The notes under the pieces: model-generated
What the model was told of the DNA's origin: nothing
The model's input: the letters and a program-made list of their open reading frames with translations, nothing else
Databases searched by the model: none
Made by a program: the position numbers and the translations under genes
Shown here: piece after piece, positions 1 to 64,000 of the stretch
How the letters are laid out: each line of letters opens with the position of its first letter
Position numbering within the stretch: position 1 is the stretch's first letter
Assembly (NCBI GenBank): GCA_902801515.1
Contig: CADCII010000008.1
Location: 37,792 to 101,791, forward strand
DNA length: 64,000 nt
DNA from: an uncultured Lachnospiraceae bacterium
GTDB lineage: Bacteria > Bacillota > Clostridia > Lachnospirales > Lachnospiraceae
Direction: 5' to 3'

Positions 1-1
1 C

Positions 2-460
2 GAAGATCTGCTGGGTCACAAGAGTGATCTGTGCCCGAAGATCTGGGATTTCACGACTCAGGCGGACAAGAACTCCATGATCAACACACCTCCGACCTAT
101 CCGATCTATGTCTGCAATCTGGTGCTGAACTGGATCCTGAATGATATAGGCGGTCTGGAGAACATGAAGAAGCGCAATCAGGAAAAGGCGGCTATGCTGT
201 ATGATTATCTGGATTCCACGGACTTCTACAAGGCTGCGGTCCAGAAGGACAGCCGCTCCATGATGAATGTCACATTCCGCACCGGCGATGACGAACTGGA
301 TAAGAAGTTTGTCGCAGAATCCGTGGAACATGGATTCAGCAACCTGAAAGGACACCGTCTTGTAGGCGGCATGAGAGCTTCCATCTACAACGGCATGCCG
401 AAGGAAGGCGTTGAGGCACTGATTGACTTCATGAAGGAATTCGAGAAAGCAAACAGATAA
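2..460 (+). CDS. serC: Phosphoserine aminotransferase, C-terminal part (5' end outside window)
   Basis: The reading frame is open from the first bases, so only the last 152 residues are present. SerC is the PLP enzyme that transaminates 3-phosphohydroxypyruvate with glutamate to give O-phosphoserine in serine biosynthesis. The recognisable family blocks are the NTPPTYPIY segment just after the expected PLP-lysine region, MNVTFR, and the C-terminal GHRLVGGMRASIYNGMP block followed by GVEALIDFMKEFE. A hairpin terminator follows the stop. The neighbouring DUF1015 gene is commonly found with serC/serA in Clostridia (recalled, not searched). Catalytic lysine and N-terminal half are not visible. 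Confidence 0.95.
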   Translation, partial: EDLLGHKSDLCPKIWDFTTQADKNSMINTPPTYPIYVCNLVLNWILNDIGGLENMKKRNQEKAAMLYDYLDSTDFYKAAVQKDSRSMMNVTFRTGDDELDKKFVAESVEHGFSNLKGHRLVGGMRASIYNGMPKEGVEALIDFMKEFEKANR

Positions 461-475
461 TAACAGCTTTCAGAA

Positions 476-504
476 GCTCCGCACCCTTGCGGTGCGGGGC
501 TTTA
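476..504 (+). terminator. Intrinsic terminator after serC
   Basis: A 10-bp GC-rich stem (GCTCCGCACC pairing with GGTGCGGGGC, one G-U) with a short loop is followed by TTTATGTTTA. It separates serC from the DUF1015 gene, whose ribosome binding site lies immediately downstream, so read-through may still feed the next genes. Confidence 0.75.
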
Positions 505-528
505 TGTTTATTTACGAAGGAGCTTGAT

Positions 529-1833
529 ATGGCATACAGCTGGAAAGAACTGGGACTGAAGATCCCTAACATTATGCTTCCAAAGGACGGCACCGACTAT
601 GAAAAATGGTCTATCGTTGCCTGCGACCAGTATACTTCCGATCCGGAGTACTGGAAAAAAGCAGATGAGCTTGTCGGCGAATCACCGTCCACCCTTCGGC
701 TGATGCTGCCGGAGTATTACCTTGGAAAACCTGATGAGGAAGAACGCATCCAGAAGATCCGCAAGGCCATGATTGACTATGTGGATCAGGGCATCCTTAA
801 GACGCTTCCCGCAGGATGCATCGTTGTGAGGAGAAGTGCAGAGGGGAGAAGCAGGCTGGGTCTTGTGATCAGTGTCGATCTGGATGCATTTGATTATAAT
901 GTCGGAGCAACCTCTCTGATCCGCTCAACAGAGAAAACGATCGTAGAGCGTATCCCGCCGAGACTCAAGATCAGGAAGGGTGCGCCGATGGAGCTTCCGC
1001 ATATCCTGATCCTGATCGATGACCCTGACCGCACTGTGATCGAGCCGCTTGAAAAAGCGGACGGCGCACAGGTTGTCTATGACACAGACCTGATGCTTGG
1101 CGGCGGACACATCACCGGTATTTTTGTTCCGGAGGATAAAATGAAAGGCGCTCTCGAGGCCATGTCCGCTTTATTTGACAAGGCCGAGGAACACTATGGC
1201 AAAGGCAAGGCAATGCTCATGGCAATGGGAGACGGCAATCATTCCCTTGCAACGGCCAAAGCAAACTGGGAAGAGATCAAGAAAGGACTCAGTGAGGAAG
1301 AACGGGAAGACCATCCCGCCAGATATGCACTGTGCGAGCTTGAAAATGTTCACGACGAGGGTATCGTCTTTGAGCCGATCCACCGTGTAATGTTCGCGGA
1401 AGACAAAGGAGACGGTGAGCAGATTCTTGCCCAGACAGTGGAGCTTCTGAAAGAGCAGAACGGTGACGCGTGCCTGGCAGCTGCAGGAACTGCTGCAGGA
1501 AAAGACCAGTATGCGATCCCTGTGATCGCCGGCGGCAAAGAGCAGGTGCTTGTGATCGATCATCCTTCATCCGGCCTTGAGGTCGGAGCGCTCCAGAACG
1601 CTCTTGATGTCCTCGTCAATGAAAAGGGATACAAGATCGACTATATCCACGGAAGCGACGCTGTCAGGTCACTTGCGGCAGATCCGAAGAATGCAGGTTT
1701 CCTTCTGCCTCCGATGGACAAGTTCCGTCTGTTCCCCGCAGTCGCGTCTGACGGAGCCCTTCCGAGAAAGACGTTCTCGATGGGTGAAGCGGTTGAGAAG
1801 CGTTATTACATCGAAGCGAGGAGTCTTGTATGA
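529..1833 (+). CDS. DUF1015 family protein, possible SerK-like kinase
   Basis: The protein has 434 residues from the ATG at 529, which sits 6 nt after GAAGGAG; an in-frame upstream ATG at 487 falls inside the serC terminator and is unlikely. Family assignment rests on overall recognition of the DUF1015 pattern (MLPKDGTDYEKWSIVACDQYTSDPEYW near the N-terminus, in pieces) and a G-D-G-N-H-S motif near residue 235, where most family members carry DGHHR. That motif resembles the one in ParB/SerK-type nucleotide-dependent kinases, which suggests a serine- or phosphoserine-related activity given the serC neighbour. This is inference; function is unproven. The stop codon overlaps the start of dpaL by 4 nt (ATGA), so the two are translationally coupled. 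Confidence 0.8.
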   Translation: MAYSWKELGLKIPNIMLPKDGTDYEKWSIVACDQYTSDPEYWKKADELVGESPSTLRLMLPEYYLGKPDEEERIQKIRKAMIDYVDQGILKTLPAGCIVVRRSAEGRSRLGLVISVDLDAFDYNVGATSLIRSTEKTIVERIPPRLKIRKGAPMELPHILILIDDPDRTVIEPLEKADGAQVVYDTDLMLGGGHITGIFVPEDKMKGALEAMSALFDKAEEHYGKGKAMLMAMGDGNHSLATAKANWEEIKKGLSEEEREDHPARYALCELENVHDEGIVFEPIHRVMFAEDKGDGEQILAQTVELLKEQNGDACLAAAGTAAGKDQYAIPVIAGGKEQVLVIDHPSSGLEVGALQNALDVLVNEKGYKIDYIHGSDAVRSLAADPKNAGFLLPPMDKFRLFPAVASDGALPRKTFSMGEAVEKRYYIEARSLV

Positions 1834-3032
1834 AAACGATCAATCTGAAATATATAGCCAATCATCTTCCGAAGACGGATGACCCCTATCTTCATCTTAT
1901 GTCAAAAGAAGAGGTGACCATCGCAAGGAACTTCCACAGAAGTTTCCCGCAGTACAAAGAGACTCCGCTCCAGGACCTGAAGAAGATGGCAGAGTATCTC
2001 GGAGTCGGACGGATCTGTGTGAAGGATGAATCCTGGAGATACGGCCTGAATTCCTTCAAGGTACTTGGAGGCGCTTATTCCATCGCGAAATACCTGGCCA
2101 AGGAAATGGGAAGAGACATCAAGGATCTGCCCTATTCAGTCCTGAAGTCTGAGGAATTCCGCAAAGAACTCGGAAGCGCCACATTTATCTCCGCAACCGA
2201 CGGCAATCACGGACGCGGAGTCGCGTGGACTGCGAGAGAGCTCGGACAGCGCTGCATCATCCTGATGCCGAAGGGGACCAGCCAGTCCAGATTCGACAAT
2301 ATCAAGGCACTGGGCGCGGAAGTTACGATCGAAGACCTGAACTACGATGAGTGCGTTCGCAAGGCGTCCACGCTGGCTGATCAGTATGAGCACGGTGTGA
2401 TCGTACAGGATACCTCCTGGGAAGGTTATGAGGATATCCCGCTGTGGATCATGCAGGGCTATGCTGTCATGGCTGATGAGGCTGCCGAACAGTACGGTGA
2501 GCGCCCGACCCATGTATTCGTACAGGCAGGCGTCGGAGCGATGGCAGGATCCGCAGTCGGGTATTTCGCCTCTCTGTATCCGGACAATCCGCCGAAGATG
2601 ATCGTCGTTGAGCCGAACAAGGCAGACTGCATGTTCCGCGGAGCCCAGCGAGGAGACGGAGAGAAGGTCGTCGTTACCGGAGATATGGACTCTATTATGG
2701 CAGGTCTTGCCTGCGGAGAACCCTGCGAGCTTGGCTGGGATCTGTTCAAGAACCATGCAACCGGATTCGTATCGGCAGACGACCTGATGACCTGCAGAGG
2801 CATGCGTATGCTTGCGGCGAACTTCAAGGAAGATCCGCACATCGTATCAGGTGAATCAGGTGCCGCAACCTTCGGCGCATTTGCATCGATCATGCTTGAG
2901 GATTCCCTGAAGGATGTCAGGGATGAACTGGAACTCGGACCGGATTCCAAAGTCCTGTTCTTCTCCACAGAGGGAGATACCGATCCCGTGCGCTGGAAGA
3001 ACATCATCTGGGAAGGCGTCGATTACCGCTGA
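1830..3032 (+). CDS. dpaL: Diaminopropionate ammonia-lyase
   Basis: The 400-residue product matches the usual length of this fold-type II PLP enzyme, which converts 2,3-diaminopropionate to pyruvate and two ammonia and is known to act weakly on serine. Lys77 in NSFKVLGG is the expected PLP Schiff-base lysine, and SATDGNHGRG (Asp124) contains the conserved acid known from the E. coli enzyme. A later glycine-rich VQAGVGAMAGSAVG segment fits phosphate binding of PLP. It overlaps the preceding DUF1015 gene by 4 nt, implying an operon. In Enterobacteria this gene lives in a purine-catabolism island; here the serC/DUF1015 context suggests amino-acid turnover instead. Confidence 0.92.
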   Translation: MKTINLKYIANHLPKTDDPYLHLMSKEEVTIARNFHRSFPQYKETPLQDLKKMAEYLGVGRICVKDESWRYGLNSFKVLGGAYSIAKYLAKEMGRDIKDLPYSVLKSEEFRKELGSATFISATDGNHGRGVAWTARELGQRCIILMPKGTSQSRFDNIKALGAEVTIEDLNYDECVRKASTLADQYEHGVIVQDTSWEGYEDIPLWIMQGYAVMADEAAEQYGERPTHVFVQAGVGAMAGSAVGYFASLYPDNPPKMIVVEPNKADCMFRGAQRGDGEKVVVTGDMDSIMAGLACGEPCELGWDLFKNHATGFVSADDLMTCRGMRMLAANFKEDPHIVSGESGAATFGAFASIMLEDSLKDVRDELELGPDSKVLFFSTEGDTDPVRWKNIIWEGVDYR

Positions 3033-3063
3033 ATAATCAGTACCGGTTATCGTTCAGTGACGG

Positions 3064-3093
3064 TTGACACCGGATGCAGCATTGTTGTAAAAT
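3064..3093 (+). promoter_or_regulatory. Promoter for the pheST T-box transcript
   Basis: TTGACA (3064-3069), an 18-bp spacer and TAAAAT (3088-3093) form a near-consensus vegetative promoter. Predicted transcription start is close to 3100, just upstream of the T-box stem I. Confidence 0.7.
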
Positions 3094-3099
3094 CAGCGA

Positions 3100-3390
3100 T
3101 GGCTGTGAACGTGTGTAAGTAGTCGGAAGAAAACCTTAGCAGAGAGCTGTCCCGAGGCTGTGAGGACGGCAGAAGATCTTCAGATGAATTTCAGCACCGG
3201 AGCCTTTCGTGAAAACACCTGGAATACGGTGTCCGCCAGACAGGGCGGATGTCGTCGTTGATGATTAAGCGGATGCAGACTGCCGGCATACTGGCAGGCC
3301 GAGTGCAAGTCAACATGGCTTGAAATTGGGTGGTACCGCGGATTTGTAGAAACAGACCCGTCCCATGATATGTGGGATGGGTCTTATTTT
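3100..3390 (+). promoter_or_regulatory. T-box leader, probably phenylalanine specific
   Basis: The hallmark T-box bulge sequence AATTGGGTGGTACCGCGG lies at 3324-3341 and is followed by a strong terminator hairpin at 3354-3380 (AGACCCGTCCCA pairing with TGGGATGGGTCT) ending in TTATTTTA. Upstream is a long stem I region with an AGTAG motif near 3118. A TTC at 3190-3192, in the context GAATTTCAGC on the 3' side of stem I, is the candidate specifier codon, which fits the downstream pheS-pheT. Uncharged tRNA-Phe would stabilise the antiterminator and allow read-through. The leader class is certain from the sequence; the specifier position is inferred. Confidence 0.92.
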
Positions 3391-3422
3391 ATTTCAGAAA
3401 AAAGGAAAGAGGAAAAGTAACT

Positions 3423-4466
3423 ATGGCAAATCTGGAAGAACTCAGAGGAAAGATTGCAGCCATCCGGGAAGAGATCCGCAAAGAAACTGCGAATCTGCAG
3501 GATTCCAAGGCAGTCTATGAGCTTAAGAAGAGTTTCCTGGATAAGAGCGGCAGGATCGGACAGCTCATGAGATACATGAAGGATGTCGATCCTTCTCAGA
3601 GAGCGGAATTCGGCAAAAATGTCAACGCACTCAAGGACTGGGCGCTTGAACATTTCAATTCCATGGATGAGGAAATGCGGCGCAGGGAAGTGCAGGCGCA
3701 GTATGAGCGTGAGAAGATCGATATAACCATGCCGTCTCACAGACGCACAGCCGGCAATCTTCATCCGGTCACTCAGGTCAGGAACCAGCTGATCGACATT
3801 TTCTCCGGTATGGGATTTGAGATCTTTGAGGGAACTGAAGTTGAGAATGATTATTACAACTTCACGGCACTGAACACGCCCAAGGATCATCCGGCAAGAG
3901 ACATGCAGGATACCTTCTATCTGTCTCCGGATTTTGTTCTGCGCACGCAGACTTCGGCGGCACAGATCCATGTCATGGAAAATGAGAAACCCCCGATCAA
4001 GATCCTGAGCCCGGGCAAGGTCTTCCGCTCAGACGATGACGCGACCCACAGCCCGATGTTCTCCCAGATGGAAGGTCTGGTAGTGGATAAGGGGATCACC
4101 CTCGGAGACCTGCAGGGAATGCTTGACGTATTCGTCAAGAAGGTATTCGGCGACGAGACACGCACCCGCCTTCGTCCTTCATTCTTCCCGTTCACGGAGC
4201 CTTCGGTCGAAGTTGATGTAAGCTGCTTCGAGTGCGGCGGCAAAGGATGCAATTTCTGCAAGCATACCGGATGGATCGAGATCCTGGGAGCAGGTATCGT
4301 CAACAGGAAAGTCCTGGAGAACTGCGGTGTTGATCCTGATGTATATTCAGGTCTAGCGTTCGGTATCGGTATCGAGCGTGTCGCCATGCTGAAGTACGGT
4401 ATCAACAACATCAAGCAGCTGTTCGAATCAGATCTCAGAGTGCTTGAGCAGATCAATGACAAATAA
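3423..4466 (+). CDS. pheS: Phenylalanyl-tRNA synthetase alpha subunit
   Basis: The protein has 347 residues from the ATG at 3423, preceded by GAGGAAAAG; an in-frame ATG at 3372 lies inside the terminator hairpin of the leader and is not credible. An N-terminal coiled coil (about residues 1-105) precedes the class II catalytic core. The [13 protein letters not shown] block and the [12 protein letters not shown] and [11 protein letters not shown] (motif 3) segments are diagnostic. A four-cysteine cluster ([12 protein letters not shown]) near residue 265 is typical of clostridial PheS. With PheT it forms the alpha2-beta2 enzyme that charges tRNA-Phe. Expression is controlled by the T-box leader. 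Confidence 0.97.
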
Positions 4467-4489
4467 TACGTCAGGGGAGGATTGAAAAT

Positions 4490-6910
4490 ATGATAGCACC
4501 ACTCAGCTGGCTGAAAGAATATGTAGATATAGATGTAACGCCCCAGGAACTGCAGGATAAACTGTTTTCCTGCGGATTTGAGGTCGAGGAACTGCACCAG
4601 GTAGGTGAAGATATCTCGGGCGTTGTTGTTGGTCTTGTAGAGACCTGTGAAGCGATCCCGGATACGCACCTGCATCTTACCACCGTCAACGCGGGTGAAC
4701 ATGGTACGTTCCAGGTATGCTGCGGCGCTGATAATGTCGCTGCAGGCAAAAAGTTCCCGCTTGCACTGGTCGGGGCGACTGTATACGCGACTGCCAGGGA
4801 TCATGTGACCGTCGAAGGCGTCATGACCATTAAAAAGGGCAAGCTTCGCGGATATGAGTCATTCGGTATGCTCTGCTCAGGCACTGAACTGGGTGTCAAC
4901 GAGGATATGTTCGAAGGCGCCGGATACAACGGACTTCTGGAACTTCCCGACGACGCTCCGGTCGGAGCGGATGTCAAGCCGATCCTCGGACTGGATGACT
5001 GGCTCTTTGATATCGCCATCACAGCGAACCGTCCGGACTGCCAGAGCATCTTCGGCATTGCCCGTGAAGTTGCCGCGGTTCTTGGTAAGGAACTGAAGGA
5101 ACCGGCGCTGGATTATCATCCGACAGATGTCGAGAAGGAAGGCTTCACCGTTGAGGTGGAAGCTCCCGATCTGTGCCCGCGCTATATCGGCCACTATGTC
5201 TATGATGTAAAGATCGGACCTTCCCCCAGATGGATGCGCAGAAGACTTGCTCTGGTCGGAATGAATTCCATTTCCAACATCGTGGATATCACCAACTATA
5301 TCCTGATGGAACTGGGTCAGCCGATGCACGCATTTGACGAGGATTTCATCCGTGAAGGAAGGATCCTCGTACGCCGGGCTCACAAAGATGAGGTGATCAC
5401 AACTCTTGATGAGCTGGATTACAAAATGAATGAGAATACCCTTTGCATCTGTGACGGTGTCGGTCCTGTGGCGCTTGCAGGCGTTATGGGCGGCCTGAAT
5501 TCCGAGATCCGTGATACCACGAAGGCTGTTCTGTTTGAGGCTGCAAAGTTCGCACGTGACAACATCCGCCATACCAGCCGCGCCCTCGGCAAGAGAACAG
5601 ACGCCAGCGCCAGATATGAGAAGGGCACCGATGAGTACACTACAGTCATGGCAATGAAGAGAGCCCTTCACCTGATCGAAGAGCTTGGCTGCGGCAAGGT
5701 TTCAAAGACCCACTGTGACTGCAATACCGGCAACTCAGTAGAGCCCGCCGAGATGAAAGTTTCTGTGGAGAAAGTGAACAGCGTCCTCGGAATCACTGTA
5801 CCCGATGAGGATATCGTTCGCATCATGAAGAACCTGCAGTTTGATCCTTCGATCAATGGCGATGAACTGACACTGCATGTACCGGCTTACCGTACGGATA
5901 TCGAGAATTATCCGGATATCTCTGAAGAAGTGATCAGGATGTACGGTTATGAGCATATCCAGCCGACACTTCTCAAGAGCGCCAGCGTTACGGCAGGCGG
6001 GCTTACGGTAAGGCAGAGAGGGGAAATGAGCCTGAAGAAGCGTCTGTGCGCAGAGGGTCTGTATGAGGCGATGCATTATTCCTTCTTCAGCCCGGCTGAC
6101 CTTGACCTTCTGATGCTTGATCAGGATGATCCGCTCAGACAGGCAGTGCGTCTGATCAATCCGATCAATGAAGATCTGTCCATCATGCGCACAACACTGG
6201 CTGCGTCCATGCTGCATGCCATCGAGCGCAACCAGAAAAACAACAACCTGTCCGGAAGACTCTTTGAAGTCGCGAACCGGTTCATTCCGAAGAGCCTGCC
6301 TCTGACAGATTATCCGGACGAGCTGAGTACTCTGTGCGTCGGTATCTGGGGAATGCAGGAAGACTTCTTCTCCCTCAAGGGAATTGCAGATGTGATTGCA
6401 GAGCACCTGCACGTGACATTTACCTATGAAAGGGCACAGAAGCCTTTCCTCCATCCTTATCAGAGTGCGGAGATCTTCTGCGAGGGTGAGAAAGTGGGTT
6501 ATCTGGGAACAGGCTGCTTTGAAGTGATCAGGGATCTGAACCTCAGATTCAGACCCTATATCATGGAACTGGATCTCAGCCTGCTCGAAAAGTATTATTC
6601 AAAAGCGCCCAGATTTACGCCGATCCCGAAATATGCGGTCGAGAAGAGAGATCTTGCCCTTGTAATGGATAAGGACGTCACCTGCGGCCAGGTTGAAGAA
6701 GTGATCCGCGATGCCTGCAAAAAGGTTACCGGTACGTACCTCTTTGACGTATACGAGGGTTCCCAGATCCCGGCTGACAAAAAGTCCATGGCGTTCACAG
6801 TCACCTTCACTCCGGATGAAGAAGAGTTTACAACGGAGATGGTTGACGGTTACGTCCATAAGATCCTTAAGAACCTGAAGAAATCTCTTGATATTGAAAT
6901 GAGAGTGTGA
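4490..6910 (+). CDS. pheT: Phenylalanyl-tRNA synthetase beta subunit
   Basis: At 806 residues the product is full length for PheT. The domain order is visible: an N-terminal segment starting IAPLSWLKEYVDI, the EMAP-like tRNA-binding OB fold (about 40-150, including VCCGADNV), the B3/B4 editing region (about 210-390), the B5 region, the catalytic-like core and the C-terminal ferredoxin-fold anticodon-binding domain (about 710-806, beginning near KYAVEKRDLALV). It begins 23 nt after pheS with a GGGGAGG-type ribosome binding site, so the two are cotranscribed. The downstream gene is an independently transcribed RNA. Confidence 0.97.
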   Translation: MIAPLSWLKEYVDIDVTPQELQDKLFSCGFEVEELHQVGEDISGVVVGLVETCEAIPDTHLHLTTVNAGEHGTFQVCCGADNVAAGKKFPLALVGATVYATARDHVTVEGVMTIKKGKLRGYESFGMLCSGTELGVNEDMFEGAGYNGLLELPDDAPVGADVKPILGLDDWLFDIAITANRPDCQSIFGIAREVAAVLGKELKEPALDYHPTDVEKEGFTVEVEAPDLCPRYIGHYVYDVKIGPSPRWMRRRLALVGMNSISNIVDITNYILMELGQPMHAFDEDFIREGRILVRRAHKDEVITTLDELDYKMNENTLCICDGVGPVALAGVMGGLNSEIRDTTKAVLFEAAKFARDNIRHTSRALGKRTDASARYEKGTDEYTTVMAMKRALHLIEELGCGKVSKTHCDCNTGNSVEPAEMKVSVEKVNSVLGITVPDEDIVRIMKNLQFDPSINGDELTLHVPAYRTDIENYPDISEEVIRMYGYEHIQPTLLKSASVTAGGLTVRQRGEMSLKKRLCAEGLYEAMHYSFFSPADLDLLMLDQDDPLRQAVRLINPINEDLSIMRTTLAASMLHAIERNQKNNNLSGRLFEVANRFIPKSLPLTDYPDELSTLCVGIWGMQEDFFSLKGIADVIAEHLHVTFTYERAQKPFLHPYQSAEIFCEGEKVGYLGTGCFEVIRDLNLRFRPYIMELDLSLLEKYYSKAPRFTPIPKYAVEKRDLALVMDKDVTCGQVEEVIRDACKKVTGTYLFDVYEGSQIPADKKSMAFTVTFTPDEEEFTTEMVDGYVHKILKNLKKSLDIEMRV

Positions 6911-6940
6911 CGTGCTCTCAGTGCCGATGCATTTTTGATG

Positions 6941-6969
6941 TTGACTTAGAGCCCTTGTAATGGCATAAT
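6941..6969 (+). promoter_or_regulatory. Promoter of the probable 6S RNA
   Basis: TTGACT (6941-6946), 17 bp, CATAAT (6964-6969). It starts 31 nt after the pheT stop and drives no open reading frame, which supports an independent small-RNA gene beginning near 6976. Confidence 0.65.
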
Positions 6970-6975
6970 AAACTT

Positions 6976-7186
6976 GTCTTAACAAGATAACATTACCTGG
7001 GGTGCTCGACAGTTCTGTTTATTTTTGAACCTACATCGACTTGAACGGGTTTCCTATATCTCTGTGAACAATGTCAGGCCGTCCTCGAACGGAAGACAGC
7101 GGCGCAGTTGCGGTTACCCACCTGGCTTTTAGCTAGGAGTCAAAAGGCGGAGCACCGGCACTCTGGGCTGTGTATAGCAATTCCAG
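6976..7186 (+). ncRNA. ssrS: Probable 6S RNA
   Basis: A 330-bp gene-free interval contains a promoter, about 210 nt of sequence with no credible reading frame and a strong terminator. The segment CCTGGGGTGCTCG near 6995 resembles the conserved 5' closing stem of 6S RNA, and GGTGCTC pairs perfectly with GAGCACC near 7150. CCGTCCTCGAACGG in the middle resembles the conserved CCGUCC block, and CCTGGCTTTTAGCTAGG forms a local hairpin. 6S RNA sequesters the housekeeping RNA polymerase holoenzyme in stationary phase. No tmRNA tag, RNase P or SRP consensus was seen. Class assignment is from memory of the family; a covariance-model search would settle it. Confidence 0.6.
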
Positions 7187-7214
7187 AAAGAGGACATCCG
7201 GATATGTCCTCTTT
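7187..7214 (+). terminator. Intrinsic terminator of the 6S-like RNA
   Basis: A perfect 11-bp stem, AAAGAGGACAT (7187-7197) with ATGTCCTCTTT (7204-7214), has a 6-nt loop. The run of Ts on the 3' arm is short, but the stem marks the 3' end of the non-coding gene, 30 nt before queA. Confidence 0.75.
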
Positions 7215-7243
7215 CATTGTGTGTTTAAGAAGATTGACAGATT

Positions 7244-8275
7244 ATGAAAACATCAGATTTTTATTATGAACTGCCCAAAGAACTGATCGCGCAGGATCCG
7301 CTGGAGGACAGAGCCTCATCAAGACTCATGTGTCTGTCCAGGCAGACCGGAGAGGTGGAGCATCATACATTTCGTGACATTCTTCAGTTTCTGGACCCCG
7401 GCGACACTCTTGTAATAAACAATACAAAGGTCATTCCCGCCCGTCTGATCGGAGAAAAGGAAGGGACCGGAGGCGCCGTTGAGGTCCTGCTTCTGAACCG
7501 TGTCAAGGGCATGGAATCAACCTGGGAGACGCTGGTGCGTCCAGGAAAAAAATGCCGTCCCGGAGCAAGAATCGTATTTGGCGGCGGCCTTCTCACTGCA
7601 GAAGTGACAGATGTGGTGGAAGACGGCAACCGATATGTGAAGTTCACCTATGACGGTGTATTTGAGGGGATCCTGGACCGCCTTGGCGAGATGCCTCTTC
7701 CCCCGTATATCACACATAAGCTTCAGGACCGCACACGATACAATACAGTGTACGCAAAACTGGACGGATCCGCCGCTGCGCCCACAGCGGGACTTCATTT
7801 TACAAATGAACTTCTGGAAGAGATACGCAGCAAAGGCGTGAATATCGCTGAGCTTACACTGCATGTGGGTCTTGGTACCTTCCGCCCCGTCAAGGTGGAT
7901 GATGTAGAAACACATCATATGCACACGGAGCACTGCATGATCACTGAGCAGACAGCTAAACTGATCAATGATACGCATGCTTCCGGCCACAGAGTCATCG
8001 CAGTCGGAACCACCAGCTGCAGGACGCTTGAATCTATGGCGAATGAGGATGGAACGGTCAGGAGCGGAGAGATGGATACATCCATCTTCATTTATCCCGG
8101 TTACCGGTTTAAAGTTATGGATGCACTGATCACCAATTTCCATCTGCCTGAATCTACCCTCGTTATGCTGGTTTCGGCGTTCGCGGGCAAAGATCATATT
8201 ATGGCAGCCTATGAAGAAGCAGTGAAAGAGCGTTACCGTTTCTTCTCGTTCGGAGATGCGATGTACATTTTTTAA
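7244..8275 (+). CDS. queA: S-adenosylmethionine:tRNA ribosyltransferase-isomerase
   Basis: The 343-residue product is full length for QueA, which transfers and rearranges the ribosyl group of SAM onto preQ1 at the wobble base of GUN-anticodon tRNAs, giving epoxyqueuosine. Family blocks include [22 protein letters not shown] (in pieces) at the N-terminus, [22 protein letters not shown] near residue 185, THHMHTEHC near 225, [11 protein letters not shown] and [19 protein letters not shown] near the C-terminus. The GH13 gene follows after only 18 nt. QueH, the enzyme for the next queuosine step, is encoded 2.1 kb downstream on the same strand. Confidence 0.97.
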
Positions 8276-8293
8276 ATGAAAGGAGCAGATTCT

Positions 8294-9895
8294 ATGCCGG
8301 CATGGTTGAAAAACGCAGTTTTTTATGAGATCTACCCCCAGTCTTTCTGTGATACCAACGCAGACGGTATCGGTGACTTCGACGGAATCATATCGAAACT
8401 GGACTATATCCGCGATCTGGGCTGCAATGCGCTCTGGATCAATCCGTGTTTTGATTCTCCTTTCAAAGATGCCGGCTATGATGTGCGGGACTATAAGAAG
8501 ACTGCGCCTCGCTACGGTACCAATGATGATCTGGTCCGGCTTTTTAATGAAGCTCATGAAAGAGGCATCAAAGTACTGCTGGACCTTGTGCCTGGCCATA
8601 CCTCCGAGGAACACCCGTGGTTTCTGAAGAGTAAAGAGGCGGGCCGGAATGAATACTCTGACCGTTATATATGGACTGACTTCTGCTTCCGGGGTACCGG
8701 TAATCTGGGCTATCCCTATGTCGGCGGAGAAGCGGACAGGGCGGGCACTTACCTTCTCAACTTCTTCAAGTGCCAGCCAGCCCTGAACTACGGCTGGCTT
8801 GACGCGGATGAAGACTGGAAAATGAGCTGCGACAGTGAAGCGGCATTTGCAACCCGGGATGCCATGAAAGATGTCATGCGCTTCTGGATGGACAAAGGCT
8901 GTGACGGATTCCGGGTGGATATGGCTGCTTCCCTTGTAAAAGGGGATGATGAGAAGAAAACCGGTACGTCCAGGATCTGGAGAAATATCCGTGAGATGAT
9001 GGACAGGGAATATCCGGAATGTGCGTTAGTCGCTGAATGGAGCGATCCCAGGATATCTCTACGGGCGGGTTTTCACTGCGACTTCATGCTGAATCATCCC
9101 GGAGAAGCTTACAGTACTCTGGTCAGGGATTACCATAATCATACGGACCGGAGTATCCTGTCGGATCCTTATTTCACAGGGATAGACCACACCCTTCCGA
9201 AATATGAAGACCACAGTTTCTTTAAAATGGATTCCGGAAGTGATATCCGACGGTTCATGGATGATTACATGGAAGTATATAACGACACAAAAAAGTGCGG
9301 ATATATCAGCATGATCACCTGCAACCATGATACCGTGCGCCCGTCCTTCAACATGACACAGGATGAGCTCAAATTGTTCTATGCGTTCCTGTTCACCATG
9401 CCAGGAGTTCCGTTCCTGTATTATGGTGATGAGATCGGAATGCGCTATCTGAGCATTCCTACCAAAGAAGGCGGATACTTCAGAACAGGTTCCAGAACAC
9501 CAATGCAGTGGAACAGCTCTGATAATCTTGGATTCTCACAGGCAGAGAAAGAGAATCTCTATCTGCCGGTAGACCCGGCATGGGATGCCCCGACCGTGGA
9601 AGCGCAGGACAGGGATCCTGACTCTTTGCTGAATACTGTAAGAAGCCTTCTGAAGCTTCGCTCTGAGCAGCCTGACCTTCAGGCAGAACCGAATCTGGAG
9701 ATCCTCTATATAAGCCGCAAAGACCTGCCATTCGTCTACAAGAGGGGCAAGAGGATCCTGGCAGTGAATCCGTCCAGCGAGATCACATATGCCAATATCG
9801 GCTCTCCGGACCGCGATCTTCTGTGGAGCATCGGAAGCGGCACACTGAAAGATGGAACAATCACAGTCGGCGCGCAGTCCTTTGTTGTATTCTGA
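8294..9895 (+). CDS. GH13 alpha-glucosidase/alpha-amylase family enzyme
   Basis: The protein has 533 residues from the ATG at 8294; AAAGGAG at 8279-8285 is the ribosome binding site. It is a glycoside hydrolase family 13 protein: the TIM barrel starts at VFYEIYPQSF, and the catalytic triad is visible as Asp209 in GFRVDMAASL, Glu248 in LVAEWSDP and Asp346 in TCNHDTVR. The C-terminal beta domain is short. No signal peptide is seen, so it probably acts on short alpha-glucans or alpha-glucosides in the cytoplasm. Substrate cannot be fixed from sequence: oligo-1,6-glucosidase, trehalose/sucrose-type or maltodextrin hydrolases are all possible. It sits between queA and dut without any sugar transporter, so its context gives no substrate clue. 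Confidence 0.85.
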   Translation: MPAWLKNAVFYEIYPQSFCDTNADGIGDFDGIISKLDYIRDLGCNALWINPCFDSPFKDAGYDVRDYKKTAPRYGTNDDLVRLFNEAHERGIKVLLDLVPGHTSEEHPWFLKSKEAGRNEYSDRYIWTDFCFRGTGNLGYPYVGGEADRAGTYLLNFFKCQPALNYGWLDADEDWKMSCDSEAAFATRDAMKDVMRFWMDKGCDGFRVDMAASLVKGDDEKKTGTSRIWRNIREMMDREYPECALVAEWSDPRISLRAGFHCDFMLNHPGEAYSTLVRDYHNHTDRSILSDPYFTGIDHTLPKYEDHSFFKMDSGSDIRRFMDDYMEVYNDTKKCGYISMITCNHDTVRPSFNMTQDELKLFYAFLFTMPGVPFLYYGDEIGMRYLSIPTKEGGYFRTGSRTPMQWNSSDNLGFSQAEKENLYLPVDPAWDAPTVEAQDRDPDSLLNTVRSLLKLRSEQPDLQAEPNLEILYISRKDLPFVYKRGKRILAVNPSSEITYANIGSPDRDLLWSIGSGTLKDGTITVGAQSFVVF

Positions 9896-9963
9896 AGACT
9901 GTATATCAAAGGCAATTAATACGGTGAGGCGCAGCCTGCCCGTATGCTGACAGGAGACAGGAT

Positions 9964-10410
9964 ATGCCCGTTCAGATTCAGATCAGAAAATTAAAAAAAG
10001 ACGCAAAACTGCCAATGTCAGGATCTGCGCAGGCGGCAGGATATGACCTGTATGCATGCTCCGGAAACGGTATTACGAAGATCGCGCCTCACACTACGGC
10101 GATGATCGGTACCGGACTTGCGGCTGCTGTTCCCGAAGGTTATTTCGGCGGTCTGTTCGCAAGAAGCGGACTTGCTGCAAAGCAGGGGCTTCGGCCGGCC
10201 AACTGTGTCGGAGTCCTGGATTCGGACTACAGGGGAGAGATCACGATCGCCCTTCACAACGATACCGATGAAGAACGTTTTGTTGAAGACGGAGAGAGGA
10301 TCGCGCAGCTTGTCATCATGCCTTATCTGGCTGTTTCATTTTCGCAGGTCGAAGAACTGGATGAGACAGAGCGCGGAGAGGGCGGCTTCGGACACACGGG
10401 GAAGCGCTGA
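9964..10410 (+). CDS. dut: dUTP diphosphatase
   Basis: The 148-residue product carries all five motifs of trimeric dUTPases in order: AGYDLYAC (1), ARSGLA (2), NCVGVLDSDYRGEI (3), ERIAQLVI (4) and the flexible C-terminal arm RGEGGFGHTGKR (5), which closes over the substrate. It hydrolyses dUTP to dUMP and pyrophosphate, keeping uracil out of DNA and feeding dTMP synthesis. CAGGAGACAGGAT precedes the ATG. It ends 2 nt before queH, suggesting a shared transcript dut-queH-argH. A weak hairpin (9919-9945, ATACGG pairing with CCGTAT) lies in the short gap after the glycosidase gene. Confidence 0.96.
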   Translation: MPVQIQIRKLKKDAKLPMSGSAQAAGYDLYACSGNGITKIAPHTTAMIGTGLAAAVPEGYFGGLFARSGLAAKQGLRPANCVGVLDSDYRGEITIALHNDTDEERFVEDGERIAQLVIMPYLAVSFSQVEELDETERGEGGFGHTGKR

Positions 10411-10412
10411 AC

Positions 10413-11054
10413 ATGAACAGTGTGAATTATCAGAAAGAGCTTGATGCGCTTCTGGCGAAGATCAATAAGGAAAATGAATGCACCGGCTCATGCCCGCGTC
10501 TTTTTCTTCACAGCTGCTGTGCTCCCTGTTCCAGTTATGTCCTTGAGTACCTGTCGGATTACTTTGAGATCACTGATTTTTTCTATAATCCGAACATAGA
10601 ACCTGAGGAAGAATACCGCCACAGGGAATCTGAACTTATCAGGCTAATCAGCGAGATGGATCTGAGACATCCGGTTCATTTTCAGGCAGGGCGGTATGAT
10701 CCTTCGGAATATTATGAATCAGTGAAAGGTCTCGAACACATCCATGAAGGGGGCGAACGCTGTTTTGCCTGCTACAGGCTCCGCATGGAAGAGGCTGCAA
10801 AGCATGCGGCAGAAGGCGAATATGATTATTTCACGACAACGCTGTCGATCAGTCCGCTGAAGAATGCTTCAAAGATCAATGAGATCGGGCAGGAACTGGA
10901 GGCGGTATACGGGGTTAAACATCTGCCCTCGGATTTTAAAAAGAAGGGTGGATATCAGAGATCCATTCAGCTGTCTAAGGAACACGGGCTTTACAGGCAG
11001 GACTTCTGCGGCTGTGTGTTCTCTAAACACGAGAGGGAGAAGGAGAGGAAATAG
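10413..11054 (+). CDS. queH: Epoxyqueuosine reductase QueH
   Basis: The 213-residue protein matches QueH (formerly DUF208), a non-orthologous replacement of QueG that reduces epoxyqueuosine to queuosine in tRNA. Evidence is the N-terminal LHSCCAPCSSYVLEYL cysteine cluster, the NPNIEPEEEY block, the central GERCFACYRLRMEEAA motif and the late DFCGCVFS; these conserved cysteines bind an iron-sulfur cluster and metal site in the family. It begins 2 nt after dut and ends 1 nt before argH. With queA upstream, two successive steps of queuosine synthesis are encoded locally; preQ1 synthesis genes are not in the window, so preQ1 may be made elsewhere or imported. Confidence 0.93.
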   Translation: MNSVNYQKELDALLAKINKENECTGSCPRLFLHSCCAPCSSYVLEYLSDYFEITDFFYNPNIEPEEEYRHRESELIRLISEMDLRHPVHFQAGRYDPSEYYESVKGLEHIHEGGERCFACYRLRMEEAAKHAAEGEYDYFTTTLSISPLKNASKINEIGQELEAVYGVKHLPSDFKKKGGYQRSIQLSKEHGLYRQDFCGCVFSKHEREKERK

Positions 11055-11055
11055 A

Positions 11056-12450
11056 ATGGCTCAGTTATGGGGCGGCAGATTTACAAAAGAGACAGATAAA
11101 CTGGTAAAGAGTTTCAATGACTCTCTGCCTTTTGACCAGAGGCTGTACCGTCAGGATATCCGCGGCAGTGTGGCTCATGCCGCCATGCTTGGCAAGCAGG
11201 GCATCATCACGGATGAAGAAGCGCAGACGATCATCGAAGGACTGGGAACAATCCTTGCTGACATAGAGAGCGGAAAACTCGTATTTACTGATGAATACGA
11301 GGATATCCACAGTTTTGTTGAGGCACATCTGATCGACAGGATCGGCGATACCGGCAAGAAACTTCACACCGGCAGAAGCCGCAACGACCAAGTGGCCCTG
11401 GATATGAAGCTCTATATAAGAGATGAGATCAGGGAAACAGACGGAATGCTGAAGCACTTCCTTCAGACGATCCTCCATGTGATAGAAGAGAATCTGGACA
11501 CTTTCATGCCTGGATTTACCCATCTGCAGAAAGCCCAGCCTGTGACACTGGCTCATCATTTCGGAGCGTATTTTGAGATGTTCCGAAGAGACAGGGAGCA
11601 TCTGAGCAGCCTTGCCCTCCGCATGAATACATGCCCGCTTGGATCCGGCGCTCTGGCAGGCACCACATATCCGCTGGACCGTGACTTTACCGCAAAGGAA
11701 CTGGGATTTGACATGCCCACCCGCAATTCCATGGACGGGGTGTCTGACAGAGATTACCTGATCGAATTCCTCAGTACACTGGCAACCTGCCAGATGCATC
11801 TGAGCCGTTTTTCCGAGGAAGTGATCCTGTGGAACAGCAATGAATACCGTTTTGTGGAGATCGATGACGCCTATTCCACCGGCTCCAGCATCATGCCCCA
11901 GAAGAAGAATCCGGATATCGCCGAGCTTGTACGCGGCAAAACCGGCCGCATCTACGGTGCTCTGGCAAGTCTGATGACGACCATGAAGGGAATCCCGCTC
12001 GCCTACAATAAGGATATGCAGGAAGACAAGGAAGTCGTCTTTGATGCCATCGACACCATAAAGAACAACATCCGCCTGTTTGACGACATGATCGCAACCA
12101 TGAAGTTCAGAAAAGACATCATGGCCGCATCGGCAAAAAACGGATTCACGAATGCCACAGACGCAGCAGACTACCTTGTAGTCAAAGGCGTTCCCTTCCG
12201 GGATGCGCACGGGATCATCGGAAGACTGGTTCTGTACTGCATCGATAAAAACTGTGCGCTGGACGACCTGTCCCTGGATGAATTCAGACAATTCTCGGAC
12301 CAGTTTGACAGTGACATCTATGATGCAATCTCACTTGAGACCTGTGTCGAGAAACGCCTTACAGCCGGCGCTCCGGGCAGAGAGTCCATGATAAGAGCAA
12401 TAGAAGCATCAAAGCAGTATCTTGCAGACAAGTCGGTAGCAGAACGCTGA
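11056..12450 (+). CDS. argH: Argininosuccinate lyase
   Basis: The protein has 464 residues from the ATG at 11056, which follows GGAGAGGAAATAG. A longer frame reaching to 10864 overlaps queH and is not supported. ArgH splits argininosuccinate into arginine and fumarate, the last step of arginine synthesis. Visible family marks are LWGGRF at the N-terminus, EDIHSFVEAHL, HTGRSRNDQVALD, TPLGSGALAGTTYP-like (CPLGSGALAGTTYP) and the fumarase/aspartase signature GSSIMPQKKNPD with the catalytic serine loop. It ends at a bidirectional terminator shared with metH. Confidence 0.97.
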   Translation: MAQLWGGRFTKETDKLVKSFNDSLPFDQRLYRQDIRGSVAHAAMLGKQGIITDEEAQTIIEGLGTILADIESGKLVFTDEYEDIHSFVEAHLIDRIGDTGKKLHTGRSRNDQVALDMKLYIRDEIRETDGMLKHFLQTILHVIEENLDTFMPGFTHLQKAQPVTLAHHFGAYFEMFRRDREHLSSLALRMNTCPLGSGALAGTTYPLDRDFTAKELGFDMPTRNSMDGVSDRDYLIEFLSTLATCQMHLSRFSEEVILWNSNEYRFVEIDDAYSTGSSIMPQKKNPDIAELVRGKTGRIYGALASLMTTMKGIPLAYNKDMQEDKEVVFDAIDTIKNNIRLFDDMIATMKFRKDIMAASAKNGFTNATDAADYLVVKGVPFRDAHGIIGRLVLYCIDKNCALDDLSLDEFRQFSDQFDSDIYDAISLETCVEKRLTAGAPGRESMIRAIEASKQYLADKSVAER

Positions 12451-12460
12451 AGAATTTCAA

Positions 12461-12505
12461 AAAGAGCCGTACCGGCATCATCAGGCTGTTCGGTACGGCT
12501 CTTTT
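12461..12505 (+). terminator. Bidirectional terminator between argH and metH
   Basis: Stem AAGAGCCGTACC (12462-12473) pairs perfectly with GGTACGGCTCTT (12492-12503), followed by TT on the plus strand and preceded by a run of A (T on the minus strand). It lies between two convergent genes. Confidence 0.85.
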
Positions 12506-12522
12506 GACTAATATAAAACAGA

Positions 12523-15054
12523 TTAACGGTCGGTGAATACGGCTCTGGCAGCCTCTACTGTTTCCCTTGCGTCTTTCGCGTAGAAGTCGGCACCGATCTG
12601 GGCGGCATATTCTTTCGTCACAACAGCGCCTCCGACAACTACCTTGCAGGGATGTCCTGCTTCACGAAGGACTTTTATGGTCTTTTCCATGGAAGGAAGA
12701 GTGGTTGTCATAAGAGCGGACAGGCCGATCAGTTTCACATTATGTTCCTGTGCTGTCTTCAGCACCTTATCCGGCGGGACATCCCTTCCCAGGTCAATCA
12801 CGGTATATCCGTAATTCTCCAGCACAACTTTCACTATATTCTTTCCGATATCATGAATATCGCCTTCGACGGTAGCAAGGATGATCGTTCCTTTTGATAC
12901 GCTTACGCCGTCTGCTTTCGCGATCCGGTTTTTGATCAGATCAAATCCTGCGGAGGCTGCATTTGCAGCGTTTATAAGCTGAGGCAGGAAAATAAACTGT
13001 TTTTCGTATCTCTCACCGACTTTGTCAAGTGCCGGGATCAGATCCTGTTCGATGATATCCATTGCGCTTTTACACTCTATAAGGATCTGTGTCTGCCTGC
13101 GGACCTCATCAGGAAGGCCGCGTATTACTGCATTCTGAATCGCAGAGTCTTCCTGTCTTTTGTCAGAATCGGACTCCGGAGCGTTTGGTGAAGAAGCACC
13201 TGACGCAGAACCTGCACCCGGATTGTCTGACGAACCTGTTCCTGAAGATGCCTGTGAGACACCTGCCTGGACGGGAGTCTCTTTCGGCCTGTCTGCAAAT
13301 CTGGCGATATAGGCGCTGCAGGACGGATCCTGGCAGGAGAGGGCACGGTAGGACGCAATGGAATCCATGATCTCAAGCTGGTTGGGATTCACGATCGGAA
13401 GATCCAGTCCGCAGTACATTGCCTGCGTCAGGAAACTTACCGTCGCCATCTTTCTCATCGGAAGACCAAAGGAAATATTGCTGACTCCAAGCGTACAGTG
13501 TACCTTGAGGTTCCGGCTGACATATTCTACAGCGCGCAGTGTCTCCATTGCCTGATCCTGCTGCGCTGAGACAGTCAGGGCAAGGCAGTCAATGATGACA
13601 TCTTCTCTGGGTATACCATACTCATCTGTCATTTTCAGGATCATTTTCGCGTTTTCGATCCGTTCCTGCGCGTTCTTCGGCATACCGGACTTCTTCAGTG
13701 CCAGTCCGATCACACATGCTCCATACTTTTTGACGATTGGAAGGATCTGCCTGCATTTCTCCTCATCAGCGCTCACTGAATTGACGATAGCTCTTCCGTT
13801 CACTGCGCGAAGTCCCGCCTCAATGGCGGCAGGAGTGGAAGAGTCGATCTGAAGCGGAAGATCGGTCACACTCTGAACCGCGCGCACGACTTCTGTCATG
13901 AGGGAAGGTTCATCTGCTCCCGGAAGGCCTACATTGATATCGAGGATGTCGGCTCCGGCCTCAGCCTGGTCGATGGCACATTTCATGATGTAATTCATGT
14001 CATGCTCGCGCAGAGCCTGCTGAAAACGCTTCTTTCCAGTCGGATTGATCCGCTCGCCTATGACGCGGACAAAGCCGTCAAGATCAGTAACCCTGCCGGC
14101 AGAGCAGACACCGTTGCGAAGGCTTGATTCCGTTGAGTTATCAGAAACACCTGAAAATGAATCAGTATTTCCTGACTCTATGACAGACAGATCTGCTGCA
14201 GACATGGCTTCGCCAAGAGCCTGGATGAAGGAAGGCTGGGTACCGCAGCATCCGCCCATGATATAAACTCCCATCTCAGGATAAACCGCCATCTGCCGGG
14301 CAAAATTCTGAGGCGTCATCGCATAGGCGCCGGTCCTGGGATCCGGCAGACCGGCATTGGGCTTGACAATGACGGGAAGCGCAGTCCTTTCACGGATCGA
14401 CCGGACCATGGGAACCAGATCCACCGGTCCGAGTGAACAGTTGACGCCCACAGCGTCTACACCCAGAGCATCCAGAGTCAATGCCATTGCAGCCGGATCG
14501 GTTCCTGCGAACGTGCGTCCGGTTTTTTCAAAAGTCATTGTCACCCATACGGGAAGAGAAGAGTTCTCTTTTGCCGCCAGCACAGCGGCTCTGACTTCGG
14601 CCAGATCGGTCATCGTCTCAAAAATGACCAGATCAGCTCCTGCTTTTTCCCCGGCTGTGACAATCTGCCTGAAGCAGTCATATGCATCGTCAAATGACAG
14701 CGTTCCCAGCGGTTCCATCAGTTCTCCGATGGGTCCGACATCAAGGGCGACCCGTATTTTCTTCATGCCGGATACACTGTCTGCCGCAGCTTTCGCAGTT
14801 TTTATGTTGGCTGTGATCACCTCAGAGACATCATACCCTGAACCCTCATATTTATGAGAGTTGACGCCAAAGGTATTGGCATAGATTACATCGCTTCCTG
14901 CGTTGATGTAGCGTAGGTGGATATCCCTGACCACTTCCGGATGCTGCATGCCGAATACTTCAGGCTTTTCGCCCATTTTCAGACCTGAGCGCTGAAGCAT
15001 CGTGCCCATGGCACCGTCAAGATATATGATCCTTTTATCTGCACTAGTCATCAT
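12523..15054 (-). CDS. metH: Cobalamin-dependent methionine synthase without activation domain
   Basis: The 843-residue protein has the homocysteine-binding barrel (about 1-280, zinc ligands Cys206 in GVNCSLGP and Cys269-Cys270 in MGGCCGT), the methyltetrahydrofolate-binding barrel (about 325-575, starting GERINPTGKKRF) and the cobalamin cap and Rossmann domains (about 650-843, with GDIHDIGKNIV, whose His binds the cobalt). The C-terminal SAM-dependent reactivation domain of E. coli MetH (about 1230 residues in total) is absent. An unusual Ser/Gly/Pro-rich linker of about 40 residues sits near 597-640, before the B12 part; another Ser-rich linker is near 285-315. The start overlaps the stop of the activation-domain gene by 4 nt. 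Confidence 0.95.
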   Translation of the reverse strand: MMTSADKRIIYLDGAMGTMLQRSGLKMGEKPEVFGMQHPEVVRDIHLRYINAGSDVIYANTFGVNSHKYEGSGYDVSEVITANIKTAKAAADSVSGMKKIRVALDVGPIGELMEPLGTLSFDDAYDCFRQIVTAGEKAGADLVIFETMTDLAEVRAAVLAAKENSSLPVWVTMTFEKTGRTFAGTDPAAMALTLDALGVDAVGVNCSLGPVDLVPMVRSIRERTALPVIVKPNAGLPDPRTGAYAMTPQNFARQMAVYPEMGVYIMGGCCGTQPSFIQALGEAMSAADLSVIESGNTDSFSGVSDNSTESSLRNGVCSAGRVTDLDGFVRVIGERINPTGKKRFQQALREHDMNYIMKCAIDQAEAGADILDINVGLPGADEPSLMTEVVRAVQSVTDLPLQIDSSTPAAIEAGLRAVNGRAIVNSVSADEEKCRQILPIVKKYGACVIGLALKKSGMPKNAQERIENAKMILKMTDEYGIPREDVIIDCLALTVSAQQDQAMETLRAVEYVSRNLKVHCTLGVSNISFGLPMRKMATVSFLTQAMYCGLDLPIVNPNQLEIMDSIASYRALSCQDPSCSAYIARFADRPKETPVQAGVSQASSGTGSSDNPGAGSASGASSPNAPESDSDKRQEDSAIQNAVIRGLPDEVRRQTQILIECKSAMDIIEQDLIPALDKVGERYEKQFIFLPQLINAANAASAGFDLIKNRIAKADGVSVSKGTIILATVEGDIHDIGKNIVKVVLENYGYTVIDLGRDVPPDKVLKTAQEHNVKLIGLSALMTTTLPSMEKTIKVLREAGHPCKVVVGGAVVTKEYAAQIGADFYAKDARETVEAARAVFTDR

Positions 15055-15800
15055 TCATAACACCTCAGATTGTGAGACCGGTAAGAACACCTGGATTTCA
15101 GCGGACACATTCCGCAGCCGCCGAGTACTTTTTCTCTGACATCGCTGCAGATTCCCATGACCGCAGTGACGGATTTCCTGGGAACCATCAGCTGCGATGG
15201 GGTCAGAGTGATTCCGGCTGCTCTCGATGCGTTCAGAAGTTCAAGAACAGGACGCTGATGGGAGAGCGCGAAATCTCCGTACCCGGGTGAGAAGCGGTTC
15301 GTAAGATACTTATCCTCAGACTTAAGCTCTGCAGAGAGTTTTCTCTCAAAATCATCCGCTGCAGCTTCCACTGCGGCTGACGCGCAGATATCAAGCACAA
15401 GCGCATCCGACATATCCGTGACTTCCTGCTTCATCAGAACCCTCTCAAGTTCCGCGCCAAGGGTCAGAGCCATGAACACTGCTTCACTGCACCCGTCAAG
15501 CAGTCTCGCGATGTCCTTTCCATGAAGAACTATCGATACACTCTTGTAAGAGCGGCTGTCAGATACGTTCCCTGCTGCAGGGCTGTATCCAGCATCTAGA
15601 ACGATTGCAGAGAGCGGCAGGATCCTGTATACGCAGCGTATGCGCGCAGTCTCCAGTACAGTCTGTTCACAGCGGCTGATCTGTTCATCAAGGCGCAGGT
15701 CATTTCCCATTTCTTCATGCATCAGGGGAGAGCCGCTCTGAAGGCCGAGATACCGGTATATCTCATCTCTGTTCAGTTGTGTGATCTCTGGATTTATCAT
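15051..15800 (-). CDS. Methionine synthase activation-domain protein (stand-alone)
   Basis: The protein has 249 residues from the ATG at 15800; longer in-frame starts upstream lack family similarity. The [20 protein letters not shown] block corresponds to the RxxPGY region of the MetH activation domain, which binds SAM and allows reductive methylation of oxidised cobalamin. A C-terminal cysteine cluster ([10 protein letters not shown], then a later Cys) might bind a metal or Fe-S cluster. This stand-alone form is known in Thermotogae and Clostridia (recalled). It overlaps metH by 4 nt, so both parts of the split enzyme are made together. Confidence 0.85.
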
Positions 15801-15869
15801 AATGCCGGTATTATAACATGTATTTGTATAAAATGCAGTGTGCAGAAGGGATTTCCGGGTCCTGCCTTC

Positions 15870-15898
15870 TTGACATACAGCCGATTTCGTTTTAAAGT
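15870..15898 (+). promoter_or_regulatory. Candidate promoter of the asd leader
   Basis: TTGACA (15870-15875), 17 bp, TAAAGT (15893-15898). The predicted start near 15905 places the whole folded region 15922-16127 in the 5' untranslated leader of asd. The -35 is consensus; the -10 is weak. Confidence 0.5.
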
Positions 15899-15921
15899 TT
15901 TCAAGATATTGTATGATGTAA

Positions 15922-16127
15922 GGGTCAAAAGCCCTAAAGCTGAGGCAAGCTTGCTTGCCGGAGGCAGAAGGGATGTTGACCCGCCGGACACAGAGCACGC
16001 AGTAATTTGCTTCAGCAAATTACGAAAGTGCGGAGTGTCCTTGGAGCGCGGGAGTTGCGAAGTAACGAAGCGATCCATACATCATAGTTGTGGGCAAAAG
16101 GTACTTTTGACCACAACATCATTGTGG
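15922..16127 (+). promoter_or_regulatory. Structured leader or palindromic intergenic element upstream of asd
   Basis: Three hairpins follow each other. (1) 15922-15982: GGGTCAA pairs with TTGACCC, enclosing CCCT with AGGG and GGCAAGC with GCTTGCC. (2) 15986-16040: GGACAC with GTGTCC, enclosing GCAC with GTGC and GTAATTTGC with GCAAATTAC closed by a TTCA loop. (3) 16087-16117: GTTGTGG with CCACAAC, enclosing CAAAAG with CTTTTG. The CCACAA arm of hairpin 3 can instead pair with TTGTGG at 16122-16127, giving two mutually exclusive folds about 10 nt before the GGAGGAG ribosome binding site. It does not match lysine or SAM riboswitch consensus as far as can be judged by eye. It may be a cis-regulatory RNA or a mobile palindromic repeat. 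Confidence 0.6.
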
Positions 16128-16151
16128 TTTGTCTATGGAGGAGTATTAAAT

Positions 16152-17179
16152 ATGGAAAAATTAAAAGTAGGCATCCTTGGGGCAACCGGTATGGTCGGGC
16201 AGAGATTTGTCACTTTGCTCTCCGATCATCCTTATTTTCAGATAGTGGTTCTTGCAGCCAGCGAGAGATCAAAGGGCAAGACATATGAAGAAGCAGTCGG
16301 CGGCAGATGGAAGATGGATGCTGCCATGCCGGAACTTGTAAAGAATATGGTTCTTTACAATGTAAATGAAATCGAGGAAGTTTCGTCAAAGGTCGATATG
16401 GTCTTCTCCGCTGTCGATATGACCAAGGATGAGATCAGAAGGATCGCTGGACGCCGGATGTCCCGATGGTCATCCCGGAGATCAACCTGGATCATTTCCA
16501 TGTGATCGAAGACCAGAAGAAGAGACTTGGCACAAAGAGAGGTTTCATCGCTGTCAAGCCGAACTGCTCGATCCAGTCCTACACACCGGCACTTGCTGCA
16601 TGGAAAGAGTTTGAGCCGTATGAGGTAGTCGCGACGACTTACCAGGCGATCTCAGGCGCAGGCAAGACCTTCAAAGACTGGCCGGAGATGAACGGCAATA
16701 TTATCCCGTACATCGGCGGTGAGGAAGAGAAGAGCGAGAAGGAGCCGCTGCGTGTGTTCGGCCATGTCGAGAATGGGGAGATCGTCAGTGCCACAGAGCC
16801 GGTCATCACCTGCCAGTGTGTCCGTGTGCCTGTCCTGAATGGCCATACCGTTGCAGTGTTCGTCAAATTCCGCAAGAAGGTGACAAAAGAGCAGCTGATC
16901 GAGAAGCTTGTGAACTTCAGCGGTTATCCGCAGGAGCATAATCTTCCAAGCGCTCCGAAGCCATTTATCCAGTATCTGGAAGAGGACGACCGTCCGCAGG
17001 TTACTCAGGATGTTGATTTCCAGGGCGGCATGGGCGTATCGATCGGAAGACTCCGTGAAGACACGGTCTACGACTGGAAGTTCATCGGCCTTTCCCACAA
17101 CACGCTGAGGGGAGCTGCGGGAGGCGCTGTGCTGTGTGCGGAAACTCTGGTATCTCTGGGGTATATCACAGCAAAATAA
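16152..17179 (+). pseudogene. asd: Aspartate-semialdehyde dehydrogenase, frameshifted by an internal deletion
   Basis: The gene starts at the ATG at 16152 after GGAGGAG. The N-terminal frame encodes the NADP-binding [14 protein letters not shown] loop and runs to about residue 98 (DEIRRI, ending near 16446). From 16448 the homologous sequence continues in another frame with [12 protein letters not shown], through the catalytic VKPNCSIQ cysteine to a normal C-terminus at 17179. Between the two, the family normally has about 19 residues including the NNSAHR stretch; an estimated 55 bp (3n+1) appear to be missing. Asd makes aspartate semialdehyde for lysine, diaminopimelate, threonine and methionine, so a true null would be costly. 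Either a second copy exists or this is an assembly or sequencing error. The structured leader is directly upstream. Confidence 0.9.
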
Positions 17180-17209
17180 AAAAACGAAGAGAGTACGCAA
17201 GGAAATCAA

Positions 17210-19267
17210 ATGGGGAAATCCTTATTTATTGCTGAGAAACCGAGTGTCGCGCAGGAGTTTGCGAGGGCACTCGGCGAAACTATGACCAGATGCGAAGGCT
17301 ACCAGGAATCAGACAACATGGTCGTGACCTGGTGCGTAGGCCATCTGGTATCAATGAGCTATCCGGACGCGTATGATGAGAAATACAAAAAGTGGAGTTT
17401 TGATACGATACCGTTTCTTCCGGAAACATTCCGGTATGAGGTGATCCGTTCCTCCGCCAAACAGTTTTCCATCGTACGAAAACTGCTCACAAGGCCGGAT
17501 GTGGACAAGATCTATGTCTGCACGGACTCCGGACGGGAAGGAGAATATATCTACCGTCTTGTCCGCCAGGAAGCGGGCGTGTCCGGCAAAGAAGAGCGGC
17601 GTGTCTGGATCGACTCACAGACGGAAGAGGAGATCCGCAGAGGAGTACGTGAGGCGAAGGATCTGAGTGCCTATGATACCCTCTCGGACGCTGCATATCT
17701 TCGTGCAAAAGAAGATTATCTGATGGGGATCAACTTCTCCAGAGCACTGACGCTCCGGTACGGAAGGTCCATGGCCGGATTTCTGGGTGAGAAATACTGC
17801 GTGGTATCGGTCGGCCGTGTCATGACCTGTGTCCTTGGGATGATCGTCAGCAGAGAACGGGAGATCAGGGATTTTCAGGAAACTCCATTCTTCAGGGTAT
17901 TTGCCAGGGCAATGGCCGGAGACATCCCGTTCCAGGCAGAATGGAAGGCAGCGGAAGGCTCGCGTTATTTCCAGAGTCCGAAACTGTACAGAGAGAACGG
18001 TTTTAAAGAGAGAAAAGATGCTGTCTGTCTGATCGAAGAGGTCAAGGCAGGCGTGAAAGATCCGGGACCATGGGAAGCCAGTGTATCTTCGAATGAGAAG
18101 AAAAAAGAGAAGAAGAATCCTCCTCTTCTCTATAATCTTGCAGAACTGCAGAATGACTGCAGCAGGATGTTCCACATCAGTCCGGACCAGACACTGAATA
18201 TAGCGCAGGAACTCTATGAGAAGAAGCTGACCACCTATCCCAGGACGGATGCAAGAGTTCTCTCGACAGCAATCTCCAAAGAGATCCATAAAAACATATC
18301 CGGTCTTCTAAGTTTCCAGAATGCTGCTCCATTTGCCAGAGAGGCACTTGATGCAGGGAAATGGAAGACGATCGCCCGGACGAAATATGTGAATGATTCC
18401 CAGATCACGGATCACTATGCGATCATTCCGACAGGACAGACAGGTGCTTTGAAAGGCCTGTCCTCCACAAGCTTCGGCGTATACTGTCAGATCGTAAAGA
18501 GATTCCTTGGCATATTCTATCCGCCGGCGGAATACCGCAGGATCAGCCTGACACTGGAAAGAGAGGGGGAGAAGTTCTTCTCTACAATCAGGATCCTTGA
18601 GAAAGAGGGCTATCTTGCTGTCATGAAGAAACCGGATAACAAGGACGAATCCGGAAGTCCGTCAACAGACACAGATTCGGACAGCAAAGACAGTCAGGAA
18701 AATGAATCTGAAAGCAATCCGCTCCTGCTTGCGCAGCTGGAGAAACTGCGCAAGGGTGATATTGTTCCCCTGACCGGATTCGAGATCCGGGAAGGAAAGA
18801 CTTCCCCTCCGAAGCGGTACAATTCGGGATCTATGATCCTTGCAATGGAGAACGCAGGCCAGCTGATCGAGGATGAGGAACTGAGAGAACAGATACGGTC
18901 CTCGGGCATCGGAACCAGCGCTACCAGGGCAGAGATCCTGAAAAAGCTTGTGAAAAACAGATACATTTCCCTGAATAAGAAGACGCAGATCCTGACGCCG
19001 ACCCTGATGGGGGAGATGATCGTGGATGTAGTCAGGTGCAGTATCCGGCCGCTCCTGAGTCCTGCGTTTACCGCAAGCTGGGAGAAGGGGCTCAACTATG
19101 TAGTGGACGGTTCGGTTACGTCCGGCGACTATATGGCTAAACTTGAAGATTACGTGGCAAAATACACCAATCAGGTAAAAGCGACGGATAACCAGGAACA
19201 GATGATTCCAATGTACCGTTACGCTTCACAGTTTTACAAAAAGAAACAAGTAAAAAACAGGAGGTAG
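17210..19267 (+). CDS. topB: DNA topoisomerase III
   Basis: The 685-residue type IA topoisomerase starts with the TOPRIM domain (LFIAEKPSVAQEFARALG, Glu in IAEKPS; TDSGREGEYIYRLV as the acidic triad region). The active-site tyrosine lies in TTYPRTDARVLS near residue 345. A low-complexity Asp/Ser/Glu insert lies near residues 475-505, followed by the conserved SSGIGTSATRAEILKKL block. No C-terminal zinc fingers are present, in line with TopB rather than TopA. It passes single strands to decatenate replication or recombination intermediates. It ends 7 nt before the next gene, with the ribosome binding site AGGAGG overlapping the stop region. Confidence 0.93.
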   Translation: MGKSLFIAEKPSVAQEFARALGETMTRCEGYQESDNMVVTWCVGHLVSMSYPDAYDEKYKKWSFDTIPFLPETFRYEVIRSSAKQFSIVRKLLTRPDVDKIYVCTDSGREGEYIYRLVRQEAGVSGKEERRVWIDSQTEEEIRRGVREAKDLSAYDTLSDAAYLRAKEDYLMGINFSRALTLRYGRSMAGFLGEKYCVVSVGRVMTCVLGMIVSREREIRDFQETPFFRVFARAMAGDIPFQAEWKAAEGSRYFQSPKLYRENGFKERKDAVCLIEEVKAGVKDPGPWEASVSSNEKKKEKKNPPLLYNLAELQNDCSRMFHISPDQTLNIAQELYEKKLTTYPRTDARVLSTAISKEIHKNISGLLSFQNAAPFAREALDAGKWKTIARTKYVNDSQITDHYAIIPTGQTGALKGLSSTSFGVYCQIVKRFLGIFYPPAEYRRISLTLEREGEKFFSTIRILEKEGYLAVMKKPDNKDESGSPSTDTDSDSKDSQENESESNPLLLAQLEKLRKGDIVPLTGFEIREGKTSPPKRYNSGSMILAMENAGQLIEDEELREQIRSSGIGTSATRAEILKKLVKNRYISLNKKTQILTPTLMGEMIVDVVRCSIRPLLSPAFTASWEKGLNYVVDGSVTSGDYMAKLEDYVAKYTNQVKATDNQEQMIPMYRYASQFYKKKQVKNRR

Positions 19268-19274
19268 ATCTATC

Positions 19275-19946
19275 ATGGAACAGTGTTTAATTGAGAATCT
19301 TTATGATCTTAGCGGAACGATCGCGGCAGATCTGTTTGAAGGATTAAAATATCCGTGGGAGGCTCTGCCTCTGATCGGGGATTATATCAAGAAGATCGGT
19401 CCCTCACTTGACCCCGGAGTCTATGAGCAGAAGGGCGAGAATATCTGGATCGCAAAAAGCGCGACAATCGCTCCGAGCGCATCTATAACAGGCCCCTGCA
19501 TCATCTGCCCGGGCGCGACGCTTCGCCAGTGTGCATTTGTCCGCGGCAACGCCATCGTCGGAGAAGGCGCGACCGTAGGAAACTCAACCGAGCTCAAGAA
19601 CGTTATCCTGTTCAAAGACTGTGAGGTTCCGCATTACAATTATGTAGGCGATTCAATCCTCGGCATCAAAGCTCATATGGGAGCCGGAGCCATCACCTCG
19701 AATGTGAAGGCAGACCGCAAGAACGTAGTCGTCAAGGACGGCGACAGAAAATATGAGACAGGTCTTCGGAAGTTCGGCGCCATGCTGGGCGACCATGTGG
19801 AAGTCGGCTGCAACAGCGTGCTGAATCCCGGAACTGTCGTCGGACGCTGGAGCAATATCTATCCGCTGAGCATGGTGAGAGGAGTTGTCCCGGAACACCA
19901 TATCTATAAGAGCAAAACCGAGATCGTTGTAAAGAGAGAAGATTAA
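19275..19946 (+). CDS. GlmU-like left-handed beta-helix protein
   Basis: The 223-residue protein is built of hexapeptide-type repeats (IAKSATIAPSASITGPCIICPGATL, in pieces, then IVGEGATVGNSTELKNVI and MGAGAITSNVKADRKN) typical of the acyltransferase half of UDP-N-acetylglucosamine pyrophosphorylase/acetyltransferases. The nucleotidyltransferase half of GlmU is missing, so it is a separate sugar-nucleotide or acetyl/acyl transferase of unknown substrate. The MGAGAITSN turn contains the Asn expected near the acetyl-CoA site. The start is supported by AGGAGG at 19259-19264. It is followed by a hairpin terminator and is probably cotranscribed with topB. Confidence 0.75.
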   Translation: MEQCLIENLYDLSGTIAADLFEGLKYPWEALPLIGDYIKKIGPSLDPGVYEQKGENIWIAKSATIAPSASITGPCIICPGATLRQCAFVRGNAIVGEGATVGNSTELKNVILFKDCEVPHYNYVGDSILGIKAHMGAGAITSNVKADRKNVVVKDGDRKYETGLRKFGAMLGDHVEVGCNSVLNPGTVVGRWSNIYPLSMVRGVVPEHHIYKSKTEIVVKRED

Positions 19947-19951
19947 TAGTT

Positions 19952-19980
19952 ACAGCCTTTCAGGTTTCCTGAAAGGCTGT
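19952..19980 (+). terminator. Hairpin terminator before parE
   Basis: A perfect 13-bp stem ACAGCCTTTCAGG (19952-19964) with CCTGAAAGGCTGT (19968-19980) and a TTT loop. No T-run follows, so efficiency is uncertain. Confidence 0.6.
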
Positions 19981-19999
19981 CTGCAGGTAAGGAAACTAT

Positions 20000-21925
20000 A
20001 TGGCAGCCAAGAAAGCATACAATGCAGATTCGATCACCGTTCTGGAGGGACTGGACGCAGTCCGCAAAAGACCGGGAATGTATATCGGAAGTACCTCCCG
20101 CAAGGGACTCAACCACCTGGTCTATGAGATCGTCGACAACTCCGTCGACGAACATCTTGCAGGCTACTGCAGTGAGATCCATGTGACACTCAATGACGAC
20201 GGCAGCGCCACCATCTCTGATAACGGGCGCGGTATCCCTGTCGGCATGCATAAGCAGGGAGTGTCTGCGGAACGTGTCGTCTTCACGACACTTCACGCAG
20301 GCGGAAAATTTGACAACAATGCCTACCGTACATCCGGAGGTCTTCACGGCGTCGGCTCCTCAGTAGTCAACGCCCTGTCGGCCTGGATGGATGTACAGGT
20401 CTTTCTGGACGGCAATATCTACCATGACCGTTATAAGAAGGGCAAGCCCGACCTGAAACTTGAGAACGGGCTTCTCCCGGTCATCGGAAGGACAAGGGTC
20501 ACAGGAACGAAGATCTCATTTCTTCCTGATGATACCATCTTCACGCAGACGACCCGTTTCTCATCAGGCGACATCAAAAACCGTCTGCATGAAACTGCCT
20601 ACCTGAACCCGGATCTCACCATCATCTTCAGGGATGACAGAGAGGGGCGGGACGAAGAGATCTCTTTCCACGAACCGGAAGGCATCCTTGGTTTCATCAA
20701 AGACCTGAACCGCAAGAAAGAGCCTGTGTGCGATCCGATCTACATAAAAGGAGAGAGCGACAGTATCATCGTTGAGCTGGCTGTCCAGTATGTAAATGAA
20801 TTCCACGAGAATGTTCTGGGATTCTGCAACAATATCTTCAACGCGGAAGGCGGCACCCATCTGACCGGATTCAAGACAGCGTTCACCACTGTCATGAATA
20901 CCTATGCAAGGGAACTGGGCATCCTGAAGGAAAAAGACCAGAACTTCACCGGCGCTGACATCCGGAATGGAATGACTGCGGTCATTTCGATCCGTCACCC
21001 GCAGCCTTCATTTGAAGGGCAGACCAAGACCAAACTGGATAACGCGGATGCTGCCAAAGCAGTTGCTAAAGTGACAGCTGACGAGATTGTGAGATTCTTC
21101 GACAAGAACCTCACTGTACTCAAGGATGTACTTGGCTGCGCAGAGAAGGCTGCCAAGATCCGCAAGACAGAAGAGAAAGCAAAGACCAACCTGCTGACAA
21201 AGCAGAAATACTCATTTGACTCCAACGGAAAGCTGGCAAACTGTGAGAGCCGCGATCCGAAGAAATGCGAGATCTTCATCGTAGAGGGAGACTCCGCCGG
21301 CGGATCCGCCAAGACCGCCCGCGACCGCAGCTACCAGGCCATACTGCCCATCCGCGGCAAGATCCTGAATGTCGAGAAGGCTTCGATTGACAAGATCCTT
21401 GCCAACGCCGAGATCAAGACCATGATCAATTCATTTGGCTGCGGTTTCTCGGAAGGATACGGCAATGACTTTGATATCTCGAAACTTCGGTATGACAAGA
21501 TCATCATCATGGCCGACGCCGACGTGGACGGAGCCCATATCTGCACGCTTCTGCTGACACTGTTTTACAGATTCATGCCGGACCTGATCTATGAAGGGCA
21601 TGTCTATATCGCCATGCCTCCGCTGTACAAGGCGATCCCGTCAAAGGGAAATGAAGAATACCTGTACGATGACGACGCTCTGGCAGTATACAGGAAGAAA
21701 CATAAAGGGCCGTTTACCCTGCAACGGTACAAGGGTCTTGGAGAAATGGACCCGGACCAGCTGTGGGAGACAACACTGAATCCGGAGACGAGAACCATGC
21801 GCAGGGTGGAGATCGAAGACGGCCGCGCAGCAAGCGATGTGACTGAGCTTCTGATGGGCTCGGAAGTTCCGCCCCGCAAAGACTTTATCTATGAACATGC
21901 CCGCGATGCCGCGCTTGATGTGTGA
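20000..21925 (+). CDS. parE: DNA topoisomerase IV subunit B (GyrB/ParE family)
   Basis: The 641-residue type IIA ATPase subunit has the GHKL ATP-binding region (EIVDNSVDEHLAG, DNGRGIPVG, TSGGLHGVGSSVVNALS), the transducer domain and the TOPRIM domain with EGDSAGGSAKTARDR, the DADVDGAHI acidic pair and QRYKGLGEMDPDQLWETT near the C-terminus. Length and partnership with the following ParC-like gene favour topoisomerase IV over gyrase, although clostridial paralogues are hard to tell apart. It hydrolyses ATP to drive duplex passage for chromosome decatenation. The partner gene begins 12 nt later. Confidence 0.85.
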   Translation: MAAKKAYNADSITVLEGLDAVRKRPGMYIGSTSRKGLNHLVYEIVDNSVDEHLAGYCSEIHVTLNDDGSATISDNGRGIPVGMHKQGVSAERVVFTTLHAGGKFDNNAYRTSGGLHGVGSSVVNALSAWMDVQVFLDGNIYHDRYKKGKPDLKLENGLLPVIGRTRVTGTKISFLPDDTIFTQTTRFSSGDIKNRLHETAYLNPDLTIIFRDDREGRDEEISFHEPEGILGFIKDLNRKKEPVCDPIYIKGESDSIIVELAVQYVNEFHENVLGFCNNIFNAEGGTHLTGFKTAFTTVMNTYARELGILKEKDQNFTGADIRNGMTAVISIRHPQPSFEGQTKTKLDNADAAKAVAKVTADEIVRFFDKNLTVLKDVLGCAEKAAKIRKTEEKAKTNLLTKQKYSFDSNGKLANCESRDPKKCEIFIVEGDSAGGSAKTARDRSYQAILPIRGKILNVEKASIDKILANAEIKTMINSFGCGFSEGYGNDFDISKLRYDKIIIMADADVDGAHICTLLLTLFYRFMPDLIYEGHVYIAMPPLYKAIPSKGNEEYLYDDDALAVYRKKHKGPFTLQRYKGLGEMDPDQLWETTLNPETRTMRRVEIEDGRAASDVTELLMGSEVPPRKDFIYEHARDAALDV

Positions 21926-21937
21926 GGATGACAAGAT

Positions 21938-24178
21938 ATGCCTAATGAAGTAATTCAGACTGAATATGCGGAGATCATGCAGAAGTCATATATTGACTAT
22001 GCAATGAGTGTTATCGTCGCAAGAGCGCTTCCTGATGTAAGAGACGGCCTGAAACCGGTCCAGAGAAGGACGCTGTATGACATGCATGAGCTTGGTATCC
22101 GCTGGGACAGGCCTTACAGAAAGTCTGCCAGGATCGTCGGTGATACGATGGGTAAATACCATCCGCACGGCGACAGTTCCATATACGGTGCTCTGGTCGT
22201 TCTTGCCCAGGACTTCAAGATGGGACTTCCGCTGGTAGACGGCCACGGAAACTTCGGGTCCATTGAAGGAGACGGGGCTGCGGCAATGCGTTATACCGAA
22301 GCCAGACTCCAGAAGATCACACAGGAAGCATTCCTCAGTGACCTTGACAAAGGGGTCGTGGACTTCGTACCTAACTTTGACGAGACTGAGAAAGAGCCGT
22401 CGGTCCTTCCTGCCCGTATCCCGAACCTTCTTGTAAACGGTTCGGAAGGAATCGCTGTAGGTATGGCGACTTCCATACCGCCTCATAATCTCGGAGAGGT
22501 CATCGACGCAGTCGTTGCGCTGATTCGGGACAGTTCCCTGACCAGTGAAGACCTTATGAAATATATCAAGGGGCCTGACTTTCCGACCGGGGGGATCATT
22601 GTAAATGAGTCCGAGCTTCCTCAGATCTACAGTACCGGTTCAGGCAAGATCAAGGTGCGCGGAAGGGTAACGGTTGAGAAGATCCCGAGGACAGACCGAA
22701 AGAGACTCGTTGTCACTGAGATTCCCTACACCATGATCGGTGCCGGGATCGGCAAGTTCCTCAATGACGCCGCGGCTCTTGCAGACAGCAAACTCGGAAG
22801 CGATATCTCTGATATATCGAACCAGTCTTCCAAGGAAGGCATACGAATAGTCCTGGAACTTCGAAAAGGAGCGGATCCGGATTATATCGAGAAACTGCTC
22901 TATAAAAAGACCCGCCTGGAAGATACTTTCGGCGTCAACATGCTTGCCGTATCGGACGGAAGGCCGGAGACTCTGTCTCTTCATGACATTCTGGAGGCTC
23001 ATATCGACTTCCAGTTTGAAGTTACCACAAGGAAGTATCAGAGCATGCTCGATTCCGAGCTGCAGAAGAAAGAGATCCAGGAAGGCCTGATCCGTGCAGT
23101 TGATGTGATCGACCTGATCATTGAGATCCTTCGCGGCTCCAAAGACCGGACCATGGCCAAGAACTGTCTCGTCTACGGCACAACAGACGGAATCAGGTTC
23201 AAGTCCCGCAAGTCAAAGAGCGATGCCGCGAAGCTCCGCTTTACCGACGCGCAGGCTTCCGCGATCCTTGAGATGCGTCTCTATAAACTGATCGGACTGG
23301 AGATCGACGCACTCACTGCTGAATACGAAGAGACTGTCAAAAAGATTGAAAAGTACACAGATATCCTGAACAATTATTCCTCCATGGCGAACGTGATCGT
23401 TGAGCAGCTGGAAGATTTCAGGAAGCAGTATGCGACAGACAGAAAGACTCAGATCACTGAGGCGGAAGCTGTCGTTCTGGAAGAGAAGAAGGCGGAGGCA
23501 TTCCCTGTTGTCTTCCTGATGGACCGTTTCGGCTATGCGCGTACGATCGACGAGAGTGTCTATGAGAAGAACAGGGATGCAGCAGATGAGGAGAACAGGA
23601 TCGTACTTCACTGCATGAGTGATTCCAGGCTCTGTGTGTTTACCGACACCGGCAAGCAGCACATCCTCAAAGCAGAGAAGGTACCGCACGGCAAATTCCG
23701 TGACAAGGGAACGCCGATCGACAATCTGTGTAATTATGACTCATCGGAAGAGACCTATCTTCAGGTATACAGCCTTGATGAGATAAAGACACAGAAACTG
23801 CTCTTTACGACAGCGCACGGCTTTGTCAAGGCAGTTGAAGGATCCGAATTTGACGTTGCGAAGCTGACTGTCGCAGCCACGAAGCTGGAAGAAGGCGACC
23901 GTCTTGTCGACGTCCATCCGGTTCATTTCCAGACCAGCATGGTCATTGCTACCAGAAACAATTACCTGCTCCGGACACAGGAAGAATCCATTCCGGTTCA
24001 GAAGAAGGGAGCAAGAGGTGTCTACGGCATCAGGCTGACTTCCGGGGATGAGGTTGACAAAGTGTACTATCTGGAGGACGGAGCCCCGACAGAGGTAGAA
24101 ATCTCAGGCAAAACGGTATCACTTAACCGTCTCCACATAGCAGAACGCGGCGGAAAGGGCACAAAACTTCGCAAATAA
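21938..24178 (+). CDS. parC: DNA topoisomerase IV subunit A (GyrA/ParC family)
   Basis: The 746-residue breakage-reunion subunit carries the catalytic Arg118-Tyr119 in AAAMRYTEARL and the quinolone-resistance region HPHGDSSIYGALV with the usual susceptible-type serine at residue 80. It is shorter than typical GyrA (about 820-870) and its C-terminal part has only degenerate beta-pinwheel blades; the supercoiling GyrA box QRRGGKG is not seen, the nearest segment being QKKGARGV. These points favour ParC. It is paired with parE upstream. No lesion is visible. Confidence 0.83.
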   Translation: MPNEVIQTEYAEIMQKSYIDYAMSVIVARALPDVRDGLKPVQRRTLYDMHELGIRWDRPYRKSARIVGDTMGKYHPHGDSSIYGALVVLAQDFKMGLPLVDGHGNFGSIEGDGAAAMRYTEARLQKITQEAFLSDLDKGVVDFVPNFDETEKEPSVLPARIPNLLVNGSEGIAVGMATSIPPHNLGEVIDAVVALIRDSSLTSEDLMKYIKGPDFPTGGIIVNESELPQIYSTGSGKIKVRGRVTVEKIPRTDRKRLVVTEIPYTMIGAGIGKFLNDAAALADSKLGSDISDISNQSSKEGIRIVLELRKGADPDYIEKLLYKKTRLEDTFGVNMLAVSDGRPETLSLHDILEAHIDFQFEVTTRKYQSMLDSELQKKEIQEGLIRAVDVIDLIIEILRGSKDRTMAKNCLVYGTTDGIRFKSRKSKSDAAKLRFTDAQASAILEMRLYKLIGLEIDALTAEYEETVKKIEKYTDILNNYSSMANVIVEQLEDFRKQYATDRKTQITEAEAVVLEEKKAEAFPVVFLMDRFGYARTIDESVYEKNRDAADEENRIVLHCMSDSRLCVFTDTGKQHILKAEKVPHGKFRDKGTPIDNLCNYDSSEETYLQVYSLDEIKTQKLLFTTAHGFVKAVEGSEFDVAKLTVAATKLEEGDRLVDVHPVHFQTSMVIATRNNYLLRTQEESIPVQKKGARGVYGIRLTSGDEVDKVYYLEDGAPTEVEISGKTVSLNRLHIAERGGKGTKLRK

Positions 24179-24253
24179 GAAGGAAAATTCCGAAAAACCC
24201 TTGTATTTACTGCATTTCAGTGGTAGTATACATACGAATTTGATACTGATGAT

Positions 24254-24286
24254 AAGAAGAACGGGCCGAAAAAGCCCGTTCTTCTT
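24254..24286 (+). terminator. Hairpin between parC and rimP
   Basis: A perfect 13-bp stem AAGAAGAACGGGC (24254-24266) pairs with GCCCGTTCTTCTT (24274-24286) around a CGAAAAA loop. It can terminate parC transcription or act as a leader hairpin 20 nt upstream of the rimP start. A weak TATACA-like box near 24228 upstream could start the operon before the hairpin. Confidence 0.65.
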
Positions 24287-24306
24287 CCATGTGTAAGAGG
24301 AGATCT

Positions 24307-24771
24307 ATGAACCGAAGCGAGTACGAGAGCAGAACGGAAGCTCTGGTCCTTCCGATCCTGGAAGAGAGGGGCTGGGAACTGGTCGACGTCGAGTTTGTGA
24401 AAGAAGGGAGCACCTGGTATCTGCGTGCTTACATTGACAAACCGGGCGGTATCACTGTGGATGACTGCGAGGTCGTGAGCCGGGCGCTTGAGGCGAAACT
24501 GGACAGTGAAAATTTCATTTCCGAGGCTTACATCCTTGAAGTTTCTTCTCCGGGTCTGGGGCGTGCCATTAAGAAAGATAAAGATTACGTCCGCAACGAA
24601 GGAAAAGAGATCGAGCTTCGGCTCTACAAACCATTTGAACACAGCAAGGAATTCAGGGGAGTCCTGAAGTGCTGGGACGCAGACAGTATTACGATCACTG
24701 TCGATGATGAAAGAGATCTTGTATTTGCCAGGAAAGACCTCGCGCTTGTACGCGAAGCGTTTGACTGGTGA
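24307..24771 (+). CDS. rimP: Ribosome maturation factor RimP
   Basis: The protein has 154 residues from the ATG at 24307 (AAGAGGAGAT upstream); an in-frame ATG at 24289 has no proper binding site. RimP helps late 30S maturation. The N-terminal domain has the family blocks VDVEFVKEG, YIDKPGGITVDDCEVVSRALEAKLD (in pieces) and VSSPGLGRAI; the C-terminal SH3-like domain follows from about residue 95. It is the first gene of the conserved Firmicutes nusA-infB operon. Confidence 0.95.
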   Translation: MNRSEYESRTEALVLPILEERGWELVDVEFVKEGSTWYLRAYIDKPGGITVDDCEVVSRALEAKLDSENFISEAYILEVSSPGLGRAIKKDKDYVRNEGKEIELRLYKPFEHSKEFRGVLKCWDADSITITVDDERDLVFARKDLALVREAFDW

Positions 24772-24816
24772 ATCTGATAATAAAAAAGCCGTATACAGGA
24801 GGGTAAAGGAAAAACA

Positions 24817-26052
24817 ATGAATGATGAACTGTTTGATGCTCTGGTAATTCTTGAAAAAGAGAAAAACATCAAGAGCGATGTTCTGCTTGAGGCTATCGCA
24901 AAATCACTGGAGCAGGCCTGCCGGAATAACTTCAACCGCCAGGACCTGAACAATATTGTGGTAGACCTGAATCAGCAGAAGAAGAGTTTTGGTATCTTTC
25001 TCGCAAAAGAGGTCGTTGAGACGGTCGAGGATAACATGACCCAGATCAGTCTTGCCGACGCCATGATGATCGATCCGTCCTACCAGGTGGGTGACGTGAT
25101 CAATGTGGATATCAATTCCCGCGCGTTTGGCCGTATCGCCGTACAGAATGCGAAGAATGTTATCCTTCAGCAGATCCGCGAGGCAGAGAGAAAGAGCCTG
25201 TTCGCCGACTACTATGACAAGGAGAACAAGGTTGTCACTGGTGTTGTCCAGAGATTTATCGGCCGCAATGTCGCTATCAATCTCGGCAAGGTGGACGGCA
25301 TCCTGAATGAAAGTGAAATGATCAAGGGTGAGAACTATTACCCGAACCAGAGGATCAAGGTCTATGTCCTTCATGTGGACAACACACCGAAGGGACCGAG
25401 GATCCTTGTTTCCCGCAAACATCCGAATCTTGTACGCTGCCTGTTTGAGCAGGAGGTTGCGGAAGTTGCCGACGGAACGGTACAGATCATGGCAATCGCC
25501 CGCGAAGCCGGTTCCAGATCCAAGATGGCAGTTCTGTCCAACTCTGAGAATGTCGATCCGGTCGGCGCATGCGTAGGCCAGAACGGAAGCCGTGTTGCCA
25601 TGGTCGTGGATGAACTGAACGGTGAGAAGATCGATATCGTAAACTGGGATGAAAACCCCGCATACTTTATCGAGAATGCGCTCAGTCCTGCCAAGGTCGT
25701 CACTGTCCTTGTCGATGAAGAGGATAAGCAGGCCAAAGTCGTTGTTCCTGACTATCAGCTGTCTCTTGCAATCGGACGTGAAGGCCAGAATGCGAGACTT
25801 ACCGCAAGACTTACCGGTTTCAAGATCGATATCAAGTCTGAGACACAGGCGATCGAGTCCGGCGAACTGGATGAGTTCCAGGAAGAATACTACAACGATG
25901 GATACGATGAAAACGGTGAGCAGTATCCGGAAGAGTATTATGACGACGGACAGTACTCTGAAGACGGTGTCTACTATGACGACGGTTCCTATGAGGATGA
26001 CGGTGTCTACTATGACGACGCATCCTACGTGGATGAAAACCAGACGGAATGA
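24817..26052 (+). CDS. nusA: Transcription termination/antitermination factor NusA
   Basis: The 411-residue protein contains the N-terminal RNA polymerase-binding domain (1-130), an S1 domain (about 135-200, VVQRFIGRNVAINLGKVDGIL in pieces) and two KH domains (about 210-345, with PVGACVGQNGSRV and AIGREGQNARLAARL-like sequence). After residue 350 it ends in an acidic Tyr/Asp/Glu-rich tail with repeats of the type DDGVYYDDASY, unlike the short basic ends of Bacillus NusA. It modulates pausing, termination and antitermination and binds nascent RNA. The gene follows rimP by 45 nt with AGGAGGG as binding site. Confidence 0.96.
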   Translation: MNDELFDALVILEKEKNIKSDVLLEAIAKSLEQACRNNFNRQDLNNIVVDLNQQKKSFGIFLAKEVVETVEDNMTQISLADAMMIDPSYQVGDVINVDINSRAFGRIAVQNAKNVILQQIREAERKSLFADYYDKENKVVTGVVQRFIGRNVAINLGKVDGILNESEMIKGENYYPNQRIKVYVLHVDNTPKGPRILVSRKHPNLVRCLFEQEVAEVADGTVQIMAIAREAGSRSKMAVLSNSENVDPVGACVGQNGSRVAMVVDELNGEKIDIVNWDENPAYFIENALSPAKVVTVLVDEEDKQAKVVVPDYQLSLAIGREGQNARLTARLTGFKIDIKSETQAIESGELDEFQEEYYNDGYDENGEQYPEEYYDDGQYSEDGVYYDDGSYEDDGVYYDDASYVDENQTE

Positions 26053-26075
26053 ATTATACAGGAGGATGATCTCCC

Positions 26076-26351
26076 TTGAGTAATCAGAAAAAACCAGTGC
26101 TTCGCCGGTGTGTCGGATGCGGTGAGATGAAGGATAAAAAAGACCTGATCCGTGTCGTGCGCACTCAGGAAGGTGAGATCCTTCCGGATAAGACCGGAAG
26201 GGTAAATGGAAGAGGCGCGTATGTCTGCAAAGATCCTGAATGCTTTATGAATGCAGTCAGGAAGAAGGGACTTGAGCGGTCTCTGAAGTGCAGGGTGGAC
26301 GCGCAGGTCTATGAAGGCCTCAGATCATACTTTGAAGGGGAGAGCTCCTGA
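26076..26351 (+). CDS. rnpM: RnpM (YlxR), RNase P modulator
   Basis: The 91-residue protein starts at a TTG at 26076, 10 nt after AGGAGG; no ATG fits. It shows the YlxR signature RRCVGCGEMKDKKDLIRVVR and GRVNGRGAYVCKDPECF, with the paired cysteines of the family. YlxR/RnpM binds RNA and has been reported to modulate RNase P in Bacillus. Its place between nusA and ylxQ is the classical order. Confidence 0.93.
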   Translation: MSNQKKPVLRRCVGCGEMKDKKDLIRVVRTQEGEILPDKTGRVNGRGAYVCKDPECFMNAVRKKGLERSLKCRVDAQVYEGLRSYFEGESS

Positions 26352-26362
26352 TCGGAGATAAT

Positions 26363-26689
26363 ATGCAGTCAGATGACAGAAAGATCCTGAATCTTCTCGG
26401 TCTTGCTCAGAAAGCAGGGAAGATTGCGTCCGGAGAGTTTTCGACAGAGAAAGCCATAAAGGGCGGGCAGGCGAAGATGGCAGTCATCTCCGCCGATGCT
26501 TCAGGAAATACAAAAAAGAAATTCCACAATATGTGTGAGTGGTACCATGTTCCGGTAATTGAGATCTCAGACAAAGAATCTCTTGGACACTGCCTGGGAA
26601 GGTCAGACAGGACCAGTGCGGCAGTGACAGATGAAGGTCTTGCCAGGGCGATCATGAAAGCAGCCGGAGCAGAGGATACACGGAGGTAG
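26363..26689 (+). CDS. ylxQ: YlxQ, L7Ae/L30e-family RNA-binding protein
   Basis: The 108-residue protein has the ribosomal L7Ae-like start [20 protein letters not shown] and a lysine/glycine pattern consistent with kink-turn RNA binding. It is encoded between rnpM and infB, as in most Firmicutes. Its target RNA is not known. ATG at 26363 follows a weak GGAGAT site. Confidence 0.9.
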
Positions 26690-26694
26690 TAGAT

Positions 26695-29600
26695 TTGGGA
26701 AAAATCAGAGTACATGAACTAGCTAAGGAACTCGGAAAATCATCCGCGGAAGTGATTGAGATCCTGTCTGGTCTGGGAGTGACAGAAGCCAAGGCCCAGA
26801 GCAGCCTGGAAGAAGACATGGCCGCGAAAGTCCGGGGCAGGGTGAACGGCGCCGTGAAAAAACCGGCAGCCACTCCGCAGCCGGATGCAAAAGACGGCGC
26901 AAAAGCTGAAGCCAAAGGTGAGGCAAAAGCTGATGCTGCGCCCGCCGAGGCTCCCAAGAAAAAGAAATTTGTTGCGGTATTCCGCCGCGAGAACGCACGC
27001 AGCGGAGTGATCTCCCGCATGCCTACCAGACAGGCGCAGCAGAGGTCTGCCCAGGCACAGGCTGAGGCGCAGGGAAGACCGCTCAGGAGACGTCCGGTAG
27101 ATGCAAACGGCAACCCGCTCCCCATCAGGCGTCCTGTTGACGCGCAGGGAAGACCGCTGCCAAGAAGAGTGGATGCCAACGGTAATCCGATTCCGGTAAG
27201 ACGTCCTGCTGAAGGCGCTGTGAAACCGCAGCCAAGACCGGCTTCCCGCGCAGCGGAAGAAACAGCAGCCGGTGCTCCGTCTGCTGAGAATACAGCAGCT
27301 GCTGTCAGTCCTCAGACTGTTGATACTGTGAAACCGCAGGTTCAGGCTGCAGAATCCGCACCTGTTAAGGAAACCGCACAGACAGCCGCACCGGTACAGA
27401 CTCCGGCAGGAGATACTGCGCCTGCAGCTGCAGAGCAGAAACAGCCTCAGACTCCGGTTGCTGAGACTGCACCGGAAGCAGCATCCGCTGCAAATGAACC
27501 GGCGGAGACACGTACTGCGAAGCCGCAGAGCCAGACCAGGCCGGAGGCTTCCAGGGTACAGAGTACATCCAGACAGGATGCTCCCAAAGGCGGCAGCCAG
27601 GATCAGAGAAGACCGCAGGGAAGACCTTCCCAGAATACGGCCGGACATGGTCAGCGCCGTCCCTATCAGGGCGACCGCCCTGCTCGCGGAGAGTCGAAAC
27701 CTTACAGCGAAGGAAGAAGCGGATCCGATTCATCACGCCGTCCTTATCAGGGCGAGCGCAGAAGCGGCGGCCAGGCTCCTTCCGGAAGATCCGGACAGGG
27801 TTCTTTCCAGGGTAGAAATGCCGGCGGTCAGGGCTCAAAAATGGCAGGAATGTCTGCAGCCAAGGCGGCTCCGGTCAATGCCAAGCCAGGCGCAAGGAAC
27901 GGAGCTCCTTCCAAAGGAAAGAATTACGACCAGAACCGTGAAAGCACCAGAAACGGCCGCGGTTCACAGAGACGCGAAGGCAAGGACAGGAACGAGAAGT
28001 ACAACCGCTTTGACGCCAATGACAGAGTCCAGACCGGACGCCGCAAGAAAGATCCGAACAGGGCCGGCGCGTTCCATAAGCCGGAACCGGTTCAGGTTGT
28101 CGAAGAGCAGATCAAGACGATCACTCTTCCGGACAGCATCACTCTGAAAGAGCTTGCGGATAAGATGAAGATCCAGGCTTCTGCCATCATCAAGAAACTG
28201 TTTATGGCCGGAAAGATGGTCACGCTGAACCAGGATCTCACCTATGAAGAAGCTGAGGAGATCGCGGTTGATTATGATATCCTCTGCGAGCATGAGGAGA
28301 AGAAAGACCTTATTGCCGACCTTCTGAAAGAGGATGAAGAGAACGAAGACAATCTTGTGGCAAGACCGCCTGTTGTCTGTGTCATGGGTCATGTCGACCA
28401 TGGTAAGACTTCTCTTCTTGATGCGATCCGTGATACACACGTTACTGACAAGGAGTCAGGAGGAATCACGCAGCATATCGGTGCGTCTGTCATTCATTAT
28501 AATGACCGTACGATCACCTTCCTTGATACTCCCGGCCATGAGGCGTTTACAGCCATGCGTATGAGAGGCGCGAATTCCACGGATATCGCTGTTCTCGTAG
28601 TCGCTGCGGACGACGGCGTCATGCCTCAGACGATAGAAGCAATCAATCACGCTAAGGCTGCCGGCATTGAGATCATTGTCGCGATCAACAAGATTGATAA
28701 GCCGAGCGCAAATATCGACCGTGTCAAGCAGGAGCTGACTGAATATGAACTGATCGCTGAAGACTGGGGCGGAAGCACTACCATGGTCCCGGTTTCCGCA
28801 AAGTCTCATGAAGGTATCGACAATCTTCTCGAGATGATCCTGCTTACCGCAGACGTCATGGAACTCAAGTCCAATCCGAACCGCCGTGCGAGAGGTCTCG
28901 TCATAGAGGCGAAGCTGGATAAGGGCCGCGGTCCTGTCGCCTCCCTGCTGGTTCAGAAGGGTACTCTTCATGTCGGAGACCCGATCGACGCAGGTTCCTG
29001 CTACGGCAAGATCCGTGCAATGACGGACGACAAGGGACGCCGCGTGAAAGAAGCCGGCCCGTCCATGCCGGTCGAAGTTATCGGTTTCTCGGATGTTCCG
29101 GGCGCAGGTGAGATCTTCACTTCTCCTGAGACTGAGAAGGAAGCAAAGAACTTTGCTGCTACCTTCATCAATGTCGGCAAGGAGAAGATGATCGAAGAAT
29201 CCAGAAAGAGAACGTCTCTGGATGATCTGTTCAGCCAGATCCAGGAAGGTACACTCAAGGATCTGAACCTGATCGTCAAGGCAGACGTCCAGGGTTCTGT
29301 TGAAGCACTCAGGCAGAGTCTGCTGAAGCTGTCCAACGATGAAGTCGTTGTCAAGATCATCCACTCTGCAGTCGGTGCGATCAATGAATCAGATGTTACG
29401 CTTGCCGGTGCATCCAACGCGATCATCATCGGCTTTAACGTAAGACCTGACGCGCAGGCGAAGTCCACCGCTGAACATGAAGGCGTGGATATCCGTCTCT
29501 ACAAGGTCATCTATGACGCGATCAATGATGTTGAGAACGCCATGAAGGGCATGCTTGAGCCGATCTATGAAGAGAAGGTCACTGGACATGTTGAGATCCG

Positions 29601-29865
29601 CCAGATCTTCAAGGCAAGCGGCGTAGGCAATATCGCAGGTTCCTATGTGCTTGACGGCACGGTGCAGAGAGGCTCCAAGGCACGCATCACACGTGATGAC
29701 AAGCTTGTATGGGAAGGCTCCATCGCTTCGCTGAAGAGATTCAAGGATGACGTCAAGGAAGTCCGTGCAGGATATGAATGCGGTCTTGTATTTGACGGAT
29801 TCAGCGAGATCAGAGAAGGAGATCAGGTCGAGGCCTACGTTATGGTAGAGATCCCCAGATCCTGA
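26695..29865 (+). CDS. infB: Translation initiation factor IF-2
   Basis: The 1056-residue protein starts at TTG 26695, 8 nt after GGAGG. An N-terminal IF2N segment (1-55) is followed by about 400 residues of low complexity, with repeats such as [24 protein letters not shown], Ala/Pro/Gln-rich stretches and Arg/Gly-rich stretches. A second IF2N motif lies near 480-530. The GTPase domain has GHVDHGKT (about 564-571), DTPGHEAF and NKID; domains II-IV follow. It positions initiator tRNA on the 30S subunit and promotes 50S joining. It is longer than B. subtilis IF-2 (about 716) because of the repeat region. Confidence 0.97.
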
Positions 29866-29895
29866 GATCCTGATATTAGATAAAGGATATTAAAA

Positions 29896-30324
29896 TTGCG
29901 TAAGAACAGTATTAAAAACATCAGAATAAATGAAGAAGTCCGCAGGCAGCTTCAGGAGATCGTGATGCGTGAGCTGAAGGATCCGAGGATCGATCCGATG
30001 ACCAGTGTTACAAAAGTGGAAGTTGCCCCGGATCTCAAGACCTGCAGGGCATATATCTCCGTACTTGGAAGTCAGGAATCTCTTGACAATACCATGCGGG
30101 GCCTGAAGCAGGCTGAAGGATTTATCCGCCATGAGCTTGCCGCTACGGTCAATCTCAGGAATACACCTTCGATCAATTTCATTGCTGATACATCGATCGC
30201 TTATGGTGTCGGTATGACCCACCGTATCGATGAAGTGATCGCTGAAGATGAGCGCAGACGCGCGGAATACGGGTCTGAAAGTGATCCTGAAGGCGATATG
30301 GAAGAAGGGAGTACAGAGCTGTGA
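29896..30324 (+). CDS. rbfA: Ribosome-binding factor A
   Basis: The 142-residue KH-type protein begins at TTG 29896 with only a weak AAAGGATAT site upstream. Family blocks are RINEEVRRQLQEIVMRELKDPRI (in pieces), VTKVEVAPDLKTCRAYISV and FIRHELAATVNLRNTPSINF. It assists 16S rRNA 5'-end maturation and cold adaptation of 30S assembly. An acidic tail (ESDPEGDMEEGSTEL) is added. The stop overlaps the GTG start of nrnA, indicating coupling. Confidence 0.95.
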   Translation: MRKNSIKNIRINEEVRRQLQEIVMRELKDPRIDPMTSVTKVEVAPDLKTCRAYISVLGSQESLDNTMRGLKQAEGFIRHELAATVNLRNTPSINFIADTSIAYGVGMTHRIDEVIAEDERRRAEYGSESDPEGDMEEGSTEL

Positions 30325-31286
30325 CCGATCTTGATGAATTACTTGCCGGCGCGCTCAGTGTCGGGATCGCCGGTCACGTTAAACCAGATGGGGACGCCTT
30401 CGGAAGCTGTATGGGGCTGTATCTGTTTCTTAAGGAGTATTATCCGCAGATCAGGGCGTCCGTATATCTGGAAGACTCTTATTCGCAGTCTTACACATTC
30501 GTGAGCAGTTCTGATGAGATCATCCATGATTATCCCCGGCAGGATCCTCATGATGTATTCTTCAGTCTGGACTGCGCGGATCCGGCAAGACTCGGAAAAG
30601 CGGAAGAGTATTTCAACGCGGCTTCGAAACAGGTTGTGATCGATCATCATATATCCAACACCGGGTTTGGTATGATCAATGAGATCCAGCCCGATGCGAG
30701 TTCTACGTCTGAGATCATTGCACTGATGATCGGCAGGGACAGGATCAATAAAACAATCGCTGAACCTCTCTATATGGGGATTGTGCATGACACCGGGATC
30801 TTCCAGTACAGCTGTACCTCCAGCCGCACGATGATGGTCGGAGGATGGCTGATCGATACAGGAATCGCATTTTCGAAGATCTGTGACGATACCTTTTTCA
30901 GAAAGAACTATCATCAGAACCAGATTCTCGGCAGGTCGCTCACAGAGAGTATCCTGATGCTGGACGGCAAAGTAATCTTCACAGTCGTTCACAGAAAGGA
31001 TATGGAATTCTACCGGGTGAAGCCTCAGGACCTGGACGGAATCGTTCAGCAGCTGCGCGTGACTGAGGGCGTAGAAGTGGCTCTGTTTCTCTATGAGAGC
31101 GGCGTGAGACAGTATAAGGTCAGCATGCGCTCCAACGGGAAGGTCGATGTCGCGAAAGTGGCTGTATTCTTCCAGGGCGGCGGTCATAAGATGGCGGCAG
31201 GATGCACGATAAACGGAGGCGTCCACGATGTCGTCAACAATATCGTCGCTAAGATCGATGAGCAGCTAAAGGAACAGAATGCTTAA
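30321..31286 (+). CDS. nrnA: Bifunctional oligoribonuclease/PAP phosphatase NrnA
   Basis: The 321-residue DHH-family phosphoesterase starts at a GTG at 30321 inside the end of rbfA. Motifs are GHVKPDGDAFGSC (I), SLDCADPARLG (II), VIDHHISN (DHH, III) and HDTGIFQYS (IV); the C-terminal DHHA1 domain ends with GGGHKMAAGC. NrnA degrades 2-5 nt RNA and 3'-phosphoadenosine 5'-phosphate. It overlaps truB by 8 nt. Confidence 0.94.
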   Translation: MTDLDELLAGALSVGIAGHVKPDGDAFGSCMGLYLFLKEYYPQIRASVYLEDSYSQSYTFVSSSDEIIHDYPRQDPHDVFFSLDCADPARLGKAEEYFNAASKQVVIDHHISNTGFGMINEIQPDASSTSEIIALMIGRDRINKTIAEPLYMGIVHDTGIFQYSCTSSRTMMVGGWLIDTGIAFSKICDDTFFRKNYHQNQILGRSLTESILMLDGKVIFTVVHRKDMEFYRVKPQDLDGIVQQLRVTEGVEVALFLYESGVRQYKVSMRSNGKVDVAKVAVFFQGGGHKMAAGCTINGGVHDVVNNIVAKIDEQLKEQNA

Positions 31287-32181
31287 CGGAATCATCAACG
31301 TATACAAGGAAGAGGGATTCACCAGCAATGACGTAGTAGCCAAGCTGCGGGGAATCCTCCATCAGAGAAAGATCGGACATGCGGGGACGCTTGACCCGGC
31401 TGCGGTAGGAGTTCTTCCGGTGCTGCTGGGCAGCGGATGCAGGATCTCAGAGTACATGATGGATCATGACAAGACCTATCGGACTGTCCTGCGTCTGGGT
31501 GTAACGACAGATACCCAGGATATGACGGGAAATGTGCTTGAATCCCGTGATGTCAGCGGGATATCTGAGGAAGAGATAACCCGTGCGATTCTTTCATTTC
31601 AGGGAGAGTATGACCAGATACCGCCTATGTATTCCGCAAAACAGATTAACGGAAAAAGGCTCTATGATCTGGCCAGGGAAGGCATTACAGTCGAGAGAAA
31701 GCCAGTGCGTGTGAAAATCGGCGCTCTCAGGATTGAATCTGTATCACTTCCCGAAGTCACGTTTACCGTAGACTGCTCCAAAGGAACCTATATCAGAACG
31801 CTGTGCGCGGATATCGGAGACAGGCTTGGGTGCGGAGGCGCCATGGCACATCTTACAAGAATCCGTGTAGGAGGCTTTCTGATCGAAGATGCTGTAACGA
31901 TCGGAAAGATAGAGGAACTTGCCGGCAAAGGCGATATCGAAGACAGGATCATTCCTGTGGAAGAGATATTCCTTGACCATCTGCGAGTGAGAACACAGCC
32001 TTCCTGTGACAGGAAACTGCTGAACGGAAACAGGCTGGAACCGGAGGAAATGGGACTGCCTGTCAGAGGCGCCGGAGACCTTCTGAGGGTCTGCACAAGC
32101 GGCGGAGAATTTATCGCAGTCTACAGACGCGATGAACAGACAGGTTCCTACAGGCCGTACCGGATGCTGACAGACCTGTGA
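31279..32181 (+). CDS. truB: tRNA pseudouridine(55) synthase
   Basis: The 300-residue enzyme has the N-terminal GIINVYKEEGFTSNDVV, the catalytic block KIGHAGTLDPAAVGVLPV with the essential aspartate, the tyrosine motif PPMYSAKQINGKRLYDLAREG (in pieces) and the CSKGTYIRTLCADIG block. It makes pseudouridine 55 in the T-loop of tRNAs. It lies in the usual position between nrnA and ribF, with the start inside nrnA. Confidence 0.96.
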   Translation: MLNGIINVYKEEGFTSNDVVAKLRGILHQRKIGHAGTLDPAAVGVLPVLLGSGCRISEYMMDHDKTYRTVLRLGVTTDTQDMTGNVLESRDVSGISEEEITRAILSFQGEYDQIPPMYSAKQINGKRLYDLAREGITVERKPVRVKIGALRIESVSLPEVTFTVDCSKGTYIRTLCADIGDRLGCGGAMAHLTRIRVGGFLIEDAVTIGKIEELAGKGDIEDRIIPVEEIFLDHLRVRTQPSCDRKLLNGNRLEPEEMGLPVRGAGDLLRVCTSGGEFIAVYRRDEQTGSYRPYRMLTDL

Positions 32182-32207
32182 TCTATATCCGCTCTGAAGA
32201 TGCCAGA

Positions 32208-32285
32208 CCGGTATCAGGACGGCAGATAAATAAACCGCCATCAGGACAGCAGATGAATAAACCGGTATCCGGACTGTAAATGAAC
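32208..32285 (+). repeat. Imperfect 27-bp tandem repeat, three copies
   Basis: Units start at 32208, 32235 and 32262, each beginning CCGGTATC/CCGCCATC, continuing AGGAC and ending AGATAAATAAA or a variant; the third is slightly shorter. They fill the truB-ribF gap and each carries in-frame stops, so they are not coding. Function unknown. Confidence 0.8.
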
Positions 32286-32325
32286 AGTTCCGGCTGAGTA
32301 AACATACAGGAGACAGCATAGTACC

Positions 32326-33231
32326 GTGCATGTATATCACAGTTTAGAAGAATACAGAGAACAGAACCGCAGCGGTAAGAGAAGTGCTGTAACTCTGGGA
32401 AAGTTTGACGGTCTTCATAAAGGGCACCTGAAACTGATCAGTGATGTACTGGAGATTTCATCCGTAAATGATCTTCAGTCTGTTGTCTTTGTGATTGAGC
32501 TGCACGAAAAAGGAATCCTTTCCCATGCGGAACGCCGTTCCATGCTTGAATCCATGGGGATCGACATACTGGTTGAGTGTCCTTTTTCGCGTGAATTTAT
32601 GGAGATGAGCCCGGATTCGTTCGCGCGCAGGATACTGTGTGATACTCTGCACGCATCATTTGCCGCTGTGGGAGATGACTACAGGTTCGGATTTCACCGG
32701 GCGGGCGATGCTGTAACGCTCAAAGAACTGGGCAGAATATACGGTTTCAAAACGGATATCGCTGAAAAAGAGATGTACCTGTCAGAGGAGATCAGTTCAA
32801 CCAGAGTCAGGGACGCTCTGACAGCCAGTGATATGCAGCTGGTCGAGGCCCTTCTTGGCAGACCCTACAAAATCAGCGGGACCGTCCGCCACGGAAAACA
32901 TCTTGGTTCTCAGTATGATATGCCGACTGTGAATCTGCTGCCGCCTGCAGACAAACTTCTTCCGAAGGACGGTGTGTACGCAGGTACTGTTGAGATTCCG
33001 GACGGATCGAAGTACACAGGCCTGACGAACATCGGTTTCAGGCCGACTGTGAACGGAACACACAGAACAATCGAGACAACACTGCTCAATTACAGCGGCG
33101 ATCTGTATGGTGCGGATATCTGTCTCAGCCTGAATCATTTTATCAGGGAGGAAATGAAGTTTCCTTCAATGGAAAAACTCAGGGAGCAAATAGAGAAGGA
33201 TAAATTGACGGCGGAGTCTTTTTATACTTGA
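32326..33231 (+). CDS. ribF: Bifunctional riboflavin kinase/FAD synthetase
   Basis: The 301-residue protein starts at GTG 32326, 11 nt after AGGAGA; no in-frame ATG is close. The N-terminal FAD synthetase (nucleotidyltransferase) part has VTLGKFDGLHKGHLKLI and ISSTRVRDAL; the C-terminal riboflavin kinase part (from about 185) has the GTVRHGKHLGSQYDMPTVNL block and a TNIGFRPTVNG segment. It converts riboflavin to FMN and FAD. The stop codon overlaps the -35 box of the rpsO promoter. Confidence 0.95.
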   Translation: MHVYHSLEEYREQNRSGKRSAVTLGKFDGLHKGHLKLISDVLEISSVNDLQSVVFVIELHEKGILSHAERRSMLESMGIDILVECPFSREFMEMSPDSFARRILCDTLHASFAAVGDDYRFGFHRAGDAVTLKELGRIYGFKTDIAEKEMYLSEEISSTRVRDALTASDMQLVEALLGRPYKISGTVRHGKHLGSQYDMPTVNLLPPADKLLPKDGVYAGTVEIPDGSKYTGLTNIGFRPTVNGTHRTIETTLLNYSGDLYGADICLSLNHFIREEMKFPSMEKLREQIEKDKLTAESFYT

Positions 33232-33256
33232 CTCATCTATTTTCAGATGTTATAGT
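33228..33256 (+). promoter_or_regulatory. Promoter of rpsO
   Basis: TTGACT (33228-33233), 17 bp, TATAGT (33251-33256). It overlaps the ribF stop and gives a start near 33263 with an approximately 88-nt leader before rpsO, where autoregulation by S15 is known in several bacteria. Confidence 0.8.
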
Positions 33257-33350
33257 CACTAAGTATGTTTAATAAGCCGTCACCCGGGAGCCGGATTCTC
33301 CAACCGCTTCTTCGTGACTGGCGATAAAAGTTATTATGGAGGAAAACATC

Positions 33351-33617
33351 ATGATTACAAAAGAGAAGAAAACAGCAATTATCGAAGAGTACGGAAGAAA
33401 GCCCGGCGATACCGGTTCACCGGAAGTTCAGGTGGCTATCCTGACCGAGAGGATCAGAGAGCTGACCGAGCATCTGAAAGTGAATACCAAGGATCATCAT
33501 TCCAGAAGAGGACTTCTGAAGATGGTTGGTAAGAGAAGAGGACTTCTTGAGTACCTTAAGAAGAATGATATCGAAGGATATCGTGCACTGATCGCGAAGC
33601 TCGGTCTTCGTAAATAA
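33351..33617 (+). CDS. rpsO: 30S ribosomal protein S15
   Basis: The protein has 88 residues, the normal S15 length, from the ATG at 33351 (TATGGAGG upstream; an in-frame ATG at 33336 is part of that binding site). Family sequence is evident: [38 protein letters not shown] and [13 protein letters not shown]15 nucleates the central domain of 16S rRNA. It has its own promoter and precedes pnp as in most bacteria. Confidence 0.97.
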
Positions 33618-33626
33618 TTGCGATTT

Positions 33627-33660
33627 CAAGCACCCGGACCATTCCTGGGCCGGGTGCTTG
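33627..33660 (+). terminator. Hairpin after rpsO
   Basis: An 11-bp stem CAAGCACCCGG (33627-33637) with CCGGGTGCTTG (33650-33660). No T-run follows (CATGTTAAAG), so it may act as a processing or mRNA-stabilising hairpin, or a partial terminator, in the rpsO-pnp interval. Confidence 0.6.
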
Positions 33661-33772
33661 CATGTTAAAGGGCGGAATCATCATTCGAGGCAACTGTAAA
33701 GCTGATCTGCAGCATGCAGGTAAGTTTTCCAGTTGATTCGGAGATGAGTTTCGTCAGAACGATCCATTTTGT

Positions 33773-33787
33773 GTCCTGAGACAGGAC
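33773..33787 (+). promoter_or_regulatory. Small hairpin in the pnp leader
   Basis: GTCCTG (33773-33778) pairs with CAGGAC (33782-33787) just ahead of the AAAGGAG binding site of pnp. PNPase leaders in other bacteria contain processed hairpins used in autocontrol; equivalence here is only suggested by position. Confidence 0.35.
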
Positions 33788-33808
33788 TCATCAACGAAAG
33801 GAGTACCC

Positions 33809-35920
33809 ATGCAGAAAGGAAAGAGATTTTCCATGGAACTTGCCGGACGTACGCTCAGTGTTGACGTCGGCAGAGTAGCAGCCCAGGCAAACGGCGCGGC
33901 TTTCATGCATTACGGTGACACCACTGTTCTGTGTACAGCAACCGCTTCCGAGAAACCCCGTGAAGGAATTGATTTCTTCCCGCTTTCCGTCGATTTCGAA
34001 GAGAAGTATTACGCAGTCGGCAAGATGCCGGGCGGATTCAATAAGAGAGAGGGAAAGGCCAGTGAGAATGCGGTTCTGACTGCCAGAGTCATCGACCGTC
34101 CGATGCGTCCGCTGTTCCCGAAGGACTATCGCAACGATGTCACCCTTAACAACCTGGTAATGAGCGTTGATCCTGAATGCAGACCGGAACTGGTTGCAAT
34201 GCTCGGATCTTCCATTTCCACCTGTATCTCTGATATCCCGTTTGACGGCCCCTGCGCCATGACTCAGATGGGACTTGTGGACGGAGAGTTTATCGTCAAC
34301 CCGTCCCAGAAGCAGTGGAGCGAAGGCGATCTGCAGCTGACAGTTGCTTCCACTTCAACCAAGGTCATCATGATCGAAGCCGGTGCAAAGGAAGTTCCGG
34401 AAGACAAGATGATCGAAGCAATCTACAAGTGCCATGACATCAACCTGACAATTATCGACTTTATCAATAAGATCGTTGCAGAAGTTGGTAAAGAGAAGCA
34501 TTCTTACGAGTCTGCAGCTGTACCGGAAGAGGTATTCGCGGCTCTTAAGGAGATCGTTCCGCCGGCAGAGATGGAAACTGCTGTCTTCACAGATGTGAAG
34601 CAGGAGAGAGAAGAAAACATCCGTGTCCTGACTGAAAGAGTGGAAGAAGCTTGGGCTGATAATGAAGAATGGCTTGCGATCCTTCCGGATGCTATGTATC
34701 AGTATGAGAAGAAGACCGTCCGCAAGATGATCCTGAAGGATCACAAGAGACCGGACGGAAGAGCGATCGACCAGATCCGCCCGCTGGCTGCTGAGATTGA
34801 CCTGATCCCGAGAGTTCACGGCTCTGCCATGTTCACCAGAGGACAGACTCAGATCTGCACTGTGACTACGCTGGCTCCGCTGTCTGAGGTTCAGAGAGTG
34901 GAAGGTCTTGATGAAAATGTCACTGAAAAGAGATACATCCATCAGTACAACTTCCCGTCCTACTCCGTAGGCGAGACCAAGCCGTCCAGAGGTCCGGGAC
35001 GCCGTGAGATCGGTCACGGAGCTCTTGCTGAGAGAGCGCTTCGTCCGATGATCCCGTCCAAGGAAGAGTTCCCGTACGCGATCCGTCTTGTCTCTGAGAC
35101 ATTCGAATCCAACGGTTCCACTTCCCAGGCATCCATCTGTGCTTCAACCATGTCACTGATGGCTGCAGGCGTACCGATCAAGAAGCAGGTCGCCGGCATC
35201 TCCTGCGGTCTTGTGACCGGGGATACCGATGATGACTATCTGGTACTTACCGATATCCAGGGTCTGGAAGACTTCTTTGGAGACATGGATTTCAAGGTTG
35301 CCGGAACACATGACGGCATCACTGCGATCCAGATGGATATCAAGATTCACGGACTTACCCGCCCGATCGTTGAGGAAGCGATCGCACGCACAAAGCAGGC
35401 CCGTGAATACATCCTGAACGAAGTCATGACTCCCTGCATCGCTGAGCCGCGCGCAGAGCTGTCACCGTATGCTCCGAAGATCGTCCAGATCACCATCGAT
35501 CCGGCCAAGATCGGTGATGTTGTCGGACAGAGAGGCAAGACCATCAACGAGATCGTTGCCCGCACAGGGGCCAAGATCGACATCGATGAGGACGGCAGCG
35601 TGAATGTCTGCGGTACCGATATGGATGCGATCAACAGTGCGATCGAGATGATCAAGATCATCACTACCGAATTCGAAGAGGGCCAGATCCTCTCCGGTAC
35701 GGTTGTTTCCATCAAGGAATTCGGCGCATTCATCGAGTTCGCTCCGGGCAAGGAAGGTATGGTTCATATCTCCAAGATCGCCAAGCACAGGATCAACCGT
35801 GTCGAGGATGTCCTGACACTGGGCGACAAGGTCACTGTTGTGTGCCTTGGCAAGGACAAGATGGGAAGACTGTCCTTCTCCATGAAGGATGTGAAGCAGG
35901 GCCCCTATCAGTCCGCTTAA
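33809..35920 (+). CDS. pnp: Polyribonucleotide nucleotidyltransferase
   Basis: The 703-residue protein has two RNase PH domains (about 10-225 with its helical linker, and about 310-530), a KH domain (about 550-610, IGDVVGQRGKTINEIVARTG) and an S1 domain (about 620-695, GQILSGTVVSIKEFGAFIEF). The RPSRGPGRREIGHGALAERAL stretch and the MDFKVAGTHDGITAIQMDIK phosphorolytic-site region (each quoted in part) are typical. It degrades RNA 3' to 5' with phosphate in the degradosome-like machinery. A terminator follows. Confidence 0.98.
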   Translation: MQKGKRFSMELAGRTLSVDVGRVAAQANGAAFMHYGDTTVLCTATASEKPREGIDFFPLSVDFEEKYYAVGKMPGGFNKREGKASENAVLTARVIDRPMRPLFPKDYRNDVTLNNLVMSVDPECRPELVAMLGSSISTCISDIPFDGPCAMTQMGLVDGEFIVNPSQKQWSEGDLQLTVASTSTKVIMIEAGAKEVPEDKMIEAIYKCHDINLTIIDFINKIVAEVGKEKHSYESAAVPEEVFAALKEIVPPAEMETAVFTDVKQEREENIRVLTERVEEAWADNEEWLAILPDAMYQYEKKTVRKMILKDHKRPDGRAIDQIRPLAAEIDLIPRVHGSAMFTRGQTQICTVTTLAPLSEVQRVEGLDENVTEKRYIHQYNFPSYSVGETKPSRGPGRREIGHGALAERALRPMIPSKEEFPYAIRLVSETFESNGSTSQASICASTMSLMAAGVPIKKQVAGISCGLVTGDTDDDYLVLTDIQGLEDFFGDMDFKVAGTHDGITAIQMDIKIHGLTRPIVEEAIARTKQAREYILNEVMTPCIAEPRAELSPYAPKIVQITIDPAKIGDVVGQRGKTINEIVARTGAKIDIDEDGSVNVCGTDMDAINSAIEMIKIITTEFEEGQILSGTVVSIKEFGAFIEFAPGKEGMVHISKIAKHRINRVEDVLTLGDKVTVVCLGKDKMGRLSFSMKDVKQGPYQSA

Positions 35921-35946
35921 TCAATTCCATAATCCATGAGTTCAAA

Positions 35947-35973
35947 AGACCGGAGACATCTTGTCTCCGGTCT
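35947..35973 (+). terminator. Intrinsic terminator after pnp
   Basis: A perfect 12-bp stem AGACCGGAGACA with TGTCTCCGGTCT and a 3-nt loop, followed by AAATGTTCTATTT. A TTGACA at 35991-35996 with a weak TACACC 16 bp later could start transcription of the next gene. Confidence 0.75.
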
Positions 35974-36103
35974 AAATGTTCTATTTGGACTTGACAACAG
36001 TTGCTGTATCTGTACACCATAAGATATAAGATATATCAACACTGCTGCCGGCGGTCGCTGCAGCATGCAGGAAATCCTGCACACAGGATATAAGGAGGTA
36101 AAT

Positions 36104-36487
36104 ATGGCTGTATCAGATTTCGTTACCGGTTATGAACATATCGGTGTTCCGACCAATGACATGGACGCGACGATCGAATTCTATGAGACGCTGGGTTTCA
36201 AAAATCTTTTTGAAACAGACAATAACGGGAAGGTTATATTTTTCGGACTGGGCGACATTGTAGTCGAAACCTATGAAGTCCACGGAGATGCTGCCGGAAA
36301 GCGTGGCGCAGTTGATCATATGGCTCTGATGGTAACAGATGTCGACAAAGCATATGAAGAGATCAGGAAGACAAAATACCCGGTGATCGAAGGCCCATGC
36401 ACGCTTCCGTTCTGGGCGAACGGCTATTATTATTTCCTTGTCCAGGGACCCAACTGCGAAGTAGTGGAATTCGGCAAGAAATTATAA
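36104..36487 (+). CDS. VOC (glyoxalase/bleomycin-resistance) family protein
   Basis: The protein has 127 residues from the ATG at 36104, preceded by TAAGGAGGT, one of the strongest binding sites in the window. It contains the two beta-alpha-beta-beta-beta modules of the VOC fold: YEHIGVPTNDMDATIEFYETLGF and VDHMALMVTDVDKAYEEI (in pieces). The candidate metal-ligand positions His (in EHIG), Glu (VVETYE), His (DHMAL) and Glu (CEVVEFG) are all present, consistent with a metal-dependent glyoxalase I-like or epimerase/dioxygenase-like enzyme. The substrate cannot be deduced. It converges with aroA. Confidence 0.8.
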   Translation: MAVSDFVTGYEHIGVPTNDMDATIEFYETLGFKNLFETDNNGKVIFFGLGDIVVETYEVHGDAAGKRGAVDHMALMVTDVDKAYEEIRKTKYPVIEGPCTLPFWANGYYYFLVQGPNCEVVEFGKKL

Positions 36488-36504
36488 TCCAAACAGCAGC
36501 CTGA

Positions 36505-37806
36505 TCAATGCATGAGAGAGAACAGGTCTGAATAGAATTCAGGATAGGAGATGTCGACACAGTCGGCGTCTCCTATCTGTGTCTCTGTGTCTGCAGGCAG
36601 AGCAGCCACTGCCATACTCATCGCGATACGGTGATCTTTGCAGCTGTCAACAGATGCACCGTGAAGGGGCCGTCCGCCTTCTATGATCATTCCATCCTCT
36701 GTGGCTGTGATATCACAGCCCATGGCAGACAGAGCCGCCGTCATGGCACTGATCCTGTCAGATTCTTTTACTTTCAGTTCAGCCGCATCTTTTATGACTG
36801 TCCTCCCTTCGGCGTATGCCGCCATGACGGCACAGACAGGAAGTTCGTCGATCAGAGTGGGGATCAGTTCCCCTTCAATAACTGTACCATGAAGAGAAGA
36901 AGAGCGTACCAGGAGATCAGCGGCTGTTTCTCCACCCTGTGATGTTACATTCTGAAGTTTGATGTCTCCACCCATCGCTTTTGCGACCTCAAGGATTCCT
37001 GCACGTGTAGGATTAATCCCGACATTTCGGATTAAAACTTCACTGCCCGGAACGATCAGAGCAGCGGCTATAAAATAGGCGGCCGACGAGATATCGCCGG
37101 GAACGGAGATCTTCTGTCCGGTAAGTTTCGGTTCGGGAAGGATGGAGGCTTTCCACCCGCCTGCTGTCTTTTCAGACTTTACCTGTGCGCCGAACCCGGA
37201 CAGCATCAGTTCTGTATGGTTCCGTGAGAGGGCAGATTCCGTGACGGATGTCTCACCCTGCGCATAGAGGCCGGCAAGCAGGATACAGGACTTGACCTGA
37301 GCGCTTGCAACGGGAGAGATATAATCGATCCCGTGAAGATTCCTTCCGCTGATATGAAGAGGACAGCAGCCGTTTCCCTGCTCTGACACGATGGAAGCAC
37401 CCATCTGTGTAAGAGGGCGGATCACACGGTTCATAGGACGGGAGCAGAGTGATTCATCTCCGCTCAATACACTGTCAAACGACTGTCCTGCGAGGATGCC
37501 GCTGATCAGTCTGGTCGTGGTTCCGGAATTGCCGGTATAGAGAAGTTCATCCGGCTCTTTGAGGGAATGGAGTCCGAGACCATGTACAGTGACGGTGTCA
37601 CTCTGCCTGTCAACGTCCACACGGATACCCATTTTCTCAAAACAGGAGATCGTAGAGAGACAGTCTGCACTCATCAGAAAATGAGAAGCTTCAGTGATAC
37701 CTTCAGACAGGGCTCCGAACATCACAGACCTGTGGGAGATGGACTTATCTCCCGGGATCATGATCTCTCCGCGAAGCGCTCCTGCAGGTTGGATGGTTCT
37801 GTTCAT
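36505..37806 (-). CDS. aroA: 3-phosphoshikimate 1-carboxyvinyltransferase (EPSP synthase)
   Basis: The protein has 433 residues from the ATG at 37806; an in-frame GTG 24 nt upstream would place the AAAGGAG binding site inside the gene, so the ATG is preferred. EPSP synthase joins shikimate-3-phosphate and PEP. Visible blocks: IPGDKSISHRSVMFGAL, YTGNSGTTTRLISGILAG, SRPMNRVIRPL, and near the C-terminus LKVKESDRISAM and DHRIAMSMAVAA. It follows tyrA by about 30 nt on the same strand, giving an aromatic amino-acid operon. Confidence 0.96.
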   Translation of the reverse strand: MNRTIQPAGALRGEIMIPGDKSISHRSVMFGALSEGITEASHFLMSADCLSTISCFEKMGIRVDVDRQSDTVTVHGLGLHSLKEPDELLYTGNSGTTTRLISGILAGQSFDSVLSGDESLCSRPMNRVIRPLTQMGASIVSEQGNGCCPLHISGRNLHGIDYISPVASAQVKSCILLAGLYAQGETSVTESALSRNHTELMLSGFGAQVKSEKTAGGWKASILPEPKLTGQKISVPGDISSAAYFIAAALIVPGSEVLIRNVGINPTRAGILEVAKAMGGDIKLQNVTSQGGETAADLLVRSSSLHGTVIEGELIPTLIDELPVCAVMAAYAEGRTVIKDAAELKVKESDRISAMTAALSAMGCDITATEDGMIIEGGRPLHGASVDSCKDHRIAMSMAVAALPADTETQIGDADCVDISYPEFYSDLFSLMH

Positions 37807-37835
37807 ATCAGCCGTAATACTCCTTTTCACTCATT

Positions 37836-38933
37836 TCAGTCATTTTCCCAGACAGTGTAGCGATGGTGCCTCAGAAGCGCGATCGCTTTTTTCATGGATT
37901 CATCTTCATAGAATTCGATCGCGAGAGCCCCCTGTTCATAACTGCGGTTATGGATGATGGATATATTTTTGATAGAGATTCCGTTCACTGCAAGAACGGT
38001 TGCGATCGTCGCTATGGCACCGCTCTCATCTATGATATCGCAGTAGATACGGTAGCCCTTCTTGACCGGCCCGTGTGATTCGAAACTGAAGGAATTACGG
38101 TAATCGCGGCTCTGCTCAAACATATGGTTGATATATCCGCCGTCGCCTGCGCACATCTTATCCCTTGCCTCGATCATATGGTCCAGGAATGTGTCCATAA
38201 CTTTTGATATGTTCGAATAGTTCTCAACACAGATAGACTCCCACATCTGCGGGGATGAGGACGCGATCCTGGTGATGTCGCGGAATCCGCCGGCAGCGAT
38301 AGTCTTCATGTATTCTTCTTCTGAATCGAGGTCGTGCACCGTATTGACCAGCGACGCCGCGATCACATGGGGAAGGTGGCTGATTGCCGCAGTGATAAAG
38401 TCATGCTGATTCGGATCAAGTACCATGGGAAGCGCTTTCAGCTTCAGTACAAAGTTCCGGCAGCGCTCCAGTTTCAGAGCGGATACGTCTTGCGTGGGAG
38501 TCAGGATATAGTATGCATTCTCAAACATGTGATCTGTAGAATTGGCAATTCCCGACTTCTCTGAACCTGCCATCGGATGACCGCCTATGAACTGGGAGGA
38601 GAGCCCGAGTTTTTCGACCGCTTCATGGATCGGGGTCTTGACAGATCCGACATCGGTCAGGATACAGTCGTGAGAGAGTACCTTTTTCAGTCCCTTGAGT
38701 GCTTCAATATTCATTTCCGCAGGAGCACACAGAAAGATCATACCGCATGACTGGTATGCAGGATCGTCCGATCCGTGGCATACATCATCGATCAGTCCCT
38801 GGTTCAGTGCGGTCCTGCAGGTCTCCATGGAACGGCTGCAGGCAATGATCCTGCATGATGGATCGATCTTTCTCAGACTTTTCGCAAGTGACCCGCCGAT
38901 AAGGCCGAGTCCGTAGAATCCATATGTATTCAT
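37836..38933 (-). CDS. tyrA: Prephenate dehydrogenase with ACT domain
   Basis: The 365-residue protein starts with the dinucleotide-binding loop YGFYGLGLIGGSLAKSLRK, has the catalytic-region blocks DVGSVKTPIHEA and FIGGHPMAGSEKSGI, and AISHLPHVIAASLVN with the conserved histidine. A C-terminal ACT domain (about 290-365, YRIYCDIIDESGAIATIATVL in part) suggests feedback control by an aromatic amino acid. It oxidatively decarboxylates prephenate to 4-hydroxyphenylpyruvate for tyrosine. Together with aroA downstream it forms a leftward operon. Confidence 0.95.
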   Translation of the reverse strand: MNTYGFYGLGLIGGSLAKSLRKIDPSCRIIACSRSMETCRTALNQGLIDDVCHGSDDPAYQSCGMIFLCAPAEMNIEALKGLKKVLSHDCILTDVGSVKTPIHEAVEKLGLSSQFIGGHPMAGSEKSGIANSTDHMFENAYYILTPTQDVSALKLERCRNFVLKLKALPMVLDPNQHDFITAAISHLPHVIAASLVNTVHDLDSEEEYMKTIAAGGFRDITRIASSSPQMWESICVENYSNISKVMDTFLDHMIEARDKMCAGDGGYINHMFEQSRDYRNSFSFESHGPVKKGYRIYCDIIDESGAIATIATVLAVNGISIKNISIIHNRSYEQGALAIEFYEDESMKKAIALLRHHRYTVWEND

Positions 38934-39053
38934 AAGTATCTTCCTGTCCTGTTAATCTTTCACGGTTTCAACTGTTAAAGTGCATTACGCTCATAAAGTA
39001 TGCCACAAGGATATGAAAATCGCAAGGGCAGTAGGTCAAAACCTATAAAAGTC

Positions 39054-39082
39054 TTGCAATAAACAGGCCGTTTTAGTACAAT
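39054..39082 (+). promoter_or_regulatory. Promoter of the EF-G-like gene
   Basis: TTGCAA (39054-39059), 17 bp, TACAAT (39077-39082). A small hairpin TAGGT-CAAA-ACCTA lies just upstream at about 39032-39045. The predicted start is near 39089, giving a roughly 40-nt leader with GGAGGAATT before the ATG. Confidence 0.65.
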
Positions 39083-39131
39083 GTTTGCATGTGGGCTTTT
39101 GCCCTAATTTCGTGAATGGAGGAATTATCTT

Positions 39132-41207
39132 ATGAATGTTTACACCACTGAGAAGATCCGCAATGTTGTCATCCTGGGGCATGGCGGAGCAGGAAAGACC
39201 AGTCTCGTAGAGGCAATGGCTTTTCTGTCAGGCATTACTTCCAGAATGGGAAATGTAGCTGACGGCAATACAGTCAGTGACTTTGATAAAGAAGAACAGA
39301 ACAGAAAGTTCTCTATCAGCACATCGGTCGTTCCCGTAGTCCGCAAGGATGTGAAGATCAACGTGCTTGACGCTCCCGGATATTTTGATTTCGTAGGCGA
39401 GGCAGAGGAAGCTGCTGCAGCTGCTGATGCGGCGATCATCGTTATCAACGGAAAGAGCGGTGTTGAAGTCGGCACACAGAAGGCATGGGATCTGTGCGAG
39501 AAGTACAGCCTTCCCAGAATGTTCTATGTCTCCAACATGGATGTCGAGAACGCTTCCGCAGTCAAGGTAGTCGATGCTCTTACAGAGCTCTACGGAACCA
39601 AGATTGCTCCGCTGTATCTGCCGATCCGTGAGAATGAGAAGTTTGTCGGCTATGTGGATGTCGTATCCCAGAAGGCCTACAAGTATGTAGATAAAGAGAA
39701 GAAGAACGAAGTCGATGAACCGGCTGACATGAAGGATGATGTTGCTTCACGCCGTGACGCCATGCTCGAGACTGTCGCTGAGACCAGTGAAGAGTTCATG
39801 GATAAGTATTTCGGCGGCGAAGAGTTCACTGAAGAAGAGGTTCTCGGTGCTCTGAAGCAGAATGTCTGCCAGTGCGATATGTGCCCGGTAGCGATCGGTT
39901 CCTCCACTAATCTGCAGGGTATCAACATCCTTCTTGACGATGTGGTACGTTATTTCCCGTCACCGGCTGAGCGCAAGATCAGCGGCAAGGATGTCAAGAA
40001 TGACAAGGATATCGATATTGACTATAAGGCAGATGCTCCGAAGAGTGCATTTATCTGGAAGACAATCGTTGACCCGTTCATCGGTAAGTATTCCCTGGTC
40101 AAGGTTGCCGGCGGCAGCCTGAAACCGGATGATACTCTGTATGATACCGAGACACAGGATGAGTTCCGCGCAGGCAAGCTTTATATCATGTGCGGCAGCA
40201 AGCCCCAGGAGATCCCGGAACTGAAGGCCGGTGATATCGGAGCAATCGCGAAGCTGGATGCTTCCACCGGAGACACTCTGTCTACCAAGGCGGCTCCTGT
40301 TCTCTTTAAGAAGTTCGATGTTTCCACACCGTATACCTATAAGAGATACGAAGCGAAGAATAAGGGTGACCTCGACAAGGTCGCACAGGCTCTTGCCAAG
40401 ATCGGACAGGAAGACCTGACCATGAAGACGGTCAATGATGCAGGCAATCATCAGACTCTTCTGTACGGCATGGGCGATCAGCATCTTGATATCATCATCA
40501 GCAAGCTGAAGACCAAGTACAAGGTTGACGCTGAGCTGAGCAAACCGGCTGTAGCATTCAAGGAGACGATCCGCAAGAACAGCGACGTTGATTCCAAGTA
40601 TAAGAAGCAGTCCGGCGGACACGGCCAGTACGGTCATGTCAAGATGAGATTCGAGCCGTCCGGAGATCTGAACGAAGCCTATGTATTCGAGCAGGTTGTC
40701 GTCGGCGGTGCAGTCCCGAAGAACTTCTTCCCGGCTGTTGAGAAGGGTATTGCAGATTCTGTTACCGCAGGCCCGATGGCAGGTTATCCGGTAGTCGGCG
40801 TCAAGGCAGTTCTGTACGATGGATCCTATCATCCGGTAGACTCCTCCGAGCAGGCATTCAAGACCGCCGCTAACATGGCGTTCAAGGATGGCTTCATGAA
40901 GGCTGGCCCGGTTCTCCTTGAGCCGATCGTATCCCTGCATGTAACTGTTCCGGATAAGTTCACCGGTGACGTTATGGGTGACCTGAACAAGAGACGCGGA
41001 CGTGTTCTCGGAATGAATCCGGATCACAAGGGCAACACCATCGTCGATGCGGATGTACCGCAGAGCGAACTGTACGGATATTCCACACAGCTTCGTTCCA
41101 TGACCGGCGGAAGCGGAGATTTCGCTTATGAATTCGCACGCTACGAGCAGGCTCCGGCTGAAGTCCAGGAGAAGGAGATCGCGGAACGCGCGAAGAAGCA
41201 GGATTGA
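39132..41207 (+). CDS. Elongation factor G-like protein (EF-G paralogue, atypical G domain)
   Basis: The 691-residue protein aligns with EF-G over its full length: G domain, domain II, and domains III-V (SGGHGQYGHVKMRFEP, and the C-terminal PIVSLHVTVPDKFTGDVMGDLNKRRG region in pieces). The P-loop is intact (GHGGAGKT, residues 16-23), but G3 reads DAPGYFDF with Tyr84 where EF-G has the catalytic histidine (DTPGHVDF), and G4 reads SNMD (134-137) instead of NKMD. This fits the EF-G2-like paralogues known from Clostridia, Thermus and Bacteroides. It may move tRNAs with little or no GTP hydrolysis, or work under starvation. It stands alone, not next to rpsL/rpsG/tuf, which supports a paralogue role. 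It has its own promoter. Confidence 0.85.
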   Translation: MNVYTTEKIRNVVILGHGGAGKTSLVEAMAFLSGITSRMGNVADGNTVSDFDKEEQNRKFSISTSVVPVVRKDVKINVLDAPGYFDFVGEAEEAAAAADAAIIVINGKSGVEVGTQKAWDLCEKYSLPRMFYVSNMDVENASAVKVVDALTELYGTKIAPLYLPIRENEKFVGYVDVVSQKAYKYVDKEKKNEVDEPADMKDDVASRRDAMLETVAETSEEFMDKYFGGEEFTEEEVLGALKQNVCQCDMCPVAIGSSTNLQGINILLDDVVRYFPSPAERKISGKDVKNDKDIDIDYKADAPKSAFIWKTIVDPFIGKYSLVKVAGGSLKPDDTLYDTETQDEFRAGKLYIMCGSKPQEIPELKAGDIGAIAKLDASTGDTLSTKAAPVLFKKFDVSTPYTYKRYEAKNKGDLDKVAQALAKIGQEDLTMKTVNDAGNHQTLLYGMGDQHLDIIISKLKTKYKVDAELSKPAVAFKETIRKNSDVDSKYKKQSGGHGQYGHVKMRFEPSGDLNEAYVFEQVVVGGAVPKNFFPAVEKGIADSVTAGPMAGYPVVGVKAVLYDGSYHPVDSSEQAFKTAANMAFKDGFMKAGPVLLEPIVSLHVTVPDKFTGDVMGDLNKRRGRVLGMNPDHKGNTIVDADVPQSELYGYSTQLRSMTGGSGDFAYEFARYEQAPAEVQEKEIAERAKKQD

Positions 41208-41237
41208 TAAGTTTTTCTTTTAAATCCTGCATAGCTG

Positions 41238-41246
41238 TGATATAAT
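41238..41246 (+). promoter_or_regulatory. Extended -10 promoter of scfA
   Basis: TG at 41238-41239, one base, then consensus TATAAT (41241-41246). A -35 match at the expected spacing is poor (TTTTAA), as is allowed for extended -10 promoters. It lies 64 nt before the scfA ATG. Confidence 0.65.
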
Positions 41247-41309
41247 GCCGTGGTACAATATGTACAAATGTGAATTATCATGACATTACAGAATAAGGAG
41301 GCCTCAGAT

Positions 41310-41453
41310 ATGAAGCACATCAAGACTCTGAATACCAGATCGCTTCAGGAAAGCATGAAGAAGGGCGGCTGCGGCGAATGCCAGACATCCTGCCAGTCAG
41401 CATGCAAGACCAGCTGCACGGTCGGCAATCAGACCTGCGAACAGAAGAAGTAA
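41310..41453 (+). CDS. scfA: SCIFF ranthipeptide precursor (six cysteines in forty-five residues)
   Basis: This 47-residue peptide follows a perfect AAGGAGG site (41295-41301). It begins MKHIKTLNTRSLQES, has a GGCGEC turn at the leader/core border and six cysteines at 21, 24, 28, 32, 36 and 43, ending in CEQKK. This is the SCIFF family, nearly universal in Clostridia, in which a radical SAM maturase forms sulfur-to-non-alpha-carbon thioether bonds. The gene for that maturase follows after a hairpin that probably keeps the precursor mRNA in excess. Export and biological role are unproven; roles in signalling or quorum-like control have been proposed for the family. Confidence 0.95.
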   Translation: MKHIKTLNTRSLQESMKKGGCGECQTSCQSACKTSCTVGNQTCEQKK

Positions 41454-41507
41454 TCTTTCGTTCCGGCACTTAATCATCTGAAACCTAGACATTGATATAC
41501 AATTTGA

Positions 41508-41543
41508 CAGGCTGTCGCAGAGAGCACCTGCGGCAGCCTGTTC
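41508..41543 (+). terminator. Hairpin between scfA and scfB
   Basis: A 13-bp stem CAGGCTGTCGCAG (41508-41520) with CTGCGGCAGCCTG (41528-41540), one G-U pair, then TTCTAT. It likely acts as a leaky terminator, so that less maturase than precursor is made. Confidence 0.75.
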
Positions 41544-41564
41544 TATGGAACTTTGGAGGCACGA

Positions 41565-42947
41565 TTGGTTCATCAGTACCGCAGTAACGGATATAATATC
41601 GTACTGGATGTTGACAGCGGCAGTGTGCATATTGTCGATGATCTCGTCTATGACATTATCAATTCAGTAAAGCAGGACCCTTCCTGCAGTGATGAGTCTG
41701 TTATCGAAGCATATTCCGGTCAGTATCCGGAGAGCGATGTAAGAGAAGCTCTGGAAGAAGTCCGCACCCTGCAGAAACAGGGACAGCTGTTCGCCGAAGA
41801 TATCTATCACGGCGCAGTCCTGGATTTCAGAAAGCGCCAGACTGTTGTCAAAGCGCTCTGTCTGCATATCGCCCACGACTGCAATCTCGCATGTCAGTAC
41901 TGTTTTGCCGAAGAAGGGGAATACCACGGAAGACGTGCCCTGATGTCCTTTGAAGTCGGCAAAAAAGCCCTGGATTTCCTTGTTGCCAGTTCCGGGAACA
42001 GAAGGAATCTGGAAGTTGACTTCTTCGGCGGCGAGCCGCTGATGAACTTCCAGGTTGTCAAAGATCTGGTCGCTTACGGAAGAGTGCTGGAGAAGAATTC
42101 AGACAAACACTTCCGTTTCACGATCACTACCAACGGCGTCCTGCTGAATGATGAGATCATGGAATTCTGCAATGCAGAGATGGACAATGTCGTTATGAGC
42201 CTGGACGGAAGGAAAGAAGTCCATGACCGCATGAGGCCGTCCAGAAACGGCAAGGGCAGCTATGACCTCATCGTCCCGAAGTTCCAGAAGTTTGCTGCAC
42301 AGAGAAAAGCGCTGGGTAAGCAGTATTACATCCGAGGTACATTTACGCATTACAATCTTGATTTCGCGCAGGATGTACTTCATTTCGCAGATCTGGGTTT
42401 TGACCAGCTGTCAATGGAGCCTGTGGTCGCACCGGCAGACGCGCCTTACGCAATCCGCCCGGAAGACATCCCCGTCATCTGTGAGCAGTATGACGTTCTC
42501 GCGAAGGAGATGCTGAAGAGAGAGAAGGAAGGGAGAGGATTCACATTCTTCCATTTCATGATCGATCTTAGCGGCGGCCCCTGTGTATATAAGAGACTCA
42601 GCGGATGCGGCAGCGGAACAGAATATCTTGCCGTTACTCCGTGGGGAGATCTCTATCCCTGTCATCAGTTTGTTGGAAATGAACAATTCCTGCTTGGCAA
42701 TGTCGATGAAGGGATCGTAAGAACGGATATTGTTGACACATTTAAGTGCTGCAACGTCTATTCGAGAGAAGAGTGTACAAAATGCTTCGCCCGCTATTAC
42801 TGCAGCGGCGGCTGCGCGGCAAATTCCTACAATTTCCATGGCCGTATCGATGATGTCTATGAGATCGGGTGCGAACTGGAAAGAAAGAGAGTAGAATCTG
42901 CCATAATGATAAAAGCCGCTCTTGCAGATGCAGGCGGAGAAGTTTAA
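41565..42947 (+). CDS. scfB: SCIFF radical SAM maturase with SPASM domain
   Basis: The protein has 460 residues from the TTG at 41565, which lies 5 nt after GGAGG and begins VHQYRSNGYNIVLDV as in family members; another TTG at 41553 overlaps the binding site and is rejected. The radical SAM cluster CNLACQYC is at residues 106-113, preceded by a RiPP-recognition-like N-terminal domain (about 1-95). The C-terminal SPASM region has a cysteine set including GGPC, SGCGSGTEY, YPCHQF, ECTKCFARYYCSGGCAAN and a final GCELE, binding two auxiliary 4Fe-4S clusters. It installs thioether links in the ScfA peptide. It is followed by secDF, a conserved neighbour in Clostridia (recalled). Confidence 0.95.
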   Translation: MVHQYRSNGYNIVLDVDSGSVHIVDDLVYDIINSVKQDPSCSDESVIEAYSGQYPESDVREALEEVRTLQKQGQLFAEDIYHGAVLDFRKRQTVVKALCLHIAHDCNLACQYCFAEEGEYHGRRALMSFEVGKKALDFLVASSGNRRNLEVDFFGGEPLMNFQVVKDLVAYGRVLEKNSDKHFRFTITTNGVLLNDEIMEFCNAEMDNVVMSLDGRKEVHDRMRPSRNGKGSYDLIVPKFQKFAAQRKALGKQYYIRGTFTHYNLDFAQDVLHFADLGFDQLSMEPVVAPADAPYAIRPEDIPVICEQYDVLAKEMLKREKEGRGFTFFHFMIDLSGGPCVYKRLSGCGSGTEYLAVTPWGDLYPCHQFVGNEQFLLGNVDEGIVRTDIVDTFKCCNVYSREECTKCFARYYCSGGCAANSYNFHGRIDDVYEIGCELERKRVESAIMIKAALADAGGEV

Positions 42948-42991
42948 AATAGCAAAAGTAACCCAATAACCCAGAAAAGAGGAACAAAGCA

Positions 42992-45247
42992 ATGAACAAG
43001 ACAAAAGCCAGGATAACACTGATCGCGTTCGCTGCCATTCTTGCAGTACTGATCTATACAGTATTTGTAGGATGGGGCAAGACCGGATCAGGAGCGGCGA
43101 AAAACATCAAGCTCGGACTTGACCTTGAAGGCGGTGTATCGATCACATACCAGACAGTGGATGACAATCCTTCTGCCGAAGATATGTCTGATACGGTCTA
43201 CAAGCTGCAGCAGCGTGTAGACGGTTATTCAACCGAAGCATCCGTCTATCAGGAAGGCGGCAACCGTATCAACATTGAGATCCCCGGTGTCTCTAACGCA
43301 GATGAGATCCTTGAGGATCTGGGCAAGCCCGGTTCCCTTGAATTCCAGCTTGATGACGGAACAGTTATCCTGGATGGTTCACATGTTGTCTCCGCGGAAG
43401 CAGCTTCCCAGAAGAACAATATGAACAATACGGAATATGTCGTTCAGCTCGAATTTGACAAAGACGGCACAAAGGCATTTTCCGACGCGACAAGCGCACA
43501 TGTGGGCGACAACATCGCGATCGTATACGACGGAGAGACAGTCAGCGCACCCAGAGTCAACGAAGCGATTACTGACGGTAAGTGCGTTATTACCGGAAAC
43601 TTTACCATCGAATCTGCTCAGGAACTTGCTTCCTATATCCGTATCGGTTCTCTGTCACTTGAGCTGGAAGAGATCCGTTCCAACGTTGTAGGAGCTCAGC
43701 TGGGCCAGAAGGCTCTCAGCAGTTCACTTGTCGGCGGCCTGATCGGTCTTGCGATCGTAGTCCTGATCATGATCTTCGCATACAAGATTCCCGGACTTAT
43801 CGCCGGCTTTGCCCTTATCATGTATGCTGCTCTTGATCTTGCAGCCCTGAACGCATTTGACATGACTCTGACCCTGCCGGGTATCGCAGGTGTTATCCTG
43901 TCCATCGGTATGGCAGTTGACGCAAATGTCATCATCTATGCACGTATCCGTGAAGAGATAGAATCCGGAAAGACGGTTAGATCCTCCATCGACATCGGAT
44001 TTAAGAAAGCACTTTCCGCCATCATCGACGGCAACGTCACAACGCTGATCGCGTGCTTCGTCCTGAACCTGATGGCAACCGGTTCCGTCAAGGGCTTTGC
44101 ACAGACTCTTGCACTCGGTGTTGCCCTGTCCATGTTTACTGCACTGGTCATCTCCAGACTGCTGGTCAACGCCTGCTATGCTCTGGGTCTCCAGGATGCA
44201 AAGTACTTCGGCAAAGCGATCAAGTTCAACCTTCTTCACATCGTTGAAAAGAGAAAACTGTTCTTCACGATTGCGATCATCTGCATGCTTTCAGGCCCGG
44301 TATTCTGTGCCATCAACGGTGCAAGAGGCGCAGGTGCTCTGAACCTTTCTATGGAATTCAGAGGCGGTACTTCCACCGATGTCACATTTACGGATTCATT
44401 TACAATTGAAGAGATCGATGAAAAGATCAAGCCGGTCATCCAGGATGTCATCGGCAGCGCCGAGATCCAGGCACAGAAAGTATCCGGCGGAAATGAAATC
44501 ATTTTCAAAACCAGACAGTTGAGTGTTGATGAACGTCAGGCACTGACTGATGCTCTGAATGAGGCTTATCCGATCGAAACCTATACCGACAACGCGGGCA
44601 AGGAAGCACTTTCAATCAACTTCGAGACGATCTCCTCGACAATCTCCAGTGAGATGAGAAGAGACGCTGTCATCGCAGTTATCATCGCAGTTATCTGCAT
44701 GCTGATCTATATCTGGTTCCGTTTCTCGGATGTACGTTTCGCATCCGCGGCAGTCATGGCTCTGATCCACGACGTCCTTCTGGTATTCGCGTCCTACGCG
44801 ATCGTCAGAATCTCTGTCGGCAATACCTTCATCGCAGCCATGCTGACAATCGTCGGTTATTCCATCAACGCAACGATCGTCATCTTCGACCGTGTGCGTG
44901 AGAACCTGAGAGAGCGCAGAAACTTCGAAACGCTGGAAGAACTGGTCGACAAGAGTATCACATCGACCATGACCCGTTCGATCTATACTTCTCTGACGAC
45001 CTTTGTCACTATCGCAGCACTGTATATCGTCGGTGTTCCGTCCATCAAGGAATTCGCTCTGCCGCTTATGGTCGGTATCCTTGCCGGTGCATTCTCATCT
45101 GTCTGCCTGACAGGTCCGCTCTGGTATGTACTGCGCAAAGCGAAGGATAAGAGGGATATGGCCGCCGCAAAGGCACAGGCTGATGCAGCTGCCGCCACCA
45201 AGATTACGGCAAGCAAGAAAAAGAAGAATAAGAAAGCTGCAAAATAA
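42992..45247 (+). CDS. secDF: Fused protein translocase subunit SecDF
   Basis: The 751-residue protein joins SecD (about 1-410) and SecF (about 425-720). TM1 near residues 8-28 is followed by a compact extracytoplasmic P1 domain containing GLDLEGGVSITYQT and a P1-head ending before TM2 near 240. SecD TM motif GIAGVILSIGMAVDANVIIYARIREE (in pieces) carries the proton-relay aspartate; SecF has the matching YSINATIVIFDRVREN. The tail is Lys/Ala-rich. It uses proton motive force to help preprotein release after SecA. It may also serve ScfA export, but that is speculation. A terminator follows. Confidence 0.95.
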   Translation: MNKTKARITLIAFAAILAVLIYTVFVGWGKTGSGAAKNIKLGLDLEGGVSITYQTVDDNPSAEDMSDTVYKLQQRVDGYSTEASVYQEGGNRINIEIPGVSNADEILEDLGKPGSLEFQLDDGTVILDGSHVVSAEAASQKNNMNNTEYVVQLEFDKDGTKAFSDATSAHVGDNIAIVYDGETVSAPRVNEAITDGKCVITGNFTIESAQELASYIRIGSLSLELEEIRSNVVGAQLGQKALSSSLVGGLIGLAIVVLIMIFAYKIPGLIAGFALIMYAALDLAALNAFDMTLTLPGIAGVILSIGMAVDANVIIYARIREEIESGKTVRSSIDIGFKKALSAIIDGNVTTLIACFVLNLMATGSVKGFAQTLALGVALSMFTALVISRLLVNACYALGLQDAKYFGKAIKFNLLHIVEKRKLFFTIAIICMLSGPVFCAINGARGAGALNLSMEFRGGTSTDVTFTDSFTIEEIDEKIKPVIQDVIGSAEIQAQKVSGGNEIIFKTRQLSVDERQALTDALNEAYPIETYTDNAGKEALSINFETISSTISSEMRRDAVIAVIIAVICMLIYIWFRFSDVRFASAAVMALIHDVLLVFASYAIVRISVGNTFIAAMLTIVGYSINATIVIFDRVRENLRERRNFETLEELVDKSITSTMTRSIYTSLTTFVTIAALYIVGVPSIKEFALPLMVGILAGAFSSVCLTGPLWYVLRKAKDKRDMAAAKAQADAAAATKITASKKKKNKKAAK

Positions 45248-45301
45248 ACAGCATCATGTTCCCTGACCGGCAGGATACGGGAACCGTTATGAAGTAAGAT
45301 G

Positions 45302-45341
45302 AAAGACTGTCAGGAGCTACATGCTCCCGGCAGTCTTTTTT
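45302..45341 (+). terminator. Intrinsic terminator after secDF
   Basis: A long stem AAAGACTGTCAGGAGC with GCTCCCGGCAGTCTTT (one mismatch, one G-U), TACAT loop, followed by TTT. Confidence 0.85.
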
Positions 45342-45351
45342 ACAAGATTAT

Positions 45352-45374
45352 GAACAAGTGCCTGTCACCTGTTC
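45352..45374 (+). repeat. Short palindromic repeat, copy 1
   Basis: GAACAAGTG, spacer CCTGT, then CACCTGTTC: an imperfect inverted repeat just downstream of the secDF terminator and upstream of recJ. Two further copies lie at 48957-48980 and 48992-49014. Confidence 0.85.
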
Positions 45375-45411
45375 AAACCGTATGTTCTTATGGTTATGCG
45401 GGAGGTTGCCT

Positions 45412-47295
45412 ATGAGTTACAGATCAACTGAAGAGTGGGTGGAGATCCGCAAGGGAGGAGACTATGTCAGTCTTGGTGAGCGGTTTGCGGTAAGTCCGGT
45501 CATTGCCAGACTTCTCAGAAACAGGGGTGCTGAATCGGACGATGAGATCCGGAACTACCTCTATGGCACACTGCAGGATCTGGAGGATCCCAGGCTTCTG
45601 AACGGATCCGTTGAAGCTGTCCGCCTTCTTCATGGGAAGATTATCACTGGAAAGAGAATACGCATTATCGGCGATTATGATGTGGATGGAATCTGCGCCA
45701 CATTCATCTTATATGATACGCTGACCAGGGCGGCGAAAGCTCATGCAGGCCGGGTCACTGCTTCAGACCGTGCAGATGAAGACCGTACACATGAAGACTG
45801 TACAGATGACATCAGTTCCTGCAGTTTGATTGATTACGACGTACCGGACAGGATACGGGACGGTTTCGGTCTCAATGTTCGTCTGATCGATGATGCATAC
45901 CAGAGTGGTGTGGACACAGTCATAACCTGCGACAACGGGATCGCTGCTGTCGAAGCGATAAAACGGGCAAAAGATCTTGGCATGACGGTCATTATCACAG
46001 ACCATCATGAGCCGGATAAGGACCTGCCGAAGGCTGATATCATCGTTGACACGAAGATGCCGCAAGACCTTTATCCAAATAAGGAACTGTGCGGCGCTGC
46101 CACGGTGTGGAAGCTTATGTATCTGTATGAGAGTATATATCTCTTACACCCTGATGAGGATGAACAAAACAGCATACCGCTGCCTCCTGTAAATGAATGT
46201 CCGGTCACTATGGAGCATCTCCCGTTTGCAGCCATCGCAACGGTTGCAGATGTCATGAAGCTGATGGGAGAAAACCGCATCCTGGTGAAAAACGGACTGT
46301 CCATGATACAGCACTGTTCAAATACAGGTCTTCAGGCCCTCCTGTCACAGACCCAGCTTACGGGCAAAGCCCTCAACTGTTACGATATCGGTTTTATTCT
46401 GGGACCATGCCTCAATGCGGGTGGAAGACTTGATTCAGCAAAACGGTGTATCGAACTTCTCAAAGAAAAGGAACCTGCCGAAGCCGTCAGCATGGCGGCT
46501 CAGCTGTGCTCGTTAAATGCGGAGCGCAAGGAGATGACGGAGCAGGGCAGGAAGGACGCAGACAGTCAGATCGAAGGCAGTTCTGCGCTTCCCGGGATTC
46601 TTGTCATCTACCTTCCCGGAATCCATGAATCTGTAGCAGGGATCATTGCATCCAGGATCAAGGATACCTATAACAGGCCCTCTTTTGTACTTACAGATTC
46701 TGATGATCCGGATATCCTCAAGGGAAGCGGCCGTTCCATCGAGGCCTACAACATGTTCAACGGGCTGGCTGAAATACGGGACGTGTTTACAAAGTTCGGC
46801 GGCCACGCTATGGCTGCCGGAGTGTCGCTCAGAAGAGATCGACTTGAAGAGTTCAAAAGCCGGATCAATGAAAACTGCATGCTTACTGAAACAGATCTGG
46901 TGCGGAAAGTGCGGATCGACATGAGGCTCCCCCTTTCCTATGTGACCGAAGATTTTATAGAATCCCTTCATATCCTCGAGCCTTTTGGCACAGGAAATCC
47001 CTCGCCACTTTTTGCCCAGAGCAATCTGAAAGTACTTCAGATGCGCGTTCTCGGCCAGAAGCGCAATGCGGTACGCCTGCTTCTGGAAGATGAAGGAACA
47101 CGCATGGATGCGGTCTGGTTCGGTTCTGCCGATGATATGGAAGACTACATCCGCACCGTGAGCGGAGAGGATACTCTGGCAAGACTTCGTCTCGGAATGG
47201 AGAACAGGCTTCGCCTTGCCGTTACATATCACCCGGAGATAAATGAATTCCGCGGCGTGCGTAATGTTCAGATCCGTATTGTAAACTATCGCTGA
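45412..47295 (+). CDS. recJ: Single-stranded-DNA exonuclease RecJ
   Basis: The protein has 627 residues from the ATG at 45412 (GGGAGG upstream); an earlier in-frame ATG at 45358 lies in the palindromic repeat. The DHH core shows RIIGDYDVDGICATFI, TCDNGIAAVEAIKRAKDLG (in part) and VIITDHHEP; the DHHA1 part has KFGGHAMAAGVSL near residue 465. An OB-fold C-terminal domain is suggested after about 500. An unusual hydrophilic insert rich in Asp/Arg/His/Thr (about residues 118-148) interrupts the N-terminal core. RecJ is a 5'-3' exonuclease in recombination and repair. The length is slightly below B. subtilis RecJ (about 786). Confidence 0.9.
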   Translation: MSYRSTEEWVEIRKGGDYVSLGERFAVSPVIARLLRNRGAESDDEIRNYLYGTLQDLEDPRLLNGSVEAVRLLHGKIITGKRIRIIGDYDVDGICATFILYDTLTRAAKAHAGRVTASDRADEDRTHEDCTDDISSCSLIDYDVPDRIRDGFGLNVRLIDDAYQSGVDTVITCDNGIAAVEAIKRAKDLGMTVIITDHHEPDKDLPKADIIVDTKMPQDLYPNKELCGAATVWKLMYLYESIYLLHPDEDEQNSIPLPPVNECPVTMEHLPFAAIATVADVMKLMGENRILVKNGLSMIQHCSNTGLQALLSQTQLTGKALNCYDIGFILGPCLNAGGRLDSAKRCIELLKEKEPAEAVSMAAQLCSLNAERKEMTEQGRKDADSQIEGSSALPGILVIYLPGIHESVAGIIASRIKDTYNRPSFVLTDSDDPDILKGSGRSIEAYNMFNGLAEIRDVFTKFGGHAMAAGVSLRRDRLEEFKSRINENCMLTETDLVRKVRIDMRLPLSYVTEDFIESLHILEPFGTGNPSPLFAQSNLKVLQMRVLGQKRNAVRLLLEDEGTRMDAVWFGSADDMEDYIRTVSGEDTLARLRLGMENRLRLAVTYHPEINEFRGVRNVQIRIVNYR

Positions 47296-47321
47296 TAACG
47301 ATCATTTTCAGGATTGCTTAT

Positions 47322-47350
47322 TTGCCAATTACTGGTATCTATGGTATTCT
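47322..47350 (+). promoter_or_regulatory. Promoter of yhbY-nadD operon
   Basis: TTGCCA (47322-47327), 17 bp, TATTCT (47345-47350), in the gap after recJ. Confidence 0.55.
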
Positions 47351-47371
47351 CATACTAGTTTTAAGACAGGT

Positions 47372-47406
47372 CTGCTTCCGCTGCAGTACAGAAACTGCGG
47401 GAAGCA
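47372..47406 (+). terminator. Leader hairpin upstream of yhbY
   Basis: CTGCTTCC (47372-47379) pairs with GGAAGCAG (47399-47406), enclosing GCAG with CTGC, followed by TCTTATATT. It lies between the predicted promoter and yhbY, so it could terminate or attenuate transcription. Confidence 0.5.
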
Positions 47407-47428
47407 GTCTTATATTAGTGAGGATATT

Positions 47429-47731
47429 ATGACTAGCAAACAGAGAGCATACCTGAAAAGCCTGGCATCGAAAGAAGATCCGGTTGTACAGATCGGCAAG
47501 GAAGGACTTACTCCGGAGAATACCGCAGCCATGCAGGAAGCCCTGACTGCAAGAGAACTGATCAAAGTCGGAGTGCTTCAGAACTGTTTCGACGACATCA
47601 GTGAGCTTGCCAATACGGCAGCTTCCAGGACCCGTTCACAGCTGGTCCAGGTAATCGGACGCAAGTTTGTACTGTACAAGGAAGGCAAAGACGACAAGAA
47701 AAAGATCCAGCTGCCTCCTGCTGCAAAATAA
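47429..47731 (+). CDS. yhbY: YhbY family RNA-binding protein
   Basis: The 100-residue CRS1/YhbY (CRM) domain protein starts MTSKQRAYLKSLA and has the QIGKEGLTPENTAAMQEAL segment and the LVQVIGRKFVLYK C-terminal strand. YhbY associates with pre-50S ribosomes. GAGGATATT precedes the ATG. It heads the yhbY-nadD-yqeK-rsfS cluster common in Firmicutes. Confidence 0.92.
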   Translation: MTSKQRAYLKSLASKEDPVVQIGKEGLTPENTAAMQEALTARELIKVGVLQNCFDDISELANTAASRTRSQLVQVIGRKFVLYKEGKDDKKKIQLPPAAK

Positions 47732-47740
47732 ATATCAGAT

Positions 47741-48364
47741 ATGATGAGAAGAAAAGTAGGGATCATGGGCGGCACCTTTGATCCAATCCATATCGGCCAT
47801 CTGATCCTCGGAGAAAGTGCATGGGAGCAGTTCGCTCTGGAGAAGGTTCTGTTCATGCCATCCGGCAATCCGCCTCATAAGACAGACCGGCATGGAGCTT
47901 CCAACGAACAGAGAGTGGAGATGGTGCGAAGAGCCATCGCTTCCAACGGGCATTTTGAACTGTCGCTTGCAGAGATGCATGAACAGGGTTATGTCTATAC
48001 GAAAGAGACTCTGAAGCGTCTGCGCGCTGAACATCCGGATACAGATTATTATTTCATCATGGGGGCGGATTCGGTTCTCACATTTCACACATGGAAGAGC
48101 CCTCAGGAGATCTGTGACCAGTGTATCCTGGTAGCGGCAGTAAGAGACCAGATGAGCACCAAAGAGCTTGATGCCCAGATCCTGAAGCTGAAAGAACAGT
48201 ATCATGCTGATATCCGTAAACTGGAGAGCCCCAATCTTGATATCTCTTCCCATACGATCCGTGAGAGATGTATGAGAGGAGAAAGCATACGTTACTATGT
48301 TCCCGACGAAATAAGACTATACATACAGGATGAGGAAATATATGGGAACAATCAATATTCCTAA
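47741..48364 (+). CDS. nadD: Nicotinate-nucleotide adenylyltransferase
   Basis: The 207-residue protein begins with the nucleotidyltransferase motif GIMGGTFDPIHIGHLILGE and shows FMPSGNPPHK, YFIMGADSVLTFHTW and the late ISSHTIRERCMRGESI block. It makes nicotinate adenine dinucleotide in NAD synthesis. The gene starts 9 nt after yhbY, and its end overlaps the start of yqeK by 23 nt. Confidence 0.96.
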   Translation: MMRRKVGIMGGTFDPIHIGHLILGESAWEQFALEKVLFMPSGNPPHKTDRHGASNEQRVEMVRRAIASNGHFELSLAEMHEQGYVYTKETLKRLRAEHPDTDYYFIMGADSVLTFHTWKSPQEICDQCILVAAVRDQMSTKELDAQILKLKEQYHADIRKLESPNLDISSHTIRERCMRGESIRYYVPDEIRLYIQDEEIYGNNQYS

Positions 48365-48953
48365 GCTCCAGCGCAAAATAAAAAAAGAACTGGATGCGGA
48401 CCGTTATCTGCATACTCTGGGAGTCATGTACACGGCCGCTTCCCTTGCCATGTGCTACGGAGAAGATATTGAGAAGGCACAGCTGGCGGGACTTCTGCAT
48501 GACTGTGCCAAGTGCATACCCAACGAACGCAAGATCAGGATGTGCCGGGAGTACGGTCTGGAGATCACCAAGGTGGAAATGGATGCGCCGTATCTTCTTC
48601 ATTCCAAACTTGGCGCTTATCTGGCCAGGGAAAAGTACGGCGTAGACGACGATGATATTCTGGGTGCCATCATGTGGCATACGACAGGACGCCCCAACAT
48701 GACCACCCTCGAAAAGATCGTTTTCATTGCCGATTATATCGAGCCTGCCAGGTACAAGGCCAAGAATCTGAAAGAAGTGCGAAAACTTGCGTTTCACGAC
48801 CTAAACATGACCGTATGCAGGATTCTGGAAGATACACTCCATTATCTTGATTCAGGCAAGGCAGAGATCGATCCGATGAGCAGAAGCGCATACAGATATT
48901 ACCACAACCTGTTCTTTGAGACTGAAGACAAAGGAAACTCACTCACCGTATAA
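48342..48953 (+). CDS. yqeK: YqeK, HD-domain Ap4A hydrolase family
   Basis: The protein has 203 residues from the ATG at 48342 (GAGGAAAT 8 nt upstream); an in-frame ATG at 48330 is also possible. HD-domain residues are seen in RYLHTLGV, GLLHDCAKCIP, and HSKLGAYLAREKYG with IMWHTTGRPNM. YqeK enzymes hydrolyse symmetric diadenosine tetraphosphate to two ADP. The location inside a NAD/ribosome cluster is standard. Confidence 0.93.
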   Translation: MGTINIPKLQRKIKKELDADRYLHTLGVMYTAASLAMCYGEDIEKAQLAGLLHDCAKCIPNERKIRMCREYGLEITKVEMDAPYLLHSKLGAYLAREKYGVDDDDILGAIMWHTTGRPNMTTLEKIVFIADYIEPARYKAKNLKEVRKLAFHDLNMTVCRILEDTLHYLDSGKAEIDPMSRSAYRYYHNLFFETEDKGNSLTV

Positions 48954-48956
48954 TTT

Positions 48957-48980
48957 GAACAAGTGCCTGTCACTTGTTTC
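48957..48980 (+). repeat. Short palindromic repeat, copy 2
   Basis: GAACAAGTG, spacer CCTGT, CACTTGTTTC: 4 nt after the yqeK stop. Confidence 0.85.
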
Positions 48981-48991
48981 GTTTGGAGTTT

Positions 48992-49014
48992 GAATAAGTG
49001 CCTGTCACTTGTTC
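48992..49014 (+). repeat. Short palindromic repeat, copy 3
   Basis: GAATAAGTG, spacer CCTGT, CACTTGTTC: 35 nt downstream of copy 2, same orientation, between yqeK and rsfS. Confidence 0.85.
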
Positions 49015-49061
49015 ATCGAAAACACACGCATTATCTAATTGGGAAGAATGGGAGAGAAAAT

Positions 49062-49427
49062 ATGGCAGATAACAGATCCAAGAAAATGGCCACACTTGCA
49101 TACCGCGCTCTGGAAGAGAAGAAGGCTGAAGACATCAAAGTACTCGATATCGAGAACGTCAGCACCCTTGCGGATTATTTTATAATCGCGTCAGGAAAGA
49201 ACCATAATCAGGTCCAGGCTATGGCAGACGCTGTCGACGAGATGCTGGGCAAAGCCGGCTATGAACCGAAGCAGACAGAAGGCTACCGCACCGCGAACTG
49301 GATCCTCCAGGATTATGGCGATATCGTTGTACATATATTTGATACAGAGAACAGGCTTTTCTATGATCTTGAGAGGATCTGGAGAGACGGCAAAGAAACG
49401 ACTATCGGAGAATTAGAGGAAGGGTAA
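49062..49427 (+). CDS. rsfS: Ribosomal silencing factor RsfS
   Basis: The protein has 121 residues from the ATG at 49062 (GGGAGAGAAAAT upstream); a longer frame starting at 48963 runs through the palindromic repeats and is rejected. Family blocks: LDIENVSTLADYFIIASGKN, QVQAMADAV, EGYRTANWILQDYGDIVVHIF (in pieces). RsfS binds L14 and blocks subunit joining in starved cells. It is the last of the yhbY-nadD-yqeK-rsfS group. Confidence 0.96.
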   Translation: MADNRSKKMATLAYRALEEKKAEDIKVLDIENVSTLADYFIIASGKNHNQVQAMADAVDEMLGKAGYEPKQTEGYRTANWILQDYGDIVVHIFDTENRLFYDLERIWRDGKETTIGELEEG

Positions 49428-49434
49428 CAGACAG

Positions 49435-50388
49435 ATGGCTATCGATAATCATTTTATGCAGAAGAAGGTATTGCAGAAGAACCAGCTCATCGCAGCATTC
49501 TGTGCATCAACAAATATGCCGTATGTTATCTGCGATCCTGTTTCATTTGAAGACCAGGTATGGATCTTTTCAGATGAGGACGGTTTCCGGGAATTCGCGG
49601 AGCGTTTTGCCGCGAAAAAACTTCCCCTTCGTGGACTTTCTGTACAGAAAAATAACTATCCCGCGTTTTTCTCGTCTCTGATCCCGATCGGCATAACGGA
49701 AGTCGTATTTACTGAAAATGGCGCAAGTGCGAAGATCCCGCTGGATCAGTTTGTGAAGAAGCAGGACAAGTCCAACGTCCCCATACTTCGCAGACCGCTT
49801 GAGAATCCGTCCCTGCAGCTTACAGGCATCTATCTTATGCAGGAAGTGAAGAGACAGGTCCCTAACGAAGAGAAGGAAGATCTCCCCGGCCTTAATGAAG
49901 AGTTCCTGATCAATCTCGCAAGGTCCAGATTCCTGATGCCTATAGAAGTCAAGAACGGTCCTGGAACCCCCGAAGAGAGAATCCGCAAAGGACAGGTCGG
50001 ATTTGTCAATATCAACACCAAGAACGGAGACAGTTTCAGACCGATCTTCTCCGATACATTTGAATTCAATAAATTCAAACAGAAGAAGAATCTGCAGGCA
50101 GTGACGCTTCCGTTCGGAGGTCTCAAACAGGCGATGCCCCAAAATGTGAAGGGCTACATCATGAATCCTGTCGGCTGTTCTGTAGTGATCACGTCCCAGC
50201 TGATCGACCAGGTTCTGAAGAACTTCCCCGAAGAAGTCCAGAAGGGGGCAGAAGAGACCAGAAAGCTTATGGAAGCACAGGCAGAAGCAGCTGTCAAAGC
50301 ACCGGTAAAGGCGCCTGTGAAAGCGCCGGTCAAAGCGCCTCTTGCAAACGGGCATTCCAAGATCACAAAGATGCCTGAAAAGAAATAA
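49435..50388 (+). CDS. SseB-domain protein with VKAP repeat tail
   Basis: The 317-residue cytoplasmic protein resembles SseB N-terminal-domain proteins (PYVICDPVSFEDQVWIFSDED in parts; a central NINTKNGDSFRPIFSD segment). The C-terminal 45 residues are low complexity with four tandem APVK/VKAP units followed by a Lys-rich end. No catalytic motif, signal peptide or membrane segment was found. It begins 7 nt after rsfS and probably shares its transcript. Role unknown; SseB domains are widespread in Firmicutes and Actinobacteria. Confidence 0.65.
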   Translation: MAIDNHFMQKKVLQKNQLIAAFCASTNMPYVICDPVSFEDQVWIFSDEDGFREFAERFAAKKLPLRGLSVQKNNYPAFFSSLIPIGITEVVFTENGASAKIPLDQFVKKQDKSNVPILRRPLENPSLQLTGIYLMQEVKRQVPNEEKEDLPGLNEEFLINLARSRFLMPIEVKNGPGTPEERIRKGQVGFVNINTKNGDSFRPIFSDTFEFNKFKQKKNLQAVTLPFGGLKQAMPQNVKGYIMNPVGCSVVITSQLIDQVLKNFPEEVQKGAEETRKLMEAQAEAAVKAPVKAPVKAPVKAPLANGHSKITKMPEKK

Positions 50389-50434
50389 CTTAACAGATCC
50401 GCTGCATAAAACAGTACAAAATAAAAGATATTAA

Positions 50435-50468
50435 AAAGCGCTGTATCCGCGATAGGATACAGCGCTTT
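50435..50468 (+). terminator. Bidirectional terminator between the SseB gene and lexA
   Basis: A perfect 14-bp stem AAAGCGCTGTATCC (50435-50448) with GGATACAGCGCTTT (50455-50468), flanked by TTAA on the left and TTAACTT on the right. Confidence 0.85.
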
Positions 50469-50494
50469 AACTTATTATCATCTGTATGAAATAA

Positions 50495-51115
50495 TTATCT
50501 CATCAGCCTGAAAACTCCGAACACTTTGCCGAGGATCTGCAGATCACTGCTGACGATGATCGGATCCATGGAATCGTTCTCCGGCTGAAGACGGACATGA
50601 CCCTTCTCTTTATAGAAAGTCTTCACCGTAGCGGAGTCTTCGACAAGTGCGACTACGACATCTCCGTTGCGGGCGTCATTGCCCTGTTCCACCAGTACCA
50701 GATCGCCGGAATTGATACCGATATTGATCATGCTGTCGCCCTTGACACGCAGCATGAAAGTCTGAGTGTTGGGCATGAATTCTGACGGAATAGGGAAGTA
50801 GTTCTCAATATTCTGTCTGGCAAGGATCGGTACGCCTGCAGCAACAGTACCGACAATCGGAACATTCACAGTCTCACGGCGGGTCAGACTGAACTCGTCA
50901 TCAATGATCTCTATTGCGCGCGGTTTTGTCGGATCCCGGCGGATGTAACCATTCTTCTCAAGAGTCTCAAGATGAGAATGAACAGAAGAGGTGGACTTGA
51001 GATGAACTGCCTCGCAGATCTCACGGACAGCAGGCGGATATCCCTTTTTCAGAATCTCACTCTTTATAAAACTGAGGATCTCTTCCTGTTTTTTCGATAT
51101 CTTTCCATATGCCAT
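50495..51115 (-). CDS. lexA: LexA SOS repressor
   Basis: The protein has 206 residues from the ATG at 51115; GTATTC-rich sequence upstream gives a binding site AGAGGTATTC. The N-terminal winged helix (1-70) includes [26 protein letters not shown] (in pieces). Self-cleavage Ala93-Gly94 lies in VAAGVP, with the Ser128 (GDSMI) and Lys165 (ATVKTF) dyad. It represses DNA-damage genes until RecA triggers autocleavage. A LexA-like box sits about 80 nt upstream of its start, fitting autoregulation. Confidence 0.96.
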
Positions 51116-51196
51116 ATGAATACCTCTGCTTTCACAAGAATCTCCCCAGACCCCTATAAATATATACAAAGTCTAACACAGAGGTATGTGAAATGC

Positions 51197-51208
51197 AAAC
51201 AAATGTTT
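51197..51208 (-). promoter_or_regulatory. Candidate LexA box upstream of lexA
   Basis: AAACAAATGTTT matches the Gram-positive SOS pattern RAAC-N4-GTTY. On the minus strand it overlaps a possible -35 (TTTGCA) that has TTAGAC 17 bp downstream, so LexA binding would block its own promoter. Confidence 0.6.
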
Positions 51209-51288
51209 CGAAAATCTGTTCGATATAATCTTTGCCGACTGCTTTTAGTTTTTTTTAATTATTCCTACAGAAAAGGATTGCGCATGCG

Positions 51289-51297
51289 TGTTATAAT
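51289..51297 (+). promoter_or_regulatory. Extended -10 promoter of the DUF1002 gene
   Basis: TG at 51289-51290, T, then TATAAT (51292-51297), 63 nt before the start codon. No clear -35. Sequence upstream is T-rich. Confidence 0.6.
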
Positions 51298-51359
51298 CAC
51301 ACTAGCTGATACAATTACAGCAGCATACCTAATAAATAAATCACAGGAGGATATGTGGT

Positions 51360-53534
51360 ATGAAGAAGAAACTACTCAGCATGATGCTCACTCTGGCGCT
51401 GATCATTTCCGCGCTGGCAGCTGTACCGATGACCGTACAGGCGGATTCCATGATGGTCGTCACGGTCGGAGCTGATCTGTCAGAAGAGCAGAAGAATATG
51501 ATTCTGAAATATTTCAATGTTTCACCATCGAGCTATACGCTGATCACCGTCAATAACAGTGATGAGTATGCTCATCTTGGCAACTATATGAGCCGTGATG
51601 TGATAGGCAGCAGAACTATCAGCTGCGCCCTGATCCGTCCGATGACTTCCGGCGGTATTCAGGTCAAGACAGCGAATCTTACTTTCGTCACATCCAACAT
51701 GATCGCATCGAACCTGGCTACAGCAGGCGTGACCAACTGCGAAGTTCTTGCGGCTGCACCGTTCCCGGTTTCCGGAACAGGCGCCCTGACCGGCACCCTG
51801 ATGGCTTATGAAAATCTCTCAGGCGTTACCCTGAGCCAGCAGAAGAAAGAAGCTGCTGCCCAGGAGTTTGCTACCACTTATGAGCTTGGCCAGTCAGTCG
51901 GACAGCAGCAGGCACAGCAGATCGTCAATGATATGAAGATGCAGGTCATTAACGGAACGCTGGAGCAGGATAATTCCATTACAAATGAAGAGATCACCGA
52001 GATCGTCAACAATGTTGTCAACAATTACACCAACAATGTGACGACCAACAACAATACCGGACTTACGGCAGCTGATGCGCAGGCCCTTCAGGAACTTGCC
52101 GTCAAGATCGCCAAGGAATCCTATGAGCAGGGTACCCTCGATGCACTGGCACAGATCCAGTCCACTCTTGAGGGTCAGACCAAGACAGAGAGTACTGCGG
52201 CAACCACTCAGATTGAGCAGAACGCAGCTCCCACATCTGATACAGCCTCCTCCGGTGATTCCGGACAGCTTGCTTCCGCAGCAGATCAGGCACTTGCAGA
52301 AGACAGCCTTCTGACTCAGACGGATGAGAGCGCGCTTGCAGGAACAACCGATACAGGTACAGTTGTTTCTTCTTCAACTGCCGAGAGCACAATCGACAGC
52401 TCCGTAGCTACCAATCTGGACGAACAGATTGAAGAGCAGACAGCAGCTGATCAGGGCACCAGTGACACAGGTATCCCGGAAGCAACTGATTCCACAACTA
52501 TCCCTGAAGCAACCGATTCCACAACCATTCCTGAAGCAACCGGCGACGGTTCTGACGTATCAGAATTTGATCCGTTCGGCACCACGGATGAACCGGCAGT
52601 CACTGACGACCAGGGTATTATTGAAGAACCTGCTGTTGAAGAACCTGGTGTTGAAGAACCTGCACCTGAAGAACAGCCGACTCCTGCAGTTGAAGAATCT
52701 CAGCCTGAACCGGCAGCACCTGCGATGGTCAGAGATTCCGCGATCACGGCTGATGACGTAAGATCCGGCAATGCACAGTTTGTAGCTTACAACGTAAGTG
52801 GTGACGGCAATTCACAGGCATCCGGCAATGCACCGGTCGCTCTGGTACTTCCGTACGACAACATGGTTCCGGTAAGCGGAGCGCTTCATGTGACAGATAA
52901 CAGCGGAGCAGAAGTAGCAGCACTGGATATCACCAATCCTGCAACTGACGGCGGACAGAGCAATATCCTTGTTGTCGGCATGGATTCCACCATCAGCCTG
53001 CCGGGCGGATGGAACGGTTACACCAAGGTTCTCATCCTTCCGAAGGATGTCAACAGCGGATCCGCATTCTCACCGATGCCAGGACAGAATTACACATACA
53101 CACTGGACGCACAGTTTGCACAGACTGCTGACGCTGCAGCTACTGACGGAGCACCGGCACTCAATGTCGCAATCGACAATTATACTCCTTATGGAGGATC
53201 CGTTGTCGAGACCGGTTTCGTGACTGATGGCTACAGCCTGACCAGCGCATCCTACAGTAACGGCGCACAGGGAACCGTACAGTTCCCGTCCGACGGAAGC
53301 GCAGCCTACGCAACCGTATCCGCAGAGGATTCCAGCATGGCCATGGTATCTGTAGACTCAGGTGCTGCCGGCATCACTGCAGGAAGCGGAGAACGCGTAG
53401 TGATCAGTCCGGTACAGGCAGGCAAGGTAACGCTGACGATCAGATATTACTCAGCTGCACCGGAAGAAGGCATGGATGTCGATCCGGCTGCTGAAGTAGG
53501 TTCTGCAGCATGCAGCATACAGTTTACCAACTAA
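51360..53534 (+). CDS. Secreted DUF1002 protein with long low-complexity linker
   Basis: The 724-residue protein starts with a clear signal peptide (basic MKKK, hydrophobic core, VQA-DS cleavage near residue 29). Residues 30-270 match DUF1002 (MVVTVGADLSEEQ, IGSRTISCALIRP, GGIQVKTANLTFVTSNMIAS in parts). A Thr/Ser/Glu/Pro-rich linker follows (about 275-455) with tandem ATDSTTIPE and EEPAVEEPGVEEPAPEE type repeats. The last 270 residues form a beta-rich extracellular domain not recognised. No LPXTG or membrane anchor is seen. Function of DUF1002 is unknown. It has its own promoter and a strong terminator; G/C use resembles its neighbours. Confidence 0.8.
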   Translation: MKKKLLSMMLTLALIISALAAVPMTVQADSMMVVTVGADLSEEQKNMILKYFNVSPSSYTLITVNNSDEYAHLGNYMSRDVIGSRTISCALIRPMTSGGIQVKTANLTFVTSNMIASNLATAGVTNCEVLAAAPFPVSGTGALTGTLMAYENLSGVTLSQQKKEAAAQEFATTYELGQSVGQQQAQQIVNDMKMQVINGTLEQDNSITNEEITEIVNNVVNNYTNNVTTNNNTGLTAADAQALQELAVKIAKESYEQGTLDALAQIQSTLEGQTKTESTAATTQIEQNAAPTSDTASSGDSGQLASAADQALAEDSLLTQTDESALAGTTDTGTVVSSSTAESTIDSSVATNLDEQIEEQTAADQGTSDTGIPEATDSTTIPEATDSTTIPEATGDGSDVSEFDPFGTTDEPAVTDDQGIIEEPAVEEPGVEEPAPEEQPTPAVEESQPEPAAPAMVRDSAITADDVRSGNAQFVAYNVSGDGNSQASGNAPVALVLPYDNMVPVSGALHVTDNSGAEVAALDITNPATDGGQSNILVVGMDSTISLPGGWNGYTKVLILPKDVNSGSAFSPMPGQNYTYTLDAQFAQTADAAATDGAPALNVAIDNYTPYGGSVVETGFVTDGYSLTSASYSNGAQGTVQFPSDGSAAYATVSAEDSSMAMVSVDSGAAGITAGSGERVVISPVQAGKVTLTIRYYSAAPEEGMDVDPAAEVGSAACSIQFTN

Positions 53535-53617
53535 AGAAAAGGATTGAGATTACAGAATCAGACTAAGAGTGTCGGAAAGACGCGTTAGCATCAGTTCTGT
53601 AATATGAGAAAGAAATC

Positions 53618-53659
53618 AATTGGGCCCGGAGTGTTTATATAAACACTCCGGGCCCAATT
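53618..53659 (+). terminator. 42-nt perfect palindrome, probable bidirectional terminator
   Basis: AATTGGGCCCGGAGTGTTTAT followed directly by its exact reverse complement. As RNA it forms a hairpin with a very stable stem, ending in AATTAT. It lies between the DUF1002 and DUF6273-like genes. Confidence 0.75.
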
Positions 53660-53734
53660 ATGGTAAAGTGGAAGTACCAGCCGGTAATTGTCAAACTGAT
53701 CATTCCGTTGCAGAGTGCAGAGAAAGGAATTGTC

Positions 53735-55807
53735 ATGAGTAGAAGATGCATTGCTGTTTTACTGATCTTATGTCTGTTCATTCCAGGCGTTTCAACGCTT
53801 GTTTTTTCACAGGCGCTGGAACAGGTTACGTATCCGGAGGAGATCCGGGAACCCAGTGTGGAAACAGATTATTCCCTCTCTACAGGTCAGGTTACGGAAT
53901 GGTCCTGCATTACGTTCGGTTCGTATCCGCAGACGGAGATTGTTGCCGGGCCTTCCGCAGCAGTGGATGATTATGCGGTGCAGAAAGGAAACTTCCTTGA
54001 AGACCCCGATCTGTATGAGAAGCTGACCCAGGCTGAATGGAATGATGATCAGACTCAAATCGGTGATGCCCGTTATCTGCGCATGAACCGGGAAGGTGCG
54101 GTGAGCAGTGCTTCCGACCGGGATGGGCATTACCGCTGGGGAGAAGGAGACGAATGGCATTATTTCCGTTTCGATCCCATCCGCTGGCGCGTGATCGGTC
54201 TGGACAACGGGGCAGTGTGCCTTATGGCTGATAAACTGCTGGACTGCCAGCCGTATAACATAAATGACGGTCCGGTCAACTGGGAACATTCCACTGTCAG
54301 AAGCTGGCTCAACAGCTATCCGGCTCAGGAGAATGACGCAGGAATTGATTACCAGGGGAAGGGATTTCTGGATATGGCTTTCTCCGCCGCACAGCAGGAT
54401 GCCATCATCAAAACGAAGGTGGAGAACCGGCCGAACGGACACTATAATACAGACTGCGGCAAAGACACCGAAGATTATGTCTTCCTGCTTTCCAATGATG
54501 AAGTATTCAGCTCAGATACCGCTGCAAGGAACGGGTTCTATGCGGCCAGCGGCCATGATGATCCTGCGAAGCGTTTTCGCTCCACCATGTACGCCAAATG
54601 CAGAGGAGCCTGGTGGTCGTCCGTGAACGGATATATGGGAAACAGCTTCTGGTTCATGCGTACAAATGGATATAACCAGGAAAGCGTTACCTATATCTGT
54701 GATTTCGGATACATTTACCGGAGGGGCACTATTTCTACCTGCGAAGATGCGGGGCTTCTGCCTGCACTGTGGATCGATCTTGATCGCGCAGAATATGAAG
54801 CAGCAGGAACTGTTTCTTCAAAAGATATTCTGAAAGGAGCATCCCGGGATTCCGAAGGAGAAGATCAGCGCAAAAGAGACAAAATCGTGAATCCCACAGT
54901 AAACCTGAATGAGGAAGAACCAGACGGGAAAGAGGTTACATATTCTCTTGTAAGCTTCGGCAGCTATCCTCAGTCCGAAATTGTGTCCGAATCCGGTGCG
55001 GGATCTGAAAACAGCATAGTGGATCCAGCCTTATATGACAAACTGGAGAAAGCAGACTGGAAGAGTAATGAGCTGGAACTGGACAGTAAGCGGTACCTGC
55101 GTCTGCCTTCACACGATGAGAGCGCCGCTGAATGTGTCCGGTATTTTGCCATTGAGCCGCTCATCTGGCGTGCTCTGGAAGTCCGGGATGGAACAGTTCT
55201 CCTTCTTTCCAATTCCGCTGTTGAATGTGAACCATTTCAGAAGGATCTTCAGGACGTCAGCTGGGAAAACTGTACCCTTCGAAGTTGGCTGAACGGATAT
55301 GGTGCTTCAGCGAATGCTTCGGCAATTGATTATTCCGGAAGCCTAGAGAGCTTCTTGGACATTGCATTTTCTGATAAAGAGCAGGAAGCAATTCTGGAAA
55401 CATCCGTCCGGAATGAAGCGAATTATTATTTTGGGATGGATTCCGGAAATGAAACGAATGACAGGATATTCACTCTGGCGGAGTCAGAACTGTTTATCTA
55501 TGACAGCGCCCAGATCCATGGCTTCAGCAGGCGGGATGAAGTTGCTGACCGGGCTAAACAGTTTAAGCCGACAGATTACGCCATCCGCAAGGGAATCTGG
55601 TATGAGGAGGACGGCAGCCGGAACGTCTTCTGGATCACACGCACGACAGGCTATACTCATGCAAACGTCGTTTATGTGGATGAATCCGGTTATATGTACA
55701 ACAGGGGGATTCTTGTTACCTGTAAGGATGCAGCAATCATTCCGGCCCTGGTATTGGACCTGGATTCAACAGTATATGAATATGCCGGTACCTTTACAAT
55801 CAAATGA
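53735..55807 (+). CDS. Secreted protein with two DUF6273-like domains
   Basis: The protein has 690 residues from the ATG at 53735 (GAAAGGAATT upstream). A signal peptide (MSRRCIAVLLILCLFIPGVS, cleavage near FSQA) precedes two homologous units, about residues 48-370 and 405-690. Each has FGSYPQ(T/S)EIV, DPIRWRVI/EPLIWRAL, WE(H/N)-T-(V/L)RSWLN, AIDY-FLD-AFS-Q-AI, a W-(F/I)-(M/T)RT block, and C-DA-PAL-LDLD at the end. This repeated pattern fits DUF6273-type extracellular domains, common in gut Clostridia and often C-terminal to surface proteins. No enzyme motif is identified. Internal duplication is clear; function unknown. Confidence 0.75.
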   Translation: MSRRCIAVLLILCLFIPGVSTLVFSQALEQVTYPEEIREPSVETDYSLSTGQVTEWSCITFGSYPQTEIVAGPSAAVDDYAVQKGNFLEDPDLYEKLTQAEWNDDQTQIGDARYLRMNREGAVSSASDRDGHYRWGEGDEWHYFRFDPIRWRVIGLDNGAVCLMADKLLDCQPYNINDGPVNWEHSTVRSWLNSYPAQENDAGIDYQGKGFLDMAFSAAQQDAIIKTKVENRPNGHYNTDCGKDTEDYVFLLSNDEVFSSDTAARNGFYAASGHDDPAKRFRSTMYAKCRGAWWSSVNGYMGNSFWFMRTNGYNQESVTYICDFGYIYRRGTISTCEDAGLLPALWIDLDRAEYEAAGTVSSKDILKGASRDSEGEDQRKRDKIVNPTVNLNEEEPDGKEVTYSLVSFGSYPQSEIVSESGAGSENSIVDPALYDKLEKADWKSNELELDSKRYLRLPSHDESAAECVRYFAIEPLIWRALEVRDGTVLLLSNSAVECEPFQKDLQDVSWENCTLRSWLNGYGASANASAIDYSGSLESFLDIAFSDKEQEAILETSVRNEANYYFGMDSGNETNDRIFTLAESELFIYDSAQIHGFSRRDEVADRAKQFKPTDYAIRKGIWYEEDGSRNVFWITRTTGYTHANVVYVDESGYMYNRGILVTCKDAAIIPALVLDLDSTVYEYAGTFTIK

Positions 55808-55868
55808 CAAAATGACACGTTTTAAGCGCTGGACAACCGGAGAGTGTCAGAGTATAATGAATCCCATT

Positions 55869-57098
55869 TTATTTCTTAGTCGTTATCTTCTTTGATTTGC
55901 TCCACTTTGAATAGCCTGTCCCATCCATATACCGCACCCGGACATAATATGTCGTTTTTTTCTTAAGCCCTTTAATTACAGCCTTTGTTTTGCTTTTACC
56001 GACAGTTATTGTCTTTACAATATTCTTGTATGCAGAATCTGAAGAACACTGGATCTGCACTTTTTTGATGCCTTTCCAGATCTTTCTGCCTGATTTGGAC
56101 GTATGTTTGAAATGTTTCCATTTGACTGTTATTTTATTTTTAGTTGCTGCAGGTTTTTTGATACTCGGCTTTTTCGAGATTGTTATTTTTTCAACAGGCT
56201 TCTTCGGGGCTACCGGTTTCGGATCCTTTATTTCCTGGTTCGTTCCGGCATTGGTGTCTTCCTCCTGAAGAACTCTATTATACACATTTGCAGACATTGA
56301 ACCCTGGCAAATCTGGCCGTTCAGTTCAAAAAAGGCTGCTATGGAGTATCTGTATAGAGAATAGCTGATTATTTTAGACGATTTTACTTCAGGATCAAAG
56401 TAGCTTTCTGTTTCTGCCCCATTAATAGTTGCCACTTTTTCTCCGTTTCTATAAAGGTAGTATCCGCTAACTCCGCTAATTGGTGTCCATTTTACAGTTG
56501 TACCTGTTGAGTTGGTGACTGCCTCCGTAATAACAACTGTGGTTGAAGGAATCGTCGTTGTATTACAGGGAATTCCATTCTGGTCTGCAAATGAAGCAAC
56601 TGCAGAATCAGGCGGACAATGTAGAACTACATTCTCGGAATAGTCAAACACATTTGCGCTCAGTGACAGGTCAGGCCGTATGATATATACATCTTTAAGT
56701 GAATAACAATGAGCAAAGGTATTGTCGCTTAAGTACCATACCCCTTGCGGTATTGTAATGCTCGTCAGGCTGCTGCAGTCATTGAATGCTCCGCTCCCGA
56801 TGTATGTCAGGCTATCGGGAAGGTATATTTCCTGAAGCTTCTCACAGCCTGAGAAGGCGTCCCAGCCAATAGTTGATACTCCTGCAGGGATCGATACATT
56901 TGTCAGACAGGTGCAGTTTTCGAATATTCCGCTCTCTATAGACGTAATACTTGCAGGTATCTCAAAGTCTGTCAGACTGCTGCAGCCGTAAAATGCATAG
57001 TCTCCTATGTTCATTACACCGTTCGGGATCGAAATATCTGTCAGGCTGCTGCAGCCGGAAAAAGCATAATAACCTATACTTGATAAACTGTCAGGCAT
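55869..57098 (-). CDS. BspA-like LRR protein, C-terminal fragment (third frame of a broken gene)
   Basis: This 409-residue frame continues the leucine-rich repeats of the upstream fragments (GCSSLTDISIPNGVMNIGDYAF type), then has an unassigned hydrophilic region, a fibronectin-III-like segment (VKWTPISGVSGYYLYRNGEKV), a Pro/Lys linker and a second Fn3-like domain (TYYVRVRYMDGTGYSKWSKSKK) to the end. No sortase motif is seen. It is not an independent gene: it has no binding site of its own and becomes contiguous with the preceding frame if one copy of the 31-bp tandem duplication at 57064-57125 is removed. BspA-type LRR proteins act in adhesion to host or matrix. Confidence 0.8.
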   Translation of the reverse strand: MPDSLSSIGYYAFSGCSSLTDISIPNGVMNIGDYAFYGCSSLTDFEIPASITSIESGIFENCTCLTNVSIPAGVSTIGWDAFSGCEKLQEIYLPDSLTYIGSGAFNDCSSLTSITIPQGVWYLSDNTFAHCYSLKDVYIIRPDLSLSANVFDYSENVVLHCPPDSAVASFADQNGIPCNTTTIPSTTVVITEAVTNSTGTTVKWTPISGVSGYYLYRNGEKVATINGAETESYFDPEVKSSKIISYSLYRYSIAAFFELNGQICQGSMSANVYNRVLQEEDTNAGTNQEIKDPKPVAPKKPVEKITISKKPSIKKPAATKNKITVKWKHFKHTSKSGRKIWKGIKKVQIQCSSDSAYKNIVKTITVGKSKTKAVIKGLKKKTTYYVRVRYMDGTGYSKWSKSKKITTKK

Positions 57099-57125
57099 AA
57101 TAACCTATACTTGATAAACTGTCAG
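57064..57125 (-). repeat. Exact 31-bp tandem duplication in the BspA-like gene
   Basis: The 31-nt unit occupying 57064-57094 is repeated exactly at 57095-57125. Because 31 is not divisible by three it shifts the reading frame; it encodes the PDSLSSIGYYA segment twice in different frames. Confidence 0.95.
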
Positions 57126-58062
57126 GAAGCGATACATTTGCTAAACTGCTGCAACCAGAAAATGCATAATCTCCTATACTCGTTACACCGTCAGGAATTA
57201 TAATACTTTCAAGCCTGGTACATCCTGAAAAAGTACCATAACCTATAGTTTCAATCCCGTCAGGGATTTTAATACTCTTAAGATTTGGATATCGAGACAC
57301 ATCTGAGTAACTGATTGCCAGCGGCAATGTGGTTGATGAATAATCCTCAAAAGAAATATGCTCAACATATAATCTGTAAGGCATTTCATAATCTGAATAG
57401 GCTGCACCTTTACCTGTAAAAGTTAATGTCCTTGTTTCCGGATCAAATTTACAATACAGGTTATTTCCAGCCTGTTCGGTATATACCCCCGAGAATGTAA
57501 TACAGTAATTTTTATAAGCATCAAGCGTGGCTATATAGGAACCTTCACTACAGTAGATCAATGTCGGATAACCATGTATAATGTTATATCCAACTGAAGT
57601 GACTGTGTCTGGAACATACAATTTCCGAAGATTGATACAATCCCTAAACGCAGATGATGCTATGCCTGTCACATCTGTTGGTATCACTACTTCAACAACA
57701 TCTTTATCTGCTCCAATCACCTCAAGTCCTGAGATAGTACTACCTGAATAGATATATTTCAAGTTAATCTTTCCTTCAGGTTCTATGAAAGACCATCCCA
57801 TTTTACTTAAGGTTTTTGCTGATGTAGTACCTATATATGTGTATCGTAAAGCAGAACAATTACTAAATGTATACCTATCAATGGTGGTTATATCTGAAGA
57901 TAAAAATATTTTCTTTAGACTGCTGCAACCAGAGAATGCATACTTTCCAATAGTTGTCAATCCTGAAGGAAGTTCTATACTCGTCAGACTGCTGCAACCA
58001 GAGAACGCATACGATTTAATGCTTTTCAATCCCGTAGAGAGTTCCTTACTAGGTTGCTGCAA
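57091..58062 (-). CDS. BspA-like LRR protein, middle fragment (second frame)
   Basis: This 323-residue frame starts inside the end of the first fragment and consists of BspA LRR units (AFSGCSSLTSIELPSGLTTIG type) around a non-repeat segment with a beta-rich domain (YCKFDPETRTLTFTGKGAAY). No start signal is visible; it is joined to the N-terminal fragment by an apparent 4-nt loss near 58045-58055, where other repeats read L-T-S-I-E-L and this one reads through an ELSTGLKSI with a missing stretch. It ends at the 31-bp duplication. Confidence 0.8.
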   Translation of the reverse strand: MQQPSKELSTGLKSIKSYAFSGCSSLTSIELPSGLTTIGKYAFSGCSSLKKIFLSSDITTIDRYTFSNCSALRYTYIGTTSAKTLSKMGWSFIEPEGKINLKYIYSGSTISGLEVIGADKDVVEVVIPTDVTGIASSAFRDCINLRKLYVPDTVTSVGYNIIHGYPTLIYCSEGSYIATLDAYKNYCITFSGVYTEQAGNNLYCKFDPETRTLTFTGKGAAYSDYEMPYRLYVEHISFEDYSSTTLPLAISYSDVSRYPNLKSIKIPDGIETIGYGTFSGCTRLESIIIPDGVTSIGDYAFSGCSSLANVSLPDSLSSIGYYA

Positions 58063-61000
58063 CCAGAGAACGTATACGTTTCAATAGTAGTCAATCCCGA
58101 GGGAAGTTCTATACTCGTTAGACTGCTGCAACCAGAGAACGCATACGCTCCAATGGTTGTCAATCCCGAGGAAAGCTCTATATTCGTCAGACTGCTGCAA
58201 TTAGTGAACGCATTAGACCCTATGCTTGTCACGCCAGATGGAAGCTCCAGACTTTTCAGACTACTGCAACCAGAGAATGCATTACTCCCTATGGTTGTCA
58301 AACCTGATGGGAACTTAATGCTCTCCAAAGGACTACAATTCCGGAACGTTTCCGCTTCTATCTTAGTTATAGTTTCCGGGAGTTCTATGCTCGTTAGGTA
58401 GTTTAATTCTCCAAATACATTCGACCTTATGCTTGTCACGCCTGATGGAATCACTGCTTCCGTGATATCTTCATCTGCACCAATCACTTCAAGCCCAGTT
58501 ATCACATTAGCTGAGTACATGTATATCAGGTCAAATTTGCCTTCTGGGTTTCGAAATGAAAAACCTGCTTTGCTAATGGTTTTTGCCGTCTCTGTTCCTA
58601 TATTTGCATATCTTAGTGCAGAACATCTCTGGAAAGCGTAAGAACCTATGCTTGTTACTCCTGATGGGAATTTTATACTCATTAGTTGACTGCAGTCAGA
58701 AAACGCGTACGAACCTATGCTCGTCACATCTGATGGCAATTCTATGCTCGTCAGGCCAGTGCATCCCCGAAACAAATTATTACCAATAGTAGTCACACCT
58801 GCCGGCAACTCTATACTTGTCAGACTACTGCAATTATAGAATGCACTGGCCCCTATACTCGTAACATCTGCTGGGACCTCAATATTTGTCAAATTGTTGC
58901 AGCCTGAAAACGCGCTGCTCCCTATACTCGTCACACCTGCCGGCAGTTCTATACTTGTCAGACTGTTGCAATTATTGAATGTACTGGCCCCTATACTCGT
59001 CACACCTGATGGCAACTCTATACTTCTCAGACTGTTGCAGCCTGAAAACGCACTGGCCCCTATACTCGTCACACCTGCCGGCAGCTCTATATTTGTCAAA
59101 TTATTGCAGCCTGAAAACGCACTGGCCCCTATACTCGTCACACCTGCCGGCAGCTCTATACTTGTCAGACTGTTGCAGCCTGAAAACGCACTGGCCCCTA
59201 TACTCGTTACACCTGCCGGCAACTCTATACTTCTCAGACTGTTGCAGCCTGAAAACGCACTAGCCCCTATACTTGTCAAACTTGAAGGCAGCTCAACATT
59301 CGAAAGATTACTGCAATTCTCAAATGTTTTCTCTATGTATGTTACACTTTCCGGAAGTTTTACAAATGACAGATTCTCTAGATTTCCTAACACACCCGGT
59401 CTTATGCCCGTTACGCCTGATGGGATTATCGCTTCTGTTATATCTTCATCTGAGCCAACAACTTCAAGCCCTATGAGATTATTTCCTGAGTATGAATATC
59501 GTAAATCATATTTTCCTTCATATTCTCTAAATGAATAGTCTGCTCTGCTCAATGATTTTGCTGTTTCCGTGCCGATATTTACATATAATGGAGCCGGACA
59601 ATTTATAAACGCATCAGCTCCTACGCTCGTAACACCCGACGGAAGTTTAATGTTTGTCAGATTACTGCAATCCTGAAACACATATGACTCAATGCTCGTT
59701 ATACTTTCTGGAAGCTCTATGCTTGTTAGATTGTCCAATTCTCCCAACACATACGGCTTTATACCAGTTACCCCTAGCGGGATCACTGCTTCTGTGATAT
59801 CCTTGTCTGCACCAGTTACTTCAAGACCATTGATATCATCACCCGAATAATTATATTGCAAGTCTATCTTCCCTTCAGGCTCTCTGAATGAGTACCCTGC
59901 TTTACTTAGTGTTTTTGCTGAAACAGTATCTATATTCGTATACAGTAAAGCGGGACAATTCCAGAATGCATCAGAGCTTATGTTTGTCAATCCGTGAGGG
60001 AGCTCTATGCTCGTAAGGTTATCGCAATAAGTGAATGCACTATATCCTATGCTTGTCAACCCTGTTGGAAGATCTATATTCGTAAGGTTACTGCAATTAT
60101 AGAATGCATCATCTCCAATACTTGTCAAACCTGATGGGAGTTCTATACTCATCAGACCGCTGAAAGCAAACGCATTCCCTTCTATGCTCGTTAAGCCTGC
60201 TGGGAGTTCAATATTTTTCAGATTCTGGCAATCATAGAACATAGCGTACTCAATGGTTGTTAAATCTGATGGGAGTTTTACACTTTCGAGGTTAAAGCAG
60301 CTATGAAACAACGCGTATCCTATGTGTGTTAACCCTGATGGGATCTCTATACTCGTAATGCTGCTGCAATAAACAAATGCAGAATCTCCTATGCTTGTCA
60401 ATCCTGATGGAAACTCTATACTCGTAAGGCTGCTGCATTGAGAGAACGCAGAATCTCCTATGCTCGTTACACTGTCTGGAAGGTCTATACTTGTAAGACT
60501 GCTGCAACCACTAAACAAATTATCTGGTATACTTGTCCATTCAGATGGAATCTCTATGCTTGTTATGGGGCAATGATAGAACGGATTGCTCCCAATGTCT
60601 GTCAAACCCGCCGGGAGATTTATACTCATCAGACCGCAACCAGAAAACACACTTTCCCCTAAGCTTGTCAAACCTGCCGGCAGTACTAAACTTGTCAGAT
60701 TGCTGCAATCAAGGAATGCTCTGGATCCTATACTCACCAATCTTTCAGGAAGCTCTACATCTGATACGCTGCTGCATCCACAGAACGCATAGGAACCTAT
60801 ATACTTTATACCATCCCCAATAATGATCTTTTTAATACTTTCATTATTTAAAAATGGACTTTTATTAGAGATGTATCCATAATCGTACATCTCATAGTAA
60901 CCTGATAATATAATTGAGCTTTCAGTAGCGTTAATTTTAAGCGTTCCCTCTGAATCCAACGTCCATTTTAAATTAGCCCCGCAAGTGCCACTATCAGCAA

Positions 61001-61301
61001 CAGAAGCTCCTGCATAAAAAACCCGTGGATTTTCGTCGAAGAACTCTTCAATTACTTCGATACTATCTTCGTCGTATGACGCTTCAACCAAGTCAGCTTC
61101 ATCATCAGAAGCATTTACCATATCTTCTTCCATTATTTCTATTTCTGATTCTGAAACCGTTTCATCTTCCTCAAAAATGACAAGCAGATCATCTTCATTG
61201 ACCTTTTCATCAGCGAATAAACTGCCAGGCCTGTTCGAAAGCATTATTCCTGTTGTCATCCCAATAATAGCAATCTTTTTCAAAATATAATTATTCTTCA
61301 T
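58026..61301 (-). CDS. BspA-like leucine-rich-repeat surface protein, N-terminal fragment
   Basis: This 1091-residue frame starts at the ATG at 61301 with AAAGGAG at 61310-61316; a GTG one codon upstream is less likely. A signal peptide (about 1-31) is followed by a very acidic stretch (about 32-95), the CGANLKWTLDSEGTLKI motif often preceding BspA repeats, then dozens of 23-residue LRRs of the form LPxGxTSIGxxAFxxCxSLTSIE. Several non-repeat modules (LQYNYSGDDINGLEVTGADKDIT type) recur about every 200 residues. It stops early (RNSLRD) because of a frameshift; restored, the whole gene would reach about 1,800 residues. It is AT-richer than its neighbours. Likely cell-surface adhesin. Confidence 0.85.
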   Translation of the reverse strand: MKNNYILKKIAIIGMTTGIMLSNRPGSLFADEKVNEDDLLVIFEEDETVSESEIEIMEEDMVNASDDEADLVEASYDEDSIEVIEEFFDENPRVFYAGASVADSGTCGANLKWTLDSEGTLKINATESSIILSGYYEMYDYGYISNKSPFLNNESIKKIIIGDGIKYIGSYAFCGCSSVSDVELPERLVSIGSRAFLDCSNLTSLVLPAGLTSLGESVFSGCGLMSINLPAGLTDIGSNPFYHCPITSIEIPSEWTSIPDNLFSGCSSLTSIDLPDSVTSIGDSAFSQCSSLTSIEFPSGLTSIGDSAFVYCSSITSIEIPSGLTHIGYALFHSCFNLESVKLPSDLTTIEYAMFYDCQNLKNIELPAGLTSIEGNAFAFSGLMSIELPSGLTSIGDDAFYNCSNLTNIDLPTGLTSIGYSAFTYCDNLTSIELPHGLTNISSDAFWNCPALLYTNIDTVSAKTLSKAGYSFREPEGKIDLQYNYSGDDINGLEVTGADKDITEAVIPLGVTGIKPYVLGELDNLTSIELPESITSIESYVFQDCSNLTNIKLPSGVTSVGADAFINCPAPLYVNIGTETAKSLSRADYSFREYEGKYDLRYSYSGNNLIGLEVVGSDEDITEAIIPSGVTGIRPGVLGNLENLSFVKLPESVTYIEKTFENCSNLSNVELPSSLTSIGASAFSGCNSLRSIELPAGVTSIGASAFSGCNSLTSIELPAGVTSIGASAFSGCNNLTNIELPAGVTSIGASAFSGCNSLRSIELPSGVTSIGASTFNNCNSLTSIELPAGVTSIGSSAFSGCNNLTNIEVPADVTSIGASAFYNCSSLTSIELPAGVTTIGNNLFRGCTGLTSIELPSDVTSIGSYAFSDCSQLMSIKFPSGVTSIGSYAFQRCSALRYANIGTETAKTISKAGFSFRNPEGKFDLIYMYSANVITGLEVIGADEDITEAVIPSGVTSIRSNVFGELNYLTSIELPETITKIEAETFRNCSPLESIKFPSGLTTIGSNAFSGCSSLKSLELPSGVTSIGSNAFTNCSSLTNIELSSGLTTIGAYAFSGCSSLTSIELPSGLTTIETYTFSGCSNLVRNSLRD
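58920..59264 (-). repeat. Near-identical 69-bp LRR DNA repeats
   Basis: Five adjacent 69-bp units (starts at 58920, 58989, 59058, 59127, 59196) differ by only a few bases each, unlike the more diverged repeats elsewhere in the gene. Each encodes one 23-residue LRR (GCNSLTSIELPAGVTSIGAS). Confidence 0.85.
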
Positions 61302-61348
61302 CACGGCTGCTCCTTTTGAAAGTGAACATAATTCTGACGTTTTCTTTA

Positions 61349-61394
61349 ATTATAATTGGTTTGATAACGAAAAAGAATATGCAGGCTGCATATT
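61349..61394 (-). promoter_or_regulatory. Promoter and palindromic operator of the BspA-like gene
   Basis: On the minus strand TATAAT (61349-61354) has a poor -35 (TTCTTT) 17 bp upstream. A perfect inverted repeat AATATGCAG-G-CTGCATATT (61376-61394) overlaps and extends upstream of that -35, the place expected for an activator or repressor site. Confidence 0.5.
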
Positions 61395-61628
61395 ATTTAT
61401 TTTAAAAACTGCTCCAGGACATACTTCCATAGCGTAGTCCATGACAAATGAATGTGTATAGCTTCTATTTTCGATGTTCATTCACATTTTCTCCGGACAC
61501 AAGTTATTCTATTTATTAAGATCCATGATTAGAAACTTTTGCAAAATAAAACCCTGCTGTCCATTTTTCTCAAATAGGTTATAATGTAATCGAAGCAGAA
61601 ACACAGGCGTTTCAGAAAGGATCGTTTC
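61395..61628 (+). other. AT-rich intergenic region with recombinase promoter
   Basis: The remainder of the 327-bp gap between the BspA-like gene and the recombinase is AT-rich. A TATAAT (61580-61585) with a weak -35 (CTGTCC) and AAAGGATCG at 61616-61624 serve the recombinase. No RNA gene or attachment site was recognised in 61395-61575. Confidence 0.5.
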
Positions 61629-62777
61629 ATGAAAAAAGATCAGAACGGAACATCCGATTCCTCTTCTGTTGACAGGACGTTAAAGGAGATCTCCGGACGC
61701 AGTCAGACCTATCATGACCAGAAGGATATCCAGAACATCATACAGCTGAGGGAAGTCCTTTCCACCATGCCCAGGTTTGCCAAGGCGTACTTCCGGGCGA
61801 TCGAGCCGACAACGTCCACCAGGACGAGGCTTTCCTATGCTTATGATGTGCGAACCTTCTTCCGTTTTCTGCAGGAAGAGAACCCATTATTCGCAAAGAC
61901 GGACGTTACGGACTGGACCGTTGACATGCTCGACAAGCTGGAAGCCTCCGATATTGAGGAATACCAGGAATTCCTGAAAGTCTACGATATAGAAAAAAAC
62001 ATGGCAGGCGCTACCAGGGAGGTTTCGAGGATCACCAACGGTGAAAAGGGACTCAAACGCAAAATGTCTGCTCTTCGAAGTTTTTATGCCTATTACTACA
62101 AGCGACAGATGATTCAGAGGAATCCAACCGTACTGGTGGATATGCCGAAGCTGCATGAAAAAGCGATCGTGCGACTTGATGATGATGAGACCGCGAGCCT
62201 GCTTGATTATATCGAGCACGGTGGTGACAAGCTGACCGGACAGAAGAAAAGGTACTATGAGAAAACAAAGGTCCGAGATCTGGCCATCGTTACGCTTTTG
62301 CTCGGCACCGGTATCCGTGTTTCAGAGCTGGTCGGGCTTGACGTGCAGGATGTGGATTTCAGGAACGGCGGGATCAAGGTAGTCCGCAAGGGCGGATCTG
62401 AAATGATCGTCTATTTCGGGGAAGAGGTCGAAAAGGCTCTTTTGGATTATCTTGAAGTGCGCGAAGGGATCACGCCGGTAGCCGGCCACGAGAACGCTCT
62501 CTTCTTCTCCACGCAGAAAAAGCGCATGGGCGTGCAGGCGATCGAGAATATGGTCAAGAAATATGCCCGTGAGGTCACTACAACAAAGAAGATCACGCCT
62601 CATAAACTACGCAGTACGTATGGTACAGCTTTATACCGTGAGACAGGCGACATCTATCTTGTTGCAGATGTTCTTGGTCATAAAGACGTGAATACCACTA
62701 AGAAGCATTACGCAGCGATGGATGATATGCGAAGACGCCAGGCTGCAGGTGCAGTTAAGCTGAGAGAAAGCAACTGA
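61629..62777 (+). CDS. Tyrosine recombinase/integrase (XerC/D-like)
   Basis: The 382-residue protein has a SAM-like core-binding domain (about 45-165) and a complete catalytic domain: Arg230 in GTGIRVSELVGLD, Lys254, His325 and Arg328 in PHKLRST, His351 in LGHKDVNTT and Tyr361. It is longer than XerC/XerD (about 295) by an N-terminal extension and an insert. It may be a chromosomal recombinase of the type common in Lachnospiraceae or a remnant of an element; no excisionase, att repeats or phage genes are nearby. A terminator follows. Confidence 0.85.
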   Translation: MKKDQNGTSDSSSVDRTLKEISGRSQTYHDQKDIQNIIQLREVLSTMPRFAKAYFRAIEPTTSTRTRLSYAYDVRTFFRFLQEENPLFAKTDVTDWTVDMLDKLEASDIEEYQEFLKVYDIEKNMAGATREVSRITNGEKGLKRKMSALRSFYAYYYKRQMIQRNPTVLVDMPKLHEKAIVRLDDDETASLLDYIEHGGDKLTGQKKRYYEKTKVRDLAIVTLLLGTGIRVSELVGLDVQDVDFRNGGIKVVRKGGSEMIVYFGEEVEKALLDYLEVREGITPVAGHENALFFSTQKKRMGVQAIENMVKKYAREVTTTKKITPHKLRSTYGTALYRETGDIYLVADVLGHKDVNTTKKHYAAMDDMRRRQAAGAVKLRESN

Positions 62778-62798
62778 GCGAAGTGTTCAGGCAGACTA

Positions 62799-62834
62799 AA
62801 AGAACTGTCCGTTTGATGATCCGGACAGTTCTTT
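62799..62834 (+). terminator. Bidirectional terminator between recombinase and ABC binding-protein gene
   Basis: A 13-bp perfect stem AAAGAACTGTCCG (62799-62811) with CGGACAGTTCTTT (62822-62834), convergent genes on both sides. Confidence 0.85.
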
Positions 62835-62870
62835 GTCATTTACAAGGATATTATGTTTTTCTCCCTTATC

Positions 62871-63698
62871 TTATTCGGCTTCTGTCTCTGCTTCCGTTTC
62901 CGCTGCCGGCGCTGCTCCAAGAGAAGCAACTGCCTGTGCGGCAACCTCCTCGCCAAGATATTTTGCTATGATCTCTTCGTAGGTCCCGTCTGCAACGATA
63001 TCGGCAAGTCCTGCATTGAATTTCTCCAGCAGTTCCTGCTTGTCTTCAGAGAATACTACAAATCCGTAAGGCGAGCCTTCATTTTCAGAGCCTTCTACAA
63101 TCTCCATACTGAGCTGCAGGTCCTGGATCTGTATCCTCATGATCTGAGTATCTTCGAAACAGGCTGCAACTTCTCTGGTTTCGACTCCGTAATACATGGT
63201 GAGTGAACCGTCGTAGTACTTGATCTCAAAGCCGTACTGGTCTTTCAGGCTCTCCGCATACTGTGCGCCCAGGGTTCCGTTCTTGACTCCGACAGTCTTT
63301 CCTTCCAGGTCTTCAAAACTTTTAACTTCTTCATCGATCCTGGCGGCAAGACACTGTGTCATAAAGTAATATCCATCGGAGAAATACCATCCGTCCGCGG
63401 CTCGTTCATCCGTGATTGACGCACCGGCGATCATGGCATCCGCCTCTCCTGCCTTGCAGGCTTCGATCGCAGGATCCCATCCCACGCTCTTCAGTTCATA
63501 TTCAAATCCTTGATCCTGAGCAATTGCTGCGAGAATGTCTACATCAATACCAACAAACTGTCCCTCTTCATCCGTGTACTCGAATGGTTTAAATACTGTA
63601 TCAGTGGCAATCGTTAAGCTGTCTGCAGCAAAGACATTCATTCCAAGTGCTGCGGTAAAGACTGTGGCAATCGTGATCAGTGCAAGTTTTCTTTTCAT
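62871..63698 (-). CDS. Amino-acid-type ABC transporter substrate-binding protein
   Basis: The protein has 275 residues from the ATG at 63698, which follows GGAGGGATG; a longer frame beginning at 63779 crosses the leader hairpin. It has a signal peptide (MKRKLALITIATVFTAALGM, cleavage near VFAAD) without a lipobox cysteine. The type 3 solute-binding fold is shown by LTIATDTVFKPFEYTDEEG, FVGIDVDILAAIA and the VGVKNGTLG hinge (in pieces), as in polar amino-acid or glutamine binding proteins. A tail of Ala/Glu repeats (AAETEAETEAE) ends the protein. No permease or ATPase gene is in the window, and the neighbour further upstream is a pseudouridine synthase. Ligand unknown. Confidence 0.88.
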   Translation of the reverse strand: MKRKLALITIATVFTAALGMNVFAADSLTIATDTVFKPFEYTDEEGQFVGIDVDILAAIAQDQGFEYELKSVGWDPAIEACKAGEADAMIAGASITDERAADGWYFSDGYYFMTQCLAARIDEEVKSFEDLEGKTVGVKNGTLGAQYAESLKDQYGFEIKYYDGSLTMYYGVETREVAACFEDTQIMRIQIQDLQLSMEIVEGSENEGSPYGFVVFSEDKQELLEKFNAGLADIVADGTYEEIIAKYLGEEVAAQAVASLGAAPAAETEAETEAE

Positions 63699-63745
63699 AA
63701 TTACTACATCCCTCCATATGAACGACAACGGTTGTCTCAGTAAAA

Positions 63746-63765
63746 ATCCAGAATGGATTCTGGAT
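63746..63765 (-). terminator. Hairpin with T-run in the leader of the binding-protein gene
   Basis: On the minus strand ATCCAGAAT-CC-ATTCTGGAT is followed by TTTTT, i.e. an intrinsic-terminator-like hairpin only about 10 nt into the predicted transcript. A smaller GACAAC-N-GTTGTC hairpin (63724-63736) follows before the start codon. Confidence 0.6.
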
Positions 63766-63780
63766 GATACTTTATTCATA

Positions 63781-63809
63781 TTTTAAGAGAATATACAAAA
63801 ACATGTCAA
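63781..63809 (-). promoter_or_regulatory. Promoter of the binding-protein gene
   Basis: Minus strand: TTGACA (63804-63809), 17 bp, TTAAAA (63781-63786). Predicted transcription start near 63774. Confidence 0.7.
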
Positions 63810-63874
63810 GCATGTTTGCACAAGCCGGTCCGGATGCAGGATATGCGCTTACCCTGGCACCGGATTCAAAACAT

Positions 63875-64000
63875 TCAGGAAGAAGCCCTTATCTTAACCA
63901 GCAGCTGTTCGAAATATTCCGGCAGGGGCGCCTGAAACTCCATATATTGCCCTGTAGAGGGATGAATGAAGCCGAGCACCATCGCATGCAATGTCTGGCC
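63875..64000 (-). CDS. RluA/RluD-family pseudouridine synthase, C-terminal end (5' end outside window)
   Basis: The last 41 residues of a minus-strand frame are present, reading GQTLHAMVLGFIHPSTGQYM, then EFQAPLPEYFEQLL and KIRASS. This is the conserved end of RluA/RluD-type 23S rRNA pseudouridine synthases (R-Q-x-L-H-A and G-F-x-H-P blocks). The catalytic aspartate region lies outside the window. Confidence 0.85.
   Translation of the reverse strand, partial: GQTLHAMVLGFIHPSTGQYMEFQAPLPEYFEQLLVKIRASS

Follow-up and report, generated by a model that had tools for sequence, protein, structure and literature searches.

Prokaryotic MITEs are short, are bounded by terminal inverted repeats and target duplications, lack a transposase, and occur in many copies (PMC10969869); the text of that review contains none of the words IS1182, Clostridi-, Lachnospir-, and Rfam. 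The pneumococcal BOX repeats, the nearest analogue that we found, are small, dispersed, and folded, and they are proposed to be mobilized by an IS through similar ends. They are co-transcribed with operons, and in one case a BOX repeat lies between two T-box leaders (PMC3049150). A further described system is classified as an RNA. Clostridiales-1 (Rfam RF01699) carries the Rfam type "Gene; sRNA" and is tabulated by Weinberg et al. (2010, PMC2864571) as likely to be an RNA, with neither a cis-regulatory nor a switch role; its entry there does not describe it as mobile. Among the papers listed in our literature searches, no title describes Clostridiales-1 as transposon cargo, which is no proof that the association is unpublished. 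A text match in PMC4081043 was due to chance ("orf01699").

We analyzed a stretch of 64,000 nucleotides from an uncultured Lachnospiraceae bacterium (hereafter the window), in which the gene asd is preceded by an elaborately folded leader. This leader very probably contains a 210-bp MITE, that is, a non-autonomous IS1182-type transposon with a Clostridiales-1 core, inserted in the asd 5′ leader (Table 1). We arrived at this assignment from five observations taken together: the ends of the element, its target duplication, its dispersed copies, an empty site in a relative, and the same ends around transposase genes elsewhere. The core matches the RF01699 model over its full length and well above the curated gathering score (90.8 vs. 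48 bits). The window unit is longer than the family, consisting of the model plus terminal repeats, a 3′ hairpin, and target duplications. It differs from described prokaryotic MITEs in having a strongly covarying core that travels with several end classes. BOX repeats differ in host and size and have a modular boxA-boxB-boxC structure; by the title of Table 1 in PMC3049150 they are in excess between convergent genes, whereas three of 86 loci lay in convergent gaps here. We liken the two by description and claim no membership.

Table 1. Features of the asd leader and of the element inserted in it (positions in the window)
Feature	Position	Strand	Basis
asd promoter, TTGACA - 17 nt - TAAAGT, predating the insertion	15870-15898	+	Sequence; similar words in element-free relatives
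Target duplication, left copy, TGT	15910-15912	.	Duplication analysis
Complete mobile element (MITE), 210 bp	15913-16122	+	Terminal repeats, duplication; 210 bp also in the G002 and G008 copies
5′ terminal inverted repeat, ATGATGTAAGGGTCAAAAG	15913-15931	+	Repeat comparison
Clostridiales-1 core (Rfam RF01699), spanning the whole 166-position model (1-166) at 90.8 bits	15914-16084	+	cmscan
Hairpin 1 of core	15922-15982	+	Best fold
Hairpin 2 of core	15986-16040	+	Best fold
Hairpin 3 of core, new relative to the earlier note	16042-16077	+	Best fold
P1 closing stem, 3′ arm (partner 15913-15920)	16078-16085	+	Best fold
3′ hairpin, terminal repeat plus its inverted copy; beyond the Rfam model	16087-16117	+	Fold, Rfam search
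3′ terminal inverted repeat, minus-strand reading, ATGATGTTGTGGTCAAAAG	16104-16122	-	Repeat comparison
Target duplication, right copy, TGT; T16122 + TGT + GG = TTGTGG	16123-16125	.	Duplication analysis
asd ribosome binding site, GGAGGAG; start codon at 16152	16137-16143	+	Sequence

The element starts with ATGATGTAAGGGTCAAAAG and ends with CTTTTGACCACAACATCAT, and its 19-nt imperfect terminal inverted repeats are 84% complementary. An earlier note on this DNA had offered a mobile palindromic repeat as its second reading, pointing to recurring words that resemble GTCAAAAG. These words are real and belong to the terminal inverted repeat; allowing up to three mismatches, ATGATGTNRKGGTCAAAAG matches twice in the window against 0.10 expected. 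We compared 64 unique full elements bounded by these ends, taken from the loci examined and with the core present or absent; an exact 3-bp duplication was found in 44 and a 3- or 4-bp duplication in 51 (mismatched-flank control 4.9%); the remaining 13 had neither. The two bases preceding the 44 exact duplications were A (43) and T (44), and the two following were A (38) and T (38), giving a target of the form AT-NNN-AT. At the window, AT precedes the duplicated TGT but GG rather than AT follows it. Duplications were also present in 14 of 23 short two-ended forms (39–148 bp), and in 7/8 and 3/3 elements of two more end classes that enclose a Clostridiales-1 core.

Copies are widely dispersed. 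The core was detected (E ≤ 0.001) in 22 of 41 genomes, the window's own included, and in 20 of the 41 above the Rfam cut-off; it was seen in five of 23 genera, with up to 40 matches per genome (G021) and 30 in G020, and in none of 14 named control genomes. The end motif had 76 matches in G002, and a reversed control pattern had zero across the 41 genomes. Core and end counts are lower bounds, since some contigs stop inside an element (e.g., G003:C4). In the window's own genome the core matches three times, twice above the cut-off, and the end motif occurs without mismatch on contigs C7, C8, C9, and C18 and with one mismatch on C69. These end-motif copies precede histidyl-tRNA-synthetase-like, asd, nameless (one), AraC-like, and amidohydrolase-like genes, names that are our reading of the sequence and not database matches. 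Clostridiales-1 copies adjoin varied genes with no single gene or pathway in common. The second reading of the earlier note is borne out by the dispersed copies, the end motif, the target duplications, and the transposase-bearing relatives described below.

A search for one gene family beside the ends gave no candidate: the largest of 25 listed neighbor clusters comprised generic ABC-transporter proteins (eight loci), several clusters were duplicate loci, and none of the 25 was a transposase cluster. One further core copy in the window's own genome (L002 1501–1672, contig C1, 63 bits) has quite different ends, TTATAATATCGCCC / GGGCGATATTATAA, and precedes a gene read as an ABC-transporter ATPase. 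Loci L182 and L203 hold 148-bp elements with the same ends as the window element around a different two-hairpin passenger, which shows that the cargo of these ends varies. An exact inward-facing end pair at L203 belongs to separate elements, with a leuA-like gene between them.

Leveraging a collection of species genomes, we searched for exact matches to one end and obtained at least 119 stretches; the end matches listed were mostly from Lachnospiraceae or unclassified Clostridia. At locus L236 (labeled Sarcina sp. DSM 11001), both ends flank a DDE transposase of 546 amino acids, with a GATT duplication. The best of six matching models was IS1182 (NCBIfam NF033551), but the score of 131 bits does not reach its cut-off of 270, for which reason we use the label IS1182-like; Pfam domains were PF13751, PF01609, and PF05598. 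Inner repeats suggested that L236 was an IS nested in a MITE, but same-ended elements of other genomes decided against this. Relatives of the L236 transposase (E ≤ 1e-60) were found at 11 loci in 10 of 299 family genomes. These ends lie on both sides of the gene at five of the 11 loci, and a sixth locus, L267, has variant ends. Considering the five loci together with L236, four out of six had a 3- or 4-bp duplication. At L143, L165, and L191, an end is followed by the start of the same transposase protein. The IS1182-like elements (L236, L260–L263, L270) resemble the window element in their terminal repeats and 3- to 4-bp duplications, and L236 also has the same difference between AAG and TTG ends; they differ in being ∼1.85–2.0 kb long with a transposase gene, whereas the window element lacks a transposase gene. 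The draft of the window's own genome (94 contigs) holds no transposase of this group at E ≤ 0.001. We infer that the window copy was moved by an IS1182-like transposase of this kind.

The hairpins of the leader are real. The best fold of the element has −95.6 kcal/mol, compared to −57.4 ± 4.25 kcal/mol for 200 shuffled sequences, none of which was as good (z = −9.0), and the antisense strand also folds stably (z = −6.9). All three hairpins claimed in the earlier note appear in the best fold with identical coordinates, joined by a fourth hairpin and by the closing stem P1. The first reading of that note was a switch with two mutually exclusive terminal hairpins; for asd this would be a riboswitch or attenuator that senses lysine, threonine, or methionine. 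A stable fold upstream of a biosynthetic gene would suit such a switch, and the competing pairing can indeed be written, between CCACAA (16111–16116) and TTGTGG (16122–16127). A second TTGTGG, at 16088, lies within the 5′ arm of the 3′ hairpin itself. When the element was folded with its flanks (15900–16160), however, the competing pairing was absent from both the best and the centroid structures, in which the 3′ hairpin retains its 13 pairs. The supposed switch strand is composed of the last base of the element (T16122), the target duplication TGT, and two host bases (GG). Moreover, RF01699, an existing family of the sort that the earlier note had named as an argument against a switch, is the only Rfam family within 15880–16150 at E-values up to 1, with no riboswitch family among the matches.

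Comparison with relatives points the same way. We found an asd match in 18 of the 19 genomes of the genus, and the element is absent from the 98–120 bases upstream of the 17 other asd genes. A cmsearch of these 17 whole asd loci gave no core above 14.8 bits; the single weak match, in G007 (L126 ∼1269–1358, 14.8 bits, E = 0.02), is on the opposite strand ∼140–230 bases upstream of asd and could be what remains of a decayed element inserted elsewhere. An empty site is preserved in G018, which keeps the window flank and promoter and in which TTTTCAAGATATTGT runs directly into CTTTACTTAAAGGAG. The asd leaders of G011 and G009 keep TTTTCAAGATATTGT uninterrupted, and that of G006 keeps most of it. 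Similar promoter words, of the form TTGACA-17-TAnnnT, lie upstream of asd in several element-free relatives. The conserved association with asd or lysine genes that a switch would predict was not found among relatives, in which copies are scattered. The varied neighbors and the membership in a non-riboswitch family speak against a riboswitch of asd, as do the element-free orthologs, on which we reject it; we regard such a switch as extremely improbable. At the asd locus the element is an ordinary mobile repeat.

The following course of events would account for the locus. An IS1182-like transposase with the same ends would recognize the 19-nt terminal repeats and insert the element at an AT-NNN-AT target, of which 3 bp would be duplicated. 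The insertion would have fallen 14 bases past the −10 box of the existing asd promoter and upstream of the ribosome binding site. A transcript from this promoter would then pass through the element, forming three hairpins under P1 and the 3′ terminal hairpin, with the ribosome binding site staying outside the folds. It is probable that asd is transcribed through the element, and any effect on asd is likely to be modest at most (leader length, mRNA stability).

The asd gene of the window (16152–17179), the only asd match in its genome, is read in two frames and has 55 bases fewer near 16444 than in G018; the frame split may be genuine or may stem from an assembly fault. Upstream of the element, on the minus strand, a methionine synthase gene is apparently split (12523–15800): 12523–15054 matches profile positions 2–851 of 1182 (489 bits, under the equivalog cut-off), and the adjoining 15051–15800 weakly matches positions 1114–1171 of a methionine synthase profile. 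The window also contains a 6S RNA at 6991–7173 (RF00013, 62 bits vs. a cut-off of 46.4) and a T-box-like leader at 3096–3368 (G000:C8:40887–41159) that scores 75.4 bits, under the Rfam cut-off of 93.

The transposon explanation alone leaves the conservation of the core fold unexplained. We built a core model from 15 divergent copies and obtained 109 matches over the 100 loci searched, with cultured carriers such as Muricomes intestini and a strain labeled Lactobacillus rogosae among the sources. The covariation score was 0.534, compared to 0.158 for shuffled alignments and no more than 0.094 when pairing partners were slid, all 58 pairs had changed on both sides, and 85.5% of cells pair, in an alignment that was fitted to the model and hence favors structure. 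Out of 122 exact end sites in named genomes, the core is adjacent in 60, with the expected strand in 58 of the 60, and Clostridiales-1 is also found with quite different ends. Since only part of the end sites have the core, and the core occurs with differing ends, the ends alone do not explain its conservation.

We were curious to see how the copies are oriented relative to genes. In a first set, of relatives (105 copies, reduced to 86 loci by excluding those close to an edge and second copies within a locus), 51 were sense and 12 antisense between tandem genes (p = 7e-7), 17 were in divergent and three in convergent gaps, one was in an ORF, and two were unassignable. A cruder gene caller gave 39 sense versus 14 antisense (99 of the 105 copies). 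In a second set, drawn from the 60 end sites with a core (14 of them too near an edge), there were 11 sense and 11 antisense copies, 17 divergent and five convergent, compared to 25 sense and five antisense for elements with the same ends without a core. Split by end class, the sense-to-antisense counts were 11:2 and 40:10 in the first set and 9:10 and 2:1 in the second. The two sets overlap in part, as L188, L214, L227, L229, and L241 are apparently contigs of G008, G002, or G003. We therefore do not take sense orientation as a rule, the bias of the first set not being repeated in the second.

These data bear on what keeps the core. With a probability that we put at not quite even, the core of the mobile element may act as RNA where it lies in a leader or separates the genes of an operon, perhaps in mRNA protection or processing, by analogy with BOX repeats, which influence their neighbors (PMC3049150). 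The covariation with changes on both sides of every pair, the sense excess of the first set, and the scarcity of convergent gaps are consistent with such a role; the even split of the core-bearing second set, set against the strong sense excess of its core-less counterparts, speaks against it, as does the small number of G-U pairs. Among 81 nonredundant core copies we counted 135 G-U and 126 A-C appositions (3.3% G-U), compared to 43 and 14 in stem I of T-boxes from the same taxonomic order (9.4%; 22 nonredundant of 29 rows) and 24 and 11 in SAM riboswitches (5.5%; 14 nonredundant of 20 rows, from 20 of 22 matches). The core differs from T-box stem I in both G-U share (Fisher p = 2e-8) and ratio (p = 0.001). 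A control with 23 tRNAs was uninformative because ARAGORN accepts standard pairs only.

Such a low G-U share, well below that of the T-box, suggests that the core of the mobile element could instead be kept at the DNA level, as a single-stranded fold, a cruciform, or palindrome arms that template switching at replication keeps matched, its RNA being incidental. We consider this possible but unlikely. The absence of a sense bias in the second set agrees with it, as do copies in G004 and G005 whose flanks lengthen the stem through locus-specific inverted repeats. On the other hand, G-U exceeds A-C in core pairs that are at least 80% standard (74 vs. 38; the ratio against T-box then has p = 0.10), and changes between close copies involve G-U more often than A-C (145 vs. 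70). The internal loops retain conserved unpaired bases, and the first set has its sense bias. We do not treat the G-U and A-C counts as proof of DNA-level folding; the core is G-U-poor, yet the counts are not decisive and do not demonstrate a DNA-only fold.

The flanks just mentioned (L271–L274, L280, L112, and L113, in G004 and G005) directly adjoin the core and are mutual inverted repeats of 5–6 bp that are specific to each locus, such as CTGAAT/ATTCAG and GCCGTA/TACGGC, and lack a duplication. Either the copies inserted into palindromes or the stem has grown outward. Among the 81 copies that do not belong to the first end class, 10 had at least five inverted-repeat flank bases, compared to 0.5% in controls. 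At L108, L109, L110, L113, and L114, Clostridiales-1 cores stand two or three in a row and touch, overlap by a few bases, or lie ∼10 bases apart. In two cases a Clostridiales-1 copy lies immediately downstream of a T-box leader and on its strand (L341 1305–1753 in G004, and G005:C20:17600–18045). From the presence of at least three end classes with 3- to 4-bp duplications, together with the inverted-flank group of G004 and G005 without duplication, one could suppose that the folded core is itself the persisting unit, a mobile module that several transposons with unrelated ends have acquired. We think this rather doubtful; were it so, the fold may be kept by selection on the module itself.

A separate small RNA with its own promoter would agree with the Rfam type and with the published rating as a probable RNA. 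Promoter-like scores of at least 9 out of 12 precede 14.7% of 95 copies, compared to a shuffled mean of 5.1% and maximum of 11.6%. However, TATAAT-like words show no strand bias (36 vs. 43 of the 95) and fit the AT-NNN-AT target, and dispersed copies flanked by duplications require no promoter of their own, making this reading improbable. We also considered insertion aimed at promoters and rejected it, the TATAAT-like words being equally common on the opposite strand and reflecting AT-NNN-AT; a weak promoter-like excess persists.

We conclude that the asd leader very probably owes its elaborate fold to a mobile element. Clostridiales-1, a candidate structured RNA listed in Rfam without a function, emerges as cargo of transposable elements, which explains its scattered gene contexts. 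The result is a warning that Clostridiales-1 is not to be taken for a regulator of asd or of any other neighbor. The ends, target, and partner transposase provide handles for asking why the Clostridiales-1 fold is conserved.
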